NCBI GenBank assembly: GCA_021234155.1
Contig: JAJEKV010000083.1
Coordinates: 250,001 to 314,000 of the forward strand
DNA length: 64,000 nt
DNA from: Isoetes taiwanensis
Taxonomy: Eukaryota; Streptophyta; Lycopodiopsida; Isoetales; Isoetaceae
Direction of reading: 5' to 3'
The translations under genes were made by a program, and so were the position numbers. Below are positions 1 to 64,000 of this stretch, piece by piece (position 1 is the stretch's first letter; every line of letters begins with the position of its first letter). The notes below the pieces were generated by a model that did not search any database, was not told where the DNA came from, and was given only the letters and a program-made list of their open reading frames with translations.

Positions 1-725
1 AATACGAGTTTGCCTAAGGTTTTGATGGTATATCGAGCCTCTATACGGTTTCGCTTAAGCTTTTAGAATATGAAATACGAGGGGATTCAACCTCTACCAA
101 AATAACTCAATGTCCTAATAAGACGACTTTAACCAATCTAACCAAAGGAGCTAATGTGACTATTTTTTATCTTAAATCTATGTTTTTTTTATAATAACCC
201 ATTGAATTGTTTTAGGGATATGGTCTATGGCTTCAAGAATTATATCTATATGAAATCCCCCCGAACCCCTCGTTATTTTGCTACATATTCTAAACGAGGT
301 GCACTCGACTACCACAAATCGTCGGATATGTCAATCCGATGGCCTGTGATCGTATGTTGGAGCTTCGACACCTCCTCTTTTCGATTATGCTCAATTATGA
401 TTGGGGACGCCTATGATTTTAAGATGTCGAATAATGAAGTTTGCCTAAGGTTTTGATGGTATATCGAGCCTCTATACTGGTTCGGTTTTAAGCTTTTAGA
501 ATATGAAATACCTGGGATTCGAACCTCTACCAAAATAACTCAATGTCCTAATAAGACGACTTTAACCAATCTAACCAGTGAGCTAATGTGACTATTTTTT
601 ATCTTAAATCTATGTTTTTTTTTATAATAACCCATTGAATTGTTTTAGGGATATGGTCTATGGCTTCAAGAATTATATCTATATGAAATCCCCCTGGAAC
701 CCCCTGTTATTTTGCTACATATTCA
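1..725. repeat. Duplicated ~290-bp unit with a 139-bp spacer
   Basis: Bases about 1-290 recur at about 430-722 with few differences (shared start TTTGCCTAAGGTTTTGATGG, shared end TTTTGCTACATATTC). They are separated by a unique spacer at 291-429. Each copy contains a tRNA-like stretch on the minus strand, annotated separately. The window starts inside or at the edge of copy 1, so more copies may lie upstream. No coding potential is apparent. Confidence 0.8.
512..590 (-). repeat. tRNA-like SINE head (copy 2)
   Basis: Read on the minus strand, this has a pol III A-box-like TGGTTAGATTGG (566-577) and, about 40 nt downstream, a perfect B-box GGTTCGAATCC (515-525). That spacing is typical of a tRNA gene. 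The flanks do not form a convincing acceptor stem, so a tRNA-derived SINE head is a better reading than a functional tRNA. The same stretch at about 78-155 has a damaged B-box (the GGTTCGAA core is changed). Assignment rests on the two boxes only. Confidence 0.45.
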
Positions 726-729
726 AGGC

Positions 730-3700
730 AAACTCATATTCATGTCTACTCAAGAACATTTTTATGTACATGTATTGAAAGAATGCAAGGCTGAACACGT
801 GGGAATGCATATTTTTATAGCAATCCAGCTTTTTTATTGATTTTTTCTGGATTTACTGCTCATGCAAAAGATGTTTAAAAATCCATCCCACAAAGATATT
901 CTCAATGGTATAAAAATGCATCATATGCTTATTTGGTTCTTATCCTTTGTCTCCTCCATTAGCCATGAGACTTTTCCAAAGTATTAAGGAAATGAATTTT
1001 ATCCAATTCCATTTGCACCAAACATTTTTTCTTGCAGTCATTAACAAAAACACATGGACAATATATTTGTTACCTGCTAAAGATTGGCATTGCAGCCTAA
1101 ACAATTAGAGTATATTCCTTTATAAATGGCAAAAGAGCACACGAAACTAACCATTAAATGATGGGTGCCCTTTTATGACATCTAAAGAAAGAATACTGTC
1201 CTATAAAAGTACTGAATTGACTACTAAATGAGTCCAGGCAATATTCTCTTGAGAAGTGACATGGGAGATGCCTCTCGTGTAATAATGTTACATATGGGAG
1301 TCCACAACCTTGAAGATGCTCTAAGACGTACGCTTCCATCTTTGCTGCTTCCATCTTTGTTCTATCTGCAAGGGAATCACAACTTCCTTATTCGACATGA
1401 CATTGAGATTTAGAGACTTATAAACCGCGTAATTGCATTTACTTTTGATTGTTTTTAGCATCTTTACTAAAATATATAGTTTGCTAAAAGGGATTATTCA
1501 GTTTAATAGCATGTAAAATGCAACATCAATACATCTAGTGGGCGCACTCTACATGATATCACAATCAGAGGGAATGATGTGATTGTAGTATCTGATACAA
1601 TTAAGTCCTAGTGCTTGGGCATATAATCACTAAACTCTAAACTCTTTATGATCATACAAAGAAGTAAATCTGTGAGAAATCCAGCTAAGCGAAATCTTTG
1701 TGTTCTACAATACTTTATCCAACTAAAATGCTACATTTGCAACCTTAGATCTATATGTTAATTGCTGGCTTGTCCAACAGGTTTGAAATTTTTTTCCAAT
1801 TCGAACTCTTTAACAAACTCCAATGTGACCAAAAGTACCTCAGTGGTAGACTTTATTTGAGTAATGCATCTGAGGTGATACTGCCAACAAAGTGCTCTTC
1901 GTACTTAATGTTGTCCTTGCATCCGCTGCACATGAATGTGAACACTAACATAAGATAAGCCGCACATTTCACATAAATGAAAGCAATCTACTCCGGTAGC
2001 AGAATGAATTGACCTAGTTAAACACATGGGATTGCTCTATAATTGAATGTACAGAAGCATCTAATTTTCAACCTGCCATAGTAGCAAAAACCTATTCTGC
2101 TTTAACATGCAAACTCGTCTACAAAACAAAATTGCAATACATGAAAATGCTCCATAGGACTGAACGCATGTCAAGCTGTAAGTCATTGCAGACCATTAAA
2201 CAAACAACACTTGAGGAATCTTGTGAAGTCTAAATTTCATGTGCTCATGTTTGTGTTCAAGCAAATATTCCATTTTCAGATGATGATGATGCATGTGACT
2301 GTGTCTATGGCAGTAAAAAACTCCATATTGTATTGAGAACCAAGCCTGCGTATTTGTGCTAGGCAGCCCAGACTCTTGAATTTGTGGAGCTAAAATAGAA
2401 TTGATCTACAAATTAGAGATAAAGAATGACCATATATATAAGAATCCATTTTCATAGTTCCTTTCCCTCGCAATATATCATGCACCACGCAAACAGATCT
2501 GCATGCCATCAATGTGGCTACAGTTTGTATTAGCCTAGGCAAATATGATGCAAGGGCATGTCTACAAATTGCTGGAGTTCAGGATTGGGATCCATGGCAT
2601 AATAAACAGAGTAGTAGCCATTTGCAAGCATGGCATGTGACGTAAAAAGGCTAGCCATGCATAAAAGAATCTGATGTACTTACATCATGATTTATTGAAG
2701 GAAACGGCCCCTGCGACAATCTGCCCTGCAACGTCAAAATAAAAAAGTCAAAATGACCTCTTCGAGATTGAAAAACATGCGCACTTGCCCAATACATCCT
2801 TATTTAGGGACTTCTTATCGAACTTATCTTGCTACACAAAGATATACAATTTGCAAATAAGCATCCTAGAGTCTGCAATAGTTTCTTGAAGAAAGATGAC
2901 CTAAAAAATAAACGCAAATATATGCATTCCAGATACATAGCTTAAGGCTCATTCTTCCGGATACATAGCCTAGTGCTTATTTATAGCGGATCTAATTTGG
3001 AATTCCAGTGTAGCATATGATGTATACCTACAAAAATCCTTGTGGTTGAACAGTATGTGCTGGATTCAGGTAAATCAGGCATATCCTGCTGGCATTTGGC
3101 CTTGGCATGCAAAGCCGACATTAAAATTGCAAGACTTCTGTTTGGGTAATGATATTATAGTAAGCTTAGTGGAACTGGACCACTCATGCATGCTAAACAT
3201 AACCTATTGTCAAAAATCATGTGCACCTAGAATGTTATGCTTATTTAAACAATAGCTGAATTACTTGCAACTAAATAAAAAGAACTGGAAAATCTCCATT
3301 AAGCACACACATATCCAGTAAAACACATACATGCCAGAAGCAGCTTTCAAACATGTACATTGTTACCAAGAGGCCCCTTTGCTGCACTTGTAAACACAAA
3401 ACAGAGATGTCAACTTCATTAGTGATTGTTTCTCAGCTTGAAGGCCTAAACAATCTGCTTAAATGCACCTGCTTATCTGCCTCCGAACACAGGTATTGCA
3501 AGATCTACACATCAGAATCATTCAAGAACAGTGCATCTCCTTCGTTATCTGTAAAACAAAGATCATTCACACAATTAGAACATAGATTTGAGAAATGGAC
3601 GATAATGAATTGACAAAACAAAAGGATAGTTTAGCTTTCCCTGAACTTGCACAAATAGCAAACAACATCCAATCCTTTCTTGAACATCTGCAAATAACAA

Positions 3701-4679
3701 ATATGTCATAAATTTGACTGAAAGATAATGAGGAATATGAGATATATTGCTTGACGGTGCACCAAAACAGAGTAGCAAACATAACTAATAGATGTTAGAG
3801 GCAAAGATCAGCTCGCTCCACATATTTCTACCACGGATCTACATGCCATCAGTTCACATTTTTCAACCACAGATCCATAGATTACATAATAAAAGTGAAA
3901 GCCATCGATCCACATATTTCTACCACACATTAGCACGCTCTGTTACATAATCCTTGCATGGCCGGAATTTTTACCTTGTGGCTTGGCCACAGCCAATTAA
4001 CCCAAAGAACCCAGGAAACGTTCTTCAGCCAGGTCATGTGCATACCTGCTCAGCAGGGTTTTCTTCTAAGAATATGAGGCTCTGTTTGCAGCCGGCATCA
4101 GCTAACCTTGAGGGATGCCTTTGGGCTTTGGATATGGCGGTTGACCTTTGTCACAAAAAAACACGGGGCAAATACATCTGTACTTTCGTGATATCCTTCC
4201 TACATATTTTTTTCCAGGCATTTAGCTTCGGCATTGTGCACCCTTGGCTCCAATAATCAAATTCTAGAACCAAAAGGCTGCCTTTTGCTAGCTTCGCTAG
4301 TTCACTAATCCATCGGAATGGTTCTTGGTCGCCATCTTTAGAAAACTGGAGAGGAATCGTAAGAGAGTACCAGAGATTAGTAGAGTGCCATAGACATGCC
4401 GCACTACCTTGTCAAAATTGGAAAAATACCTTATTACCATAATCGATAAGATTCAAAATTCGCCTCCTGGGAGAAGCTTATGTTGTAAGAGGACTTGGGC
4501 ATTTTGCATGACGACTCGTCATTCTATCACGATTTTACAATTTCTAATGCTCACCGAGGCACACGACCCAGCTCAAGCCTGAGCGACCAAATAGAAGAGC
4601 ACCCAGCAGGGTAGAATTCGTATCCAAATTCCTATGTAGCAGAAAGACTTTAGCCAAATTCAAAAACTTGCATTCAATG
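730..4679. other. AT-rich intergenic DNA, no gene recognised
   Basis: Only short ORFs without family signatures occur here. A possible short minus-strand exon (about 2688-2727) is bounded by a GCAG acceptor and GTAAGT donor, and another donor-like GTATGC follows an open stretch near 4050, but no coding chain could be built. The words CCACATATTTCTACCAC and similar recur loosely at 3818-3930. Nothing else is supported. Confidence 0.5.
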
Positions 4680-4792
4680 CTGGCAACGCGCGTCCCGCAA
4701 GAGGGGAAGGGAACGCCGCATGCGGCGTAAGATGCAGCGTTCCCTTGGCACGGAACCCAACATGCTCCCAAAATAAAAAAGAAGATTAAGTT

Positions 4793-6896
4793 AATTAGAT
4801 AATGATTCCTTAATTATAGGTAATTAACCTTTATTTAAACCCTTATTAATTTAGCATAGCTAAATTAATCCCTTGTGGTTAGTCTACATACCCCCATGAT
4901 GGCGTATCCTCGGCCCGTGACGTGTCAGTATAGTTATACATACACCGTATAACTATGTGGAACGTCACATTCTCCCCCCCTTAGAAATAATGCTTCCCTC
5001 AGCATTGGGGTTAGTTAAAAAATGATTAATATCTTAGTAGTAACTTAGTAGCATAAATTATAATAGTTACACAGAAAAATAGGGAAATAATTTCTTATTC
5101 CTGTAGGTAACAGGAATTAAGTTTAAAACATAGAACTGTTTAAGCACCCACGTGCATTTTATATGATTATGACAATAAAAGTTTCAAGGACCGGAGTCCA
5201 ATACCAACATTATCAAAGTAGCATGAAAATTCATGAAACAACACAAAAGCACAGAAGCTTGGGCCATCAGCAACCCTCTATACATGGGCAGGTCACCTAC
5301 TGCTCACTGGCCTGCACATGTCAATACGTCAGTATTTACATATAATAAGTTGTGGTTGAAGGGACCACCCCCTATAAGAAAATAAAAGAAAAACCTATCC
5401 AAGGGAACCTATCATGCCTATGGTTCGCAATGTGACGCTCCCTGAATATATACGGCGTATACATACAGGGACTTCCCCCTCCCATGGCAATCAGCTCACC
5501 ATGAGCAGGGCCCTCCGTCTAACTCGGACCATCCATAGAAAGATGCCCGGGTGAAGGACACGGAGGTGTCGTTCGGCCCACGCCTTCAATGGGGCTCCTA
5601 AGTCGCGGAAGCGTGAATACATGTTAGCATACAACATAAATCGTACATAAATAACCACCACGAAGGGTGGCACATCCATCCAAGTACTAACGGCAAAGAA
5701 GATGCATCTAATCCTAAGGAAAACGCCCCAAACCCCAGGTTCTACCCCGGCTCAGACTCCTGTGAGGATGGACTGACGGCTCGGTCTCAAGAGATCAGCA
5801 GACAGAGGTATAACCGGGCGTTGGCTGGCATAGAACAATGGCTAGGGTAGTCCACTCCATCTGCCCCTCCTGTGCACACTTTGCAGATGAGCTGAATCAA
5901 GCTATGGCGCCATTGTAGCCTTCCGAAGACGCAATCCCAAGGAGTCACCCTTCGAGACTACTCCGGGTTACATCTCCCCGGTCCGATGAGGCAGGTCAGA
6001 GAGGCGTCTCCTCCCAGAGTCGCAGTGAATCCATGGGTGAGCTAGAGGACACGTGCCGCATCAGCGACCCCCGCATCCGTACCCGACTTACTCCCCTAAC
6101 TTTATCTTCAAAGTACAAGATGATCACACCTCTGTACCCAGAGAGTGTCAGATACTCAGGCGAGACCCCACCCCACACTTCATCACTACGGCCCCTTATC
6201 TGGTGCTTCACATAGATTCCACAGCTCGGTGGGATCTTGTGCACAGGCCGCATCTAATGGGAATAATACAGGGCTCTATCTAGGAGCATACTACAATACA
6301 TGGGCTCAGAGGTCTCTACCCCCCGTAATCCCCCATCTCCGGAGTGCTAACTAAGCAAAGAACTACTAAACCATCAACCAAAGCACATACAGAGACTAGA
6401 GATAAAAATACTCACCATATCAATCAAGGGTTAGCCTAACAGGTAAACCACGGAGAAAAACAGAGAGAGAACACACCACAGAGAGGCGCTATGCTATAGA
6501 TCAACAAAGTAACCTACTGACTAACCGTCAAATGGGTCTTGGGCTGCTCCATCTCGACTAGCTGAAGGATGCCTGGCTGCTGCTTCTCCTCCTCCATCTC
6601 CAACTGCTCCTAATTCGAATTGGGGTCCAAAAGTCCTAATTTGGGTGTCCCAATTGGAAACCCTGCCTTGCCCAATCGATTTGGGCCAGGTGGGATGTCA
6701 TTAATTAACTAATTAACTAATTAGGTTAATTAAGACAAAAATACCCTTAATTAGGTTTTATTAATTTAGCATAGCTAAATTAATCCCTTTTAGGTCAACC
6801 CCCTAGGTTAACATACCCCATGGTGGCGTATGCCTACTACGTGATGTGTCCGTATATTTATACGTATACCGTATAAATACGTGGAACGTCACACAT
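4793..6896 (-). mobile_element. Reverse-oriented LTR-like (non-autonomous) retroelement
   Basis: A roughly 180-200 bp sequence at about 4795-4973 is repeated in direct orientation at about 6700-6896. Shared blocks include TTATTAATTTAGCATAGC and the right end ATACGTGGAACGTCACA. After the left copy comes TTCTCCCCCCCTTAG, the complement of a purine-rich tract. That places the left copy as the 3' LTR of a minus-strand element whose LTR begins TGTGACGTTCCAC. The 1.7-kb interior has no gag, pol or other recognisable domain. The left LTR boundary, PBS and TSD are not certain; CATTCAA occurs both at 4673-4679 and directly after the right copy and may mark the target. It could also be an unrelated pair of dispersed repeats. 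Confidence 0.45.
4985..6690. other. Interior of the LTR-like element, non-coding
   Basis: This is moderately GC-rich sequence between the two terminal repeats, with only short overlapping ORFs on both strands and no recognised domain. It ends in CT-rich and CCAATT-rich sequence (6540-6690) next to the right repeat. The element must depend on proteins supplied in trans if it ever moved. Confidence 0.4.
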
Positions 6897-6900
6897 TCAA

Positions 6901-7512
6901 TATGATCCATCTTTGCGGTTGCAGACCTGGAAAGGGCTAAACTGTTGCCAATGGGATAGAATAACCTGTGACAGAAATTCTGGCCGAGTGGTTAGGCTGG
7001 ATTTGGAAGGCCTTTATTCAACTGAGGATTCTATCATGTATTCCACAATGAAGGGCACCATATCAGATTCTATTGGTGATCTTGCATTCCCGGAGCAAAT
7101 TTCTTTCTCTAGCCAGGATCTTACCGGCAATATTCCTGCATCAATTGGAAAGCTAACACGGTTGAAGGGACTGTTTCTGGATGGAAATAAGTTTACTGGC
7201 TCGCTTCCAAGTTCAATTGGGAAGCTTATAAATTTAGAAAAGCTTTATGTAAGCAAGAACAAGCTAACGGGACCCATTCCTTCTGAGATTGGAAATCTGC
7301 GCAGCCTTCAACAGCTTGATCTCCAGATCAATTTCTTATCAGGCAATATTCCAAGCTCTATTGGGGGTTTAAAAGGCATACAGCTGCTTGATCTTTCAGA
7401 AAATATGCTTTCCGGTGGTATTCCTGATTCCTTTGGCAATCTGAAGAGTCTGGTCGAATGTATTGTCTTGGAATGCCATGAAATAGAGGTCCTACCACCC
7501 ACTCTGCCGTGA
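6901..7512 (+). pseudogene. LRR receptor-like protein, 5' and 3' truncated fragment
   Basis: A single open frame of about 200 codons encodes an LRR N-terminal cap (DPSLRLQTWKGLNCCQWD, paired cysteines, then GRVVRLDLEG) followed by about five plant-type extracellular LRRs of the LxxNxLxGxIPxxIGxLxxL form (for example GNIPASIGKLTRLKGLFL and SLQQLDL). Related full proteins are receptor-like kinases or receptor-like proteins that sense extracellular ligands or pathogens. This one has no ATG, no signal peptide, no transmembrane segment and no kinase. Its 5' edge abuts the LTR-like element and its reading ends where the palindromic array starts. It is probably a gene remnant cut by two insertions; an exon of a larger gene is less likely because the flanking sequence is unrelated. 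Confidence 0.75.
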
Positions 7513-7745
7513 TATACATATATGGCATATATCGAGTTCGATATACGCTATATACGCCATATAATTGTATAAAAATGATGCTTATATTTTGTGTACTATA
7601 CAGAATTTTTCGGCCGGCCAGAATCGAAAATTAAAAAACAATCGTATATCGAGTTCGATATACGCCGTATATCGAACTCGGTATACGCTGTATATTTGTA
7701 TATCGAGTTTGATATACGCAGTATATCTAACTCGATATACGTTTG
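7511..7745. repeat. Palindromic TATATCGAGTTCGATATACG array
   Basis: About six copies, perfect or decayed, of the near-palindrome TATATCGANNTCGATATA occur in either orientation, separated by GCCGTATA or GCTGTATA spacers. The stretch 7565-7640 between the first copy and the others is unrelated AT-rich sequence. The array begins exactly at the stop codon of the LRR fragment, so it probably belongs to an inserted element. Confidence 0.75.
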
Positions 7746-8404
7746 GTTTTGAATGTATAGTTATGCCAATAGTAGCACCGCTTCCCTCCCCCCTTCAGCG
7801 GGAAAAACATCCATTGCTCCCAATATGGATGCATAAACCTTGATATTGATGACATTTTCAAAATTATTGTTGGCTACGTTTACTTAGCCCTGATACCAAC
7901 TATTATGAACTTATTAGGATCGATACTCCAGTTGTCTAATGGTCCCTTGCCAAAATGCAAATCCTTTATTCTCTTATGAAATACACAACCAGTTATATCA
8001 TTGTTCGAATGTGAACAATGTGATCACTATTCATATGAAAAGCCGGAATCATAATAGCATATCCAATACATCATCTAAAAGCTATTTGCATGCCACATCC
8101 GGTTAGCAAATGATCCGAAATTAGCAAGGACTAAATATCTGGTGGTCAGCAATAAAACCCACCAACAATTTTAGCATAGAGTCTATTTTCATATTTTTAT
8201 GTTGGCAATAGGTCATCGACCTTGAGCTAAACCATTCAACCATCGACTTTGACAAAATGTTGTGTTACGTTGAGTAATATTAGCCAATGTAGGGACAAGA
8301 AGGGCCGTGAGAGGTTGAATCTTTTGTGTTACTTTGAATAATATTAGTCAATGTAGTGGTGCGAGATAATGATTGAGGACAAGAAGGGCCCTGAGAGGTT
8401 ATAC
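7746..8404. other. Intergenic DNA 3' of the GDSL gene
   Basis: No gene was seen. CCCTGATACCAAC at about 7888-7900 resembles the complement of an initiator-Met primer-binding site (GTTGGTATCAGGG on the minus strand), but no paired LTR was found. An imperfect tandem duplication lies at about 8261-8404: TGTGTTAC, TAATATTAG and GACAAGAAGGGCC recur. The second copy ends at the stop codon of the lipase gene. Confidence 0.5.
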
Positions 8405-9793
8405 TTAGCCAATATTATTGAGCGATGTTGCTAGTTCTTTTGTTAGGCTAGGCAATAGGAGCATACTAACATGATTTTTTATGTTTTCTGCAAACAACGC
8501 ATCAGAGATGATCTTGTACATGGCTTGAGTAGGATGGATACTATCCCAAAATACATATTCATTTGCATTGGAGCACACATCAAATGTAGAGCATGGTGCA
8601 ACCCCTCCATATTGTCCCAATCCACAACATGCCTTTTTGGCAACCTTAAAACCTGAATCATTGAGAGAAAAAAAGGGTCAGAATTTTTAGCTTTAATTTA
8701 CAACATTTTCTTCATGGGTTTTATCTCTGCTTACCATAATTGAGAGGATTTTGTATTGCATCCATCAAAGGATTGTAAATATCTCCATACGAAATAAAGC
8801 TTCCTTCTAATTGCAGAGAGATTTTCTGCAGAGCCGATCTTAAAGCGGCATTGTAGAGCTGAGCATGATCATTTAAGGATTTGATACAGGAACCATCCTT
8901 GCTTTCTAGTAATGTCAGAATAAATGGTGGACAACCTAAAGGTCCGTGTGATAGAAAGATTATCTTTCTTGCTCCAGAATTGTAAAGGGTCTGTCAAATT
9001 TGAGCAGGAACTCAGGCTTTGAGTAAGAAGTATAAGATAACTTATTCTTCAATGATTTGGATTCAAAAGTCTTACCATGATGTTTTCCACAGCGTTTGAT
9101 ATGAGCAAATTGATGAACTGTTCAGGGGAATGTTGGATCTGGTAGAGAGGATTTACGTGATAATTGACAATATCATTTCCTCCAGTGCTGATAAGAAACA
9201 GAGCATCGGATGTCCAATTCTTCACAGCATTGGAACCGATAAAACTGCTCAAATTCCGCTGTGTATTCTCAAAATTCTTAACTTGTTCCGACAATGGTGT
9301 AGATCCCTGCACATTAAACATATGAATTCAAATTCATAATATACTTATTATATTTCCCTCTTTATAACTTACAGTGGCTTCTAAATAGCCTGATCCGGCC
9401 ATGGCAAAATTGATGCCTTTGAGAAGCGACTCTCCTTTGGCCTGAGGGCTAAAGAATTCGATCGGAGCTTCAACATTTAAATGATCCGCTGCAGGTATCC
9501 AAAGGAAACGCAAAAATTAATCTACAGATCAAAATTAGAATTTCAGAAATGAGAATCTGCAACACACCAATGAAATCTGTGAGAATTTTTCCATTGCAAA
9601 AGCGACCTGTGGCGATGGGAGGGGAGAAATCTCTGCCATAAGGAGGATGATCGCCTTTATTGATGTGGAGATCATGGGAGGAGAATTTTTTATTGCCGGT
9701 ATCAACAAAAGAATCGCCAAAGATATGGAAAATTGGATCTGCAAGGGAGAAGCAGAAGCTAAAGAAAAGAGCAAACAGACGTAAAATCGCCAT
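8405..9793 (-). CDS. GDSL esterase/lipase, five exons, complete
   Basis: Minus-strand exons are 9793-9568, 9488-9373, 9306-9076, 8990-8735 and 8652-8405. All introns start GT and end AG, and the phases join into one frame of 358 codons plus TAA, the usual family length. Residues 1-18 are a hydrophobic signal peptide (MAILRLFALFFSFCFSLA), so the enzyme is probably secreted or vacuolar. Block I GDSFVDTGN carries the nucleophile serine near residue 28. Block II is GINFAMAGSG, block III is STGGNDIVNY with the oxyanion Asn, and block V is DSIHPTQA with the catalytic Asp and His near the C-terminus. By family it hydrolyses ester bonds of lipids, cutin-type or acetylated substrates; the natural substrate cannot be told from sequence. 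A CCAAT box lies about 60 bp upstream of the ATG (9853-9857). No stop or frameshift was seen. Confidence 0.93.
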
Positions 9794-9849
9794 AGCTGGG
9801 GGAGGAAAAGGGCGGGGTTAAAAAGGCCTCGTTTGGCCGTGGCCATTAT

Positions 9850-11690
9850 TTCATTGGACCAAAATTAAGCCACGGGAATATTAAGGAAAACAAAAAAAAC
9901 ACCCCTTCCTTAGGACAAAGTCATCAATTTACCATGTGGTTCTTGGGGACTAGAATCTTCTTATACTCTTCATACTCATCCCTGCAATAAAATTTAATGC
10001 CCGATTTTTCGCCTTGTTACAGCGTAGATTACACCGATTTTTCCATCTACAATGTAAATTTAATGCCTGAAGCAATTGCCTTTGCCCCCTTGTCTACAGT
10101 AGTGCCCTTCGACTGCAACATAATCCTCCTCACACTTTTATGCAAAAGTGCCAAGTTGCCTCGAGACGTCTGTAAGTGTGAATATTCTGACGACACCAAC
10201 CAATTTGGAAAATAGTATGATGTAACACCTCTGTAGTGTAAAGATGCTCACCGACCAATTGTGGTAAATAGTATGATGGTATTGATAAATATGTAGGTAG
10301 ATAGTATTTTTTATGTCATACTACATGGTAGTATCCTAGAAAGATAGTATTTTTTACATCATACCATATAATAGCATCCTAAAGGGACATTGACGGTCCT
10401 CTAAGTGTCCCAAGAGAGACTTAAGTAAACTCAAAGGACTAGCCACCATAAAATGATTGAGCACCTAACAAGTAGTAAGGATTCATATTTGTGGTGCAAA
10501 ATGCAGTACGGTGGAAGTTAATAATGTGCAAGCTAGAGATGAAGGAATATTTGTTGCCAAAATAACATAAGGCTAATCTTGGCATAAGGCTAATCTAAAG
10601 GCACTTAGGATTATTGTATTATGTAAAAGTGTCATATAAAACCTTAAAAATATTATGAAAGAAATAATGTTTTTCTTGTTCCAACATTTTTTTAAATGCC
10701 TTAGAAAAAGATACTTAGAGGGTAAAAATCAAGAAACAAACAAAATTTACCCCATTTATCCTAGTTCACAAGATCATATATCCAGATATTAGCATATACT
10801 ATCCCATGTGAAAGTCGAAAAAGAAATTTTAGAAACTATAAAACACTACTACAAGGATAAATTTTAGAAATTTTAAAACACTACTGCAAGGATTGATATT
10901 AGAAATTAAAAAACACTACTACAAGAATCAAGTTTCTTATAACATAACTTGGGAGAAATGGAAAGAGCAAGCCATGATCGGTGATCTTTTTACATTACGT
11001 CTTGCTAAATAAACCAAAAAGTCACCTCTCAATGCCCCACACAACAATAATCAACCCTTTGGAATCAATGCAAAAGATAGCCTTTGTCTTTAGGAATTGT
11101 ATTATTGCTTTCTATAAAGGCAAGAAATTGACATCATCACTTATTATGGTGATGTACTATTGATGTTTCTCCTCATTTAGTTTGGATGCCTAAGGTTATC
11201 ATGTCTGATAGCGTCACAATTCAATGTACTAAAGAGTCTTGACAGAGGGTTAATTTGAAGGAGGTGTACTGAAAAAGTCAACTGCAAAATTATGCAAGTC
11301 TGGTCTTCCCAGTGCACCCAATCGCAACAGACATGAAAAAAATGTCCTGAAGTCCATTCACACATCATCGTCCTAGTGAAATGTTCTAGAAAACTCAAAA
11401 CTGTTTGTATAAGAAATTGAACTCAAGTGCAATGCATAAAGCAACATATCTTCTATATGATGTATTTTGAAATTACTCCACAGATGGAAATTTGCTTCTA
11501 ACCATTGATCTAAACCAAAAAGTCTAGAAGGAAATACTTCCAAGCCAAGAAGGAGAAGGCTTCCCAAATGGAACATCAAGAAACTCATCTACTTCCTGCA
11601 TGTCCCTTGAGCTCACGAAGTAAACCTGACTGTATGATGAGAAGAAACATTTGGTTGAAAGCTCTATTTCAAATGGATGAATCGGTTGTC
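9850..11690. other. Intergenic DNA with short tandem repeats
   Basis: No gene was recognised. An imperfect 43-bp tandem pair (GATAGTATTTTTTA...) lies at about 10299-10384. Three imperfect copies of a roughly 35-40 bp unit containing ACACTACTACAAG lie at about 10820-10935; the motif resembles a CACTA terminus but is internal to the repeat. Confidence 0.5.
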
Positions 11691-13340
11691 CAATCGGTTC
11701 AACTCCAATCGCGCCTCGCGCCTAAGCTCTGAAGGCCTTGAGGCCATGCTCATGTAACTCCGTACCAGAGAGTTAGCAAGATACAGAATCGGATCTGGTT
11801 TTCAGGCCAAGCCTCGGACCAGCAAATATTTCCATCCACAGCGTCGGCCATAGGTACCAAGTTTTGGATTGCTTTGAATTATTTTGGACTGTTTTGTGTC
11901 CCAGTATTGCTCTCAGCATCGCGCCCTCACTGCCCTTCCATAGTCCCCCTTGATTTGCCCCTTTCTGGCTTTCTCTCTCTAGGGTTTACAATCTCTCTCT
12001 AGCCCCAAAACCCCCAAACACCCAAAAGATGCTCTGCCTACGTTTTGGAGTCCCCAAATTGGATTCTAAGCACCCTTCAGGCAGTCAGAGACCCCTCAAA
12101 CTTTGGCACCCCCAAAAGGTGCTTTGCCCGCATTTTTGAGTCCCCAAATTGGATTCTAAGCACCCTCGACGTGACCTGGGGAGACCCTCATACTTTGGAA
12201 CCCCCGCTTTTTACGGCCCGGAGACCACATAGCCTCAAAGATGACCCGTATAATCAAGCGTATGGCGGAGAGACCCGAAGGCAAAGAACCTTATCACGGT
12301 GCGTGGTCATCACGGTAAGCTCTATGATCCCACGATAGAGCCCTATCTCCGTGCAGACTCCTTCTTTTGGGCCCCGGCCCTATTCTGTCCCAAATGGATC
12401 CACAACCAAGTCCGAGGCCCCCCACAATGCGCGCTAGATAGGCTTGATGCTCGGATGAGCTGCTCGCATCCAGATATATCTTTCAAAGATACAGTGCAAG
12501 ATGCTTCTCATCACATCGCTACAAAGAATGTTCCGCCGCGGTTACCCTTACAAAGCCGGGTGCGGCTTCTAGAGTTGTTGCTACAATGGTGGGCCTGACC
12601 CAAGAGATCATAATATCTTGCCACGGGTGTTAGCACAATGCCCACCTCGAGCATGTGAATGATATGCACGAGGTCGATAACAGAGTACATGGATCCACGA
12701 TACCGGGCCCGACCATGTGAATGATATGCCTAAAGATGATGACAAAGATACGAGGATCCACACATACTTTGCCCGAGGATGCATACTTGAACCTATTGTG
12801 GGTATTCAGAGACGGGTGATTCTCTTGCTGACGAGATGAGGCCGCACAGTTTTTTACCCAAGTGATGCATATCCAAGCACATGGTATTGTCTCGGCCCAG
12901 CGGGTTGGGCGATAAGGCGATCGACCATCCTCGTCACCTCTTGGTACGCTTTCAAGATGCTCTTTCCCGATTGCACATCCCGCGACATGGCAACCATTTG
13001 AAAGGAACCACCTTCTCCGTCCGGAAGACTTGACTCAAGATGTTTCTCCAGACGGAAAGAAGAGTTATGTCGCAGGCGAGGCTCGCCACAAAAGTGTGGG
13101 CTTTTTTAGGGGGAGGTCAAGTTATCATTCGAGATCACTGGCCATCTGATCCATGGGCACTTACTGTATAGCTCTGTATTTTTTTGTTTCACTCTGGTTT
13201 GGTTATTTCTGTGTTGAAACGGGGCTTAGACTCCATGTTCTACTTTTTTGGGCTTCGGCCGCTTATGCCCCCTTTGTTTGTTCTGGTCCCATAACCCGAT
13301 TGGGTTCCGTGGACGTTAAAAATTTCTTCCTTCCTTCCTT
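11690..13340 (+). mobile_element. GC-rich retroelement (LINE-like) relic with TTCC tail
   Basis: This GC-rich block ends at 13325-13340 in TTCCTTCCTTCCTT. The preceding text (GGTCCCATAACCCGATTGGG) matches the 3' end of the LINE at 57.7-60.13 kb (GGGTCCCATAGACCGATTGG), which also ends in TTCC repeats. Two imperfect roughly 90-bp tandem units starting at 12029 and 12119 share GAGTCCCCAAATTGGATTCT. Short open frames at 12045-12338 and 12299-12598 have no recognised domain and no reverse transcriptase is visible, so the copy is defective. The left edge is judged from composition only. Confidence 0.45.
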
Positions 13341-15158
13341 GAAGAAATTGGCCTGCAATGTTGAAAAATCCCTAAGCAAGAAAATGGTTTGGCACTTTTG
13401 AGATAGACTAAAAAGCAGATCTAAACAACTAGACAATGAAATAAGGGTTTCATCCAAGAAAAGAAGAATTTTTTGGATGCATGGATTCCCATAATAGTAA
13501 ATGCAAATCACAAGCACCATAAAAACTAGAGGAGAGAACAAGCAGAGCAGAGAAGGGCACATATGAAATGACGGACTATAGCAAAGTAAACGGAGATGAA
13601 GATGAGATGATGAGAAGGAAGAGGAAAAAGAGGGTATAAAAGGACGTAGGAAAGTGTAACTGTATAAACTAACTTGAAATGTGGCAATATACACGTCTGT
13701 TTGTCTGCCCGTCCATCCGTCTGTCTGTCCTCTAAGCAAGTATAGATTCCAAATGATATGAGGAAGAATAAATGCAAATACCTGGAATTCTTTTAGGTTA
13801 GAAAGATGATCATCCTCTTATTGTGTTGCTGGAATAGTTACGCCACTGGTTGCATCTCTAATATATTGGTTTGTAAAAACAGTCTTGCACCAGCATTATT
13901 TTTCTTGTTACATGTTCATGCAATATAAGATGCATGCTTTTGGCCACTTCTATTTTTTGAATCATCCAAGGTATCTAGTTCATTCAGAAAGGCTCAGGCG
14001 ATTAAGGTATTTTGCTTACAGGATTTCTTAATTCAAACTCTCGTTATTAAAATTAGAAACGGAGTAATCTAAATTGACTTCCTTTTGAAATATCGAGACG
14101 AGAATAGCTAAACCGTGCCCATTGGATTATAACAGAGCTTAAATCTAGTGTATAACATTTCACAATTAATCTAAAGAACATTGTGAATGTAAAGGCAAAC
14201 CATTTGTCTTAAGCTGGCTATTTTCTTAAAGGACATAAATGAATAGAATTGACGTTATCGTCTACCTAGATTAAAAGATATATGGGACCCAATAAAAAAA
14301 AAGAGCATAGCAAGCCCTTTACTGCTTGGATTAAAAGACCCTCCCTGTGAATGGTTTTCTAGGAAAATCCCTTAGTAATAGAGTCCCTGAGATGCTGTAC
14401 ATTTGTACACTTGCATATATTAATGTGATGATAGCATTTATTGCATTGCACTTTTCGAGAACCTCCAAGATAAAGGATGATAATGCGATTGTTGCAGGCA
14501 TCTATAAGAGCAAAATATAGCAGCTGATTAGGTGTAATGATTTCAACATATCATATATCGAATTGTCTTAAACACTGGGCAGATCTGAAGTGTGTAGAAT
14601 TCATCTTCAATGGGTCCCATCCAGCATTATTCATATATCATGTTTTCATGCTCCTCAACCCCCGTCTACATGTTTCAAATTTGAGGCGGCTTGCACCAGA
14701 ACGAAATGCAGAAAATATATTCTTTTGTTGCTTATAGCAAATCAACATTTAACACGTCCGGACACATACTTGTACATCCAATTTATGTTGGCTATGCTCT
14801 TTAAAGGCACATTTTGTAATAGTATGCATTCATCAGAATAGACCAACGGATTAATCTTTGTACTTGAAGAGATTTTGTGAATCTGCTCTATGTCTTGTTT
14901 TCAATTGAATGTGAAAGTTTCAAGCTTAAGGTTGGCTCAAAACACACTAGTTCACATAAGAAACCTTTTCCTACATGCTCTCTAAGCAACACTAAAAGCC
15001 TTCAGTAACATTATAAAAATTCAGTTGACGAAAGATTATACACCATTTATTCATGAAAGTTATAAATAGGGAGCATTCTTACTTGAATTTATTTGGTAAT
15101 TCTAGGTATCTTTGACGTTCAAAACGAACACAAATAAGTGCCTTGCAAATAAGAGGCC
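13341..15158. other. Intergenic DNA, no gene recognised
   Basis: Only short ORFs are present. An imperfect GTCT-type microsatellite lies at 13695-13730 (GTCTGTTTGTCTGCCCGTCC...). Nothing else is supported. Confidence 0.5.
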
Positions 15159-15162
15159 CTTC

Positions 15163-15483
15163 GGGCATATGCATGCTACACCCTGCCATTTTTGGAACCT
15201 GCCAAAGTACCTGCACTAGGTACTTTTGGATTGGGTACTATTTTCTTGTTCTTTTGGTCAAAACTAATTCAAAAGTTCAATATAAAATGTCAAAAGCATA
15301 TCAATGTTCAAGTTTAAGATAGAAACAATACTATTGGAGGCCAAAATGAATGCATTCAATTTAACATTTGTAGTTATTGAGATATTATAAAAGTACCCAG
15401 TACCCAGTGTTGGGTACTTTTTTAGGTAGTTTTATGGTTCCTAAATGGTACTTTTTTTTATAGGGTGTAGCATGCTTATGCCC
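15163..15483. mobile_element. MITE, ~321 bp, terminal inverted repeats
   Basis: The left end GGGCATATGCATGCTACACC (15163-15182) is matched in inverse by the right end (GGTGTAGCATGCTTATGCCC). CTTC lies directly outside on both sides (15159-15162 and 15484-15487) and may be the target duplication. The interior is rich in GGGTACTTTT/AAAAGTACCC words facing each other, so the whole element could fold into a long hairpin. There is no coding capacity. The superfamily is not determined because the TSD length is ambiguous. Confidence 0.65.
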
Positions 15484-15784
15484 CTTCACAAATATTTCTC
15501 ATGGCTGGACCCAAATCTCTTGTAACAAGTCTGTAAGAACAATGCATATACCATGAAACCATAATCATAAATGATGTGTGTAGTCCTCAAGCAATGGTGG
15601 TATGGGGCATGGATTAGCTCCTCATTTTTTGCCTTCAATGCAAAGTGTGCTTTAGAGATCTTTCTTGCCTATTGAATGTTCTCTTCTAAACTTATTGCAT
15701 TACACTCCCTTTAAGTCTCCACACTTCATTCTCGATTGTTTTTACTTTCATCAAGATAAGAATATCGTACGCGAATAAGAATGC

Positions 15785-16575
15785 TGATACGGCACTAGCT
15801 TGGGGGCGTGGCTCAGAGAAAGGATTTGCAGAAAACACAGAGGCAAGGGTTCTTTTTATTTTGATTGAATGTTAAACCTTAGGTATTTTAAAATTATAAA
15901 TTACACTAGGGAACTATTGAAATCTAAAATAAACCATTGAAATGTTAAAGGTTAAGGAACTATTGAAATCTAAAACAACGTTTAAGTAAAACAACGAATC
16001 AGTTAACAAACGAAACAAAAGGCCATCGTGACCACGGCAAACTGACCTGCCGAAACCAACTGCCCTTTTAGCCGACAAGGCCTAGCGTGGCCGGAAATAG
16101 CACCTGGGCTAACGTACCAGCTCGGATTGCAGGAAAAGGCATCCGGGTCTGCTAAGTTTAGCAGAAAAAGGGTCCGAGATGGCCGGATTTGGCATAAAAG
16201 GTAAAGGGTAAACCAAAATTAGATCAATCAGAACCTTTTAGAGTAGTTTAAATGAATTGGATCTGCTGAATTGAGAAGGGGGAAAAGAGTCTAGTGTGAT
16301 ATAGAAGTTTGACTGCTGTAGAATCTCTAATAATTTGTGGTTGAATTTGAGTGCCTCCTTAGCTCTAGAGAATTCCAGAGAATCCCAAAGAGGCTATCCA
16401 GCCAGTTAGCAGACTCTCAGAATTGGGAGGAATTTGAGCTTAGACTTGCCTTGTTTGCAAATCAGAGCCCGGTTGGGTGGATAAGTGGTGCCGAGAGACC
16501 TTGATCTGGAGATACCAGATCATTTTGATTAACCGTGTTTGGTAGTTTTGCAGACAAGAAGGACCGTTTGTATCA
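15785..16575 (+). repeat. 5' LTR of gag-only retrotransposon
   Basis: This 791-bp repeat starts TGATACGGCACTAGC and ends GTTTGTATCA, and is about 97% identical by eye to 18143-18934. The flanking AATGC (15780-15784) equals the bases after the other LTR (18935-18939), a 5-bp target-site duplication. The TATAAAT seen in the 3' copy is changed to TTTAAAT here, so this copy's promoter may be weakened. Confidence 0.95.
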
Positions 16576-16636
16576 ATTGGTATCAGAGCTGTGACATCCT
16601 AAGACTATGTGAAATGGCCCAGAACAAATTTAGGCT

Positions 16637-17803
16637 ATGAATGCTGCTGCGCAGATTGCAGCGCAGATTGGCATGCCTACATCTGCTAGTTTTGAGGAGA
16701 ACCAGAGGAAACTTGAATATGTAGCAATTATGTATGGGCACTTGCCAGACATATTCCAACAGCCTCCTTTGCCTGCAAGCACGCCACCAGTTACTCCACC
16801 ACCACCTGATTCTCCTACTGTAGTTGCCAATGCCAAAACAGGTCGAATTAAATGGTTGGAGAAGGTAGAAGGAATGCCGTCATATGCAGGAGATAAGCGG
16901 AGTCTACCAGCAGTTCTGGGATTCCTGGCCAGTTGGGAAAGTTTCTTTGAAAGAGTAAAAGCTACGGAGGAGCAGAAACTGCAAGCTATGGACAAATATT
17001 TAATTGACGTAGCCAGAATATGGTGGCAAGGTCGTAAGGAATTGTTATCGCCGATAAAAACTTGGGAAGCTTTTAGAAAAGCATTTGAGTCGCACAACTT
17101 GCATACAAATTATTACCCAGATCTTAAAAGACAGTGGGATCTTTTTAAGCAAGGGGAACATGAATCGGTACATCACTTTTATTCCAAGTTCTCCTACTTA
17201 GTGGTGTAGATGGGAGAATTACAGCCAGGAGGACTATCTGAAAGTGAAGTGACGCGAAAATTCATAGCTGGACTGCGAGATCCATTATATGCAGAGCTAT
17301 GTTTTGCAGAACCATCAACTGTTGATGAAGCAGTGCGAAAGGCTGAAGCCGCAGAGATGAAACTCAATCCTAGTATAATACGGTATGATATCTGGGAGGG
17401 GTATCCTCAGAAGAAAATTTTTAGGACTGATAATGGCAAGGCATCTGAAAGAGAGAATAAGCGGAATCGAGTAAGTGCCTTGCCTGGCAATGATGAAACC
17501 CGTACGAAGAGAAGCAACGGAGAACGTGGGATGGCCAAAGCTCAAGCAAACCCACCCTCAGGAGGATGTTTTATATGTGGAGGTCCACACTATAAGAATC
17601 AATGTCCAAAAGTCATATCCAAAGGGGATCTTGAGCAACCAAAGGAGGATACTCGAGCAAAAACCCGAACAACTGCGCAGATTGCCCATGTTCGTGTTGC
17701 AGAGGAAGTTCCTGAAAGTTCCCACGCTAAGTTTGACAAAGAAAATGCAGAAGACTATGAAAGAAGTCGCCTTCAAATTGGCTACGTGGGTAAAAACAAG
17801 TAG
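16637..17803 (+). pseudogene. gag: Ty3/gypsy-type Gag with an internal TAG
   Basis: One frame of 389 codons is interrupted by a single TAG at 17207-17209. The first part (190 codons) holds a proline-rich segment (TPPVTPPPPDSP, residues about 51-62) and the retrotransposon gag core (WWQGRKELL, TWEAFRKAFESH, FYSKFSYLV). Immediately after the TAG the same frame continues the core with ESEVTRKFIAGLRDPLYAEL. A CCHC-like zinc knuckle follows, CFICGGPHYKNQC, with spacing CX2CX3HX4C, one residue shorter than the usual CX2CX4HX4C. Gag would form the cytoplasmic particle that packages element RNA. The stop may be a simple mutation or, less likely, a read-through site. The ATG is the first after the primer-binding site. 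Confidence 0.85.
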
Positions 17804-18142
17804 GGTAAAATGTCTGTGTAGACATGTGTGTGTGTTGAATGGTTTGAGCATTGTATTCATTTGGTTTGAGATAATGAAGGTTTTTCCAATGAATGTTGCT
17901 CTAGAATTTAGAAGGGGGCAACTGTGACTGCAGCACAGAAGCCAGACCCTTAGAATTGTAAGGCAGATGGTAAGTTTACCAGCCTAGAAGAAATCCTTTC
18001 AAAGCAAATAGTCAGGTGACTAGCTTAGAAAGAAAGGTGGTTATTCTAGACAAAGCAGATAGTCAGTTGACTAGCTTTGGGAAAGATTGTTACTCCCTAA
18101 GGCAGATGATCGAGGACGATCAGCCTTGGGAAGGGAGGGAAT

Positions 18143-18934
18143 TGATACGGCACTAGCTTGGGGGCGTGGCTCAGAGAAAGGATTTGCAGAAAACATAGAG
18201 GCAAGGGTTCTTTTTATTTTGATTGAATGTTAAACCTTAGGTGTTTTAAAATTATAAATTACACTAGGGAACTATTGAAAACTAAAATAAACCATTGAAA
18301 TGTTAAAGGTTAAGGAACTATTGAAATCTAAAACAACGTTTAAGTAAAACAACGAATCCGTTAACAAATGAAACAAAAGGCCATCGTGACCACGGCAAAC
18401 TGATCCTGCCGAAACCAACTGCCCTTTTAGCCGACAAGGCCTAACGTGGCCGGAAATAGCACCTGGGCTAACGTACCAGCCCGGATTGCAGAAAAAGGCA
18501 TCCGGATCTGCTAAGTTTAGCAGAAAAAGGGTCCGAGATGGCCGGATTCGGCATAAAAGGTAAAGGGTAAACCAAAATTAGATCAACCAGAACCTTTTAG
18601 AGTAGTATAAATGAATCGGATCTGCTGAATTGAGAAGGGGGAAAAGAGTCTAGTGTGATATAGAAGTTTGACTGTTGTAGAATCTCTAATAATTTGTGGT
18701 TGAATTTGAGTGCCTCCTTAGCTCTAGAGAATTCCAGAGAATCCCAGAGAGGCTATCCAGCTGGTTAGCAGACTCTCAGAATTGGGAGGAATTTGAGCTT
18801 AGACTTGCCGTGTTTGCAAATCAGAGCCCGGTTGGGTGGATAAGTGGTGCCGAGAGACCTTGATCTGGAGATACCAGATAGTTTTGATTAACCGTGTTTG
18901 GTAGTTTTGCAGACAAGAAGGACCGTTTGTATCA
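18143..18934 (+). repeat. 3' LTR of gag-only retrotransposon
   Basis: This 792-bp direct repeat of 15785-16575 starts TGATACGG and ends GTTTGTATCA. It lies directly after the polypurine tract and is followed by the target duplication AATGC. It has a TATA box candidate AGTATAAATG near 18604. Confidence 0.95.
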
Positions 18935-18939
18935 AATGC

Positions 18940-20150
18940 CGTACGCGAAAGAATTTGAAAGCGACTTCAAAGGAAGATAAACTATTTGCTATTGTCTAGA
19001 ATAAGAAGTTTTGATGGTGAAGTGTTGGATAGCATGCACGCATCGTGAGGCGGACTATAATTCGAGGCACGTAGAATCAGAGTTGTTACCACAAACATAA
19101 AAAAAAGGGCCACGTTTGAAGGCATAGAGGTTGTATTGCCCGACAAATTGTAGTATATAGACTGCTCAGCTCGAATGCCACCCTTATCAATAGTAGTATC
19201 AAAGTTCACGAAGGTTGTCCAGTCTCTCTCACACTATTTGGAATATACATTGATCAGTTTGAGGACTGGTTTGCTCATCATGGAGATGGAGGGGACTCAG
19301 CTTGCTTAGCATATCATCTGGCAGTTGATATATGCACACACTATGGCCACTAGCATCATTCAAATGCTACAGTTGCAGACATCTTGCTAGGTCGCATCAA
19401 AAGCACTATCATCTTGCCTAATGCTTTAGAGATACGTTAGCTTAGAGGTAGCTAGCATGATAAAATATGATGTAAATATATGGATTGTAAGCTTGATTCA
19501 CAATGTTTGTAACAACCACGTCAATTGCAAAGTTAGACTCCAGTTGGATGAAGGTTTAATGATAGATATTTACAAATGATTTGTTGAAAATCTGGCTTGA
19601 AATGCATAAATGGTGCACGCAACAAAGCAACAACTCGACAAATAAAACGAGAGCACAAGGTTGTTTGAACACAACCTAATTATTGACCCCTGCATACAAA
19701 GTGCATTTTCCCATCAAGTAGCTTGCTCTTTTCAATAAATGCAAATTTTACAAGGCTATATATTACTGCATCAAAAGCATGAGCTGAGTGTATGTATTAT
19801 ACGGTATGCATGAATATTTTTTTGCACTCTTGAATTTTGAATGGAAAATTTAGCTTGGATCTTGCACTTGCAAATGCATTTGTTAGTATGGCAAATGTGG
19901 CATTATAACAAATGCTTATGATGTTTCTTTTACTATTCTTGAAAAAAAAAAGATCCATAACTATTCTTTTCTTGAAGGATTGCTACCATTTCAACAATAT
20001 TCATCCATTTGTACTTGTAGCATCCATATCAATATCAATAAGGATTTCCAACCAAACAAAACCTCTCAATGATGCACATAAATGGGTAAATAAATGAGGT
20101 CTCAATGGCGTCTTAAATGCAAAAGGTATAAATGCATAGATGCCTTACAT
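18940..20150. other. Intergenic DNA, no gene recognised
   Basis: There are only short ORFs with no domain signature. CGTACGCGAA just after the TSD (about 18942-18951) is also present just before the element (about 15767-15776), a pre-existing short repeat of the target locus. Nothing else is supported. Confidence 0.5.
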
Positions 20151-21850
20151 TTCAAGAACCTTCAATTCTATATAAACTACATAAATACCAATCAATATCT
20201 TGGAAAACATTGGGAGTCGGGAGTCTAATTCCTCGACTATTTTCTCTCTGTCTGTTCATTCTAATTATGTTCTCTTTCCACTGAGATCATAATAAAACGA
20301 AGAGATAGAAATAGATAAAAATAGAATAAAATGAAGAGAGAATATAATAAACTGAAGAGATATAGAGAGAATATTCTTTCTCTATCTCTTTATTCTATTA
20401 GGTTCTATGTTAAGACTTACACTGCCATATTCAAGGTCAGAGTTCAATGCATCGTTGCAAAAGTGACCATGGATCATTGTAAAGTTGGTGGGAGAGCCAT
20501 GTACAGTGGTAGACGCAGGACCCATCTGTTCTGTTAAAGTGTCCCATAAACTACGGCTTCCCATGCATATTAAAAATCCCATCATCATCGTCGAAGACCT
20601 ATCTGGGTCATAGAAAAAATTAGTGGCTATTAATAGCCAAATGACGATTTTTTTAAGGGTCTGGCCAATTTTTGCGGCGAATTTTATGAATAGAGACTTC
20701 TTAAAAAAAGTAAAAAATAGCCATACTCAAAACAAGTATTCTATTTCTTATTGAGGATTAGCCAAACTATTTTCCCTCTTTTCCTTAAAGAAAAGGGGAT
20801 TAGCCTTTCTCTCTATTACAAAAATTATATGTTAAACTATTAATAGCCAAACAAAAATGAATTCTTATTAAAGATTTTCAGGAATAGCCATCTACCATAT
20901 CAGTTAAAGTAGTTTTTTTTTCGTATCACAAGTACAACATGTGCATCTTAAAAAGGAATTGTAATAGATAGTCAATTTTCTTCTAAATGCGTAAATAACA
21001 TCTTCTTTCACGAATTAAAGATATGTGTAAATTGATTACCATAGACAGACAGACACACAGACAGATAGATAGATAGATAGATAGAAGAGTGCCATTGCAT
21101 TGAATGGAAGAGTTAAAGATAAGTGTAGTTTGATCACCATATATAGAAGAGTGTCGTTGCATTGAATGTAGCTCAAACTATCGTTATCATAAGATATGTT
21201 GTGAGCTTTAGTTAAAATGTTTCTTTTTTTTATTATTAGTAATAATTGTAATAAAATATGTCTAAGCTACACAATTTACACTTTTGGCTTTTCTACTTAG
21301 GAAAAATAGTCAAGCAAAAGTTTAAAGAAGTATTTAATTTTAAGAAATGGCCAACTCCATATACATGTAAATGTAATGATAATAATAACTTTAGCCAAAC
21401 ATATATTATAAAATACTCTAAGATTCCAAAAAATAGCCAAAATATTTTTCATAGTAAAATAAATGGTATGCTTAATTTTTTCCCTGATCTGGGTCATTGT
21501 TAAGTATCCCATAAGCTATGGCTTTTCGTGGAGGTTAAAGGTTGCATCATCACCATCTATCACTTTATGAGGTTGGAGTATAATTCCCCCATTATCAATT
21601 CCATTATGTTCTCTTTCTATCTCTTTGAACCCAATTCCATCTCTTTGTGAACCCAATTCCTCCACTATTAATTTCATTATGTTCTCTTTCTATTCTTTTC
21701 TATCTCTTTGTAGGTTTCAAGTCTACGTTAAAAATTCCATATCATTTATCGCTTTATGGGTTTGGAGTATTATTCCTATTCATTCCATTATCTTCTCTTT
21801 CTATCTCTTTGTAGGTTCGGGGTCTGATCTTTGCAGCTGCAGCTCCTGTC
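20150..21850. repeat. AT-rich cluster of degenerate direct repeats
   Basis: The phrase ATTATGTTCTCTTTCTATCT, often continuing TTTGTAGGTT, recurs at about 20263, 21604, 21678 and 21790. The phrase TCCCATAA(A/G)CTA(C/T)GGCTT recurs at about 20542 and 21508. A tetranucleotide run of GATA units lies at 21064-21085. AAGAGTGCCATTGCATTGAATG is repeated with changes at 21087 and 21148. TAGCCA words recur at 20630-20890. This looks like a repeatedly duplicated local sequence; no coding function is visible. Confidence 0.6.
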
Positions 21851-21885
21851 AACAAATAAGAATTGTGCCTCTCCCTGCTCTCCTG

Positions 21886-22267
21886 GAATTATAGGGGCTT
21901 CCCAGTCTCAACTTGGTTGCTTCTAGCTGATAAGCAAGTTATTGGCTGTAAATGGGTGTTTAGAACCAAATTTTATGCTGATGGGACAGTGTCAAAGCAC
22001 AAAGCTAGACTTATAGCGAAGGGTTTTGCACAGAAAAAAGGCTTAGATTATGATGAAGTCTTTGCTCCCGTAGCCAGAATGTCCACTATTAGATCAGTTA
22101 TAGCTCTTGCTGCAATGAAAAGTTGGTTAATGTTTCAAATGGACATTAAATCTGCTTTTTTGAATGGTGATTTGGAGGAAGAGGTCTATATGACTCAACC
22201 TCCAGGATTTATTGTTCAAGGGAAGGAGCAGCTGGTTTGTCATTTGAGAAAAGCATTTATGGCTTGA
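21886..22267 (+). pseudogene. Ty1/copia reverse transcriptase fragment
   Basis: The frame shows the copia RT signature: CKWVFRTKFYADGTVSKHKA, RLIAKGFAQKKGLDYDEVF, APVARMSTIRSVIALAA, then FQMDIKSAFLNGDLEEEVYM with the catalytic-site aspartate of the first RT motif, and QPPGF. It then stops at 22265-22267. The YVDD box expected about 70 residues later is only seen as a damaged stretch near 22395-22415 in another frame. It would copy element RNA into DNA; here it is non-functional. Confidence 0.9.
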
Positions 22268-23084
22268 AGAGGCTCCAAGATGTTGGCATGCGAAAATTAA
22301 TACTTTCTTTCTTGAGCAAGGGTTCAGCAGAAGTGCCGCAGACCCCAATCTTTATTACAAATCACATGAAGGCCGAATGTGCGTTGTGGTTTTGTATGTT
22401 GATAATTTGATCATCACAGAGATGCCGATGTGTTGATTTCTACATCGGTTGAAGTTATCTTCGCCCTTCGAGATGATCGACCTTGGTCTTATGCATTATC
22501 GCTTAGGTATAGAAGTGTGGCAAAGACTCGGATGGCATCTATCTTTCTTCCAGAAAATATATCAAAGAAATGTTACAAAGAAAGATCGTGATGCAAGATT
22601 GCAAGGTCATGGGCAAGTCCTTTTGATCCATGCACAAGGCTTGAGCTTGATTTCGATGGTGAGGAGTGTGATCCCACACTCTATCGAAGCTTGATAGGGC
22701 GTTGATATATCTCACAGTACCACTAGACCGATATCTCTTTTTTGTTGTGGGAGTGTTGAGCGATTCATGAGCAATCCCTGTAGTCGCGACCGAAGGTCGC
22801 TAAAAGATCACGGGCATATCCTCAAGGGGACTTCACAGAAGGTCTCTTTTATCGAGGTCCCTCGATTTCCAGCCGAAAAGTCTTTTTTTGATGCATCATG
22901 CTAACCGTCATGATAGCGTGAGGTCCACAACGGGGATGGTCACGTTCATAGGCCCTAACGTCGACATGGTTGTCCAAAAGACAGCCTACAAGATCAATCA
23001 AAGACACACACCCGGAGGCGTAATTCAAAGCAATCGCTGTTGGGATGTAGGAATTGTTGTGGCTTAAACATTTGTGGACATATC

Positions 23085-23432
23085 TCGCAGGTACCTCCAT
23101 CCTCATTTGTTATATTGTGTGACAACACAAGTGCCATCCATCTTGCCAAGGATGCTAAGTACCACCCAAAGACAAAACACCTTGACACCCACTTGTGTTT
23201 TTTGTCCGTGAGCGCATCCAAATGGGATCTTCTCAACTTGTTCATTGCTCCTCACAAAGATCGGTTTGTCGATGGCTTTACCAAACCATTAGTTGGATCT
23301 AAGTTCGCCAATGTGAAGGAGAGCTTGGGCATAAAGAAATTGCGGTTGAAGGGAGAGAAGGATTACCTTAGTTTCAATTTGATTTTCTTTACGCTTAGTC
23401 GAGAACATTTAAGGGAGAGTGTTGGAATATAA
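23085..23432 (+). pseudogene. Ty1/copia RNase H fragment
   Basis: The frame contains ILCDNTSAIHLAKDAKYHPK and TKHLDTHLCFLSV, the typical copia RNase H core. It is followed by VDGFTKPLVGSKFANVKESL, matching the usual ADxxTKxL...F C-terminal motif. It runs up to the polypurine region and LTR. The usual HIxxRxHFxR block is changed to HLDTHLCFLS. Confidence 0.88.
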
Positions 23433-23769
23433 ATCTGTTGACTAAGCATAATGTGCTGAAACAACAGTGGTTCAGCACTTAGCACACAGGTGCTGAGAAG
23501 GTGCTGAAATGTACGTACAAAAGACTTTGTCAAGATCGAAAGCACCCAAACCCTAAATCGCCGTAATTAGTGGGGGTTGGTTAAACTGCAGAGACTACTA
23601 TTCTTAGTCTCACCGGGTTGTATATATTGATTGTAACGCTATGTACTATGCAATGCTCAAGTAGAGATTGTATTTCCCATTGCTTTCTCAATAGATTTGT
23701 TCTTGTCTTCTATTCTATCTCTTGAGTCGATCTTGCGGGGTTTGTGCTGATTTTGCACTAGTTCTATCA
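23420..23769 (+). repeat. Probable copia 3' LTR
   Basis: It starts TGTTGGAATATAAATC directly after AAGGGAGAG, the canonical polypurine-LTR junction of plant copia elements, and probably ends at ...GTTCTATCA (23769). A GGGTTGTATATATTG stretch at about 23615-23630 may supply the promoter. No second copy occurs in the window, so the end is inferred from the TG...CA rule. Confidence 0.65.
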
Positions 23770-25503
23770 GCTGCAACCAAATCGCCATGTGGAATCGGCA
23801 TCTGCACCAGCTCATCGCCTCCTCATGCATTCCAAAGGATCGGCCTTCCAAACCCTCGAACAGTCTCTCAGACTCGAATTCGATATTCCAGCATAAGATT
23901 TATATGTATTCATATACGAATACATCCCCAAAACCACACTAAATCCTAGGGTACATGATACTCCAACTACATTTTGGAAACCTTATACCCTTGTAAGCAT
24001 TGAATAGAGGAATATCTTTAGCATTGTGCTTATGCTCCATGAAGATCCAAGACAAGGATATTGCTTCTTCAATCTATGTATATGTCTTACAGCCCCAATC
24101 TAGACCATAGTACACCTTCCATGCACTGGCCTTGAAAATTTCAGTGACCCACCTCTTACTCCACTATCAATTTCTTTTTCCTTAATATCCTTCTTTTCCT
24201 TAATATCCAAAATTACCTATTACCAATACACAATCTTAGTGGCAGCAACTTAGTGGACAGTAACAAGGCTATCCTCTATGCCTTATGGTGCCGCCCATGG
24301 TTAAGAAAAGAACTAACTTGTTTTCTTCTAATTAGTAAATATCAAAATAATATTTGTCCTGGCCTTGATGTCAGCGCCACACGGAAATTTTAACCGCCTT
24401 AAAATTTGCCCTACTTCGACAAAATTTTATCAAACGAGATTTTCAGTTGAACTGTGGCGGCGTTTTGGGGAGCACCACCTTCTACTATGTTTCTTTGTTT
24501 CATGCAAGCCAGGATGCAAATGCCGAAAACAATCTTCACTCCGTAAGCTATAGAGCTCACAATCTTTGCTTCGGTTTTAGGGTATGCAACTTCAGCTACT
24601 CTACCCAGACTCCGATCTTGGCCATACTCCATAGGCATTGCCATAGAACCAGAGCTTCTTCTGGCGGCCATAGACAAAGATTGTTTTGGCCATACTCCAT
24701 AGGCATTGCCATAGAACCAGAGCTTCTTCTGGCGGCCATAGACAAAGATTGTTTGGCTGCACAGAGAATATTTCAGAAGGAAATTTCGAGCAGACCTGAC
24801 TACACCACTTGCGGCTCCGCTCCTCGTGGCCCGCCAAGTCAATTCAAATTTTCCTTCTGAAATTTCAAGGTGACTGAAATTTCTACTTCCGAAATGCAAG
24901 TCTCCCATAGTAATATATTGGGACTGCTGCAGTGCCGAGGGAGATAATAGGATGGACCTTAGACAAAACTGCCTCTTGCTCAATGGCATGGTGGCATATA
25001 TTCTAGATTTAATTATGTCCAGATAACTTTGAACCTTGTGAAGGGAAGATGATGAACCTTGTGAAGGGAAGATGATAAAAAAAAAATGACCACTGAAGAA
25101 AAAGAAAAGGAAATAGCCCTGGTTATAACCAATAATGTACAAAGAATCAGCATTTATTCGAAATCCTCAATTTGTTATTTACATGCCCAACCCAACGTCT
25201 GGCTCGCAGAAGTAAAACAATTTTATATCTCCTGGTAGCATTTTTATAATTTCATTTCTGGGGTATTTTTTATCGAATAATGGAAAAACTATAACGTACA
25301 AAACTCAGAAACAGCAGTCTCCAAATGGAAGCTTGGGTTGAAGCACCCAGCAAAAAGCGTGAAAGCCTTCACCAGGAGTGCAACAAGCTCTAAGCATCCC
25401 TGTCAGCAGTACCTGCTTTCATCATCATTGTTTGTATGTAAATTACCATGAGGCAGCTCTCGTAACTGAATTACACTTAACAAAAATTTAACTGAAAACT
25501 AAG
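23770..25503. other. Intergenic DNA with a 68-bp tandem duplication
   Basis: A near-perfect tandem pair of 68 bp (TTGGCCATACTCCATAGGCA...) occupies 24618-24685 and 24686-24753. A minus-strand open frame of 243 codons (25142-24411) spans it, with hydrophobic N-terminal residues but no domain I recognise. The 68-bp duplication would shift the frame inside it, which argues against a real protein. Confidence 0.5.
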
Positions 25504-26165
25504 CTAAATATTTGTGGCTGTCTTTGCAGCTTGATAATTTTTTATACTTCCCTGCATATCCTTCAACTGGTCAACAACGCATTCCATCTTTCTTACAGTA
25601 ATTTCAGCTCCGGTTCGTGCTGCATAATCACAATTTTCATACGGGCGATTTTCACACATTCCCTTGATCTCCTCGTGCAACATTGTTTGAATGTCCTGAA
25701 ATATGACATAGTGAAGCTTCTAATCAAGTTTATCCTTGTATAAGGGCAGGAACATTAAGAACTCAAAAATACAGAACTTCTTACTTTCATCGACTGTATA
25801 AATGCACGACATTGAGAAGCAACTGCATCAGTACCAAGCTCCTCCATGACACCTCCTGCTAATTCCAGTGCATGTACTATCCGCTGTAACCCAAAACCTT
25901 GCCAGTTTAACAGATTTCTGAGTTAAAACAGTTACTTTATAAATGTAATATTGTTGCCAGATTATATGTTGTGATGATCTATCATGTTTTTCTGCATAGA
26001 ATTTGGTGCAATTGCTTAATAGTAACTTGAAAACAACTCCATTGATAAAATCTAGATGATATCAATATAAAAAAATATGATTATATAGAGCTATACCTTC
26101 TCCGCAAGGTAGAGACGCTGAAGTGAAACTGATTGTGTTCCTGTTTCTGTTCCTGTACCTGCCAT
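25504..26165 (-). CDS. MED11: Mediator complex subunit 11, three exons, complete
   Basis: Minus-strand exons are 26165-26097, 25883-25785 and 25695-25504, all in phase 0 with GT/AG introns, giving 119 aa (plant MED11 is about 115). The N-terminal helix SLQRLYLAEKRIVHALELAG and the later EEIKGMCENRPYENCDYAAR, EITVRKMECVVDQLKDM match the plant MED11 helical core in order. MED11 is a head-module subunit that pairs with MED22 and helps load RNA polymerase II and TFIIH at promoters in the nucleus. The ATG follows an ATTAATAG/GAGG sequence that may be a 5' UTR intron acceptor, so the transcript may start further up, towards 26.9 kb. No stop or frameshift was seen. The name rests on remembered family sequence, not on a search. 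Confidence 0.88.
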
Positions 26166-26960
26166 CTCAAGACCTCCTATTAAGGACAGAGATGGCAACC
26201 TTATCAAAAAGCATTAAAGGAACAGTTGACACATTAACATTAAAAATCTCAATCCTCGTCCACTACTTTAAAATATGATCAAATCCAACTTAACAGGTTA
26301 ATGAAATAGCAGCAGGTTTTATAGGATTTGAAAAGATAGGGGTTACATTAGGTCGCTGAGATTAAACATCAGAGCAATCGCTCCTGAAAATAAGAAGTGG
26401 TCTGAGCTCAAGAAAGAGACAAAACAGCAGGGAGATAGTGATGGCAATAAAAATGCGACTTAATATAAGAATCATCTTCTTGATATTCTTCTCTCCTATT
26501 CTGTACTACATGGGTCTACGATGTGGCTTTTCATGTTATTCACAAGCCCAGTTCTTGGTAATAAATAAATTTGTTTTGACCCTAATTGGGTGACATCAAA
26601 ATGTCTAGTTTATCAATAGAAGGAGAAAAACACCGGGAGTGGAGGGAAATGAAGGAGTCAAAAGAGGAGAACAAATGTCCATGAAATGGAAAGCCTGACC
26701 TCTTATCTAAGAAAAAAGAAAGAATAATAGCACTGAAGAACAAAATACAAAGCGGGAAAAAATGAAACCGAAACAGCATACCGAAACTAACGGGAAAACA
26801 CAGCACTTAAAATTCAAACCCGCATCCAGAAAGTAAACGAACAAAGAAATATAACTCCAAGCTAAAACAGACATCCGCCGATTTCACAGATTTAAGAGCT
26901 CAAAACCCTTGGCCTAAAATATAAAACCTAAAACTGAAACCTTAAAACGATGTGGTGATG
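26166..26960. promoter_or_regulatory. Probable 5' UTR, 5' UTR intron and promoter of MED11
   Basis: The 24 bases before the ATG follow a TAATAG acceptor-like site. The region upstream is AT-rich and lacks ORFs of interest, which suits a leader intron plus promoter. No TATA box could be chosen with confidence. Inferred from position only. Confidence 0.3.
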
Positions 26961-28880
26961 TGATGTGTGGACAATAGTTTCGTCCACGTAGCCATTTATG
27001 GGCATCTCGGTTTAGGGTGAATTCACACGAGCCGTCCGCAAATTTTTAAACTATACAAGAATTTGAGCCAGCGTTTTATACACACCCTTAGGAGTTCAAT
27101 TCAAGTATGAGATTGGGCCATTGCAGTGTTAATATGCTGTAGCAGTGTATTTAAGTTTGGGTCAGATCTGTGTGGTCACTTTACTTAGTGACATTTCTAT
27201 CTATGGGGTTGTTTTGTGTGGTCACTTTACTTGGTGACATTTCTATCTATGGGGTTGTTTAGCATGGTATGTAAGAGGTTGATAATTGCATAAGCTTAAA
27301 TGGACTTAGATAAGTGTAAATGTTTGCAGATTCTCTAGCTAGAGTCTATAAGAGTTTGCACATCCTCATGCCCAAACATATGAAATTTAACTGACATGAG
27401 TACTAATTGTACTTGCCTTGGGCGACTCGTCCTCTTCACCATCGGTTGATTTTGGCCGCTTTCCTCTTCCACATTATGGCTTTCGGGTTGCCTGACACTG
27501 TAAAAAGAATCATCCAAAGAAAGGCGAAACTATTTTATTTGATTGTTTAGTAATCGTCACATACTGCAATGTTTAATTTGTACCTGGCATGCCTAGTTCG
27601 CATCGCGTTTGTTGGTTTTATTCAAAGAAATTTGACTTCTGAAAATGTATGTTATTAGGAATCTAAAGCGGCTTTGACCTCTAGCTTTATATTTTCCTCT
27701 GAATCTGAAATGTCCAATGATAGACTACATTATGTGACCATATCATTCCAATAAAAAGCAACTTGAAATGTCCAATGATAGACTACATTATGTGACCATC
27801 CAAAAAAAAAGCAACTCTTTGCATAAACAAATTTTCCTTGGTTATTCAATACATCGTTAACAATCTTCCATGGTTCCAAAAAATCTAGTTCCAAAAGATC
27901 TTGAGGCAGGCCGCCTCCTTGTTCAAATGCGCTCTTGTTGAGGCTATGGTGATTCATCATTTGTAACCCAGTTTGCTGGCAATTACCTATCACAAAAGTT
28001 TCAATTTGCAAAATCTCGTTTTTAATCATCTGAATCCGAGAAATTTTTGCCCGGATTATTTAAGTTTGAGAAATATGGGCCTGAATCATTTGCGTTTGTG
28101 TCAAACTGCTTCGAATAAAAAGCACCCAACTAGATTTAGATAGGAATAGAGACGAACATATGCTACAACAAATCAATCTCACACTGCTGAACGTATGCCA
28201 AATGATACGTCTGTGTGTTTTTCAAAATTTATACTTTGAACATTGAATTGTGAACAACAATATTTGGTTTTAGAAATTCAGGGAGTTGGGACGATGCAGC
28301 AAGGAAATGACCCATCCGCCGTAACCCAAAGCTCGATAGAAATGCTCAGACGTAACCTTATGATAATTAAAGGGTCTTGATCCGCTCTTTATCCGAAAGC
28401 AATGAAGGAATTAATTATGCGGATATGGCCAAACCGAAGCATTTTATGCCCCGGTTTTTTTAATCTGGGAAGCAATTTATTGCAAAAGTTGGATTGCAGT
28501 GAATGAAAACTGCAAACTCTCCAATTCCTGGCATGAAATTCAATTCAAAAGCTTTAGCTCAAATTTGCAAATCTAATAAGCAGATTCAAAAACAAATTGC
28601 GGTGGAGCATAGATTTATCCGGTTTGAGGTGTCCCATGGATATGTTGAAGCCCCAGATATGGGAAAAGAGATCCACGCATCTCAGATTTGGTGATTCTGC
28701 ATTAAAACCTATATACAAAAGCAAATTCTAAATCTAAGAACATCGCCTGTGTTCAGCAAATTAGTTCACCCCTTTATAATGTGGGCGATGGATTTGCCCG
28801 CCGGTTGAAACTAAAGCCGTGGACCAATCTCGCGCCAAAAACGGGCAGAAAATGGGTTGATGTGCACATCCGAATTTGAA
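26961..28880. other. Intergenic DNA with two tandem duplications
   Basis: A 46-bp near-perfect tandem pair at 27169-27214 and 27215-27260 shares TGTGTGGTCACTTTACTT. A roughly 58-bp pair at about 27705-27762 and 27763-27800 shares GAAATGTCCAATGATAGACT. An open frame of 99 codons on the minus strand (28029-27730) spans the second pair and has no recognised domain. A 63-codon plus frame at 28503-28694 is likewise unrecognised. Confidence 0.5.
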
Positions 28881-28888
28881 CAGATCAA

Positions 28889-29269
28889 TTGGGCTTTCGC
28901 CGCTATGCCATAAAGATTTGTCAAACTCGCGACTACTACTCCGCCATGTTTGATTGCTTGGATTTAAGCCTTCCTATCAACAAATTTTGGAAACGGTTTC
29001 CATTGAAAAGCACATTTTCTGGTGAAGAAATAAAAAACATAATTGCTTCCGAAGGGTCGGAAAGGATGGAAACCCATGACAGACGGGCAGACATCAGTTG
29101 GATTCTGAAAGATAAGGGAGGCATGCAACCTGCAAATTTGCAATTAGAAAATTTATCCCAGTGTGGGCACGTAAACCACGACCCTTTGTTTTTGCCAGCA
29201 AGTACTTTCCGGTTCCAAATGTATTTTTTTTTGCCTGAAAAGATTATTTTTGGATTTTTTTTTGCTTGA
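28889..29269 (+). other. Unrecognised open frame, 126 codons
   Basis: The frame opens MGFRRYAIKICQTRDYYSAM. It is rich in charged residues to about residue 95 and ends in a phenylalanine-rich run encoded by T-tracts. I do not recognise a family. There is no clear promoter or intron signal and the low-complexity end suggests a chance ORF, but a degraded gene cannot be excluded. Confidence 0.2.
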
Positions 29270-29369
29270 AAACCTTATTTTTTTTTCTCTACTAATCATC
29301 CTTTATTATAAAGTTTTAGTGTATGTCGTGCATAAAACCCTAAAACTTTCGACGGCCCAGATTTCACTT

Positions 29370-29540
29370 AAAATTTTGGATGGTAAACAGAAAAATTGAA
29401 AAATTGCTCCGACGAAGGTGCTCCAGAGGCAGACGAAGGCAAAGACACACTCCTAAAATTTTGGACGGTAAACAGAAAAATTGAAAAATTGCTCCGACGA
29501 AGGCACTCCAGAGGCAGACGATGGCGAAGACACACTCCTA
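29370..29540. repeat. 85-bp tandem duplication
   Basis: Two adjacent copies (29370-29454 and 29455-29540) share AAAATTTTGGA(T/C)GGTAAACAG and TTGCTCCGACGAAGG, with a few substitutions. No associated gene was recognised. Confidence 0.85.
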
Positions 29541-30800
29541 TAGCAAGGACCTAAGAGCACACTCGGTGCTTGGTTATGGCGGGGAAGAAGCATGTGTAGC
29601 CGAAGAAGGGAGGCATTATTTTGTGAGTAAAGGATGGTCAAATCGGTAGGGTTACGGCCGATTCCATCCTTCCTCATCTATGTTTTATCTTTGCGTGTTA
29701 AGCTTCAAGGGAATCGATTTCCTACAGCCGATTCTTGGCTCCGTGGCAAACATAACAGATCCGCTTAGGTAATGGCGGGATTTTTGCCTTCTATCTTGCT
29801 TTTTATTTGCTCGAATCTTTCTCGCATGTGTTTCAACAAAGAACAGATGATCTATATTGCATTCACAAGAGATTTCGGGAGGATGCAAAACGGCTTAGAA
29901 AGGCATTGGGTTGCACTTCTGCGGATTTCTTCTTTGTTTTAAAATTTTATACAGAGCCTTAGATCAGATTTGGAGCAATGCCGTCTTTTCATCCGATGAA
30001 GAAAATGGCACAAATTTTGGTGGTGCATGCCAATGGTCAGAAACAGAGGTGTTGAATCCATAAACCCTGCTGAAAGTTCTGCCTTTGCCATGCTGCATTC
30101 AAGAACAGAGCTCTTGAATCTGTATTGTCCATGAGCTGGGAGCTTTGTTTGTTTTGTGGTTTTTTGCAAATTGTGGTTTTGCGGGCTTGATTGCTATGAA
30201 TAACATCACTCCACAAAAAAAAGCCCTCTTTCTTAAGAACATGAGCAGATATATATTCTTATTTGCATTTTTATCCTGAGGCCAGAACTCATGTTTTTGG
30301 TAAGATTCCTTCCTTCTCGATATTAATTTCTAAGTTTTTCTGATCAATCTAGAGTCTAATATGGATGCTAGAGGCTATAGAAAAAGGTTATTGTGCTTAT
30401 GGAGACATGTCATAACTGCTTTGCCAGATTAATTAAGCACTGTTTCATTATTTATGGACTTTCCCCAAGTCCATACGTCTCCGAAATTGAGTCAAATTTC
30501 TAAAATATGATGGTTTTTTAAATAGGACGGAATTTTTCGGGAAACGTGCTGGTAGGTGATATGGCAGAAGCTTTTTCTATTAAGCCAAGGACAAGCCCGC
30601 CCAACTCGCGGTCAAGCAAAAGCGCGTCCTGTGTGTGAGGTGTTGCTAGTGAGGCTTTGTTTTGCAAACTCAGGCAAAAGATAGATTCATAACGGGCAAA
30701 GGAGAATGGTTGAAACGAGGGCGGTGATGGATTCACAATGACCTAAAATGTACCCCATATCAAGGAGCGTGATCTTAGCCCACGCGAATCAATTGCGTGT
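29541..30800. other. Intergenic DNA, no gene recognised
   Basis: Short ORFs only. Composition changes towards higher GC near 30.6-30.8 kb, where the large palindrome-bearing element seems to begin. No terminal inverted repeat was located by eye. Confidence 0.45.
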
Positions 30801-30866
30801 TGAGGTGCGTAATGAGATAAATCGAATGGAAGAAACGAACCGGGCAAGGTGTCATGAAGCTCCTCC

Positions 30867-31315
30867 GTGGGGGATGGGTTGTTAAAGGACAACAATTATC
30901 AACTCACTAGGGTGGAGTTGGAAGCTTCCCCGATATCATTGAAACGACTTGTCTACTGGGGAGAGGCCCCTAAGAGGCTACTCAAATTAGAGGATGTTTG
31001 GCTACACAACTCATTCGCACCATTATTTAAGAAGCTTTATAAAAAGGAGAAAAGGCAAACATGGAAGATTTGGTAACCAAGCTCATTGTCAACACTCCTC
31101 ACTCGATCCTTGAATTGGATGAATGGCTGGACTCAGATAGCGTAAATTACATTGATGAGTTCGATCAGGGTGATCTTATTCAAGTCGAACTAGCCATTGA
31201 CTCAAAACCGCACCTCGATATTTTCTACTTTGTATTCTTGCTTTTTTGTTTAACTACCTATGTCGAGGCATGTTGTTTTATTTGGTTTTATAATATGTGT
31301 ATGACATCTATGTAA
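30867..31315 (+). pseudogene. Short open frames of unknown origin at left edge of large element
   Basis: Two overlapping frames (30867-31076 and 31061-31315) give 69 and 84 codons. The first is basic at its C-terminus (KKLYKKEKRQTWKIW) and the second acidic (LDEWLDSDSVNYIDEFDQGD). They overlap by 16 bases and may be parts of one broken gene. No family was recognised. Confidence 0.25.
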
Positions 31316-32149
31316 TGCATTTCTTAATGAATGGAACCGGTTCTATCTATTTTTATGATGGAGCATAGGCCACAATCCCTAGACACCAATTTGTTTTTAG
31401 GAAATTGGGGCCCACTACAATTTGCCCTCGTAGTCGCCTCCGAACAAAGTTTAATACTAGCCTCCAAAGGAAATAGGGCGGCCGCCCAATTTCAAGTTAG
31501 ACTTTATGAGAAAATACAAATATGCATCGTCACAAATATAATTAATCCAACTTGAAAACTATGCGACCAAGTGTGGATGCTACCTATAACAAATACCATT
31601 TCAGATATAAATTTTATGAACTTATGAAATACATCTCATAGATTGTAATTATTGGTGATTTTGTCAATCTCATAAGCCGCCGCCCGAACCCAAACAATAT
31701 GGATAGTAACATGGTACTCGCCGGGGAGTCTTTCTACGACCAAGAGCTATACCATGCGCCAGTATCAAGGGTGATCCCTTTGATAATGCATGCATGAAGG
31801 TCGCCGAAAGTCATGAGGCAAGTGAGGGTGTCCAAATGCTCGAGGTGGAGGCAATTGGGACCTCAAGAACTCTAGCAGGGCGGCGAGACATTGCAAAGGG
31901 TCATTGGCTATGCAATCGAAGGCGGCAATACTTATAGCCAAGTAATTATTGATGAAGCAATCAGAGTAACATTATTGGGCGACATACGACCGGGTAAGTA
32001 TATCCAATAATTATTGTGTATAATACCAACAATAATTTTGGTTGGTATAAATATATATCAAACCAATGTTGGCCAACAAATTTGGCCTTAGTCTAACCAT
32101 GTGGTCTCCTCGTTGGTCCCGAGCGTGATTCCATTACGCAAGATGAATC

Positions 32150-35100
32150 ACTTAAAACTTCAAGCAAAGGCGAAAGGAAGCGAGAAATAGCCATGGAAGA
32201 TTGGATGACCCTTTGTGAGTCTCAATCCTCGCCATTATCCCGATCCCTTCGATGTTATCATCCATCCGATATGGAATAGAGAGCATCAAATGTACATGAT
32301 AGAAAAGATCTCCGGGTGGTCGCTGAAAATGACTCGTAAGAGTCCCCCAGATCGATTGTTGTAATGTGATAGTCATGTTGTTGTAATCGGATTGTCGTAA
32401 TACTCTTGCTTTTGTAATTTGTAAGGCGCTCCACTTGACTTCATGTTCAACCGCTTGCAACCGATAGTCTTATGTTCAAATTGGGGCCTACCAATTTCTA
32501 TGAGGGAACTCTTCTAGTGCGTGGAAATTTTCGACATGTATTTATTTTCTTGGTCAATGTACATAAGTTTTTTCAAATAATTTCATTATAAAACCTATAT
32601 AGTGAGTAATGATGGTGGTAAATTGGGCGCAGCCCAATTTGCACCCCCGTGCTCACTCTAAACACATATACACAGAGTGTCAGAGATGCGAAATTGGGCG
32701 CCCGCCCAATTTGCACCCCTGTGCTAGCAAAACATACTCCTTGTGCTCAAGGGTCCACCCCCTTCAGCTGACGTTGTTGTGTGAGCGGCAAACTTTTCTC
32801 CCCGTCGCTTGCTTAAGGAGTTCCATCTGAGTGGAATTCTTCGTTGGTTAGCGTAAGCGTCGGGAGCATCCTTCTCAATTTCCATTTCAACATCATCCTC
32901 CTTCTCATTTTCCTCGCCCTCCCGCTCAACTTCCTCCTCCTCCTTCTCAACTTCCTCGTCCTCCTTCTCAACTTCCTCGTCCTCCTTCTCAACTTCCTTC
33001 TCCTTTTCGACATCCTTTTCTTGCTCTGATGGTAGCGGGTCCACAGGTTGAGCTTCTTGTGTCTCCAAGACAACAGAAGGTTCTCCATCCTTGAGGAGTA
33101 GCTGCGAAACTTCGAGCTACCCTCGATCACATCTTGGGTGCACACTAATGTAGTGCCCGCCAAAGCATTAATGTTATCCTTCTTCTTTCTAAAGAAAGAC
33201 ATGTCCTTTGCTCCAAAACCCGCAACCTTTCTCAAATGGTCTCGTGATGTAATCTTTAGACAACAGGAGAGTGGATTGCAACTCTTGCACCGCTTAAAGT
33301 GGGGAATGGACAAGGAGGTGGAGGAGTGGACACTACAAAGACTTGCCTTGAGCCGCTTTGTTTTCTTTTTTACCCTCCGCTATTTTTTGCAATGCACGGG
33401 CTCTCGATTTCTTCTCATCCAAAGATTACTCGAAGTTGATCAAAAAACGAGTAAGTTTAAGCCGCATATTCTCATCACTCTCAAAGGCGTTGGCTTTATA
33501 CCCTTCGACATACCGCACGGCTAAAGGATCCTCCGTGAGAAGAAATCAAGGACACCGTGATCCCTCAAGCATAAATTTCTGGACAAGGTATGTGCATGTC
33601 CTAGAATCTAATTGATGTGGCAAAAGGGCACCCGCCTCCCCGCCACACTCTTGTCACCCCAAGGCCGATACAACCAAGATGTCAAGCAAAGTACAACCGC
33701 TATAAGTGGCATTGAAAAGAAATAGACGCAGACTCGGGTTTAAATCATGTTACCGCCAAGCACTCATGATGGGGAGGTTCTTTCTATGTCCTCCACTTCT
33801 TTCAAGTGTCTGCTTGGGAACTTCAATACTCTTGAGGATGGTCCGCGATCGCTGAAGCATAGATTCAGTCATTCATTGCAGGGCAGCCGCTTGGTCTCTC
33901 GCCACATACATTACAAGAACGAGTCCGCAGCTTTCGCGAACACGAGAGGAAGGGTTTCTCTTTTTAGGATCATTCAGACGCCCCACCCATACACTACTAC
34001 CCCCGCCTATAGTCTTCATGGCGACAAGCATTCACTCAAACGATCCGACCGATAAAGATCGTGGATCCAATATAATTGCTGGTCCGTAGTTAATAATCGA
34101 TCTGGTCCAAGAACTTCGTAATCCTCCATGCTCCATTTCTTGATATTTCAAATCACATCCAACAAACCGAAAGCAGAGGTATTGACCACATCAACCGACA
34201 TTCCTGGAGGATCGACACGGTAGCATTTGAATGATTTTGATCCCTCTTCCCACCGGGTCCACGCAGATACTCATTAACCTTCGTGATAAGAGCCTTTGGA
34301 AGGTTAAGCTTTTTTCGCTTCCTTGCGGCTATCAACCCAATCACCTACATCATTATTTAACATCAACATCAAATTCTCCGTGAATATAGGATGAATTTTC
34401 TCAAATCGGTCATGTTGTCAACATGAAGCTTTTTCACATCTTTGAGATATTTAAGGAGTGCACGCCGACAAAGATTGCCAATCTTCTTCACCACCGCACG
34501 GATTTTCATGACACGCCTTCCAAAGATAATTTTGGTGGTCTTTATGTACGTGGTGGTCTGTCATAATCTCGGCCAAAAGTCTTTGCAGATCCATTGGATG
34601 CATGGACTTTAAAGGTCGGCACTTGTTATTCGTGAACATTCTTAGGCGGTCCTTTACCACTATCGTCTCACCCAATTCATCTTTTAGCTGGTCTTCATAG
34701 AATAACTGAGCCACTTGTAGGCACATATTCCAAGTTTCGTCATCCAGTACATCTAAGTAATCGTAGTCTCGCATGCTAAGCTTCTTCAATGTTCGCTTTC
34801 GCTATAGCGAGCCAATCCCCGCACATTTGAAATATACAAATGCAAAAATTTAGCAATGCACAAGCTAACATGCAATGCACATGAGGGCCACAAGAAATGG
34901 CCCGCCCAATTTCATAGACGAGGCTATGCAATTTAACATGCTATATTCACATGGGGCCAACCCAAATTGGGCGCCCGCCCAATTTCATAGACAAGGAGAT
35001 GCAATTTGACATGCTATATTCACATGGGGCCAACGCAAATTGGGCGCCCGCCCAATTTCATAGACAAGGAGATGCAATTTGACATGCTATATTCACATAA

Positions 35101-36584
35101 ATAACCCAAATTGGGCCCAGCCCAATTTCATACCCAAGCGGATGCAATTTAACATGTGTCATGTAGTATCTCAGCATCCAAATTGGGCCGCCCAATTTCA
35201 TACCCAAGCGGATGCAATTTAACATGTGTCATGTAGTATCTCGGCATTCAAATTGGGCGCCCGCCCAATTTCATAGCCAAGACGCCGCAAGAAACATGGA
35301 GCCTCTCCCAAATTGGGCCCGCCCAATTTGATGGCCAAGGGATTTATGAAAAAAAAAAACAGATCGTGATCCACAATTAGAAATGACTTACATCAATATG
35401 CGCTATCTTGGGATAGTCCACGCTTTCCTTTCTTTGGCTTTCCATAGAATGCCCATTGATTCCTAAGTCAGCCAGATTTGTTCAAGTAGACATCCCGATG
35501 GATAGTATTCTTGGTGATATCGCTTTGCTCTCGGGCCGACCTTCACATATTCAAGAGGGAGTGAGGTTCCCCGCCAAAGACACGACATTTTCTTTTGGCG
35601 TGAAGAAGAAAAGATAAGATCTTTCGTGATGAGCCCTTTCTCGCTGGCCATTCCAACGCCCGGGTTGACAAGAATTTGGGCAACCGCAGTAGTGTGATTG
35701 CCATTTACAATCCGCACTTCAGATTGTCCAAATCGGTGGCCTTCTTCCACTTCAAAGGCACGCCCAAAGGACTAGATGAAAGGGTACAACATCCGCGACA
35801 AGGTGGATGCATCTCGCATTATTAATAAATGATTCATAGAGTGTATCAACATGTTTCGACTGATGACCCCGCAGTCATATTTGCGTGTGCTTGATGCATT
35901 TTGAAGATATCCACCTCTATTTGAATTCAACACCAAGAGGATAGATCCTTTCCCCGCGGCTTAATGTTGATCAATGCGGTTTGGGACAGCTCACGCTTGC
36001 TTTTCTTGAGTCAACGCCCGCCAGATGTCGAAAGCACTTCACAATTTGCCTGCCGCCTTCCCGCGGAGTCTCGGTCGGCCCCACTCCCACCGATGTTGAT
36101 GGTGGAGTAGGGTCTCTTCTTTTCTTAGACGAGGAAGCTATTGCCTCGCGCCGACTTCGCTTTGTTCCTTGCTTTTCTCGGTGGGGACTGCCGGATACCT
36201 CCCGCGATCTAATGCTAACGTCCCCGCTCACGGATGTTCTTCCCATACCACCAAGAATCGGTTTTGGAGTTGATGTTTCGATCTTTTCTTCTTAGGAACC
36301 TTTTCTCGATGACACGGCTGCGGGTTTCTCTCGTCCCCCTCGGGTCCGGCGTCACCCTTCTTAGGAACTCCATAACGTGATCTCAACCACGCCGTGTCAT
36401 AGACCTTTGGTTGGCTCTTCCCATGATACTGCGTGTAAAGGGCCTTTGATCGATTTTGTTTGTGATCGAAAGTATGCACCGTTCTAATCAGATTAAATCC
36501 ATCTATAATATCTCCCCCGCTTGGTGAGTCCAGATCTCTCAAGGCTTTCGTGAAGAAGATGGGACCCGACCCTTGGCTCGACAT
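32150..36584 (-). pseudogene. Second gene of the large element, frame-broken, unknown function
   Basis: Minus-strand open segments lie in order. 36584-36228 starts MSSQGSGPIFFTKALRDLD and ends basic. 36246-35971 is rich in Arg, Ser and Pro (KRSRREAIASSSKKRRDP), like a nuclear signal. 35750-35463 and 34789-34451 (YDYLDVLDDETWNMCLQVAQ) follow, then 34344-34153. 33313-32813 includes FKRCKSCNPLSCC, a possible zinc-binding cluster, and overlaps a 33068-32724 segment with acidic EEVEKEDEEVEKED repeats. No domain family is recognised. It could be an accessory DNA-binding protein of the element. Introns versus frameshifts cannot be separated by eye. Confidence 0.4.
34890..35340. repeat. Cluster of AATTGGGC/GCCCAATT palindromes
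   Basis: About seven palindromes are spaced roughly 60-75 bp apart by a conserved spacer containing CATAG(A/C)(C/A)AAG, GATGCAATTT and ACATG. So each unit is a palindrome plus spacer, repeated in tandem. It lies between two open segments of the minus-strand gene relic and could sit in an intron. Confidence 0.85.
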
Positions 36585-37059
36585 CTAATGTGAAGCCTCC
36601 TGATGCTTGCATGCATTAGTCGAGGATTGTAAGTCCCAAAGGGTAACCTCGTATCCTTGAAATGACTTATCAAGCACGCCCCCACGACAACCTCTAACTC
36701 GTTGGCCATCTCTGCTCACAGACATGTCGATTGCTATACCTCGTGATTCTCAGGTCCTCCAGTCCGGGCTCAAAGAAAGTAAAAGCAATGCATCCTTGAG
36801 GTGATTCGTGCTAGACCTGTGGTGGATATTGCCTACCTCTATGCACCAAGTAAATTTATCCGCTACTAGCCATTAGTTCCGGGACGACTTCAATACCATT
36901 GAACTGAATTCCGCTTCTACTTCCTTTGTTTGCAAAGAAATGCCCGTAGCAACGGAGGGCCAGATCCCCGTGCACGCGGCAGCTTTGTTTAGTTCTTGCC
37001 ATGGGTGCCGCATAACATCATTCATGAATCCCATTAGTGGTGTGTCAAACAATTAGAAG

Positions 37060-37625
37060 AGCAATTTGCCGTGAGCAGAGGAGATTACAAAACTAACCAA
37101 AGATTGCAGAGGTCCCAAATTGGGCCACCAATTTGCAGAAAGCAGGAGATTACAAGAAGAGAGAAACCTCGAGGGTCCCAAATTGGGGCCCACCAATTTG
37201 CCGTGAGCAGAGGAGGTTACAAGAAGAGAGAGGCTGAGGGTCCCAAATTGGGCTCGCCCAATTTGCCGTGAGCAGAGGAGGTTACAAGAAGAGAGAGGTT
37301 GAGGGTCCCAAATTGGGGCCCGCCCAATTTGGCAGAAAGCAGGAGATTACAAGAAGAGAGAAGCCCGAGGGTCCCAAATTGGCCTCACCAATTTGCGAGA
37401 AAGCAGGAGGTTACAAGAAGAGAGAGGCTGAGGGTCCCAAATTGGGCCCCACCAATTTGCCGAAAGGCAGGAGGTTACAAGAAGAGAGAGGCTGAGGGTC
37501 CCAAATTGGGCCACCAATTTGTAGAGCAAGCAGAGGATTACAAGAAGAGAGAAGCTGAGGGTCCCAAATTGGGCCACCCAATTTACAAAGACATGAGGTT
37601 ACCTAGAAGAGAGACCTCCAAATGA
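37060..37625. repeat. ~65-bp tandem repeat array, about nine copies
   Basis: Each unit reads roughly GGGTCCCAAATTGGGC, then CCAATTTGC, then GCAGGAGGTTACAAGAAGAG and GAGGCTGA. Copies differ by small substitutions and 1-4 bp changes in the palindrome centre. Open frames across it, such as 37299-37625, encode repeated VPNWGPPNLAESR-type peptides and are by-products of the repeat, not evidence of a gene. Confidence 0.92.
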
Positions 37626-38929
37626 CTTATTTAAAGCAAAGAGCAGATAAATGGGCACCCCCTACCAATTTGCCCAAAGCCTTTGGGAGGTTAGAAAGCA
37701 AGAAGAAGGTTTAGAGCTTTGATAGATTTGGGCTCACCGATTTGCTGATCCAAGGGACTTATGAAGCCAAGAGGAGACAAATTGGGCGCCCTTCTGTGGT
37801 AATTAGAATGATCCAACGGGCCAAAGGGTTATTGGGTGCAGAGGAGACAACTTCTGAGGTACAAAGTGACAACCAAGCAGAGAGGTGCGCCATATGATTG
37901 GGTGGACTCCTTAAGGCTGCTGGCTTATCTCCCGCACTAATGTAAAGAACCGGGTTGAAGAAAAGAGCAAGACCTTTTCCTCCCTTCACGGGTCGACTTT
38001 CCATGAAAGCAAAGGGCACCGGAAGCTTGCAAACCGCTTGGAAGAAATCACTTTGAACACGACAGGCGCCTGGTAGCTTGGAGTAAGCGCTTGGAAGAAA
38101 TCAGTGTGAACACGATAGGGCTGGATGCTCAGGTCGGGCCGGTCAAGAAATCGATATGAACAGCTCAAAGAATGCCTAGGAATGCGAAAAAGGAATGGGC
38201 GGTTAAGTTTAACTGATGAGTGACAAGTGGCGGCCATGCAAAAGAGGACCCTAAAAAATAGACGTTTTTAAGTAAATATGGACCAAAGGACAGAACAATA
38301 AAAATAGACAGCTTTGCAATAAATGTGCCCGAAAAAGTAAATGCGCTTTTTTTAAATTGACATACACGTATTGAAATTTAAATTTTAAATTTTGAATTCT
38401 CACGGCCTTGCCTAATTTCAAATTTATAGTACGGTCCGCCTGGTACATTTTCAATTTAAAATTAGGGCCCCACCAATATTTGATTTACGTCCCGCCTGCA
38501 TTTGAATTTGAATTTGAATATATATTGAACTATGGTGGGAGAATTGATTTTTGAAATACTCTCGAGGAAGCGAGCTGGCTAAGCCATTTCGTTCTCTCAC
38601 ATTCTTGGGCAAAACTTCTTCAAATGGATGGCGTATGCGATTCACCAAAGGTAGGTTTCTTTCGGTATATACGTTCATTCTTTGCCTGGATTGGTATAGA
38701 ACATTATTGATGATAAGATTCGACAGATAAAAAGATAATTTTGAGAGATGTATGTTCGGTCCCCTCTATATTCTATCTCGGGTAGCATGGAAGCAGGGCC
38801 AAATGGGTGCCAAATGGGCGGATAGACCTCCTGAATATGTATCATTCCTGGGTGCCTGCCTTAGAAAGAGTGGCTATGTTTCATTTATGTATAGCACCTC
38901 AAGATTACTAGACCAGGGAGCCAGGTTTT

Positions 38930-39600
38930 AGCAGCTAAGAAGCACTGCAACAGGGAGGAAATTGGGCGGATGTTCAATTTCAACTCCTCAAAGTTACTAG
39001 ACAGTGGAGCAAATTGGGCCCAATTTCAAAGAGCCTAAGAAACATCAAGCATCAGGAGGAAATTGGGGCCGCCCAATTTCAACTCCTCAAAGTTGAAAAT
39101 ATCTGAGCAAATTGGGCCGCCCAATTTCAAAGCAGCCTAAGAAACATCGCAGAATGGGGTGGAAATAGGGCGGTGCCCAATTTCAACTCCTCAAAGTTAC
39201 TATACTGTGGAGCAAATTGGGCGGGCCCAATTTCAGCCTAAAACATCTGCATCAGGTGGAAATTGGGCGGTCGCCCAATTTCAACTTCTCGGGTTACTAG
39301 AGGTGGAGCAAAATGGGCCGCCAATTTGAGCAAAGAATGGGGAGGAAATAGGGCGGGTGCCCAATTTCACCTTTCCAATTTACGTAACAACAGCTAAGTT
39401 ACTTGACCGCCTAAGAAACATCGCAGAAGGGGAGGAAATTGGGCTACGCCTAATTTCAACTCCTCGGGTTACTAGATTGTGGAGCAAATTGGGCCAGCCC
39501 AATTTGAGCAAAGAATGGAGGAAATAGGGCGGGTGCCCAATTTCACCTTTCCAATTTACTTAACAACAGGGAGAAAATTGGGCTACCACTAATTTCACCA
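38930..39600. repeat. Tandem array of ~90-120 bp units with AAATTGGGC palindromes
   Basis: About six units share GGAGGAAATTGGGC, AATTTCAACTCCTC, AAGTTACTAGA, GTGGAGCAAATTGGGC and CCTAAGAAACATC. Every unit holds two palindromes. The array lies directly upstream of the plus-strand transposase relic, so it may be its promoter or a transposase-binding region. Confidence 0.88.
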
Positions 39601-39649
39601 TCTAAGGAGCATGTGTCAGAACTTTGCTCTTGAACCGATTGATTTTTTT

Positions 39650-42600
39650 TTTGGTGCAGGAGGTGTACCTATTCAAAGATGGTCGGGCGGTTGGCAAAGG
39701 GACCATGGGAGCTAGGGGAGAGATGCCACTTTAAAGACATCCCTGATGGACTTGTGGAGTGTGGGTGTTCTATTTTGTGGTTTGAGGGGCATCATGTTCT
39801 CTTGGCCTACCTCAAGCAAGTACCTTAGGTGAGGCATTGGGTTCCTTCATTCTCCGGAGGGAAAGTGATGTTCATGACTCCGATGTCGTGGACGCGCCGC
39901 GGCATCAAAAAGACAATGAGGGGAAGCAACAGAGACACCATGTCGCTAACTAGGTACACACTCACCGAGAGACCTGGACCGCAAATTTATCACTCTTGTG
40001 CCGCCATCCCCGCAAATGAAGGGATTTATATCCTTCATCGGGTCCGCACGATGCAAAGATGTGACCGTTCTTGGGTATGAAGACCGTAGGGGTGTCTGTT
40101 ATCAAGGCTTTCCCCTCCGACAGAGGTGAACTTCCTGTCCCAAGATGTTTGACAATACCTAAAGCGGGCATGCTTTTGAGGTGGAATAATGATCTAGTTA
40201 GGGTTTGTGGGGTGAAGGTGTCGAAATTCGGAAATTTTAAGTGGAACAAAGATGATACTCTGACGCCGAGCGTGGCAGTTTCTGGAGATTGAAGCATCCG
40301 CAAAGCACGAGAAGCGTAAATACACCTTCCATTCTCGCCGGCCAAAGAAAGCATCAAAGCCTCCAAAGATAGATCGGCTAACAACCAATGAAGCCATCTT
40401 GAGGTATAGGAAGACCATGTGTTGCAAAACAGAGATGTTGTGAGAAATTCAAGAGGGATCAAGCTATAAACATGCGAAAAGGATTTCTTTGCCATGAAAT
40501 CGAAAGTGACAGGACCACTTTTGTGTATGACATGTTAGGCAACAATATGAAGGGTAGAAGGGTTCATCGACTAGTCTTGCAAGGCATCGATTTGTCCGTG
40601 GAGAGGGCTTGGTACCTTGGTCTTGGGATTTCAAAGTCTGTGGGTATCCGGGAAGTGGAAGGAAGGAATTCGCTCCGTGCTTTCGAAAGGCCGAAAGCAT
40701 GGCAATTCGTGCACTATGAAAGCACGCGGCGCCACCTTGGCCTCAGAGGTCGCTTTTTTCCATGTTTGTGAAGGAAAATTGTGAGTCTTTACCTCACCGT
40801 GAAAGGGGAGGAATGATGATGGGATTCGAGAAAACGGAGGAAGTTGCCCGCTATGTTTACTTAAGACATGCATTCTCGAAGAGGTCAACGCCGAAGTGAT
40901 GGCTCTCACGGGCAAGAAGGTATCTCCGCTGTGATTTCATAGGACGTGGAGACGTAGCTTCAAGGACGCCAAGATTGCTAAGAAGAATGCATTCTCCAAG
41001 TGTGACACTTGCGAAGTTATCCGCATCGGTCGCCAAGACCAAGGATGAGGCCGAGAGGAGAATATTGCATGATCGAGAAGGGCACATAGACTAGAGCAAG
41101 AATCATGTCGCACTCCAAGATCGGGTCATGGAGATGTTATCCCACAGGCATCCTCGAGACTTTGTATGTATCATTCACGACAAAATGGATCAGGCAAAGA
41201 CTATGATTCCAAAGTTGTTCGATTCGCGTGAAGTCCCTTTGGAGACTAGATAAGCTAAAGACTTCATTGACAGTGCACTTACCCACCGGCCATGGGAGAG
41301 GGTGCTATGGAAATTTTGCTTTGGATCTGTGGGTGGGGCGACTCCAACTTCCATGTAGGTTCTTTGAATAGTATTTTGAAAAGGTTGGAGATGCCTAATG
41401 AGTTTGAGGGAGGCCATCTTGCACCGCATCGCTCGATCCATCAGTCCCAGATTGGGCCAGGGCCTTACGTGACACCACTGCGCTAGCGTCCAAGTTGTCA
41501 TTTATGGGAAGAGCATCCCCGTTGCCATCCCTCAACCTGAGGGACCCTCATTGAAGCGTCTCCCTCGCAAATTGCTGTTGCAACTAGACAATGCATCCGG
41601 ACAAAACAAAAATAGGTATGTATTCTCGTATCTTTCATACCTTGTATATCTGGGTGTTTTCGAGGAGATTGAGTTAGGGTTTATGATGCCTGGCCATACA
41701 CATGACGATATAGATGCTATGTTTGGAAATTTTTCATCTACCTTGAAGAAAGCCGAAGTGCTAACCATGCCCGAGTTGTTGTATGAATTTCATACGTGCA
41801 ATCTCAACACGCCAGTGCCATATGTTGTTCATAAGGTTCCAGATTGGAAAGGTTTCATAGAAGGGTATATCCCTGATGGGGAAGATAGATTGACAGGTCA
41901 CACTGAGCCTCTGACCTTTTTGTTTGCTATGAATGGTGGATGGGCCCGTCATGTACCATAAGGCTCGCCCCACGCTCGTGGATTGGCTACCGGTGGAATA
42001 AGAATGTGGAAAGAAGGAGAGGATGGAAAACCCCTAATGCCATCGGAAACCGAAGATGCTAGCACCTAAGAGCTCGGTGAAAGACATTGATCAGCTCAAA
42101 CAAGATCCATAAGCATATCCTCCATTGGGTCGCATGCTCGATTTAACAAGAAGGGCACACCGTAGACGGCCAAATATACAAAGACAATTTACGGGCGACA
42201 ATTGAATATTGGATGGGACTCTTGGAGCATCCGAAAGTAACATCACCAACGTGGAAGGTCCCACGAGGACTTTTGGCCGCGCAAGACTAGGCAAGATAGA
42301 CTTGACGCACTCGATGTGGTGGGGCGTGGTGGAGCCAATTGCAACCATCACTCCCCGCTTATGTTGGTCCATTGAAGGATAAGCCCGCGTGCGTAATTCA
42401 ATCCTTTCAAGGATTTGAAGAAGGGCATGTTTGTATTGGCGCCACCGATGATGTCTTGTGCCCAACATGGCTAGGGTATGCTACGTAAGAACCCCAAATG
42501 GATGATAAGAAAGACAACTTGAGACTATCCGTGTCACTTGGGGGCTCGTCCTGTTAGGGAACCGGTGTTCCCTACCAACTATGTCAATTGTTGGAAGAAG

Positions 42601-42810
42601 AGATGGAGGCCGACCTTTGCTAGTGACCGCATTGAGATAGAGAGTATCGACCACGCTTTGGAGTCCTTGAATAAGAAGAAGCTACCAAACACCGCCAAGA
42701 TTCCCACACTTGTTGCGAAGCATATGCGCGACTTGCGGGGATGTATGTTAGTGTTATCGAAGCGTCTCTTTTATAAAAAGTCCACAATTCAAGGTATTGT
42801 CCATATTTGA
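39650..42810 (+). pseudogene. DUF7869-like DDE transposase, frame-broken
   Basis: Open plus-strand segments follow one another with frame breaks. 40472-40771 contains RAWYLGLGISKSVGIREVEG, like the VC..xF..LGIS.xx motif that precedes the catalytic core in these proteins. 41152-41230 reads PRDFVCIIHDKMDQAKTMIP, with a likely first catalytic Asp. 41551-41961 reads LLLQLDNASGQNKNRYVFSY, then GFMMPGHTHDDIDAMFG, with a second Asp and the GHTHxDxD signature. 42538-42810 is a basic C-terminal piece. The motif set matches, from memory, eukaryotic DUF7869 proteins, thought to be transposase-like. Stops (for example near 41250) separate segments lying in the same frame, so the gene is dead here. Confidence 0.65.
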
Positions 42811-42825
42811 TGAAACTGTGCTTAA

Positions 42826-43278
42826 TTGTGTAATTTTTTGTTTGTGTCTATTATCCCTGTCTCATATTATGTGGTGTCTGTCTTACATTTTTGTGGATCT
42901 GTTATCCCTGACAGTATCAGTTTGGCCAACCACTCTTATGGAGTAATCAAGGCAGGGCGTAATCCAGCTGTTTATAAGAAAGACGGACAGATAGTGCATG
43001 TAGAAGGTGAATTTTATAATTCATTTTATCCTTTTGTTTGGATGTTACATCTTGTGGAATTATTCCTTCTGTTACAGGTGACAAGATTTTTGCATCGGCA
43101 ATACCATTTGGGGTTCCCAACAATACCATTTGGGGTTCCCAACTTACTGTCTTTTGCTCTGGAAAGACTACCAAATCGTGACTCTCTGGTCTCAAATATA
43201 AATATAAGTCTTTTAGCCTACCTGAGAAAGCTAAATCGTTCCAAACTAGAGTTTGCTTGGTCCAATTGGCTTTCTTGA
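42826..43278 (+). other. Unrecognised open frame at right edge of large element
   Basis: A frame of 150 codons contains a hydrophobic start and YGVIKAGRNPAVYKKDGQIV. Near its end lies a 22-bp tandem pair, CAATACCATTTGGGGTTCCC, at about 43098-43143. No family is recognised. It could be a 3' continuation of the transposase relic or a chance ORF. Confidence 0.2.
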
Positions 43279-43365
43279 AAACCAGAGGTTTCTACATAAG
43301 CCAATTTAACATGCTTTAATATGTGCTATGCATTATACCCCACTAGATGTACAATCATATAGAAC

Positions 43366-43382
43366 GCCCACCGAAGGTGGGC
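43366..43382 (+). mobile_element. Helitron-like 3' hairpin (decayed)
   Basis: A perfect 7-bp-stem hairpin GCCCACCGAAGGTGGGC is followed by AATTTCCTATAC. Its geometry matches the better candidate at 44048, but the expected CTRR end is replaced by CTAT. No 5' TC terminus was located. Confidence 0.3.
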
Positions 43383-44870
43383 AATTTCCTATACATATAT
43401 TGTGTTCCCTTTAACTACTGCAATTGAAACCAACTTCAATTCTTCAGTTCTACTTAAAAAATTGCTCATCTTTAAAAAGAGATAATCACCTTATATTTCT
43501 CATAAGAGTTATTCATGATCCATATATTGTATGCGTACCTTGAATTAGGCAAGCCCGCTCATATTCCATGATATTCAATTACTTTACTATGAATAAAAAA
43601 CAAGCATGGACCTTTAATATCAAAAGAACCATAAAAACACAAACAGGGATAAACTTAATATATTGTTAACCCCAACACGTGTGTGAAATAAGGGAGACAG
43701 ATGTGGACTTGCTTGCGGCATGATAGGTGCCAAATTTGAGCCCTCATATCATTTATACTACGAATTGAAATAAGGGGCAGATATGCACTTCCTGTATGAC
43801 AAGACCATCTTTAACACCAAAGAGTGAAGCCACACTGAAGATCAACAACAAGGTTTTCCAAGGGTTACGGGGATCGTGCTGTTCTACTCAAAGCTTCTCA
43901 AAGATATATCGATCTAACACTATCTAATATGAAGGAGCTAGGTTTTTTTTTTAATGTTGATAAGTCGTTGAAAAGTTCTGTAAACTTGGATTATTACTGC
44001 ATGCTTCGCTCATTGCATCCCAAAACATTTACAACCTCTCAACTTATGCCCAGCAACGCTGGGCACCATTACTAGTAGAACAATTACAGGTTTGAATCTT
44101 GGCTGTAAAAGGGCCGTCTTGACTTTTATGCTGAAGAATCTACTGTACAAACCCGACATTTCACTGCACGTTAGAAATCAAACAACAACAGAAACTTACA
44201 GAAATTCATGCACCACTGTTATATCGGTCCAAGCTGCAGCACATCCCTAATTCTCGACAGCCAAGAGAAGACATGAGCATCTTATCCCTCCCCTGAAATC
44301 TCTGCAAATCCAGGGCAAAACTGAAGGGCTCCCATTTCAATCGGCATGAAGATAAGCCGCATGCGTCGTGTGTGACTGCCTACTCCACGACATTCGAATC
44401 CGGACCACTACACAATGCACAAGAAAACGAACGTAAGCCAAAAAAATTGAAAATAGAAGGAAAATCATACAGAGATTAAGGAACATGGACAATACAGAAC
44501 AAATTTTGGAGACTTTATAATCATGCAATTCTTATTCATAATAAGTAGTATGGAAAACATGCAAATCTGAGTATAATAGTATAATAGTATGCAACACAGC
44601 GGCTTCATATATGTGAAGCGATCGTTACATTATAGTGCACAAGCTAGAGAGGGTAGAGAGGCTAGAGAGGGCAGTAAGGAAAGTGCAGATGCCCTCAAAC
44701 ATGTAGCGCCGGGAGTGGCCAGAATATGGCACTATATCTCGGGAGTGGCCAGAAGATGATGGCCCCGTAGCCTGGGGCTGGGAGTGGCCAGAAGATGATG
44801 CCTTGGTGTGTAACAGTGGCTGTTGAGGCGTCCTATGACACCGATCACACCACCCAACAATCCTACCACA
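43383..44870. other. Intergenic DNA around Helitron-like ends
   Basis: No gene was seen. Three copies of GGGAGTGGCCAGAA(G/T)ATG lie at about 44709-44800. A purine run GCTAGAGAGGGTAGAGAGGC sits at about 44643-44662. Confidence 0.45.
44048..44076 (+). mobile_element. Helitron-like 3' terminus
   Basis: The hairpin GCCCAGCAACGCTGGGC (7-bp stem, 44048-44064) is followed 7 nt later by CTAG and then T (44072-44076). This is the hairpin-CTRR|T arrangement at Helitron 3' ends. The 5' end and a Rep/helicase gene were not found, so it would be a non-autonomous or truncated copy. Confidence 0.45.
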
Positions 44871-45248
44871 CTAACCACACCCAATCATCTTATACCCATG
44901 ATCACAGCGTGGTAGTAGGACATCGAACAAAATATACTTGCACTTCTTGCAAAATTTTTCCTTCTCCATAACGTACAAGAGTGTAATACATCCCCAAAAA
45001 TCCATCCTCCCTTTCCCATAGCTCAAAATTTCAAAGTAGCTCAAAATTTGATCTCTCAAAATTTGATATCTCTCCTCCTTCTGTGTCACATTGCAGTAGA
45101 CATCAGCTCGAGTAATTCGCTCATCACCGTTCGTATCCAAGCGCGCAAATAGATCGTTGACTGCGTCCCTCTGTTTTGTTGAAAGCTGCTTGTAGAACTG
45201 TTCCCCCCTTTTGTGAAGCGCATCTACTTTTTCTTTTTGGCTTGCCAT
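44871..45248 (-). CDS. EF-hand protein with C-terminal cysteine cluster, 125 aa
   Basis: A single-exon frame starts MASQKEKVDALHKRGEQFYK. It holds one clear EF-hand loop, DTNGDERITRADV (residues about 39-51), with ligands at positions 1, 3, 5 and 12 replaced only partly (the last ligand is Asp rather than Glu). A segment RMDFWGCITLLYVMEKEKFC then leads to CKKC and two further cysteines. This order matches a small plant EF-hand family in which a degenerate second EF region is followed by a CxxC...CxxC zinc-like tail. Only part of that tail is present, so the protein may be slightly short at the C-terminus. A TATA-like CCATAAATAG lies about 40 bp upstream of the ATG (45289-45298). It would bind calcium in the cytosol or nucleus; partners are unknown. 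A recent pseudogene copy is possible. Confidence 0.6.
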   Translation of the reverse strand: MASQKEKVDALHKRGEQFYKQLSTKQRDAVNDLFARLDTNGDERITRADVYCNVTQKEERYQILRDQILSYFEILSYGKGRMDFWGCITLLYVMEKEKFCKKCKYILFDVLLPRCDHGYKMIGCG

Positions 45249-45298
45249 CTTGCCTCCGCTTATGAGAAAAGTATGCCATTGTGCAATGCTATTTATGG

Positions 45299-45760
45299 AG
45301 GCTTGGCTATTCTTTTCCTTATTTTCTCACTTTGGCTTGAGTAATTCCAATCGTGAAGATGAAGTGGGTTTTGTGTGGTGGTTGTCAAGTGCCGTACTTT
45401 TTGCTGTTGGCGTTTGTTGAAGGTGCTTTCGCTTTTTGGTTTTGTTCCCATCCCAACCAACTTCAAAAGACCAGACTTTAAAGTTTTTAAAGACCAGACT
45501 TTAAAGTCTGCGGAACAGACGAAATCTTCAACAGACCAGTTTCGTAGTCTCCCAACCAAGACCAGTTCCATAGTCTTCCAACCAGTGAGATGCATAGAAA
45601 TGGGTCCCAGTGAGATGCATAGTCTTCCCAACTAATGAAATGAGTTGCCCAATTATTTGGCCATGCAAAGTAGACACCCGACACAGATTTGGAATTGAAA
45701 TCCAAACTAGGCCCCGCACAGATTTGGAATTGAAATCTGCTTGAATGGCATTGAAACTTC
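45299..45760. repeat. Degenerate short direct repeats upstream of EF-hand gene
   Basis: The phrases GACCAGACTTTAAAGT, CAGTGAGATGCATAG, AACCAAGACCAGTT, AGTCTTCCAACCA and GCACAGATTTGGAATTGAAA each occur two or more times between 45470 and 45745. ORFs on both strands through this zone are products of the repetition. No gene is supported. Confidence 0.6.
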
Positions 45761-46025
45761 CTCAAAGACCAGAGAATATACAAGACGTAGAATTCCATAT
45801 GTGGACCTGAGTCTTGTTCTTCCAATTTGATTGTTTTGTATCCACACATATACATCAATGTCCGAAACACTTAAATCTGCTTCTAGAGACGTTTTCATAG
45901 CAGTTCTAAGCACGTCAATCTCTAACCTCATTTTCGTCTCCAGTTTTTGCTGTCTTACTTGTGAGAATAACCTCTGCCAAATATTCTGATCCTATCTCTT
46001 ATCTCTTATTATCCCGTGTGTCTTC

Positions 46026-46209
46026 TAGATTGGGTGGCTAGGATTCAATTATACCACGTGGCATTATCGTGACCTTTCTTCTGTTTCCTTAATCCCGTCA
46101 TGTCTTCAATGGGGACCTAGATTGGGTGGCTAGGATTCAATTACGCCACGTGGCATTATCGTGCCCTTTCTTCTGTCTCCTTCTCATTTTCTCTTTCTGT
46201 GTCTGCACG
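46026..46209 (+). promoter_or_regulatory. 92-bp tandem duplication carrying two G-boxes
   Basis: TAGATTGGGTGGCTAGGATT occurs at 46026 and 46118. Each copy continues to CCACGTGGCATTATCGTG, which contains the plant G-box core CACGTG (near 46056 and 46148), and then CCTTTCTTCTGT. Duplicated G-boxes suggest a bZIP/bHLH-bound promoter. The first downstream frame (46126-46350, 74 codons) starts with a hydrophobic, signal-like stretch (FFCLLLIFSFCVCTLSLASQ) but has no recognised domain and overlaps the second copy. Confidence 0.4.
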
Positions 46210-46421
46210 CTGTCCTTGGCATCGCAGCTGAATAGAACCGTGGTTGCTACTCAGGTCTCCGATTTGAAGAACTGTGGTCACTGCAGGCATTTTGAGCAAG
46301 CATGGCTTGCATCTAAAGGAAGTCCGGGCCAGAACAGGGTTTTTCCATAGGCCACGGTTGAAGGCAGGGTCCTAACCAGAGCTCGCATATTACCATATGG
46401 TAATCCATGGCTCCGCTTTGG

Positions 46422-46502
46422 CTGGGCAACCATCTGGGGTTTTGCCAGAAGAGCAACCATCTGGGGTTTTGCCTAGAAGAGCAACCATCTGGGGTTTTTC
46501 CA
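46422..46502. repeat. ~28-30-bp repeat, three copies
   Basis: GCAACCATCTGGGGTTTTGCC with a short AGAAGA linker is repeated three times in tandem. No gene assignment. Confidence 0.85.
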
Positions 46503-47074
46503 GAGGGGTTGAAGCCATTGTGCCAGAGCTTTTGAATCGCATCTAGCTTTGCTTCTCAATTGGAGCCCTCCAAGTTCCGGTACATATTCCACAAAGACAG
46601 CGATGGGAACGCTATTGTTCGCCAGTTGGTGAGAATGCTATGCCAGAACCAGCGTAGCTGGGCTATCAAAGCTCTCTGCTAATCCTTCCTTGATTCGCTC
46701 ATTTTACTCAGGTTAGTTCATTTTTTCTTTAACTGGTAGAAGTTTCTAGGCCTAAAGGCTCCTTTTCATATTTGTGTATGATTTGAGATCAAACATATAT
46801 ATTCTGTGAAGATTGCAATATATTGATTTTGAACTTTTATTAGATGGGTTTGCAATACACTCCAGTCTCTGCCAGAAATAATTGCAAAGATTCCTAGCTT
46901 TTAATAAATATACATTTTGTTGGTACATTGTGTTCTTTTGTTGGTACATTAGGGGTGGCCACATGCAATATTTCAGGGCCCTCCCCTCCGTATATGAATT
47001 TGATACGAGAGGGGGTACGAGAGAGGGAAAGAGCGGCAAGAACAGCTGCGGAAGGGAAGAAAACAGATTGATCA

Positions 47075-48497
47075 CACTAAAATTTTTCGGGGTCTTTTTT
47101 GGCTCCCCAAATTGGGGTCCCCGGCGCGGGCAAATCGCTTAAGCGATTTTGGGCAGGAAAATCGCTCCGCCTGAAAAGGCCCTGCCGGAAAACCGTAGTC
47201 GCAGTGAGGAAAGAAAAAAAAAAACCGAAATCGCTTAAGCGATTTTCAACAAGATTGTACCCTACCACAAGACGGGTTGGGGCGCCCGCAAGATGGGGGG
47301 CCAAGACGGGGCGACGGACTGGCCGCGACGGAGTCGCAGCGATGGAGTCCGATCGCGCCGAAAAAAAAAATATAAAAAAAAAACTTGAAATCGCTTAAGC
47401 GATTTTCAAGGAAAAAGAATCTTGTACCGAAAAAAAAAATATGATGAAAAAAGGGAAAATCGCTTAAGGGATTTTCCCTTGTTTCGACTTCTTTGCACTT
47501 CCCTTCATTTTCTCGACTTGTTTCAGTTGGCGCTCAAGCGATTTTGCAAGCTTCTTTTGTGTTAATTTTTGAAGGTATTGTCGGGTTAAAAATTTTATAT
47601 TTATGGTTGCAGAGTCGTTGGAAGTATTAGAATCGATAAAATGAGTATTAGAATCAATTACCTTTGGAAAATAATTTAGAAAAACATCTCTAAGTGTTTG
47701 ATCAGCGCTAACTTCTCTCGTTCGGATCCTGGTTCATCTCGTTTTGTACCTCCAATGCAGAATCGATTCGCAGATGGGCTAAGATTGCCTCACTAATATG
47801 AGATCGCATTTCGGTGATGGTGTGTCCCCATCCGCGCTTTGTGTCGGCCATTTTGAGTGTCCCGAGATGAATGTAAGAGAGTTTAATGAAGGTGCTTGCA
47901 CGAAGAGCAAAACCCTATATTTCCAAGAAAAAACCTACATTCTACATTCCAACAAACCTGCGGCTTCATTCTAACAAACCCTATCAAACAAGCCGCACTA
48001 TGCTTGGGAGAACTCGGGGAACTACGAAGCGGTGCTCTTTAAGGTGGATCGCCAACAAGACCTTTCACGCGATATGGTACACCCAAGAGGCTTTGTTTTA
48101 TATTGAATTCAAAATCTTAAGCGATTTTAAGCGATTTTTTTTTTTTTCAGACACGCGAAAAATCGCTTTTAAGCGATTTTCAAAATTTTTTTTTCGGCGT
48201 CGGTATTTGACATAAAGGCGTCTTGGTGATTTTTGAAAATCGCTAAAAGCGATTTTCAATTTTTTTTAAAACCACACAGGTTTTTTTTTAAACCACGGCC
48301 AGGTGATCCCTTTTTCCGGCGACGGAGAGTGAAAATCGCTTAAGCGATTTTCACTTTCCCCTTTTGGAAATCGCTTAAGCGATTTTCGCAAATTTGAAAA
48401 ATCGCTTAAGCGATTTTCCCAAAATCGCTTAAGCGATTTTGGTCCGCGCGAGACCCCGATTTCGGGAGCCAAAAAAGGCACCGAAAATTTTTGGGTG
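47075..48497. mobile_element. Non-autonomous TIR element with palindromic subterminal repeats
   Basis: The left end starts CACTAAAATTTTTCGGGG, then TCTTTTTTGGCTCCCCAAAT (47075-47122). The right end, inverted, reads CACCCAAAAATTTTCGG, then TGCCTTTTTTGGCTCCCGAA. That is about 55 bp of good inverted similarity running into the first palindrome on both sides. The interior is not a gene: minus- and plus-strand frames are short. The CACTA-like left end and subterminal repeats suggest a CACTA-type non-autonomous element, but the right end is CACCC and no 3-bp duplication is clear. Confidence 0.7.
47124..48442. repeat. AATCGCTTAAGCGATT palindrome family
   Basis: About eight perfect copies of AAATCGCTTAAGCGATTT and five decayed ones (for example AATCGCTAAAAGCGATT and AATCGCTTTTAAGCGATT) lie clustered near both ends: 47124-47540 and 48110-48442. 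The middle 600 bp has none. The end-clustered layout is that of subterminal transposase-binding repeats. Confidence 0.9.
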
Positions 48498-48617
48498 TTC
48501 CCCTGCCGAATTGGAATATTCAAAACTGGCCTTCGACATCAACCGGATGCCTCCACCTCCATTTTTGGGTGAAAATTCTTTGCTTGAAGCCGGAAAAGCC
48601 ACATGTGGCCACCCTTA

Positions 48618-49363
48618 TTGTGTCCTTGCCACTTATAAAAACTATCCTCTTGGAGTTACCACAACACCATGTAAATAATTATATATTTTGTTAGTACATT
48701 GTGTTCTTGCCACTTTTGAAAACTATCCTATTGGAGTTAGCACGCACTGGGTAACCAGACATTCTCTTTGTAGTACGATGTTCATTCTCTTTGTAGTACG
48801 ATGTTCTGTTTGCAGTCAGTCAGTTGCACATCTTAGAGTTAAGATGTTCTAATGATTAGCATGGTCACTTTAATCTCCTTTCTATGTGTAGTTTAACATT
48901 CTCTTTCTCCAGAAATGATCCACTACAGATTTATATGTGCAGTTGAATTGTACGCAGTAAACTAAAGTGACTGAGATACAAGCATCCAGTGATGGATTCT
49001 ACTTGGTAAATCTGCTATTAACTATTAAAATAACTAAGTCGATTATTTCCTTGAGCCAATTCTATTGCCAACGACGATGCAACATGAAAAGAAAAAACTG
49101 CAATTGACCCGAGCTTGAGCAGAAACACATTCATTTAATAAGGCATACCTGATAGAATTATAATAAGAAATTTTGGTATGATATTACTCCGTTGGCCAAA
49201 TGCCAATCCAATACTCTCTGGCCAGATGGTAATTCTATACTATGCTATATGCAGGAAGTTGTACTATGAGGCTTATGTGCACTTGAAAATTGGAAGTTAC
49301 TAACTCCACTATGATGAATTAAACTATGCACAGATCTAAATGCACTGGTGAACCATGCACAGG
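48618..49363. other. Intergenic DNA with small duplications
   Basis: Imperfect direct repeats sharing TTGTGT(C/T)CTTGCCACTT and AAAACTATCCT(C/A)TTGGAG occur at about 48618 and 48692. A similar TTGGTACATTGTGTTCTT lies at 46919, left of the TIR element. A 25-bp tandem pair (CATTCTCTTTGTAGTACGAT) lies at about 48761-48805. No gene. Confidence 0.5.
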
Positions 49364-49864
49364 CACTACAAGAGAATGATGGTTAAACGTCATAACATTA
49401 GTCAGAGAGCCTTTGTAAAATAGACAAGTGCCCAAACCATATTCCTGACGAATGAAGTGACGAGTTTTATCTGACGAACATTAGTCAGCATATTAGTCAG
49501 AAGATTAGTCAGAGTAAAAGTCATGTTATTAGTTATATGTTTAGTCAGTTTCTTAGTCAACAATTTAGTCAGATGACTAGTCAATGTAATAGACAGAATC
49601 TTATTTTGTTAGTCAGTTACTTAGTCAGTTTATTAAATAGCTAATTAGTCAGCTAATTAGGTACGTAATTCGTCAATGTATTACTTAGATATTTAGTCAT
49701 GATATTAGTCAGATACTTAGTCAAATCCTTAGTCAAAAAATTCGTCATAGAAATAGTTAGAATATGGGTCAATTATTAGTCAGACAGTTGGTCAGGCAAT
49801 AGTCAGACAATCAGTCAGGTTATTTGGCCACGACATTAGTTATTAGTCAGAAGAATAGTCAAGA
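49364..49864 (+). repeat. CACTA terminus and TTAGTCA subterminal array
   Basis: CACTACAAGAGAATG marks the end. From about 49395 to 49864 the word TTAGTCA (or ATAGTCA, TTCGTCA, TTGGTCA) recurs roughly thirty times at 10-20 bp spacing, mostly in one orientation. Such arrays bind the TnpA-type protein in En/Spm and bring the ends together. Decayed copies suggest an ageing element. Confidence 0.88.
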
Positions 49865-50139
49865 TATAATTCTATTAACATTCGTTACAATAGACATAAC
49901 AGCAATTATATTTGTTACAACAGATAAAATCGAATAAAATGGGATTGACATTTGTGAACAACAGATACAATTGAATAAAAGACAAAATGTAAAGATAAAG
50001 ACTTGATTACAAATAAGTAGTCATTACAAGTAGTCAAAACTTAAGACTTGAATACAAATCAGTAGTCATTAAAGATAGTAAGAGCAAAGTGTTAGAAACA
50101 CATCAAACTTGAAGAGTTCACATTTTGCGAGTACTCATG

Positions 50140-53100
50140 TCAGCCTCTTGTCTTTCGAAGTGACTTATATTGCGCAATGTTCCGTGCAATAGTCCCATCT
50201 ACAAATTCAGAACCCAAATTTCTGCTAAGTCCTCGAGTCTTGCTCTTCTTCCCTTTTTGTCTCGATGTGGATGCATTATCACTTCTCTTGCTGCCCTCCT
50301 CCACATCATTTCTCTTCTTCATAATCATCTCTTCCATACTCCTTGCACTCTCCAATCCCTTCTCCATAACTGCGTCGTAGAAGGCATCAATGTCAGCAGC
50401 ATCTTCATGTGGCAAATCAGGGGCATCTACACGACAATTTAACTCCACCGCAATCCCCACATCATCTTCCACATCTTCCGCTCTAATCTCCTCTACTCCT
50501 TCCACTTCTTGCCCACCTCCATCAATTACATGGGCATTCTCGCCTTCCTCAACTCCATGGGCTGGCTCGCCTTCTAGATCCACATGAGCTAGTGCTTCTT
50601 CTTCCCTTCGATCTTCGTGCGCCTTGATGTTTGCTTCCTAAAACAGAAGTTGTTTAAGATGAGAGACGGATATATCAGAATGCTACAAAGTAGAAATTAC
50701 CTTCAATTGTTTTCTTCTTCGCTGCTTATTCTTCCTCTCGCCCTTCTTCCCTAAGAAATGCAACGCCTCAAACTACAAAAGAACAAAAAAATCAGAAATT
50801 TTGAGCTCTCACATTTGATCAGAAAGAACAAAAAAAATCAGAAATTAGAACTAAACAAAACGAATACAAAAGCTTACATTTCCAGGAATTCTCCCTTCGG
50901 CAATTAGAGATTCTCGATATGCCCTGTATGATCTCTTCTTCTTTATCGCTGCCATAGTTGTTGCAGAAGGGTAAGCACCCCAATCTCGGAACTACATAAG
51001 ATAAAAAAATAGAGTTAGTCAAGAAAAATCTTTGATTGCTGATCCACTCTCATGGTTAGATTGCAACTTTGGTTCTCCTGATAAAGGTGAGCATGCTGCC
51101 AAGGATGCTGCCCTTTTTGCTGCAAGTGAGAGAAGATTTCGTTTCTCCTTTACTTGATGGTTCTGCCCTCCTTCATCAGAAATAACAGAACTTGCTTGTT
51201 CTTTGTCGTCCATCTTCTGATCTTCTAGAGCTGCAGACATTAGAGACCCTTTTCCACTAATCAAGTTAACATATCTTTCTTCTCATCTAAATTCCGAGGG
51301 GAGATATTAGCCATTGTCTGAAAGCCAACTCTTGAACTCAGGATTCTCACATGGTACATGGCAGCTTTCATGCAATGCAGATGTAACAGATGTAAGGCAG
51401 CAGAACCAGCAGCATGTTTTCCAGTATGGCTAATCTGAACGCCATCTCTTGCTCTGGTGCTATGCTACCTTTATTAGCATATTGGATTCAGGAAAACACT
51501 TGATCTGATGCTTGTCTTTGGGGTTTGTAGTCCCCTGAATTTAATCATTTTTCCTAGATGCATGATTGACAATATGCATCCAATGTAAGATACGATTGAA
51601 AAAATCTCAACCAATTCATTGAATCATACTTATCATGAAGCACATCCAGGCACGGATATGGAGGATTTGATAATCAGGGATTGATCCATCATCTCCATGC
51701 AGCGACAGTATTAAGAGGAGTACCATGCCAACCTAGAACCAAATAACCTTTCTTCATATGAGGAGTGTAACCATTTTAGTAGTAAAGATTAAGCAGGAGT
51801 GTGGCTTGACTGATTGCTCGATTGCTAAGAGGAGCAGCCCTGTTTTGCCACCCCTTTCTGTGTCTGTTGGATGTGTGCATCAGACCTGAAGCTATATCGA
51901 AGCCCTGTTTTGCCACCCCTTTCTGTGTCTGTTGGATGTGTGCATCATACCTGAAGCTATATCATGATCTAATCATATTCAATTCTGAAGAGTGATATTT
52001 CTTCAGAAGATGTGCTGTGAGACTGATCTGCTTGGGAGGCATCTTTGCTTGAAAAGCAGGGATTCTCCACTGTATCATCTCAGAATGCAGGAATACTTTT
52101 GTTCCAGCTCCCACTTCAGAGAAGAATTCCCTGATTGTGCCAAAGATGGAGCCCAAATGTGCTTTTAGCTCCAAAAATGTAGCATCAAGTCCAATTAGGG
52201 CCAGCAGTGGCATTAGTCATAGTGGTAATAAGAGAAAGAGGCATTACAGAGATGTTAGATTGCGTTCATCTGGTAAGTGGGCTGCAGAAATACTGGATCC
52301 TTACCAGAAGGTCAGGTTGTGGCTAGGATCATTTGGGAGTGCAGAAGAAGCTGCCTTTACACTGTAGCAACGAAAATCAAAGGAGGCAAGTTCACAAATA
52401 CTGTAAGAAAGTCTGCTGTGAAGAAGAGGCCTGACAGAGTCAGCCTCCATAGCTTTACCTAGAGAGATGGTGGAAAGGATGGAAATGATGCAGCATGAAC
52501 TTGGTTTTTAAACGAAATGTTAACATGCAGCACATTGAAGACAAGCCCTTTTGTACCCTTTTTGCAGCACATTCAGGACAAGCTCCTTACCTTCTTACTC
52601 AATGAACTTCTGGGTCAACCAGAGATAACAATCCGTGGTGCGGGGCCTGAGCGTTGTACCTATGCAGATGTTAGGATGGCCCTATTTGATAATCAGCCAG
52701 GTCTGGTTCCTATACAGCATGTAAGAAAGAGGAGGAAATGGTATTGGGATGCTGCAGGTTTATTCGAGGATGGAGAGGAGAGTTCAGCGATTCGAGAATG
52801 AAATTTCTCAAGCTCAGTCATCATAGGACAGTACAAAATCTTCACGCCCTCTTTTCAAACTGGACATTGAACTGCGTGAAGATGGCAGAGTGGCAGTTCA
52901 TCTTGAGAGGTTGTTAGAAGGCTTATTGGGTTCTGAGGGGCCTGGACATATGAAAAGTTAGGTTGCCTTGAAATACAAATGCATTTAAATTGACCTTGCT
53001 TATGAACTTGCTGTTTCATGGAGCAAACAGTCCAAAATAAAGCATATTAGAGCCACAACAGATTTCTGACCTTACTGTTTTATGGAGCAAACAATCCAAG

Positions 53101-54051
53101 ATAGAGCATATTAGAGCTAACAATAGTAAATCCTGGATTCAAGTAATAAAAAAGGAAAATACAAGAGAAGTTAACCCAGTACTTACATAATCCGCGGCCG
53201 ATTCCAAAGATGTCCCCTCACTGGCCCTATTCTTTTCGCCATTAGGTTTTCTTGATGCCGCTGCCTTTTTCTGTTGGTGACGTGGTTTCTTTTTATCCGC
53301 AAGAAACCTCTCCCACACAAAGATCTTTAACATGGTTTGGGGCTATTTTCTTATCACTTCTTCGCAACCAATCCCTATACAACATGACAACAATGTTAAA
53401 TCATGAACAAATCATAAAACAAGATCAAATACATTAGTAGCTTACTTCCAATGATTAAAAATTCGAGCTGCCCTCTTCAGTATATCAGAAGCAAATAAAC
53501 CTTTACCAAAACGCTTCTCCATGTGTCTCACTAGTCTCTTTTTGGAGATCTCATCCACCTTCTTCCAATCTTTATCAATCTCTGTGCAATATACTTTCAC
53601 CGCATGGCCGAGGGCCGTCTTCCATGTCTGTCCATTCTCATCTAGATGTATCTCCCCTCCTTGCACCATAGTCACCTATAATATACAACGAATAGTTATT
53701 AATAATAATGCACAATAAAATATAATAATAATATCCAACAATGCATTCACAAAATGCAAATAAGCATCTACCTTTTCCTCTTTAGGAAGACGACGAAAAG
53801 TAACTTCATAATCTTCATTTGGCTCCTCGTCCCCTTCATCACTTATGCTATCATCTGTTTTTTCATCTTCTTCTTCATTCTCACTTGCTGGCGCATTAAT
53901 GGATCTTACACTTGTGGATTTCTCACTGCGACAACAAATGAAAGGACAGGTTAGCAAGTGCATTTTAAAACATGAAGTGCTTCACCAAATACCTTGATCT
54001 TCTCTGGTTTTTGGACAAGCTTGAACCTCGCCTTCCATTAGAGGTATGCAT
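50140..54051 (-). CDS. TnpA-like CACTA accessory protein, eight exons, uninterrupted
   Basis: Minus-strand exons are 54051-53993, 53925-53772, 53675-53446, 53374-53332, 53270-53187, 50991-50878, 50772-50701 and 50637-50140. All introns are GT/AG and phases join to 417 codons plus stop. The N-terminus is Ser- and acid-rich. The central exon 3-4 part, [20 protein letters not shown] and [18 protein letters not shown], resembles the Ptta/En/Spm (Transposase_24) domain. A Lys/Arg-rich stretch ([16 protein letters not shown]) is a likely nuclear signal, and the end is acidic then basic. By family it would bind the subterminal repeats and assist TNP2. Intron 5 (50992-53186) is 2.2 kb and contains an AP2/ERF fragment. 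An upstream open stretch at 54238-54038 overlaps the start in another frame and may be leader. The exon chain was inferred by eye. Confidence 0.68.
52137..52462 (+). pseudogene. AP2/ERF domain fragment, frameshifted
   Basis: The frame contains [20 protein letters not shown] then [17 protein letters not shown], the first two-thirds of a single AP2/ERF DNA-binding domain. The diagnostic YRGVR and GKWAAEIRDP blocks are recognisable, with Gly changed to Asp. After AAF the frame shifts; the remainder of the domain, [14 protein letters not shown], continues in another frame. AP2/ERF proteins are nuclear transcription factors of stress and development. This copy is broken and lies inside an intron of a transposon gene, so it is most likely a captured gene fragment. 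Confidence 0.85.
52517..52801 (+). other. Unrecognised open frame downstream of AP2 fragment
   Basis: A 94-codon frame contains [20 protein letters not shown] and [20 protein letters not shown]. The composition looks protein-like and it lies in the same captured block and strand as the AP2 fragment, so it may be the same host gene further downstream. The family is not recognised. Confidence 0.3.
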
Positions 54052-55766
54052 TTTGAGTAGCGACATGTGCAAGCTGCTTGTCAAGGGCTGCCTTAAATTT
54101 TAACATGTCAGACTGGTCCATTTCTGCAATTATTGCAGTGATGTCTCTAGAATCCTCTTCCTCACTGTCCTCATGTCTTCTTCGTGAGGTTTCCCCCTTG
54201 TTTTTTGAGCTCTCCCTTGGCGCCACTAAAAAACATAAGCCAATAGTTAGATTAAGCAAAAGTTTGCTGAACAAATAAGTGGACAAGATAAGTGCATCTG
54301 GATAAAAATCCTCTTTCCTTTTAAATAATCTACTTATCTTCAGATAATCTTGCAATACTTGAGACTGCTGTGTTAATTTAAGGCCTGCTTAACTAGAAAC
54401 AACTTCGCTATGCTTATACTTGAATCATTGGTATATGAGTCTAGCTTAACCTTTATTATTACAATGAACAATGGTCGAATTATCTCCTTAGTTAAAGGAA
54501 GTTATCTGAATACTATTGAACGACATATGTCTGTTACAAGGACTGCATGCACTCTCCGATAGCACAAGCTGTTTTATCAATCTTAATCTGGCCGTCTTCT
54601 GCAACCTCGGTCTTAGATCACTCAGTTTTTCTTCTGTATTTTTCTGCTCTTAACGTCACCGAATTGGGTACAAAGAACATCATCATTCGAGCAAATAAAG
54701 CTAGAATCCATAAGACAAGCATTGCCAAATGCCGAAACTGCTCTGAAAAATCCATGCCTCGTCTGTGGCCATATCTTTCTACTAATCCGATCATTCTATT
54801 GGGGACAAACGGGGCGGTTTCAGGCATCTGAACGTGGGGATCTTCAATACTCTCTGTAGAATGGGGTTGTTCCATGCGGCCCTGCTAACAGCGGTGGCTT
54901 ATCTGTGCTTAAGCTATTTTTGATATAACCATTCCGAGAAAAGAACTGAGCTCTGGATCCATTCTTCAATGAAAGAGATGGAAGGCGCGCTGGAAGGCAG
55001 ATAAAAAAAAATAACTTAGGGTTAAAAAATGCTTACTTATTACGTCTCCCTCTTTCTCTTTCTAGCTTAACCTTGCTCAGTATTGGCCCGCCTGTCTCTC
55101 TCTCAAGCTCAATCTCGATCAGGGCGCCTCGATCTCCATCAAGAAAACAAGCTGGTGAATTTGGAATTTGGCGGCGGATTATTAGGTAAGAGAAAATGAA
55201 GATTAAAGAACGTCACATTTTTTTCATCCCCTTTTTATCTGACGTTTTGTTAGACACCAAATTCGTCACTATCCATTCTATTACAGTTTTGTCACTACCA
55301 CTACTGAAGTACTTATATTTTATTCTAATGGGTTTGACAAATATAACACACGGGTTTTATGCATCAAGCCAAGCTTTTGCATAAATATGTTCATATGATG
55401 TTCCCTATAAGGCTAACTAGCATTACTATGTTTCCCGTAGTTGTATCGAAGTTGTACCATTCTAATGTAAAGAAAATTGCACTAGGAATTTGTAATTGGC
55501 CTGGCATGCTTGCTTTGCAAATTGTCCTGGCGATTGCGCCATGCCACCTATGTATTGCGTACTGAGGACGTGAGGTGTTGATCAACAAGATACCTAGTTG
55601 CTAAACACATGTCTAATATTATTGTGTATATTGTGTGTCCATTAAAATGCTTGTATTTTATTATTGTTATGTGTGTGTTAGTGGGTTATGTACTATTGGG
55701 TTTTTTGCAGGGCTTATATCTGCGCACATTCAATGACTCCGTCATGAGCACCCCAGTGCCTCTGCA
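54052..55766. promoter_or_regulatory. Intergenic region between divergent TnpA-like and SET genes
   Basis: The 1.7 kb between the two divergently transcribed genes probably holds both promoters. A minus-strand frame (54875-54618, 85 codons, VERYGHRRGMDFSEQFRHLA) has a hydrophobic stretch but no recognised domain. TTAGTCA subterminal repeats are not seen here. No TATA box was chosen. Confidence 0.3.
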
Positions 55767-57213
55767 ATGAGTGCATCTAGGCACCCCAGAATGAGCACCT
55801 CCGAGCAACCTAGCAACTCCGCTATGAGCACCTCCGAGCATCCCAGTGGCTCCACTTCGTCAACCAATAAATCTTCAATGCCGTCTATTGATGAGCTTCG
55901 AGCATTAAGGTTTTGATCTATCTAACTCTTTCTCTCTCATTTTGGTTTGGGCAGCCATTTGATCACTTGGGTATTTACCTTTTGCCTATAGAAATGAAAC
56001 TTCTTCATCTTCCGCATCAAGAAAAAGAGAAGCAACAAAAACTTGGCTTCGAGATGATCCATTGGAGCGACTTGCTAGACAGTACGACAACTGTTGGTGC
56101 AAACAATGCAAAGGCACTAGCAGAAGAATGTATACCACGAGACGAGATCACAAAATGAAGTACGGTTTGATGCCAAATGCTCCACCTCCGTCCGACCTTG
56201 AGTTAAATGCACGACAAGAAGCAGATGAGGTAAAAGTGTGTATTAAGCATTTCTATTATTTATTTCATACAATATTCTAATCCTCTTTTAATATATATGA
56301 CTTGTCATAGTATTTGGACATGCTTCATAAAAATCCAGAACTTGCTGAGACATCAGATAGCCCCAGCTCATCTAGATCATCGGGTCCGCTACCCTGGTAT
56401 TCTAGAAGTTCTAGTTCTAGTTCAAAAGAGACTCAGGAAGTTGAGAGAGGTCGCACGAGGGGAAGTACAGTGGCTACAAAACTTAAGAACCGTTTCAAGA
56501 AAAGCTCGCATAGCCTTGTTCATGCATGTGAAACAAAAAATGACATGGCTGAACAACTCCCACCTCACCTTAGAGCCTCTATTGTTCCATTTGTTCGATC
56601 ATCCCTAGGCTGTTGGGAAGGGGAACTGCCTCCAATGTTGAAAGAGTTTATATATTGGGGTCACAAGTACATGATTGCACCTTCTTTAGAAATACCAGAA
56701 GCTGGAAGGGGTTTGTACATAATGGAGCACGTGAAGGTCCCAGCTGGACACTCAACTGTGTTGATGGTGTTTGGCGGACCAAAGTATCCTTGGGGTTTAT
56801 GGCATAAACTTGCTTCTTTTATGCCTAGTATGTCTACTTATGCCATGGCATTGAATGCGGCATCTTTGAGTGAGCAGAGAGATCGTGGAGAACATACCCC
56901 ACGCAGTGCACGCATATACATTGATGGCCGACCAAGTGTTCATGGAAATATTGCAGCACTTATAAATAGCTCTCGTGGTCATCCCGAATTAACAAATGCA
57001 GAATTTGAAGAGACTACAGAATATGATCCGTGTTACATGAATGGGTATGTTGGACCGTATGTGAGAGTTTGTGCCATACGCAACCTCCGTCCTGGAGAGG
57101 AATTGTTTGTCAACTATCCTTTCAAAAGAGAGACCCCAAGGCGAGTAGAACGTAAGAAGCGTGGTGAACCAATTGTTGTGCCCTATGGAAGGAAGCGTTG
57201 CCTAGATTCATAG
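55767..57213 (+). CDS. SET-domain protein inside CACTA element, three exons, uninterrupted
   Basis: Exons are 55767-55909, 56022-56229 and 56311-57213 with GT/AG introns. The frame closes to 417 codons plus TAG. Residues 1-48 are Ser/Thr/Pro-rich with repeated MSTSE(Q/H)P. Exon 2 has CWCKQCKG, a small cysteine cluster. Ser-rich and basic stretches follow (RSSSSSSKETQE, KLKNRFKKSS). The SET domain fills the C-terminal half: AGRGLYIMEHVKVPAGHSTV, then YIDGRPSVHGNIAALINSSR (the GNxAxxINSS substrate/cofactor motif; canonical enzymes have GNxARFxNHS), TNAEFEE, VRVCAIRNLRPGEELFVNYP (RxIxxGEELxxxY). The usual NHS is NSS here, so catalytic activity is uncertain. SET proteins methylate histone or other lysines using S-adenosylmethionine in the nucleus. 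The gene could reduce silencing of the element, which is speculation. Confidence 0.75.
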
Positions 57214-57690
57214 TGATGTAGCATTGCCATTTAAACAAAATGATGAATATTTTGATTTTTTATGGTTTATGGGCTTTGATGATGTTAATCATGTAGTTAT
57301 GTTGGTTAATTGTTGTGCCTAGATTATAAGCATGTAGCATTTACATTTAAACAAAATGATGAGTATTTTGATTTTAAATGTTTATGATTTTGATAATGTT
57401 ACACGTAGTGACCTTGCTTAATCACGTAGTGATAATCACGTATTGTTAATCACGTAGTGATATTGCTTTGATGATGTTAATCATGTAGTTGTGTTGGTTA
57501 ATGGTTGTGCCTAGATTTATAAGCATATAGCATTTCCATATAGCATTTCCATTTACATTTTGATGATGTCAATCATGTAGTGATATTGCTTAATGGTTGT
57601 GCCTAGATTTATAATCATAGAATGATTTTTCTTCATATAGCACGTTTATATAGTGATTTTTCTTCAAATATAACATGTTTATAGCATGTT
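57214..57690. repeat. AT-rich imperfect tandem repeats after SET gene
   Basis: Units share TTTAAACAAAATGATGA(A/G)TA, TTTGATGATGTTAATCATGT and GTTGTGCCTAGATT. There are about three degenerate copies of a unit of about 120-125 bp, the first beginning inside the 3' UTR of the SET gene. CACGTAGTGA occurs several times at 57410-57460. No gene. Confidence 0.7.
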
Positions 57691-60132
57691 TTTCTACATG
57701 TAGCATGTTTATAATCTTATTTCCAATGCATGTTCCTCTTGGTACCCGCTTGCAGGCCACCACACAGTACCGCGCCCATCTGAAGGACACAAAGGCGCGG
57801 TACCTTGCCAAGCATCAGGGGGAGATGTTCGGCCTGCTGGACACTCATCCTCGAACCTTTTGGCGCAGAGTGCTTCAAGGCCAGCCTGTACCTTGGCTGT
57901 GGGACATCACACCCGCAAAGTGGGGAATAAAGACTTGCAAAGCAGCTTTTATGACCCCGCCAGTGGACGCAGCGTTTCCATACCCCCCGTGATGGCCCCC
58001 CATTGGTTCTCGTGGACGAGGATGTTGAGGAGGGCCCGCGAACGGCTAGCTAATGGGAAGGCAAACACCTCGATGCAGGTATGCAGGCCGAAGTTACTCA
58101 AGTGGGCGGTGGCGTACCGCCAGGCCGGGTCCTCACACCCCTGCTTCAACAGAGCATTGCAGGAGGGTTTCCCCGACAATGGACCACAAGCGTGGTTGTT
58201 CCCATTCACAAGGCGATTCCACAATCAGTCCGCCATTAACGGACGATCATGGTCGGGTTCAGTATTTGCCAAACTGGCTGGCATTCTCGAAGTAAGCGAT
58301 TGACCTGCTGGCCATGAGGCAATGTGCGAGCCCCCTCACACAGGGCTTTTAAACCGCCCACTCAACGCATTGACCATATCTTTACGCCGCTGGCACCGAT
58401 TGAAGACACCGGAATCATCGGCCGGACTTGTATTGTCGCTTTGTGGACTTCGCAAAGCGTTTTGATGATGGTCCCGGGAAAAGTCAGTGGGCTAGACAAT
58501 AATCGGGCTCACGCCGCGCGTAATGCCATATACAAAGTTGTATGAGAGTTGTTTTGTGGGGATGGGTACCACGCCAAGCATTCACCAAGAGTATCGGTCC
58601 CAAGCAGGTTGCCCCTCTCGCCAACACTTTTTGGCCTCTACATTGATCCGGTTAGAGCCCCGGCTTATCGAAAGCATGGGGGATGGTATACGCCTTTTGC
58701 ACCGTGTCATCCGCCAGCTCATCTATGCGACGATGTTGGCTCGCCGCCCACACCGAAGCTATGCGGGCCTCAATTGATGCCCTAGACACATTTTGTCGCT
58801 ACGAACATTACGCGCCAATCTGCCAAGACCGTGGTGGTTCTCATATCCTCTTCTTCCGCCACCCCATGCCTCCGCACTCACATATCGGGGGGAAACATGG
58901 GCGCCACGCCCACCTACAAGTACCTAGGGGTGGAGTTCCCCTCCTCGCCTGGGCTGGAGGCCTTATCCGCTATGGTGACAAAGAAGTCGAAAGCGCTTTA
59001 TGCCATGCGTAAATAAATGGGCCACCAGCAGCGTAGCTATATGATTGGGGCCATCACCACCACTGCTCCTCGCACCGGTCGAGCCCGGCCCCTTTCAGAC
59101 GGGGTCGAGGTTTGGGACCCTGGGTCGCCTCTTTGGCACTGAATGACTTGGAGCAGGTGTGCGTAAGGCATTTTGGCACGGGCACTTGGGGTGAAACCTT
59201 CAGTCCCCTATCGATTCGACTGGGCAGAAACCGATTCTACGCTTATTGAGCCTTTTGATAGACACATCGCCTATTTCTAAAGTGGTTACTATGGGTGATG
59301 CTCGGCCCCGCGACTGGCTTACACCGCGGGCCATGAGTCCCATGCGCTTTAGGGCCCGTTGAGGGGTAAGAGAGATCGCTGGTTCGCCAGATGGAACGGC
59401 AGGTGAGCATGATGCGCATGGGGGCGCAAGGGCCGATCGTGGATGTACCATGGAGTACCTAGATGCTTGTTCCTTGGCAAGCTCGGGACCCCATTGCTCT
59501 AGAGCAGGTCAAATGGCCTATTACAAGGAGCACATCAACCCCAGTGTTAGCTGGGCCCACGCCTTTACCTGCGCTCCCAAACGCCTCAAAAAAGCGCCAG
59601 ACTCATTGCCTCCATTCGCATTGTGTGCCCACCATCTTCGTGATCGAGACGGCAGGTGGATTGGGAGCCCCGCCAGACAAAGCTCGCCGGGCCAAACGGT
59701 GCCATTGAGGATGAGTCTCACACTTTCCAGAGTTGCCCGTTGTTCAAATTCGATCCGCCAGATACGCCCCTTAGTACGGCCGGACGTGCCCTTTGCATTT
59801 GCCCGATGAACACACCGGCCAAGACGCCCCTCCGGGGTCATACATCCAGAGGTACCGACCTGCTGAGGTCACATTTGCCCCCGCCGGTCTGTCCACGACT
59901 AGGCACTACGGGTGGTGCATGACCGATATATTGGGATGTTTCGTGATTTTATATGATTAGCACGCTTGTCGGCTAGGGCCGATTGCTGCCACACGGTTTT
60001 TCCTCAAACCCTTCGGGGGGGTTTTAATCCGGCAAGAATCCCTTTGTCATTGCGTTTTTTGTATTGGGTCCCATAGACCGATTGGTCTCTCGTGGGACGA
60101 TAAAAGTACCTTCCTTCCTTCCTTCCTTCCTT
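57690..60132 (+). mobile_element. LINE (non-LTR) relic with TTCC tail
   Basis: A GC-rich block is inserted in AT-rich CACTA DNA. Its plus strand encodes broken pieces of a LINE reverse transcriptase and ends with GGGTCCCATAGACCGATTGG, then TCTCGTGGGACGATAAAAG and a TTCC run (60109-60132). A tetranucleotide tail in place of poly(A) and the same 3' sequence also at 13.3 kb define a family. The 5' end (about 57690) is set by composition; no TSD was identified. It separates the SET gene from the TNP2 relic, so it inserted into the CACTA element. Confidence 0.75.
57750..59930 (+). pseudogene. LINE reverse transcriptase, many frame breaks
   Basis: Pieces recognisable in shifting frames are, in order: a linker QGEMFGLLDTHPRTFWRRVL; RT-like RLANGKANTSMQVCRPKLLK and LLKWAVAYRQAG; QAGCPLSPTLFGLYID in two frames (about 58598-58640); a damaged YxDD box (HLCDDV, near 58735); TYKYLGVEF (about 58914-58940); and DESHTFQSCPLF (about 59710-59750), a zinc-knuckle-like C-terminal segment. 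The order matches LINE ORF2 proteins. Every segment is separated by a shift or stop, so it is dead. It would have encoded target-primed reverse transcription in the nucleus. Confidence 0.75.
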
Positions 60133-60207
60133 ATCTTTTTCTTTTTCGTTTTGTTTTTTTTTTTATCGTCACATGTATAAATTCCCACAAACAAATAAAT
60201 CTGACTT

Positions 60208-61190
60208 GTGAATTTGCAGTCAAGCGATGATGGGAATGAAAACTCATGTGCTGAAAGTGGCTTTCATGCTGAGAGTGGTTTGATGGAAGCTATACAAAAT
60301 TACTTCCCAACCAATAACTCTAACAATGATGCAAATGGTGATGATGAGAGACCTATCACAGTTCTAGAGAAAGAGACCAGCAAACCACTATACCCAAATG
60401 GAAAGATATCGGCCTCGGCCAAGATGCATACTCATCCTCAACCTACAACACAAATTTAACTGGAGTAATAATAGTGTAGATGATCTTCTCAGGTTAGTAA
60501 TTTGGTTCGAGTTACAAGTTTTCGTTCGTCATTTTTTTGTTTTTTTTCTCTCACTTGATATTTCTTTTTTTTTTTTCTTTTTTTAACAGTTTGCTAGCTG
60601 ATTATATACTTCCAAGTGATCATTGTCTTCCAAAATCAAGGAGGGACGTTAAACAACTTTTGCAAGAACTAGGTTTGCAATACAAATGCATTCATGCATG
60701 TGTAAACGATTGTATACTCTTTTTTCGAATGAATATAGTGAGATGAATGTATGTCCCAAGTGCAATGAGCCACGATACGATGAAAAGCAAAGTCTAAAGT
60801 GCCAAAGAAAGTCTTATGACATATGCCAATCATTCCACGCCTTCAAGTTATGTTTAAGTGTCCTTCTAGCCCAATTCATGGACTTTCATGCAAAACATCG
60901 AAGCAATGATGGTGTCTTGAGGTATCCAACCGATGGTGAGGCATTAAAACATATAGAAGACAAGTGGAAGCATTTTAAGGACGAGCCTAGGAACGTTCGT
61001 TTGGCTTTGGGCATGGATGGTGTTAGTCCATTTAGCACATTGTCGTCTACTTATAGTGTTTGGCCCATTGTTGTTATAAACTACAATATACCACCTTGGA
61101 TGGCAACTAAAGCAGGCCATTTAATGCTCACACTGATAGTTCCAGGTAAATATCTTTACGTAGCATTGCAACTTGTCTTTATATAGGTTA
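60208..61190 (+). pseudogene. CACTA TNP2-type transposase, truncated and frameshifted
   Basis: A likely acceptor TTTGCAG precedes the exon start (60220). The first frame (acidic, NNSNNDANGDDERPI) shifts near 60400 to NLQHKFNWSNNSVDDLL. After an intron (donor 60494, acceptor about 60590) come YILPSDHCLPKSRRDVKQLL and YKCIHACVNDCILF. A second shift at a T-run (about 60720) leads to CPKCNEPRYDEKQ, then LALGMDGVSPFSTLSSTYSV and WPIVVINYNIPPWMATKAG, ending at an intron donor near 61145. This is the N-terminal half of TNP2 with its paired-Cys zinc region. The C-terminal half (DUF4216/4218-type parts and the rest of the catalytic region) is absent before 64000. The element is therefore non-autonomous as seen. 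Confidence 0.88.
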
Positions 61191-64000
61191 CAGTTTTTTG
61201 GATTGTTTTTGGTTTGTTTTTTGATTTAATTTTGGTCAAATAAAAGTTTCAAGATGAATTACTGGTAGCCGTTGTGTTAAAATAGCATAGTCTATTTTAA
61301 ATTGGTTGGAAAGCTTGTGATTTACCAGGTAATTAAAGGTTCTCATAAGTATGATGACTCAATGTAGTATGGCAAGTTCCTGGTTATGAACCTTAGCCCA
61401 AAATATGGAGGACCTTCAAGGCAACTGTTGCAAGATAAGGATAACTCAATGCTGTATGGCAAAGGTACTGTGTTTGTGAGTATAGCCCAAAATATGGATG
61501 GCTTCCAAGGCAACCATTACAAGTGGCAGTTTAAGGTTAGTTATTGACTTAAATAGTTTTTGGACCAATTTGACAAAAATACTAGGGAATGAAACCTCCA
61601 TGATTTCAGGATGACCCCAAAGTGTTTATGACTTAAGGAGTTTATAGCTTGTATGATAGGTAAATTGTTGTGAATGTCATTAAACGTAAGCAATGGAGAA
61701 AGGGATACATTGGGGCATCTATGGTTTTGGACAACCAAAAAAATAAAAGGACTGGAATGATAATTATAGGTTTAAAAATAAATTGAAATTATTATTATTA
61801 TTATTTTTTTTTGTGTGGCAGCATTGATGGAAAATGAACCCTAAAATCGTTAACCCTAAATTCATTAATCGTGGAGTTTCCTAACCCTAAAACTTGGTTG
61901 GCGCCCTAGTTTTTAATGTGCAGCCCTATCACATACAGGTAATACAGATGGAAAGGTCCCAATCGATTCTGTTATGAGCAGACGGCCATCGTAAGCTGAA
62001 CTTGTCTTCTAAAATTCATTTCTATCTATTTTTTAAGGCCAGGATCTTATCAACAAAGAACAGACAGCTAGAGCCGATTTGATTGCCTCTGGAAATATGA
62101 AGATCATGAGTTAGGGAAACCCCGAAAGTACAATTCAACTCTGTAAAAATATGCGATTAGGGCTATTTCGCATAAATACTACAGCTACTGTTTATGGAAT
62201 GTTAAGAGATGAGCAAACCGTGGAGGCCTCCAGCCCGCCCTTGGACGCATAAGAGCCAAGCTGATTGATGCTCTTAGAAGACATGGCATTGAGTCTGTCA
62301 CGAGGCTCAACTTACCAAAGCCCAACTTTGAGGCTTGCGTAATCAATAAAATTGATCCTAATAGGGAGACAGCGAGAAAAGAAAGATTAAGAGTTTCCTA
62401 CCCATGAAGCCATGCAAAGAACGCTTCCAAAGAAAATCCCAACTATCAAGCTAATTTGGATATGGTTGAAGACTCTATCAATGAGGAAGATGACTTAGAC
62501 TTCGAAATTCAGCCTAATCAGGTCGATTGCTAATGCATTTTGGTTTTTCTGATTCATGTTTCAAAACTAGCATTGCAGTAGGTATATTTAGCATCATGTT
62601 TAACATCTTGATATAGTGTAAATAAGCTTGATTGCCAGTAATTTTTCTTCATCTTCTATGCTCCATCTTCGATAACAGAATGGGTAATAATTCTTACTAT
62701 ATCTATTAGGGGTATGCACAACTCCAGACATTTTCTAGCCTTAGATTTGTGTTATTTAGTGGCTGCTATATGGGAAATTACCATTCAGGCTCTATAAGAT
62801 TGCTTATTATAAGGAAATTATGATAAATCTGGCTGTGGTCTTTTCTCATAATTGATTCTTTAAAATGGGTTGAGCACAGAACACAGGTCCAGGATCTTTA
62901 TGTTTAGGTGGGCAGTGAGGTCAAGATGTGAAGAGTTAAATCTAATAATCACGGACCTAAGTCCGAGATCTGTTTGGTTAAATGAATACTGGTTGATTAC
63001 ATGTTGAAGAGAATAATCTTAACCTTTTAACGCACATAGGCACATAGGCCTTTAGTTTTTTGACACCTTACTACTTCTAGTCTATTTATGTGGAAGTCTT
63101 CTAACCCTTAAACTCCTACTGACCTCTACCTTTAAGGATTTGGCTTTAAGAATATTAAAATCACAGTTACAGTTCTTTAATCCTCTGACCATATGATTTA
63201 GAGTTATGGACAGAATTAACAAGCCCTATTGTATGCAGAATTGATTATCTCAGATTTTAATTATGCATGATAATTCCTTGCTAGTAGACGTCTTTCTTCA
63301 GTTAGCATAATAGTTCAGATGTTATGTTGCTCATTAATAGTTCAGAATATCTTAAAGATTTAAATCAGTTTCCTAGAATAATCATATCAAAGGGATTAAA
63401 GATTTTATAAAGTTCTAGGTAGGATCTTGGCAGTATATGATAAACAGGACACTTGCAAGGGATCTTTTTAGTATATGGCATAGATTAATTGATTCAAAAA
63501 TGATAAGCAGGTTTTGACGAATGGGTAAAGGGCGATAAGCCAAAGAATCTCATTGCTTACCTGCTAGTCCATTCACATTTTACCCTGTTTTGGCTAACTT
63601 GTGTTTGTTGGACTGCAGGTAACCGAGATTCTTTCTCCCATACTCCTTTGATTTTTTGTTGGAAATCATTTCTTTTGTACAAGCAACTGAGTTATTGGCA
63701 TATGTGGTATCTCAATTTATTTGATTACGATCATTTGCAAATATACAAAGGTATATTGGTATTTCTGTTAAAAACATTTTGGTTAATCATCATAATGGTA
63801 TATGATTCTTCTTAAAATTCTGCCTCCTTACTGATTTCTGTTGGTGAGTTATTGTTCTTTAATTTTTTCCTAAATTTTAGATTTGTACAAGTAATTATTA
63901 TGTAGCAATTCTTTCCAGTCTTTAGGCTATTTTTAAGGCTTCCCTTTGGCTTTAGCCAAAAGGGGTTGATAAGTCCAATAATTTCAGTTTTGGAATTATT
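61191..64000. other. AT-rich DNA after TNP2, no gene recognised
   Basis: The imperfect direct repeat TAGCCCAAAATATGGA(G/T)G occurs at about 61396 and 61484 with shared CAAGGCAAC. A telomere-like CCCTAAA word occurs a few times at 61838-61890, probably by chance. Scattered AT-rich ORFs lack domains. The missing second half of TNP2 was looked for and not seen; it may lie beyond the window or be lost. Confidence 0.5.

Follow-up and report, generated by a model that had tools for sequence, protein, structure and literature searches.

The CACTA (En/Spm) elements described here probably use one gene to make two proteins through an alternative terminal exon, namely the TNP2 transposase and a predicted SET methyltransferase with the N-terminus of the transposase. 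This reading is drawn from the sequence of one copy in the window, the whole 64,000-nucleotide stretch of Isoetes taiwanensis DNA that was analysed, and of its relatives elsewhere in the genome. The window copy has the following features, compared with two other elements, C1026 and C101.

49364..49394 (+): left terminal inverted repeat, CACTACAAGAGAATGATGGTTAAACGTCA..., matched at either end of C1026 and of C101
49364..49864 (+): subterminal repeat block of TAGTCA units, with homology to positions 124-594 of C1026
50140..50995 (-): reverse-strand (TnpA-like) gene, part 1, with an ORF at 50140-50637; 72% DNA identity to C1026, in the same place, over 50197-50995
53149..54245 (-): reverse-strand (TnpA-like) gene, part 2; 80% DNA identity to C1026 2140-3206
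55767..55909 (+): exon 1, Ser/Thr-rich, from the spliced model; tblastn match in only 4 of 18 copies
55992..56229 (+): exon 2, with a CWC-x2-C-x-G...R-x2-H...G motif and a phase-0 donor; found by tblastn in 16 of 18 copies
56311..57213 (+): exon 3, encoding the SET domain and closed by its own stop at 57211-57213; in 18 of 18 copies
57620..60155 (no strand): GC-rich insertion in the transposase intron of the window copy, unmatched in C1026, in which 30-50 bp separate the flanking homologous stretches
60220..61145 (+): TNP2 transposase exons, a relic with frame breaks; phase-0 acceptor at 60219/60220 with an in-frame stop upstream, donor GT at about 61146
61196: end of homology to C1026 in blastn comparisons of that element with the whole window and with window part 48001-64000

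The SET gene as part of the CACTA element

There is very little doubt that SET is a component of the CACTA element. C1026 and C101 (10,809 and 10,342 bp) have CACTA repeats at both ends, contain SET and TNP2, and are flanked by perfect 3-bp target site duplications (AGG/AGG and ACA/ACA, in 2 of the 2 elements examined). The preliminary description had SET carried by a CACTA transposon, and its location inside the terminal repeats and target duplications of both elements confirms this. In the genome search with SET, 150 of 1291 candidates were scored, to which all SET locus counts given here are limited, and these 150 matches merge into 139 loci. Same-strand TNP2 was found within 15 kb downstream at 74 of the 139 merged loci (at a distance of 668-1167 bp in 65), and TNP2 upstream of SET or on the opposite strand was found at 0 and 0 of them. 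The same SET gene does stand beside TNP2 in other copies, a point first put forward as a check. Eight of the 65 unpaired loci were opened, and seven of these also contain TNP2 exon pieces. The order exon 2 - SET - TNP2 was observed in 18 chosen copies with SET identity as low as 51%, with exon 2 seen in 16 of them (missing by tblastn in L010 and L015) and exon 1 missing in 14; these copies were picked for having TNP2 beside SET, and the association rate comes instead from the 139-locus count. Two other placements were considered and ruled out: a single-copy host gene by the 139 merged loci among the matches listed, and a position outside the element by the two TIR- and TSD-bounded elements containing SET.

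The 19-mer of the CACTA terminus at 49364 (CACTACAAGAGAATGATGG) has 407+360 genome matches with two or fewer mismatches, compared with 4+4 for the reversed control, and TAGTCA occurs 19+1 times in 49364-49864, where 500 shuffles gave a mean of 0.35 and a maximum of 3. Both results agree with the terminus and subterminal repeats originally proposed for this interval. In C1026, the two terminal 500-bp stretches hold 14 and 16 copies of TAGTCA, and the remaining 9.8 kb holds 3+2. In pieces of C1026, Pfam matches reached the cut-off for Transposase_21 and DUF4218 and stayed below it for DUF4216; Transposase_21 was also recognised in window 60689-61183 (E 1.1e-29). On our reading, the window TNP2 diverges in frame from that of C1026, which makes it a relic, as first described. 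With homology to C1026 ending at 61196, the right CACTA terminus lies outside the window, and the right part of this copy is missing together with that terminus. Window stretches at about 51.0-53.1, 54.2-55.1 and 57.6-60.15 kb are unmatched in C1026, and the insertion at 57620-60155 looks, to our eye, degenerate and retroelement-like. For the reverse-strand pieces, no Pfam match above cut-off was obtained with window 50140-50637 (-), window 53676-53981 (-) or two C1026 reverse-strand queries, so the TnpA-like label is positional. The reverse-strand stretch described before is kept in place in C1026, and its name reflects only position and strand.

The SET product and its place in the transposase gene

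In the spliced model, the SET reading frame of the window (+) is open across three GT-AG exons (55767-55909, 55992-56229 and 56311-57213). The earlier account of an open three-exon gene holds in this respect, and its length of 417 codons is corrected to 427 aa counted from the first ATG. Pfam SET (PF00856) matched the window protein with E 6.5e-6 (26.9 bits, cut-off 22.4) and also every one of the 16 aligned rows (E<=0.01). SET enzymes conserve the SAM-site motifs GxG, NHxC and ELxxxY, and many of them read NHSC. In the SET exon, most rows have GRG or GRS and most have (E/D)-(L/I)-xxx-Y with the final Y invariant; the NHxC position reads N-S-S or N-S-F, and the core reads LINSS in place of NHSC, so the activity of the predicted enzyme is not assured. 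A catalytically inactive SET with a regulatory or decoy role, which might compete with the transposase via the shared N-terminus, would fit this replacement and the modest Pfam score of the window (27-28 bits). We consider it unlikely, because the GxG-type and ELxxxY-type motifs are largely retained and constrained, and the SET-like PDB chain 8sr6 (E 1.2, not significant; a chain that may or may not be active) likewise reads INFS instead of NHSC.

Other searches with the SET exon returned little. The single-sequence PDB search matched two chains, both ribosomal eL38, and the profile PDB search gave three chains with E 0.15 to 1.3, the best of which is a non-SET protein; one weak match of the latter search is named as a Legionella effector. 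The AlphaFold2 single-sequence model of the SET segment had a pLDDT of 33, NCBIfam gave no match, and a scan of viral contigs with the SET alignment gave 121 pattern matches and zero relatives. In exon 2, the residues C, W, C, C, G, R, H and G are invariant across 13 rows, two of them SET-less. Pfam recognised no domain in exon 2 in this 13-row alignment (best E 0.03, in one row), and DNA binding by exon 2 is therefore a guess from the motif.

The assignment of exons follows from elements without SET. In four SET-less elements, a CWC-type exon leads across a phase-0 GT-AG intron to the TNP2 exon, the intron measuring 70, 110, 474 and 69 bp in L027, L028, L030 and L031, respectively; in L027, only the last part of the CWC-type exon was recognised. 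These relatives join the CWC-x2-C...H exon directly to TNP2, with 69-474 bp between, and the comparison identifies the two exons ahead of SET as 5' exons of TNP2, so that exon 1 would be common to both products, SET and TNP2. The SET exon lies within that TNP2 intron, phase 0 throughout, has its own stop, and appears to be an alternative terminal exon. This replaces the earlier picture of a separate three-exon gene between the TnpA-like gene and TNP2, in that the first two exons would belong to the transposase and the third alone, which is intronic, to SET. The exon 2 donor, read in the window and 16 copies, is a phase-0 E|GTA in all 17 rows, and a stop codon lies just past the matched part of SET in 18 of 18 copies and in the window. 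In each of the 18 rows of the acceptor table, which is without L010, a pyrimidine-AG acceptor opens the TNP2 exon and is preceded by an in-frame stop. Alternative splicing of shared exons between SET and TNP2 is accordingly our favoured arrangement, and a likely one on this sequence comparison.

Two other arrangements of the locus were weighed. In one, SET is an independent gene nested in the TNP2 intron with its own promoter, TNP2 has a different first exon, and no N-terminus is shared. In 8 of 18 rows, an in-frame ATG follows the last stop ahead of the TNP2 acceptor, so a separate TNP2 start is possible in those rows, and there is a Met at the fourth codon of window exon 3. These pre-acceptor ATGs are common only to the close pairs L004/L005, L007/L008 and L016/L017. 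We regard a nested gene as quite improbable, since the intron between exon 2 and SET is constant in place and phase, exon 2 is joined straight to TNP2 in SET-less elements, and the fourth-codon Met is absent from L011-L013. In the other, a donor late in the SET exon joins SET to TNP2 in frame, which would give a SETMAR-like single polypeptide. Phase-0 GT dinucleotides do stand at two SET exon alignment columns in 18 of 18 rows, but these read GTA or GTG in only 12 of 18 and 9 of 18 rows and have poor contexts. With SET's own stop kept in the 18 copies and the window, and no strong donor conserved across the SET exon of the 18 rows, the in-frame fusion is very improbable and was rejected.

Selection on SET and its divergence with TNP2

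The SET exon is under purifying selection. Pooled pN/pS was 0.236 over six non-overlapping pairs (Fisher p 2e-35), which bears out the constraint that had been suspected, and that of TNP2 was 0.141 over five pairs. The window TNP2 was excluded from the TNP2 pool as frame-broken (its pair gave pN/pS 0.40), and L012/L013 was excluded from both pools (SET pN/pS 0.74, TNP2 0.08). Constraint on SET was weak or absent in two pairs, L014/L018 (omega 1.12) and the excluded L012/L013. Separately, L013 has a stretch that looks frameshifted. Stops occur inside SET in several copies (L002, L004, L006 and also the C101 match). The SET protein alignment was made without L002 and L004, which have stops in translation, and L006, for which a stop is listed; elsewhere stop codons were skipped, with L004 kept in the pN/pS pools, L004 and L006 kept in the distance comparison and L002 in neither.

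SET and TNP2 have diverged together. Their distance matrices over 17 copies correlate with r 0.894, and none of 2000 permutations was as high, which contradicts, for these copies, the suggestion that SET arrived later. A passive passenger, that is, a host SET gene fragment taken up Pack-CACTA style, has precedent in that CACTA elements do pick up gene fragments (PMC13317346), but it is largely refuted and has hardly any probability left, given the purifying selection, the co-divergence with TNP2, an intron position, stop and phase constant across copies down to 51% SET identity, and matches listed (150 of 1291 candidates scored) that are 42-100% identical with no separate host-like group among them. 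The SET label clusters only weakly when placed on the TNP2 tree, as low a value being reached in 37 of 500 shuffles, and L026, L027, L028 and L031 form a SET-less clade in a tree that is unrooted and weak at its deep forks. As SET-less elements persist, SET is not essential to every member.

Possible role and comparison with known systems

Histone and DNA methylation silence plant transposons. A well-preserved SET exon inside the transposase gene suggests that a chromatin-modifying enzyme may be among the element's own products. Exons 1 and 2 would supply, from one promoter, a Ser/Thr-rich, zinc-knuckle-like N-terminus; joining exon 2 to the TNP2 exon would yield the transposase, and joining it to the SET exon with its own stop would yield the predicted SET methyltransferase with the same N-terminus. 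The shared N-terminus could take the predicted methyltransferase to the DNA or partner recognised by the transposase, where it might methylate histones or an element protein, and this methylation might keep the element expressed or mobile despite host silencing. A targeted counter-silencing function of the SET protein is thus a possibility, somewhat short of an even chance. The full proposal, a mobile splice switch that joins one N-terminus to either a DDE transposase or SET and so provides a self-aimed predicted histone methyltransferase evading silencing, much like SETMAR, is tentative, and we would sooner doubt than affirm it. If it is true, a transposon with a constrained histone-methyltransferase-type exon in its transposase gene would have a direct means of attack on host silencing, and how a transposon sets its own chromatin state would become experimentally testable.

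Canonical plant En/Spm elements produce TNPA and TNPD from one region and one strand. The present elements are like them in their CACTA TIRs, 3-bp TSD, subterminal repeats and TNP2 transposase with introns, and differ in the reverse-strand gene upstream and in the SET exon in the transposase intron. VANC proteins are not known to have a methyltransferase domain. They are anti-silencing proteins of the Arabidopsis VANDAL elements (PMC10398659, PMC5735166), which are likewise plant DNA transposons with their own counter-silencing factor, a role that is only proposed for the present elements, but are MuDR-type. Introns in CACTA transposases have been reported (PMC4158355).

Transposons with SET have been described before from oomycetes, and primates have SETMAR. 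In Phytophthora, SET is carried by HarbingerS and MuDR families (Kojima and Jurka 2014, as cited in PMC12730594), and proto-Helentron-Pi has a SET ORF of about 153 aa without introns (PMC4067079). These, too, are DNA transposons carrying a SET methyltransferase gene; they belong to other superfamilies and another kingdom, and the available text of PMC12730594 and PMC4067079 does not describe a shared transposase exon. The transposase of the window copy and C1026 is Transposase_21, not of the Harbinger, MuDR or Rep/helicase type. Fungal EnSpm/CACTA and other transposons carry TET/JBP dioxygenase, proposed to counter silencing (PMC12730594); they share with our elements the CACTA superfamily and an enzyme acting on epigenetic marks, which is a DNA-methylcytosine dioxygenase in fungi and a SET protein in the plant. 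No SET in a plant CACTA element was found in the searched titles and abstract openings of open-licence literature. The present elements would bring the CACTA superfamily, in a plant, into the scattered list of transposons with acquired SET or TET enzymes.

In SETMAR, the primate SET-Hsmar1 fusion, the transposase DNA-binding part aims the SET methylase at transposon ends (PMC6326780), and a similar aiming of SET by a transposase part is what we infer here. SETMAR is a single fused and domesticated host gene, whereas the SET described here stays mobile and would share its N-terminus through alternative splicing, which, if true, would make it a mobile counterpart to SETMAR.

The SET gene within the transposon

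The SET gene lies inside a CACTA transposon. The terminal 19-mer of the element, allowing at most 2 mismatches, occurs 407 + 360 times in the genome compared with 4 + 4 for the control, and in two places both termini enclose SET and the transposase exons (TNP2):

C1026:8837369-8848177, target site duplication AGG/AGG, SET exon open
C101:656677-667018, target site duplication ACA/ACA, one stop in the SET match

At least 19 of the 100 listed exact termini lay within 12 kb of a SET match in the orientation of an element end; the count is a lower bound, as the comparison used 18 visually selected SET loci. On contig C1034 (~9.88-10.50 Mb), 17 of the 100 listed exact 19-bp termini occur, all on the + strand and many spaced ~20-55 kb, which looks like a tandem segmental array with one terminus per unit.

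The copy in the window carries the following features:

49364-49864, CACTA terminus and block of TAGTCA repeats
after this block and before the SET gene, gene on the reverse strand
55767-55909, 55992-56229 and 56311-57213, open three-exon gene of 427 aa with the SET domain at its end

The preliminary description had reported a terminus with repeats, an open SET gene and TNP2, and all are present: TAGTCA occurs 19 + 1 times in the block (shuffle mean 0.35), and Pfam matches SET in the gene (E 6.5e-6) and Transposase_21 in the TNP2 exons beyond it (E 1.1e-29). The reported breakage of this TNP2 was also borne out by comparison with the C1026 copy, relative to which its frames are broken, so that it appears to be a relic; homology to the C1026 element stops at 61196, and no right terminus of the window copy was found. 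At 57199-57619, 3' of the SET stop, a short stretch is repeated several times, with overlapping BLAST matches to one C1026 place. The transposase intron also holds a GC-rich degenerate insertion (57620-60155) with reverse-transcriptase-like reading frames by eye; Pfam gave no match for 57657-57989, and part of the insertion, 100 bp at 60022-60127, has a match within the C101 element as well.

The whole genome (1.66 Gb, 1110 contigs) was searched with the SET segment (1291 first-look candidates, the best 150 scored, giving 156 matches, of which the 150 listed were used) and with the TNP2 exon (1585 candidates, the best 150 scored, 150 listed matches used). The listed SET matches merged into 139 loci, and 74 of these are followed on their own strand by a listed TNP2 match no more than 15 kb downstream, which places the window copy in a family; the spacing is 668-1167 bp in 65 of the 74. 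None of the 139 loci had a listed TNP2 match upstream or on the opposite strand, and 76 of the 150 listed TNP2 matches had no listed SET match. Because scoring was limited to the best candidates, the 65 unpaired SET loci do not show that SET genes occur alone; when the downstream DNA of eight was opened, TNP2 exon pieces were present in seven, including a stretch of only 1073 bases at a contig end, and absent in one (L042). At another locus (L034), an rbcL-like ORF resembling clubmoss sequence was seen at 1042-2469.

A putative alternative terminal exon in the transposase gene

The order of exon 2 (with a CWC-x2-C...H motif), SET exon and TNP2 exons is kept in 18 copies that were selected for linkage to TNP2 and for a range of identities. 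A tblastn search located exon 1 in 4 copies, exon 2 in 16, the SET exon in all 18 (51-97% identity), and the first and second TNP2 exons in 17 and 18. A stop codon directly follows the SET match in 18/18, and 200-400 bp of non-coding DNA then separate it from the TNP2 exon, which starts in phase 0 at a pyrimidine-rich AG acceptor. Among 18 rows evaluated (the window and 17 copies, without L010), an in-frame stop lies upstream of this acceptor in all and an in-frame ATG between the two in 8, being common only to close pairs, so TNP2 probably depends on an exon further upstream. A phase-0 donor is offered by exon 2 (E before GTA, in 17/17 rows). Splicing out of the SET exon seems unlikely, because no strong conserved donor was found within it. 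L012 (C54) and L013 (C1018) have open frames of 435 and 427 aa, and in both copies an open stretch runs through exon 2 and the in-frame intron that precedes the SET exon. A full SET protein would therefore also result if this intron were retained.

Ten TNP2 loci lacking a SET match were opened. The CWC-x2-C...H exon precedes the TNP2 exon without SET between them in L028, L030 and L031, as does its last part alone in L027, and a GT-AG phase-0 intron (110, 474, 69 and 70 bp, respectively) separates the two. L024 keeps a SET remnant, and L029 has an exon-2 fragment only, its first TNP2 exon being absent. Neither exon 2 nor SET was seen in the DNA opened at L023, L025 and L026, and L032 was covered for 1 kb upstream. 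The residues C, W, C, C, G, R, H and G are the same in all 13 exon-2 rows (11 SET-bearing, 2 SET-less). The arrangement at SET-less loci thus indicates that the transposase gene begins with exons 1-2, with the SET exon as a putative alternative terminal exon inside one of its introns. Of the three-exon SET gene described earlier, the open SET exon stands, but its first two exons would belong to the transposase. In SET-less L030, part of the exon-2 coding sequence seems, by eye, to be present a second time within the intron.

The SET protein and a possible role

Canonical SET domains contain GxG, NHSC and ELxxxY-type motifs. Pfam matched SET in 16/16 aligned rows. In these, both the GxG region, which reads AGRGLYI in the window, and ELFVNY at the end are largely conserved, and NSS stands at the place of NHSC. 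A profile search of solved chains gave no significant match: the best was a hexon-interlacing protein (E 0.15), followed by 8sr6 ('Eukaryotic huntingtin interacting protein B', E 1.2), whose alignment covers the SET C-terminal part and likewise has no NHSC, and 5czy (Legionella effector LegAS4, E 1.3). Enzyme activity is plausible.

Most likely, a single promoter and the shared exons 1-2 would serve, through alternative splicing, either transposase or SET protein. The common N-terminus, possibly metal-binding, may take transposase and SET protein to one location, where the latter could give the element an open mark or some other favourable one, or else methylate one of the element's proteins. 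SETMAR, in which a transposase DNA-binding domain aims a methylase at transposon ends (PMC6326780), is a precedent for this targeting step. Transposons with chromatin enzymes are known: SET genes in Phytophthora transposons of the HarbingerS and MuDR types (cited in PMC12730594), SET in the Helentron proto-Helentron-Pi (PMC4067079), and TET/JBP dioxygenases in fungal EnSpm elements (PMC12730594). No plant CACTA element bearing SET was found in the open-licence literature searched, and within that scope the superfamily, host and putative shared-exon arrangement are new.

Constraint and history

The suggestion that SET stayed under constraint was supported by a pooled pN/pS of 0.236 for the SET exon (six non-overlapping pairs, Fisher p 2e-35); TNP2 gave 0.141 (five pairs). 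The L012/L013 pair, with a SET pN/pS of 0.74, was excluded from the pool. Omega was 0.09-0.23 in 15 of the 21 SET comparisons listed and higher for L014/L018 (1.12) and L011/L012 (0.35), and four of the 21 were saturated.

Across 17 copies, SET distances correlate with those of TNP2 (r 0.894, reached in 0/2000 permutations) and both trees contain the same four groups, which argues that SET accompanied this transposase while the subfamilies diverged. SET-less copies occur at several points of the TNP2 tree, requiring 6 changes (37/500 shuffles need as few), so SET appears to have been lost, or gained, more than once.
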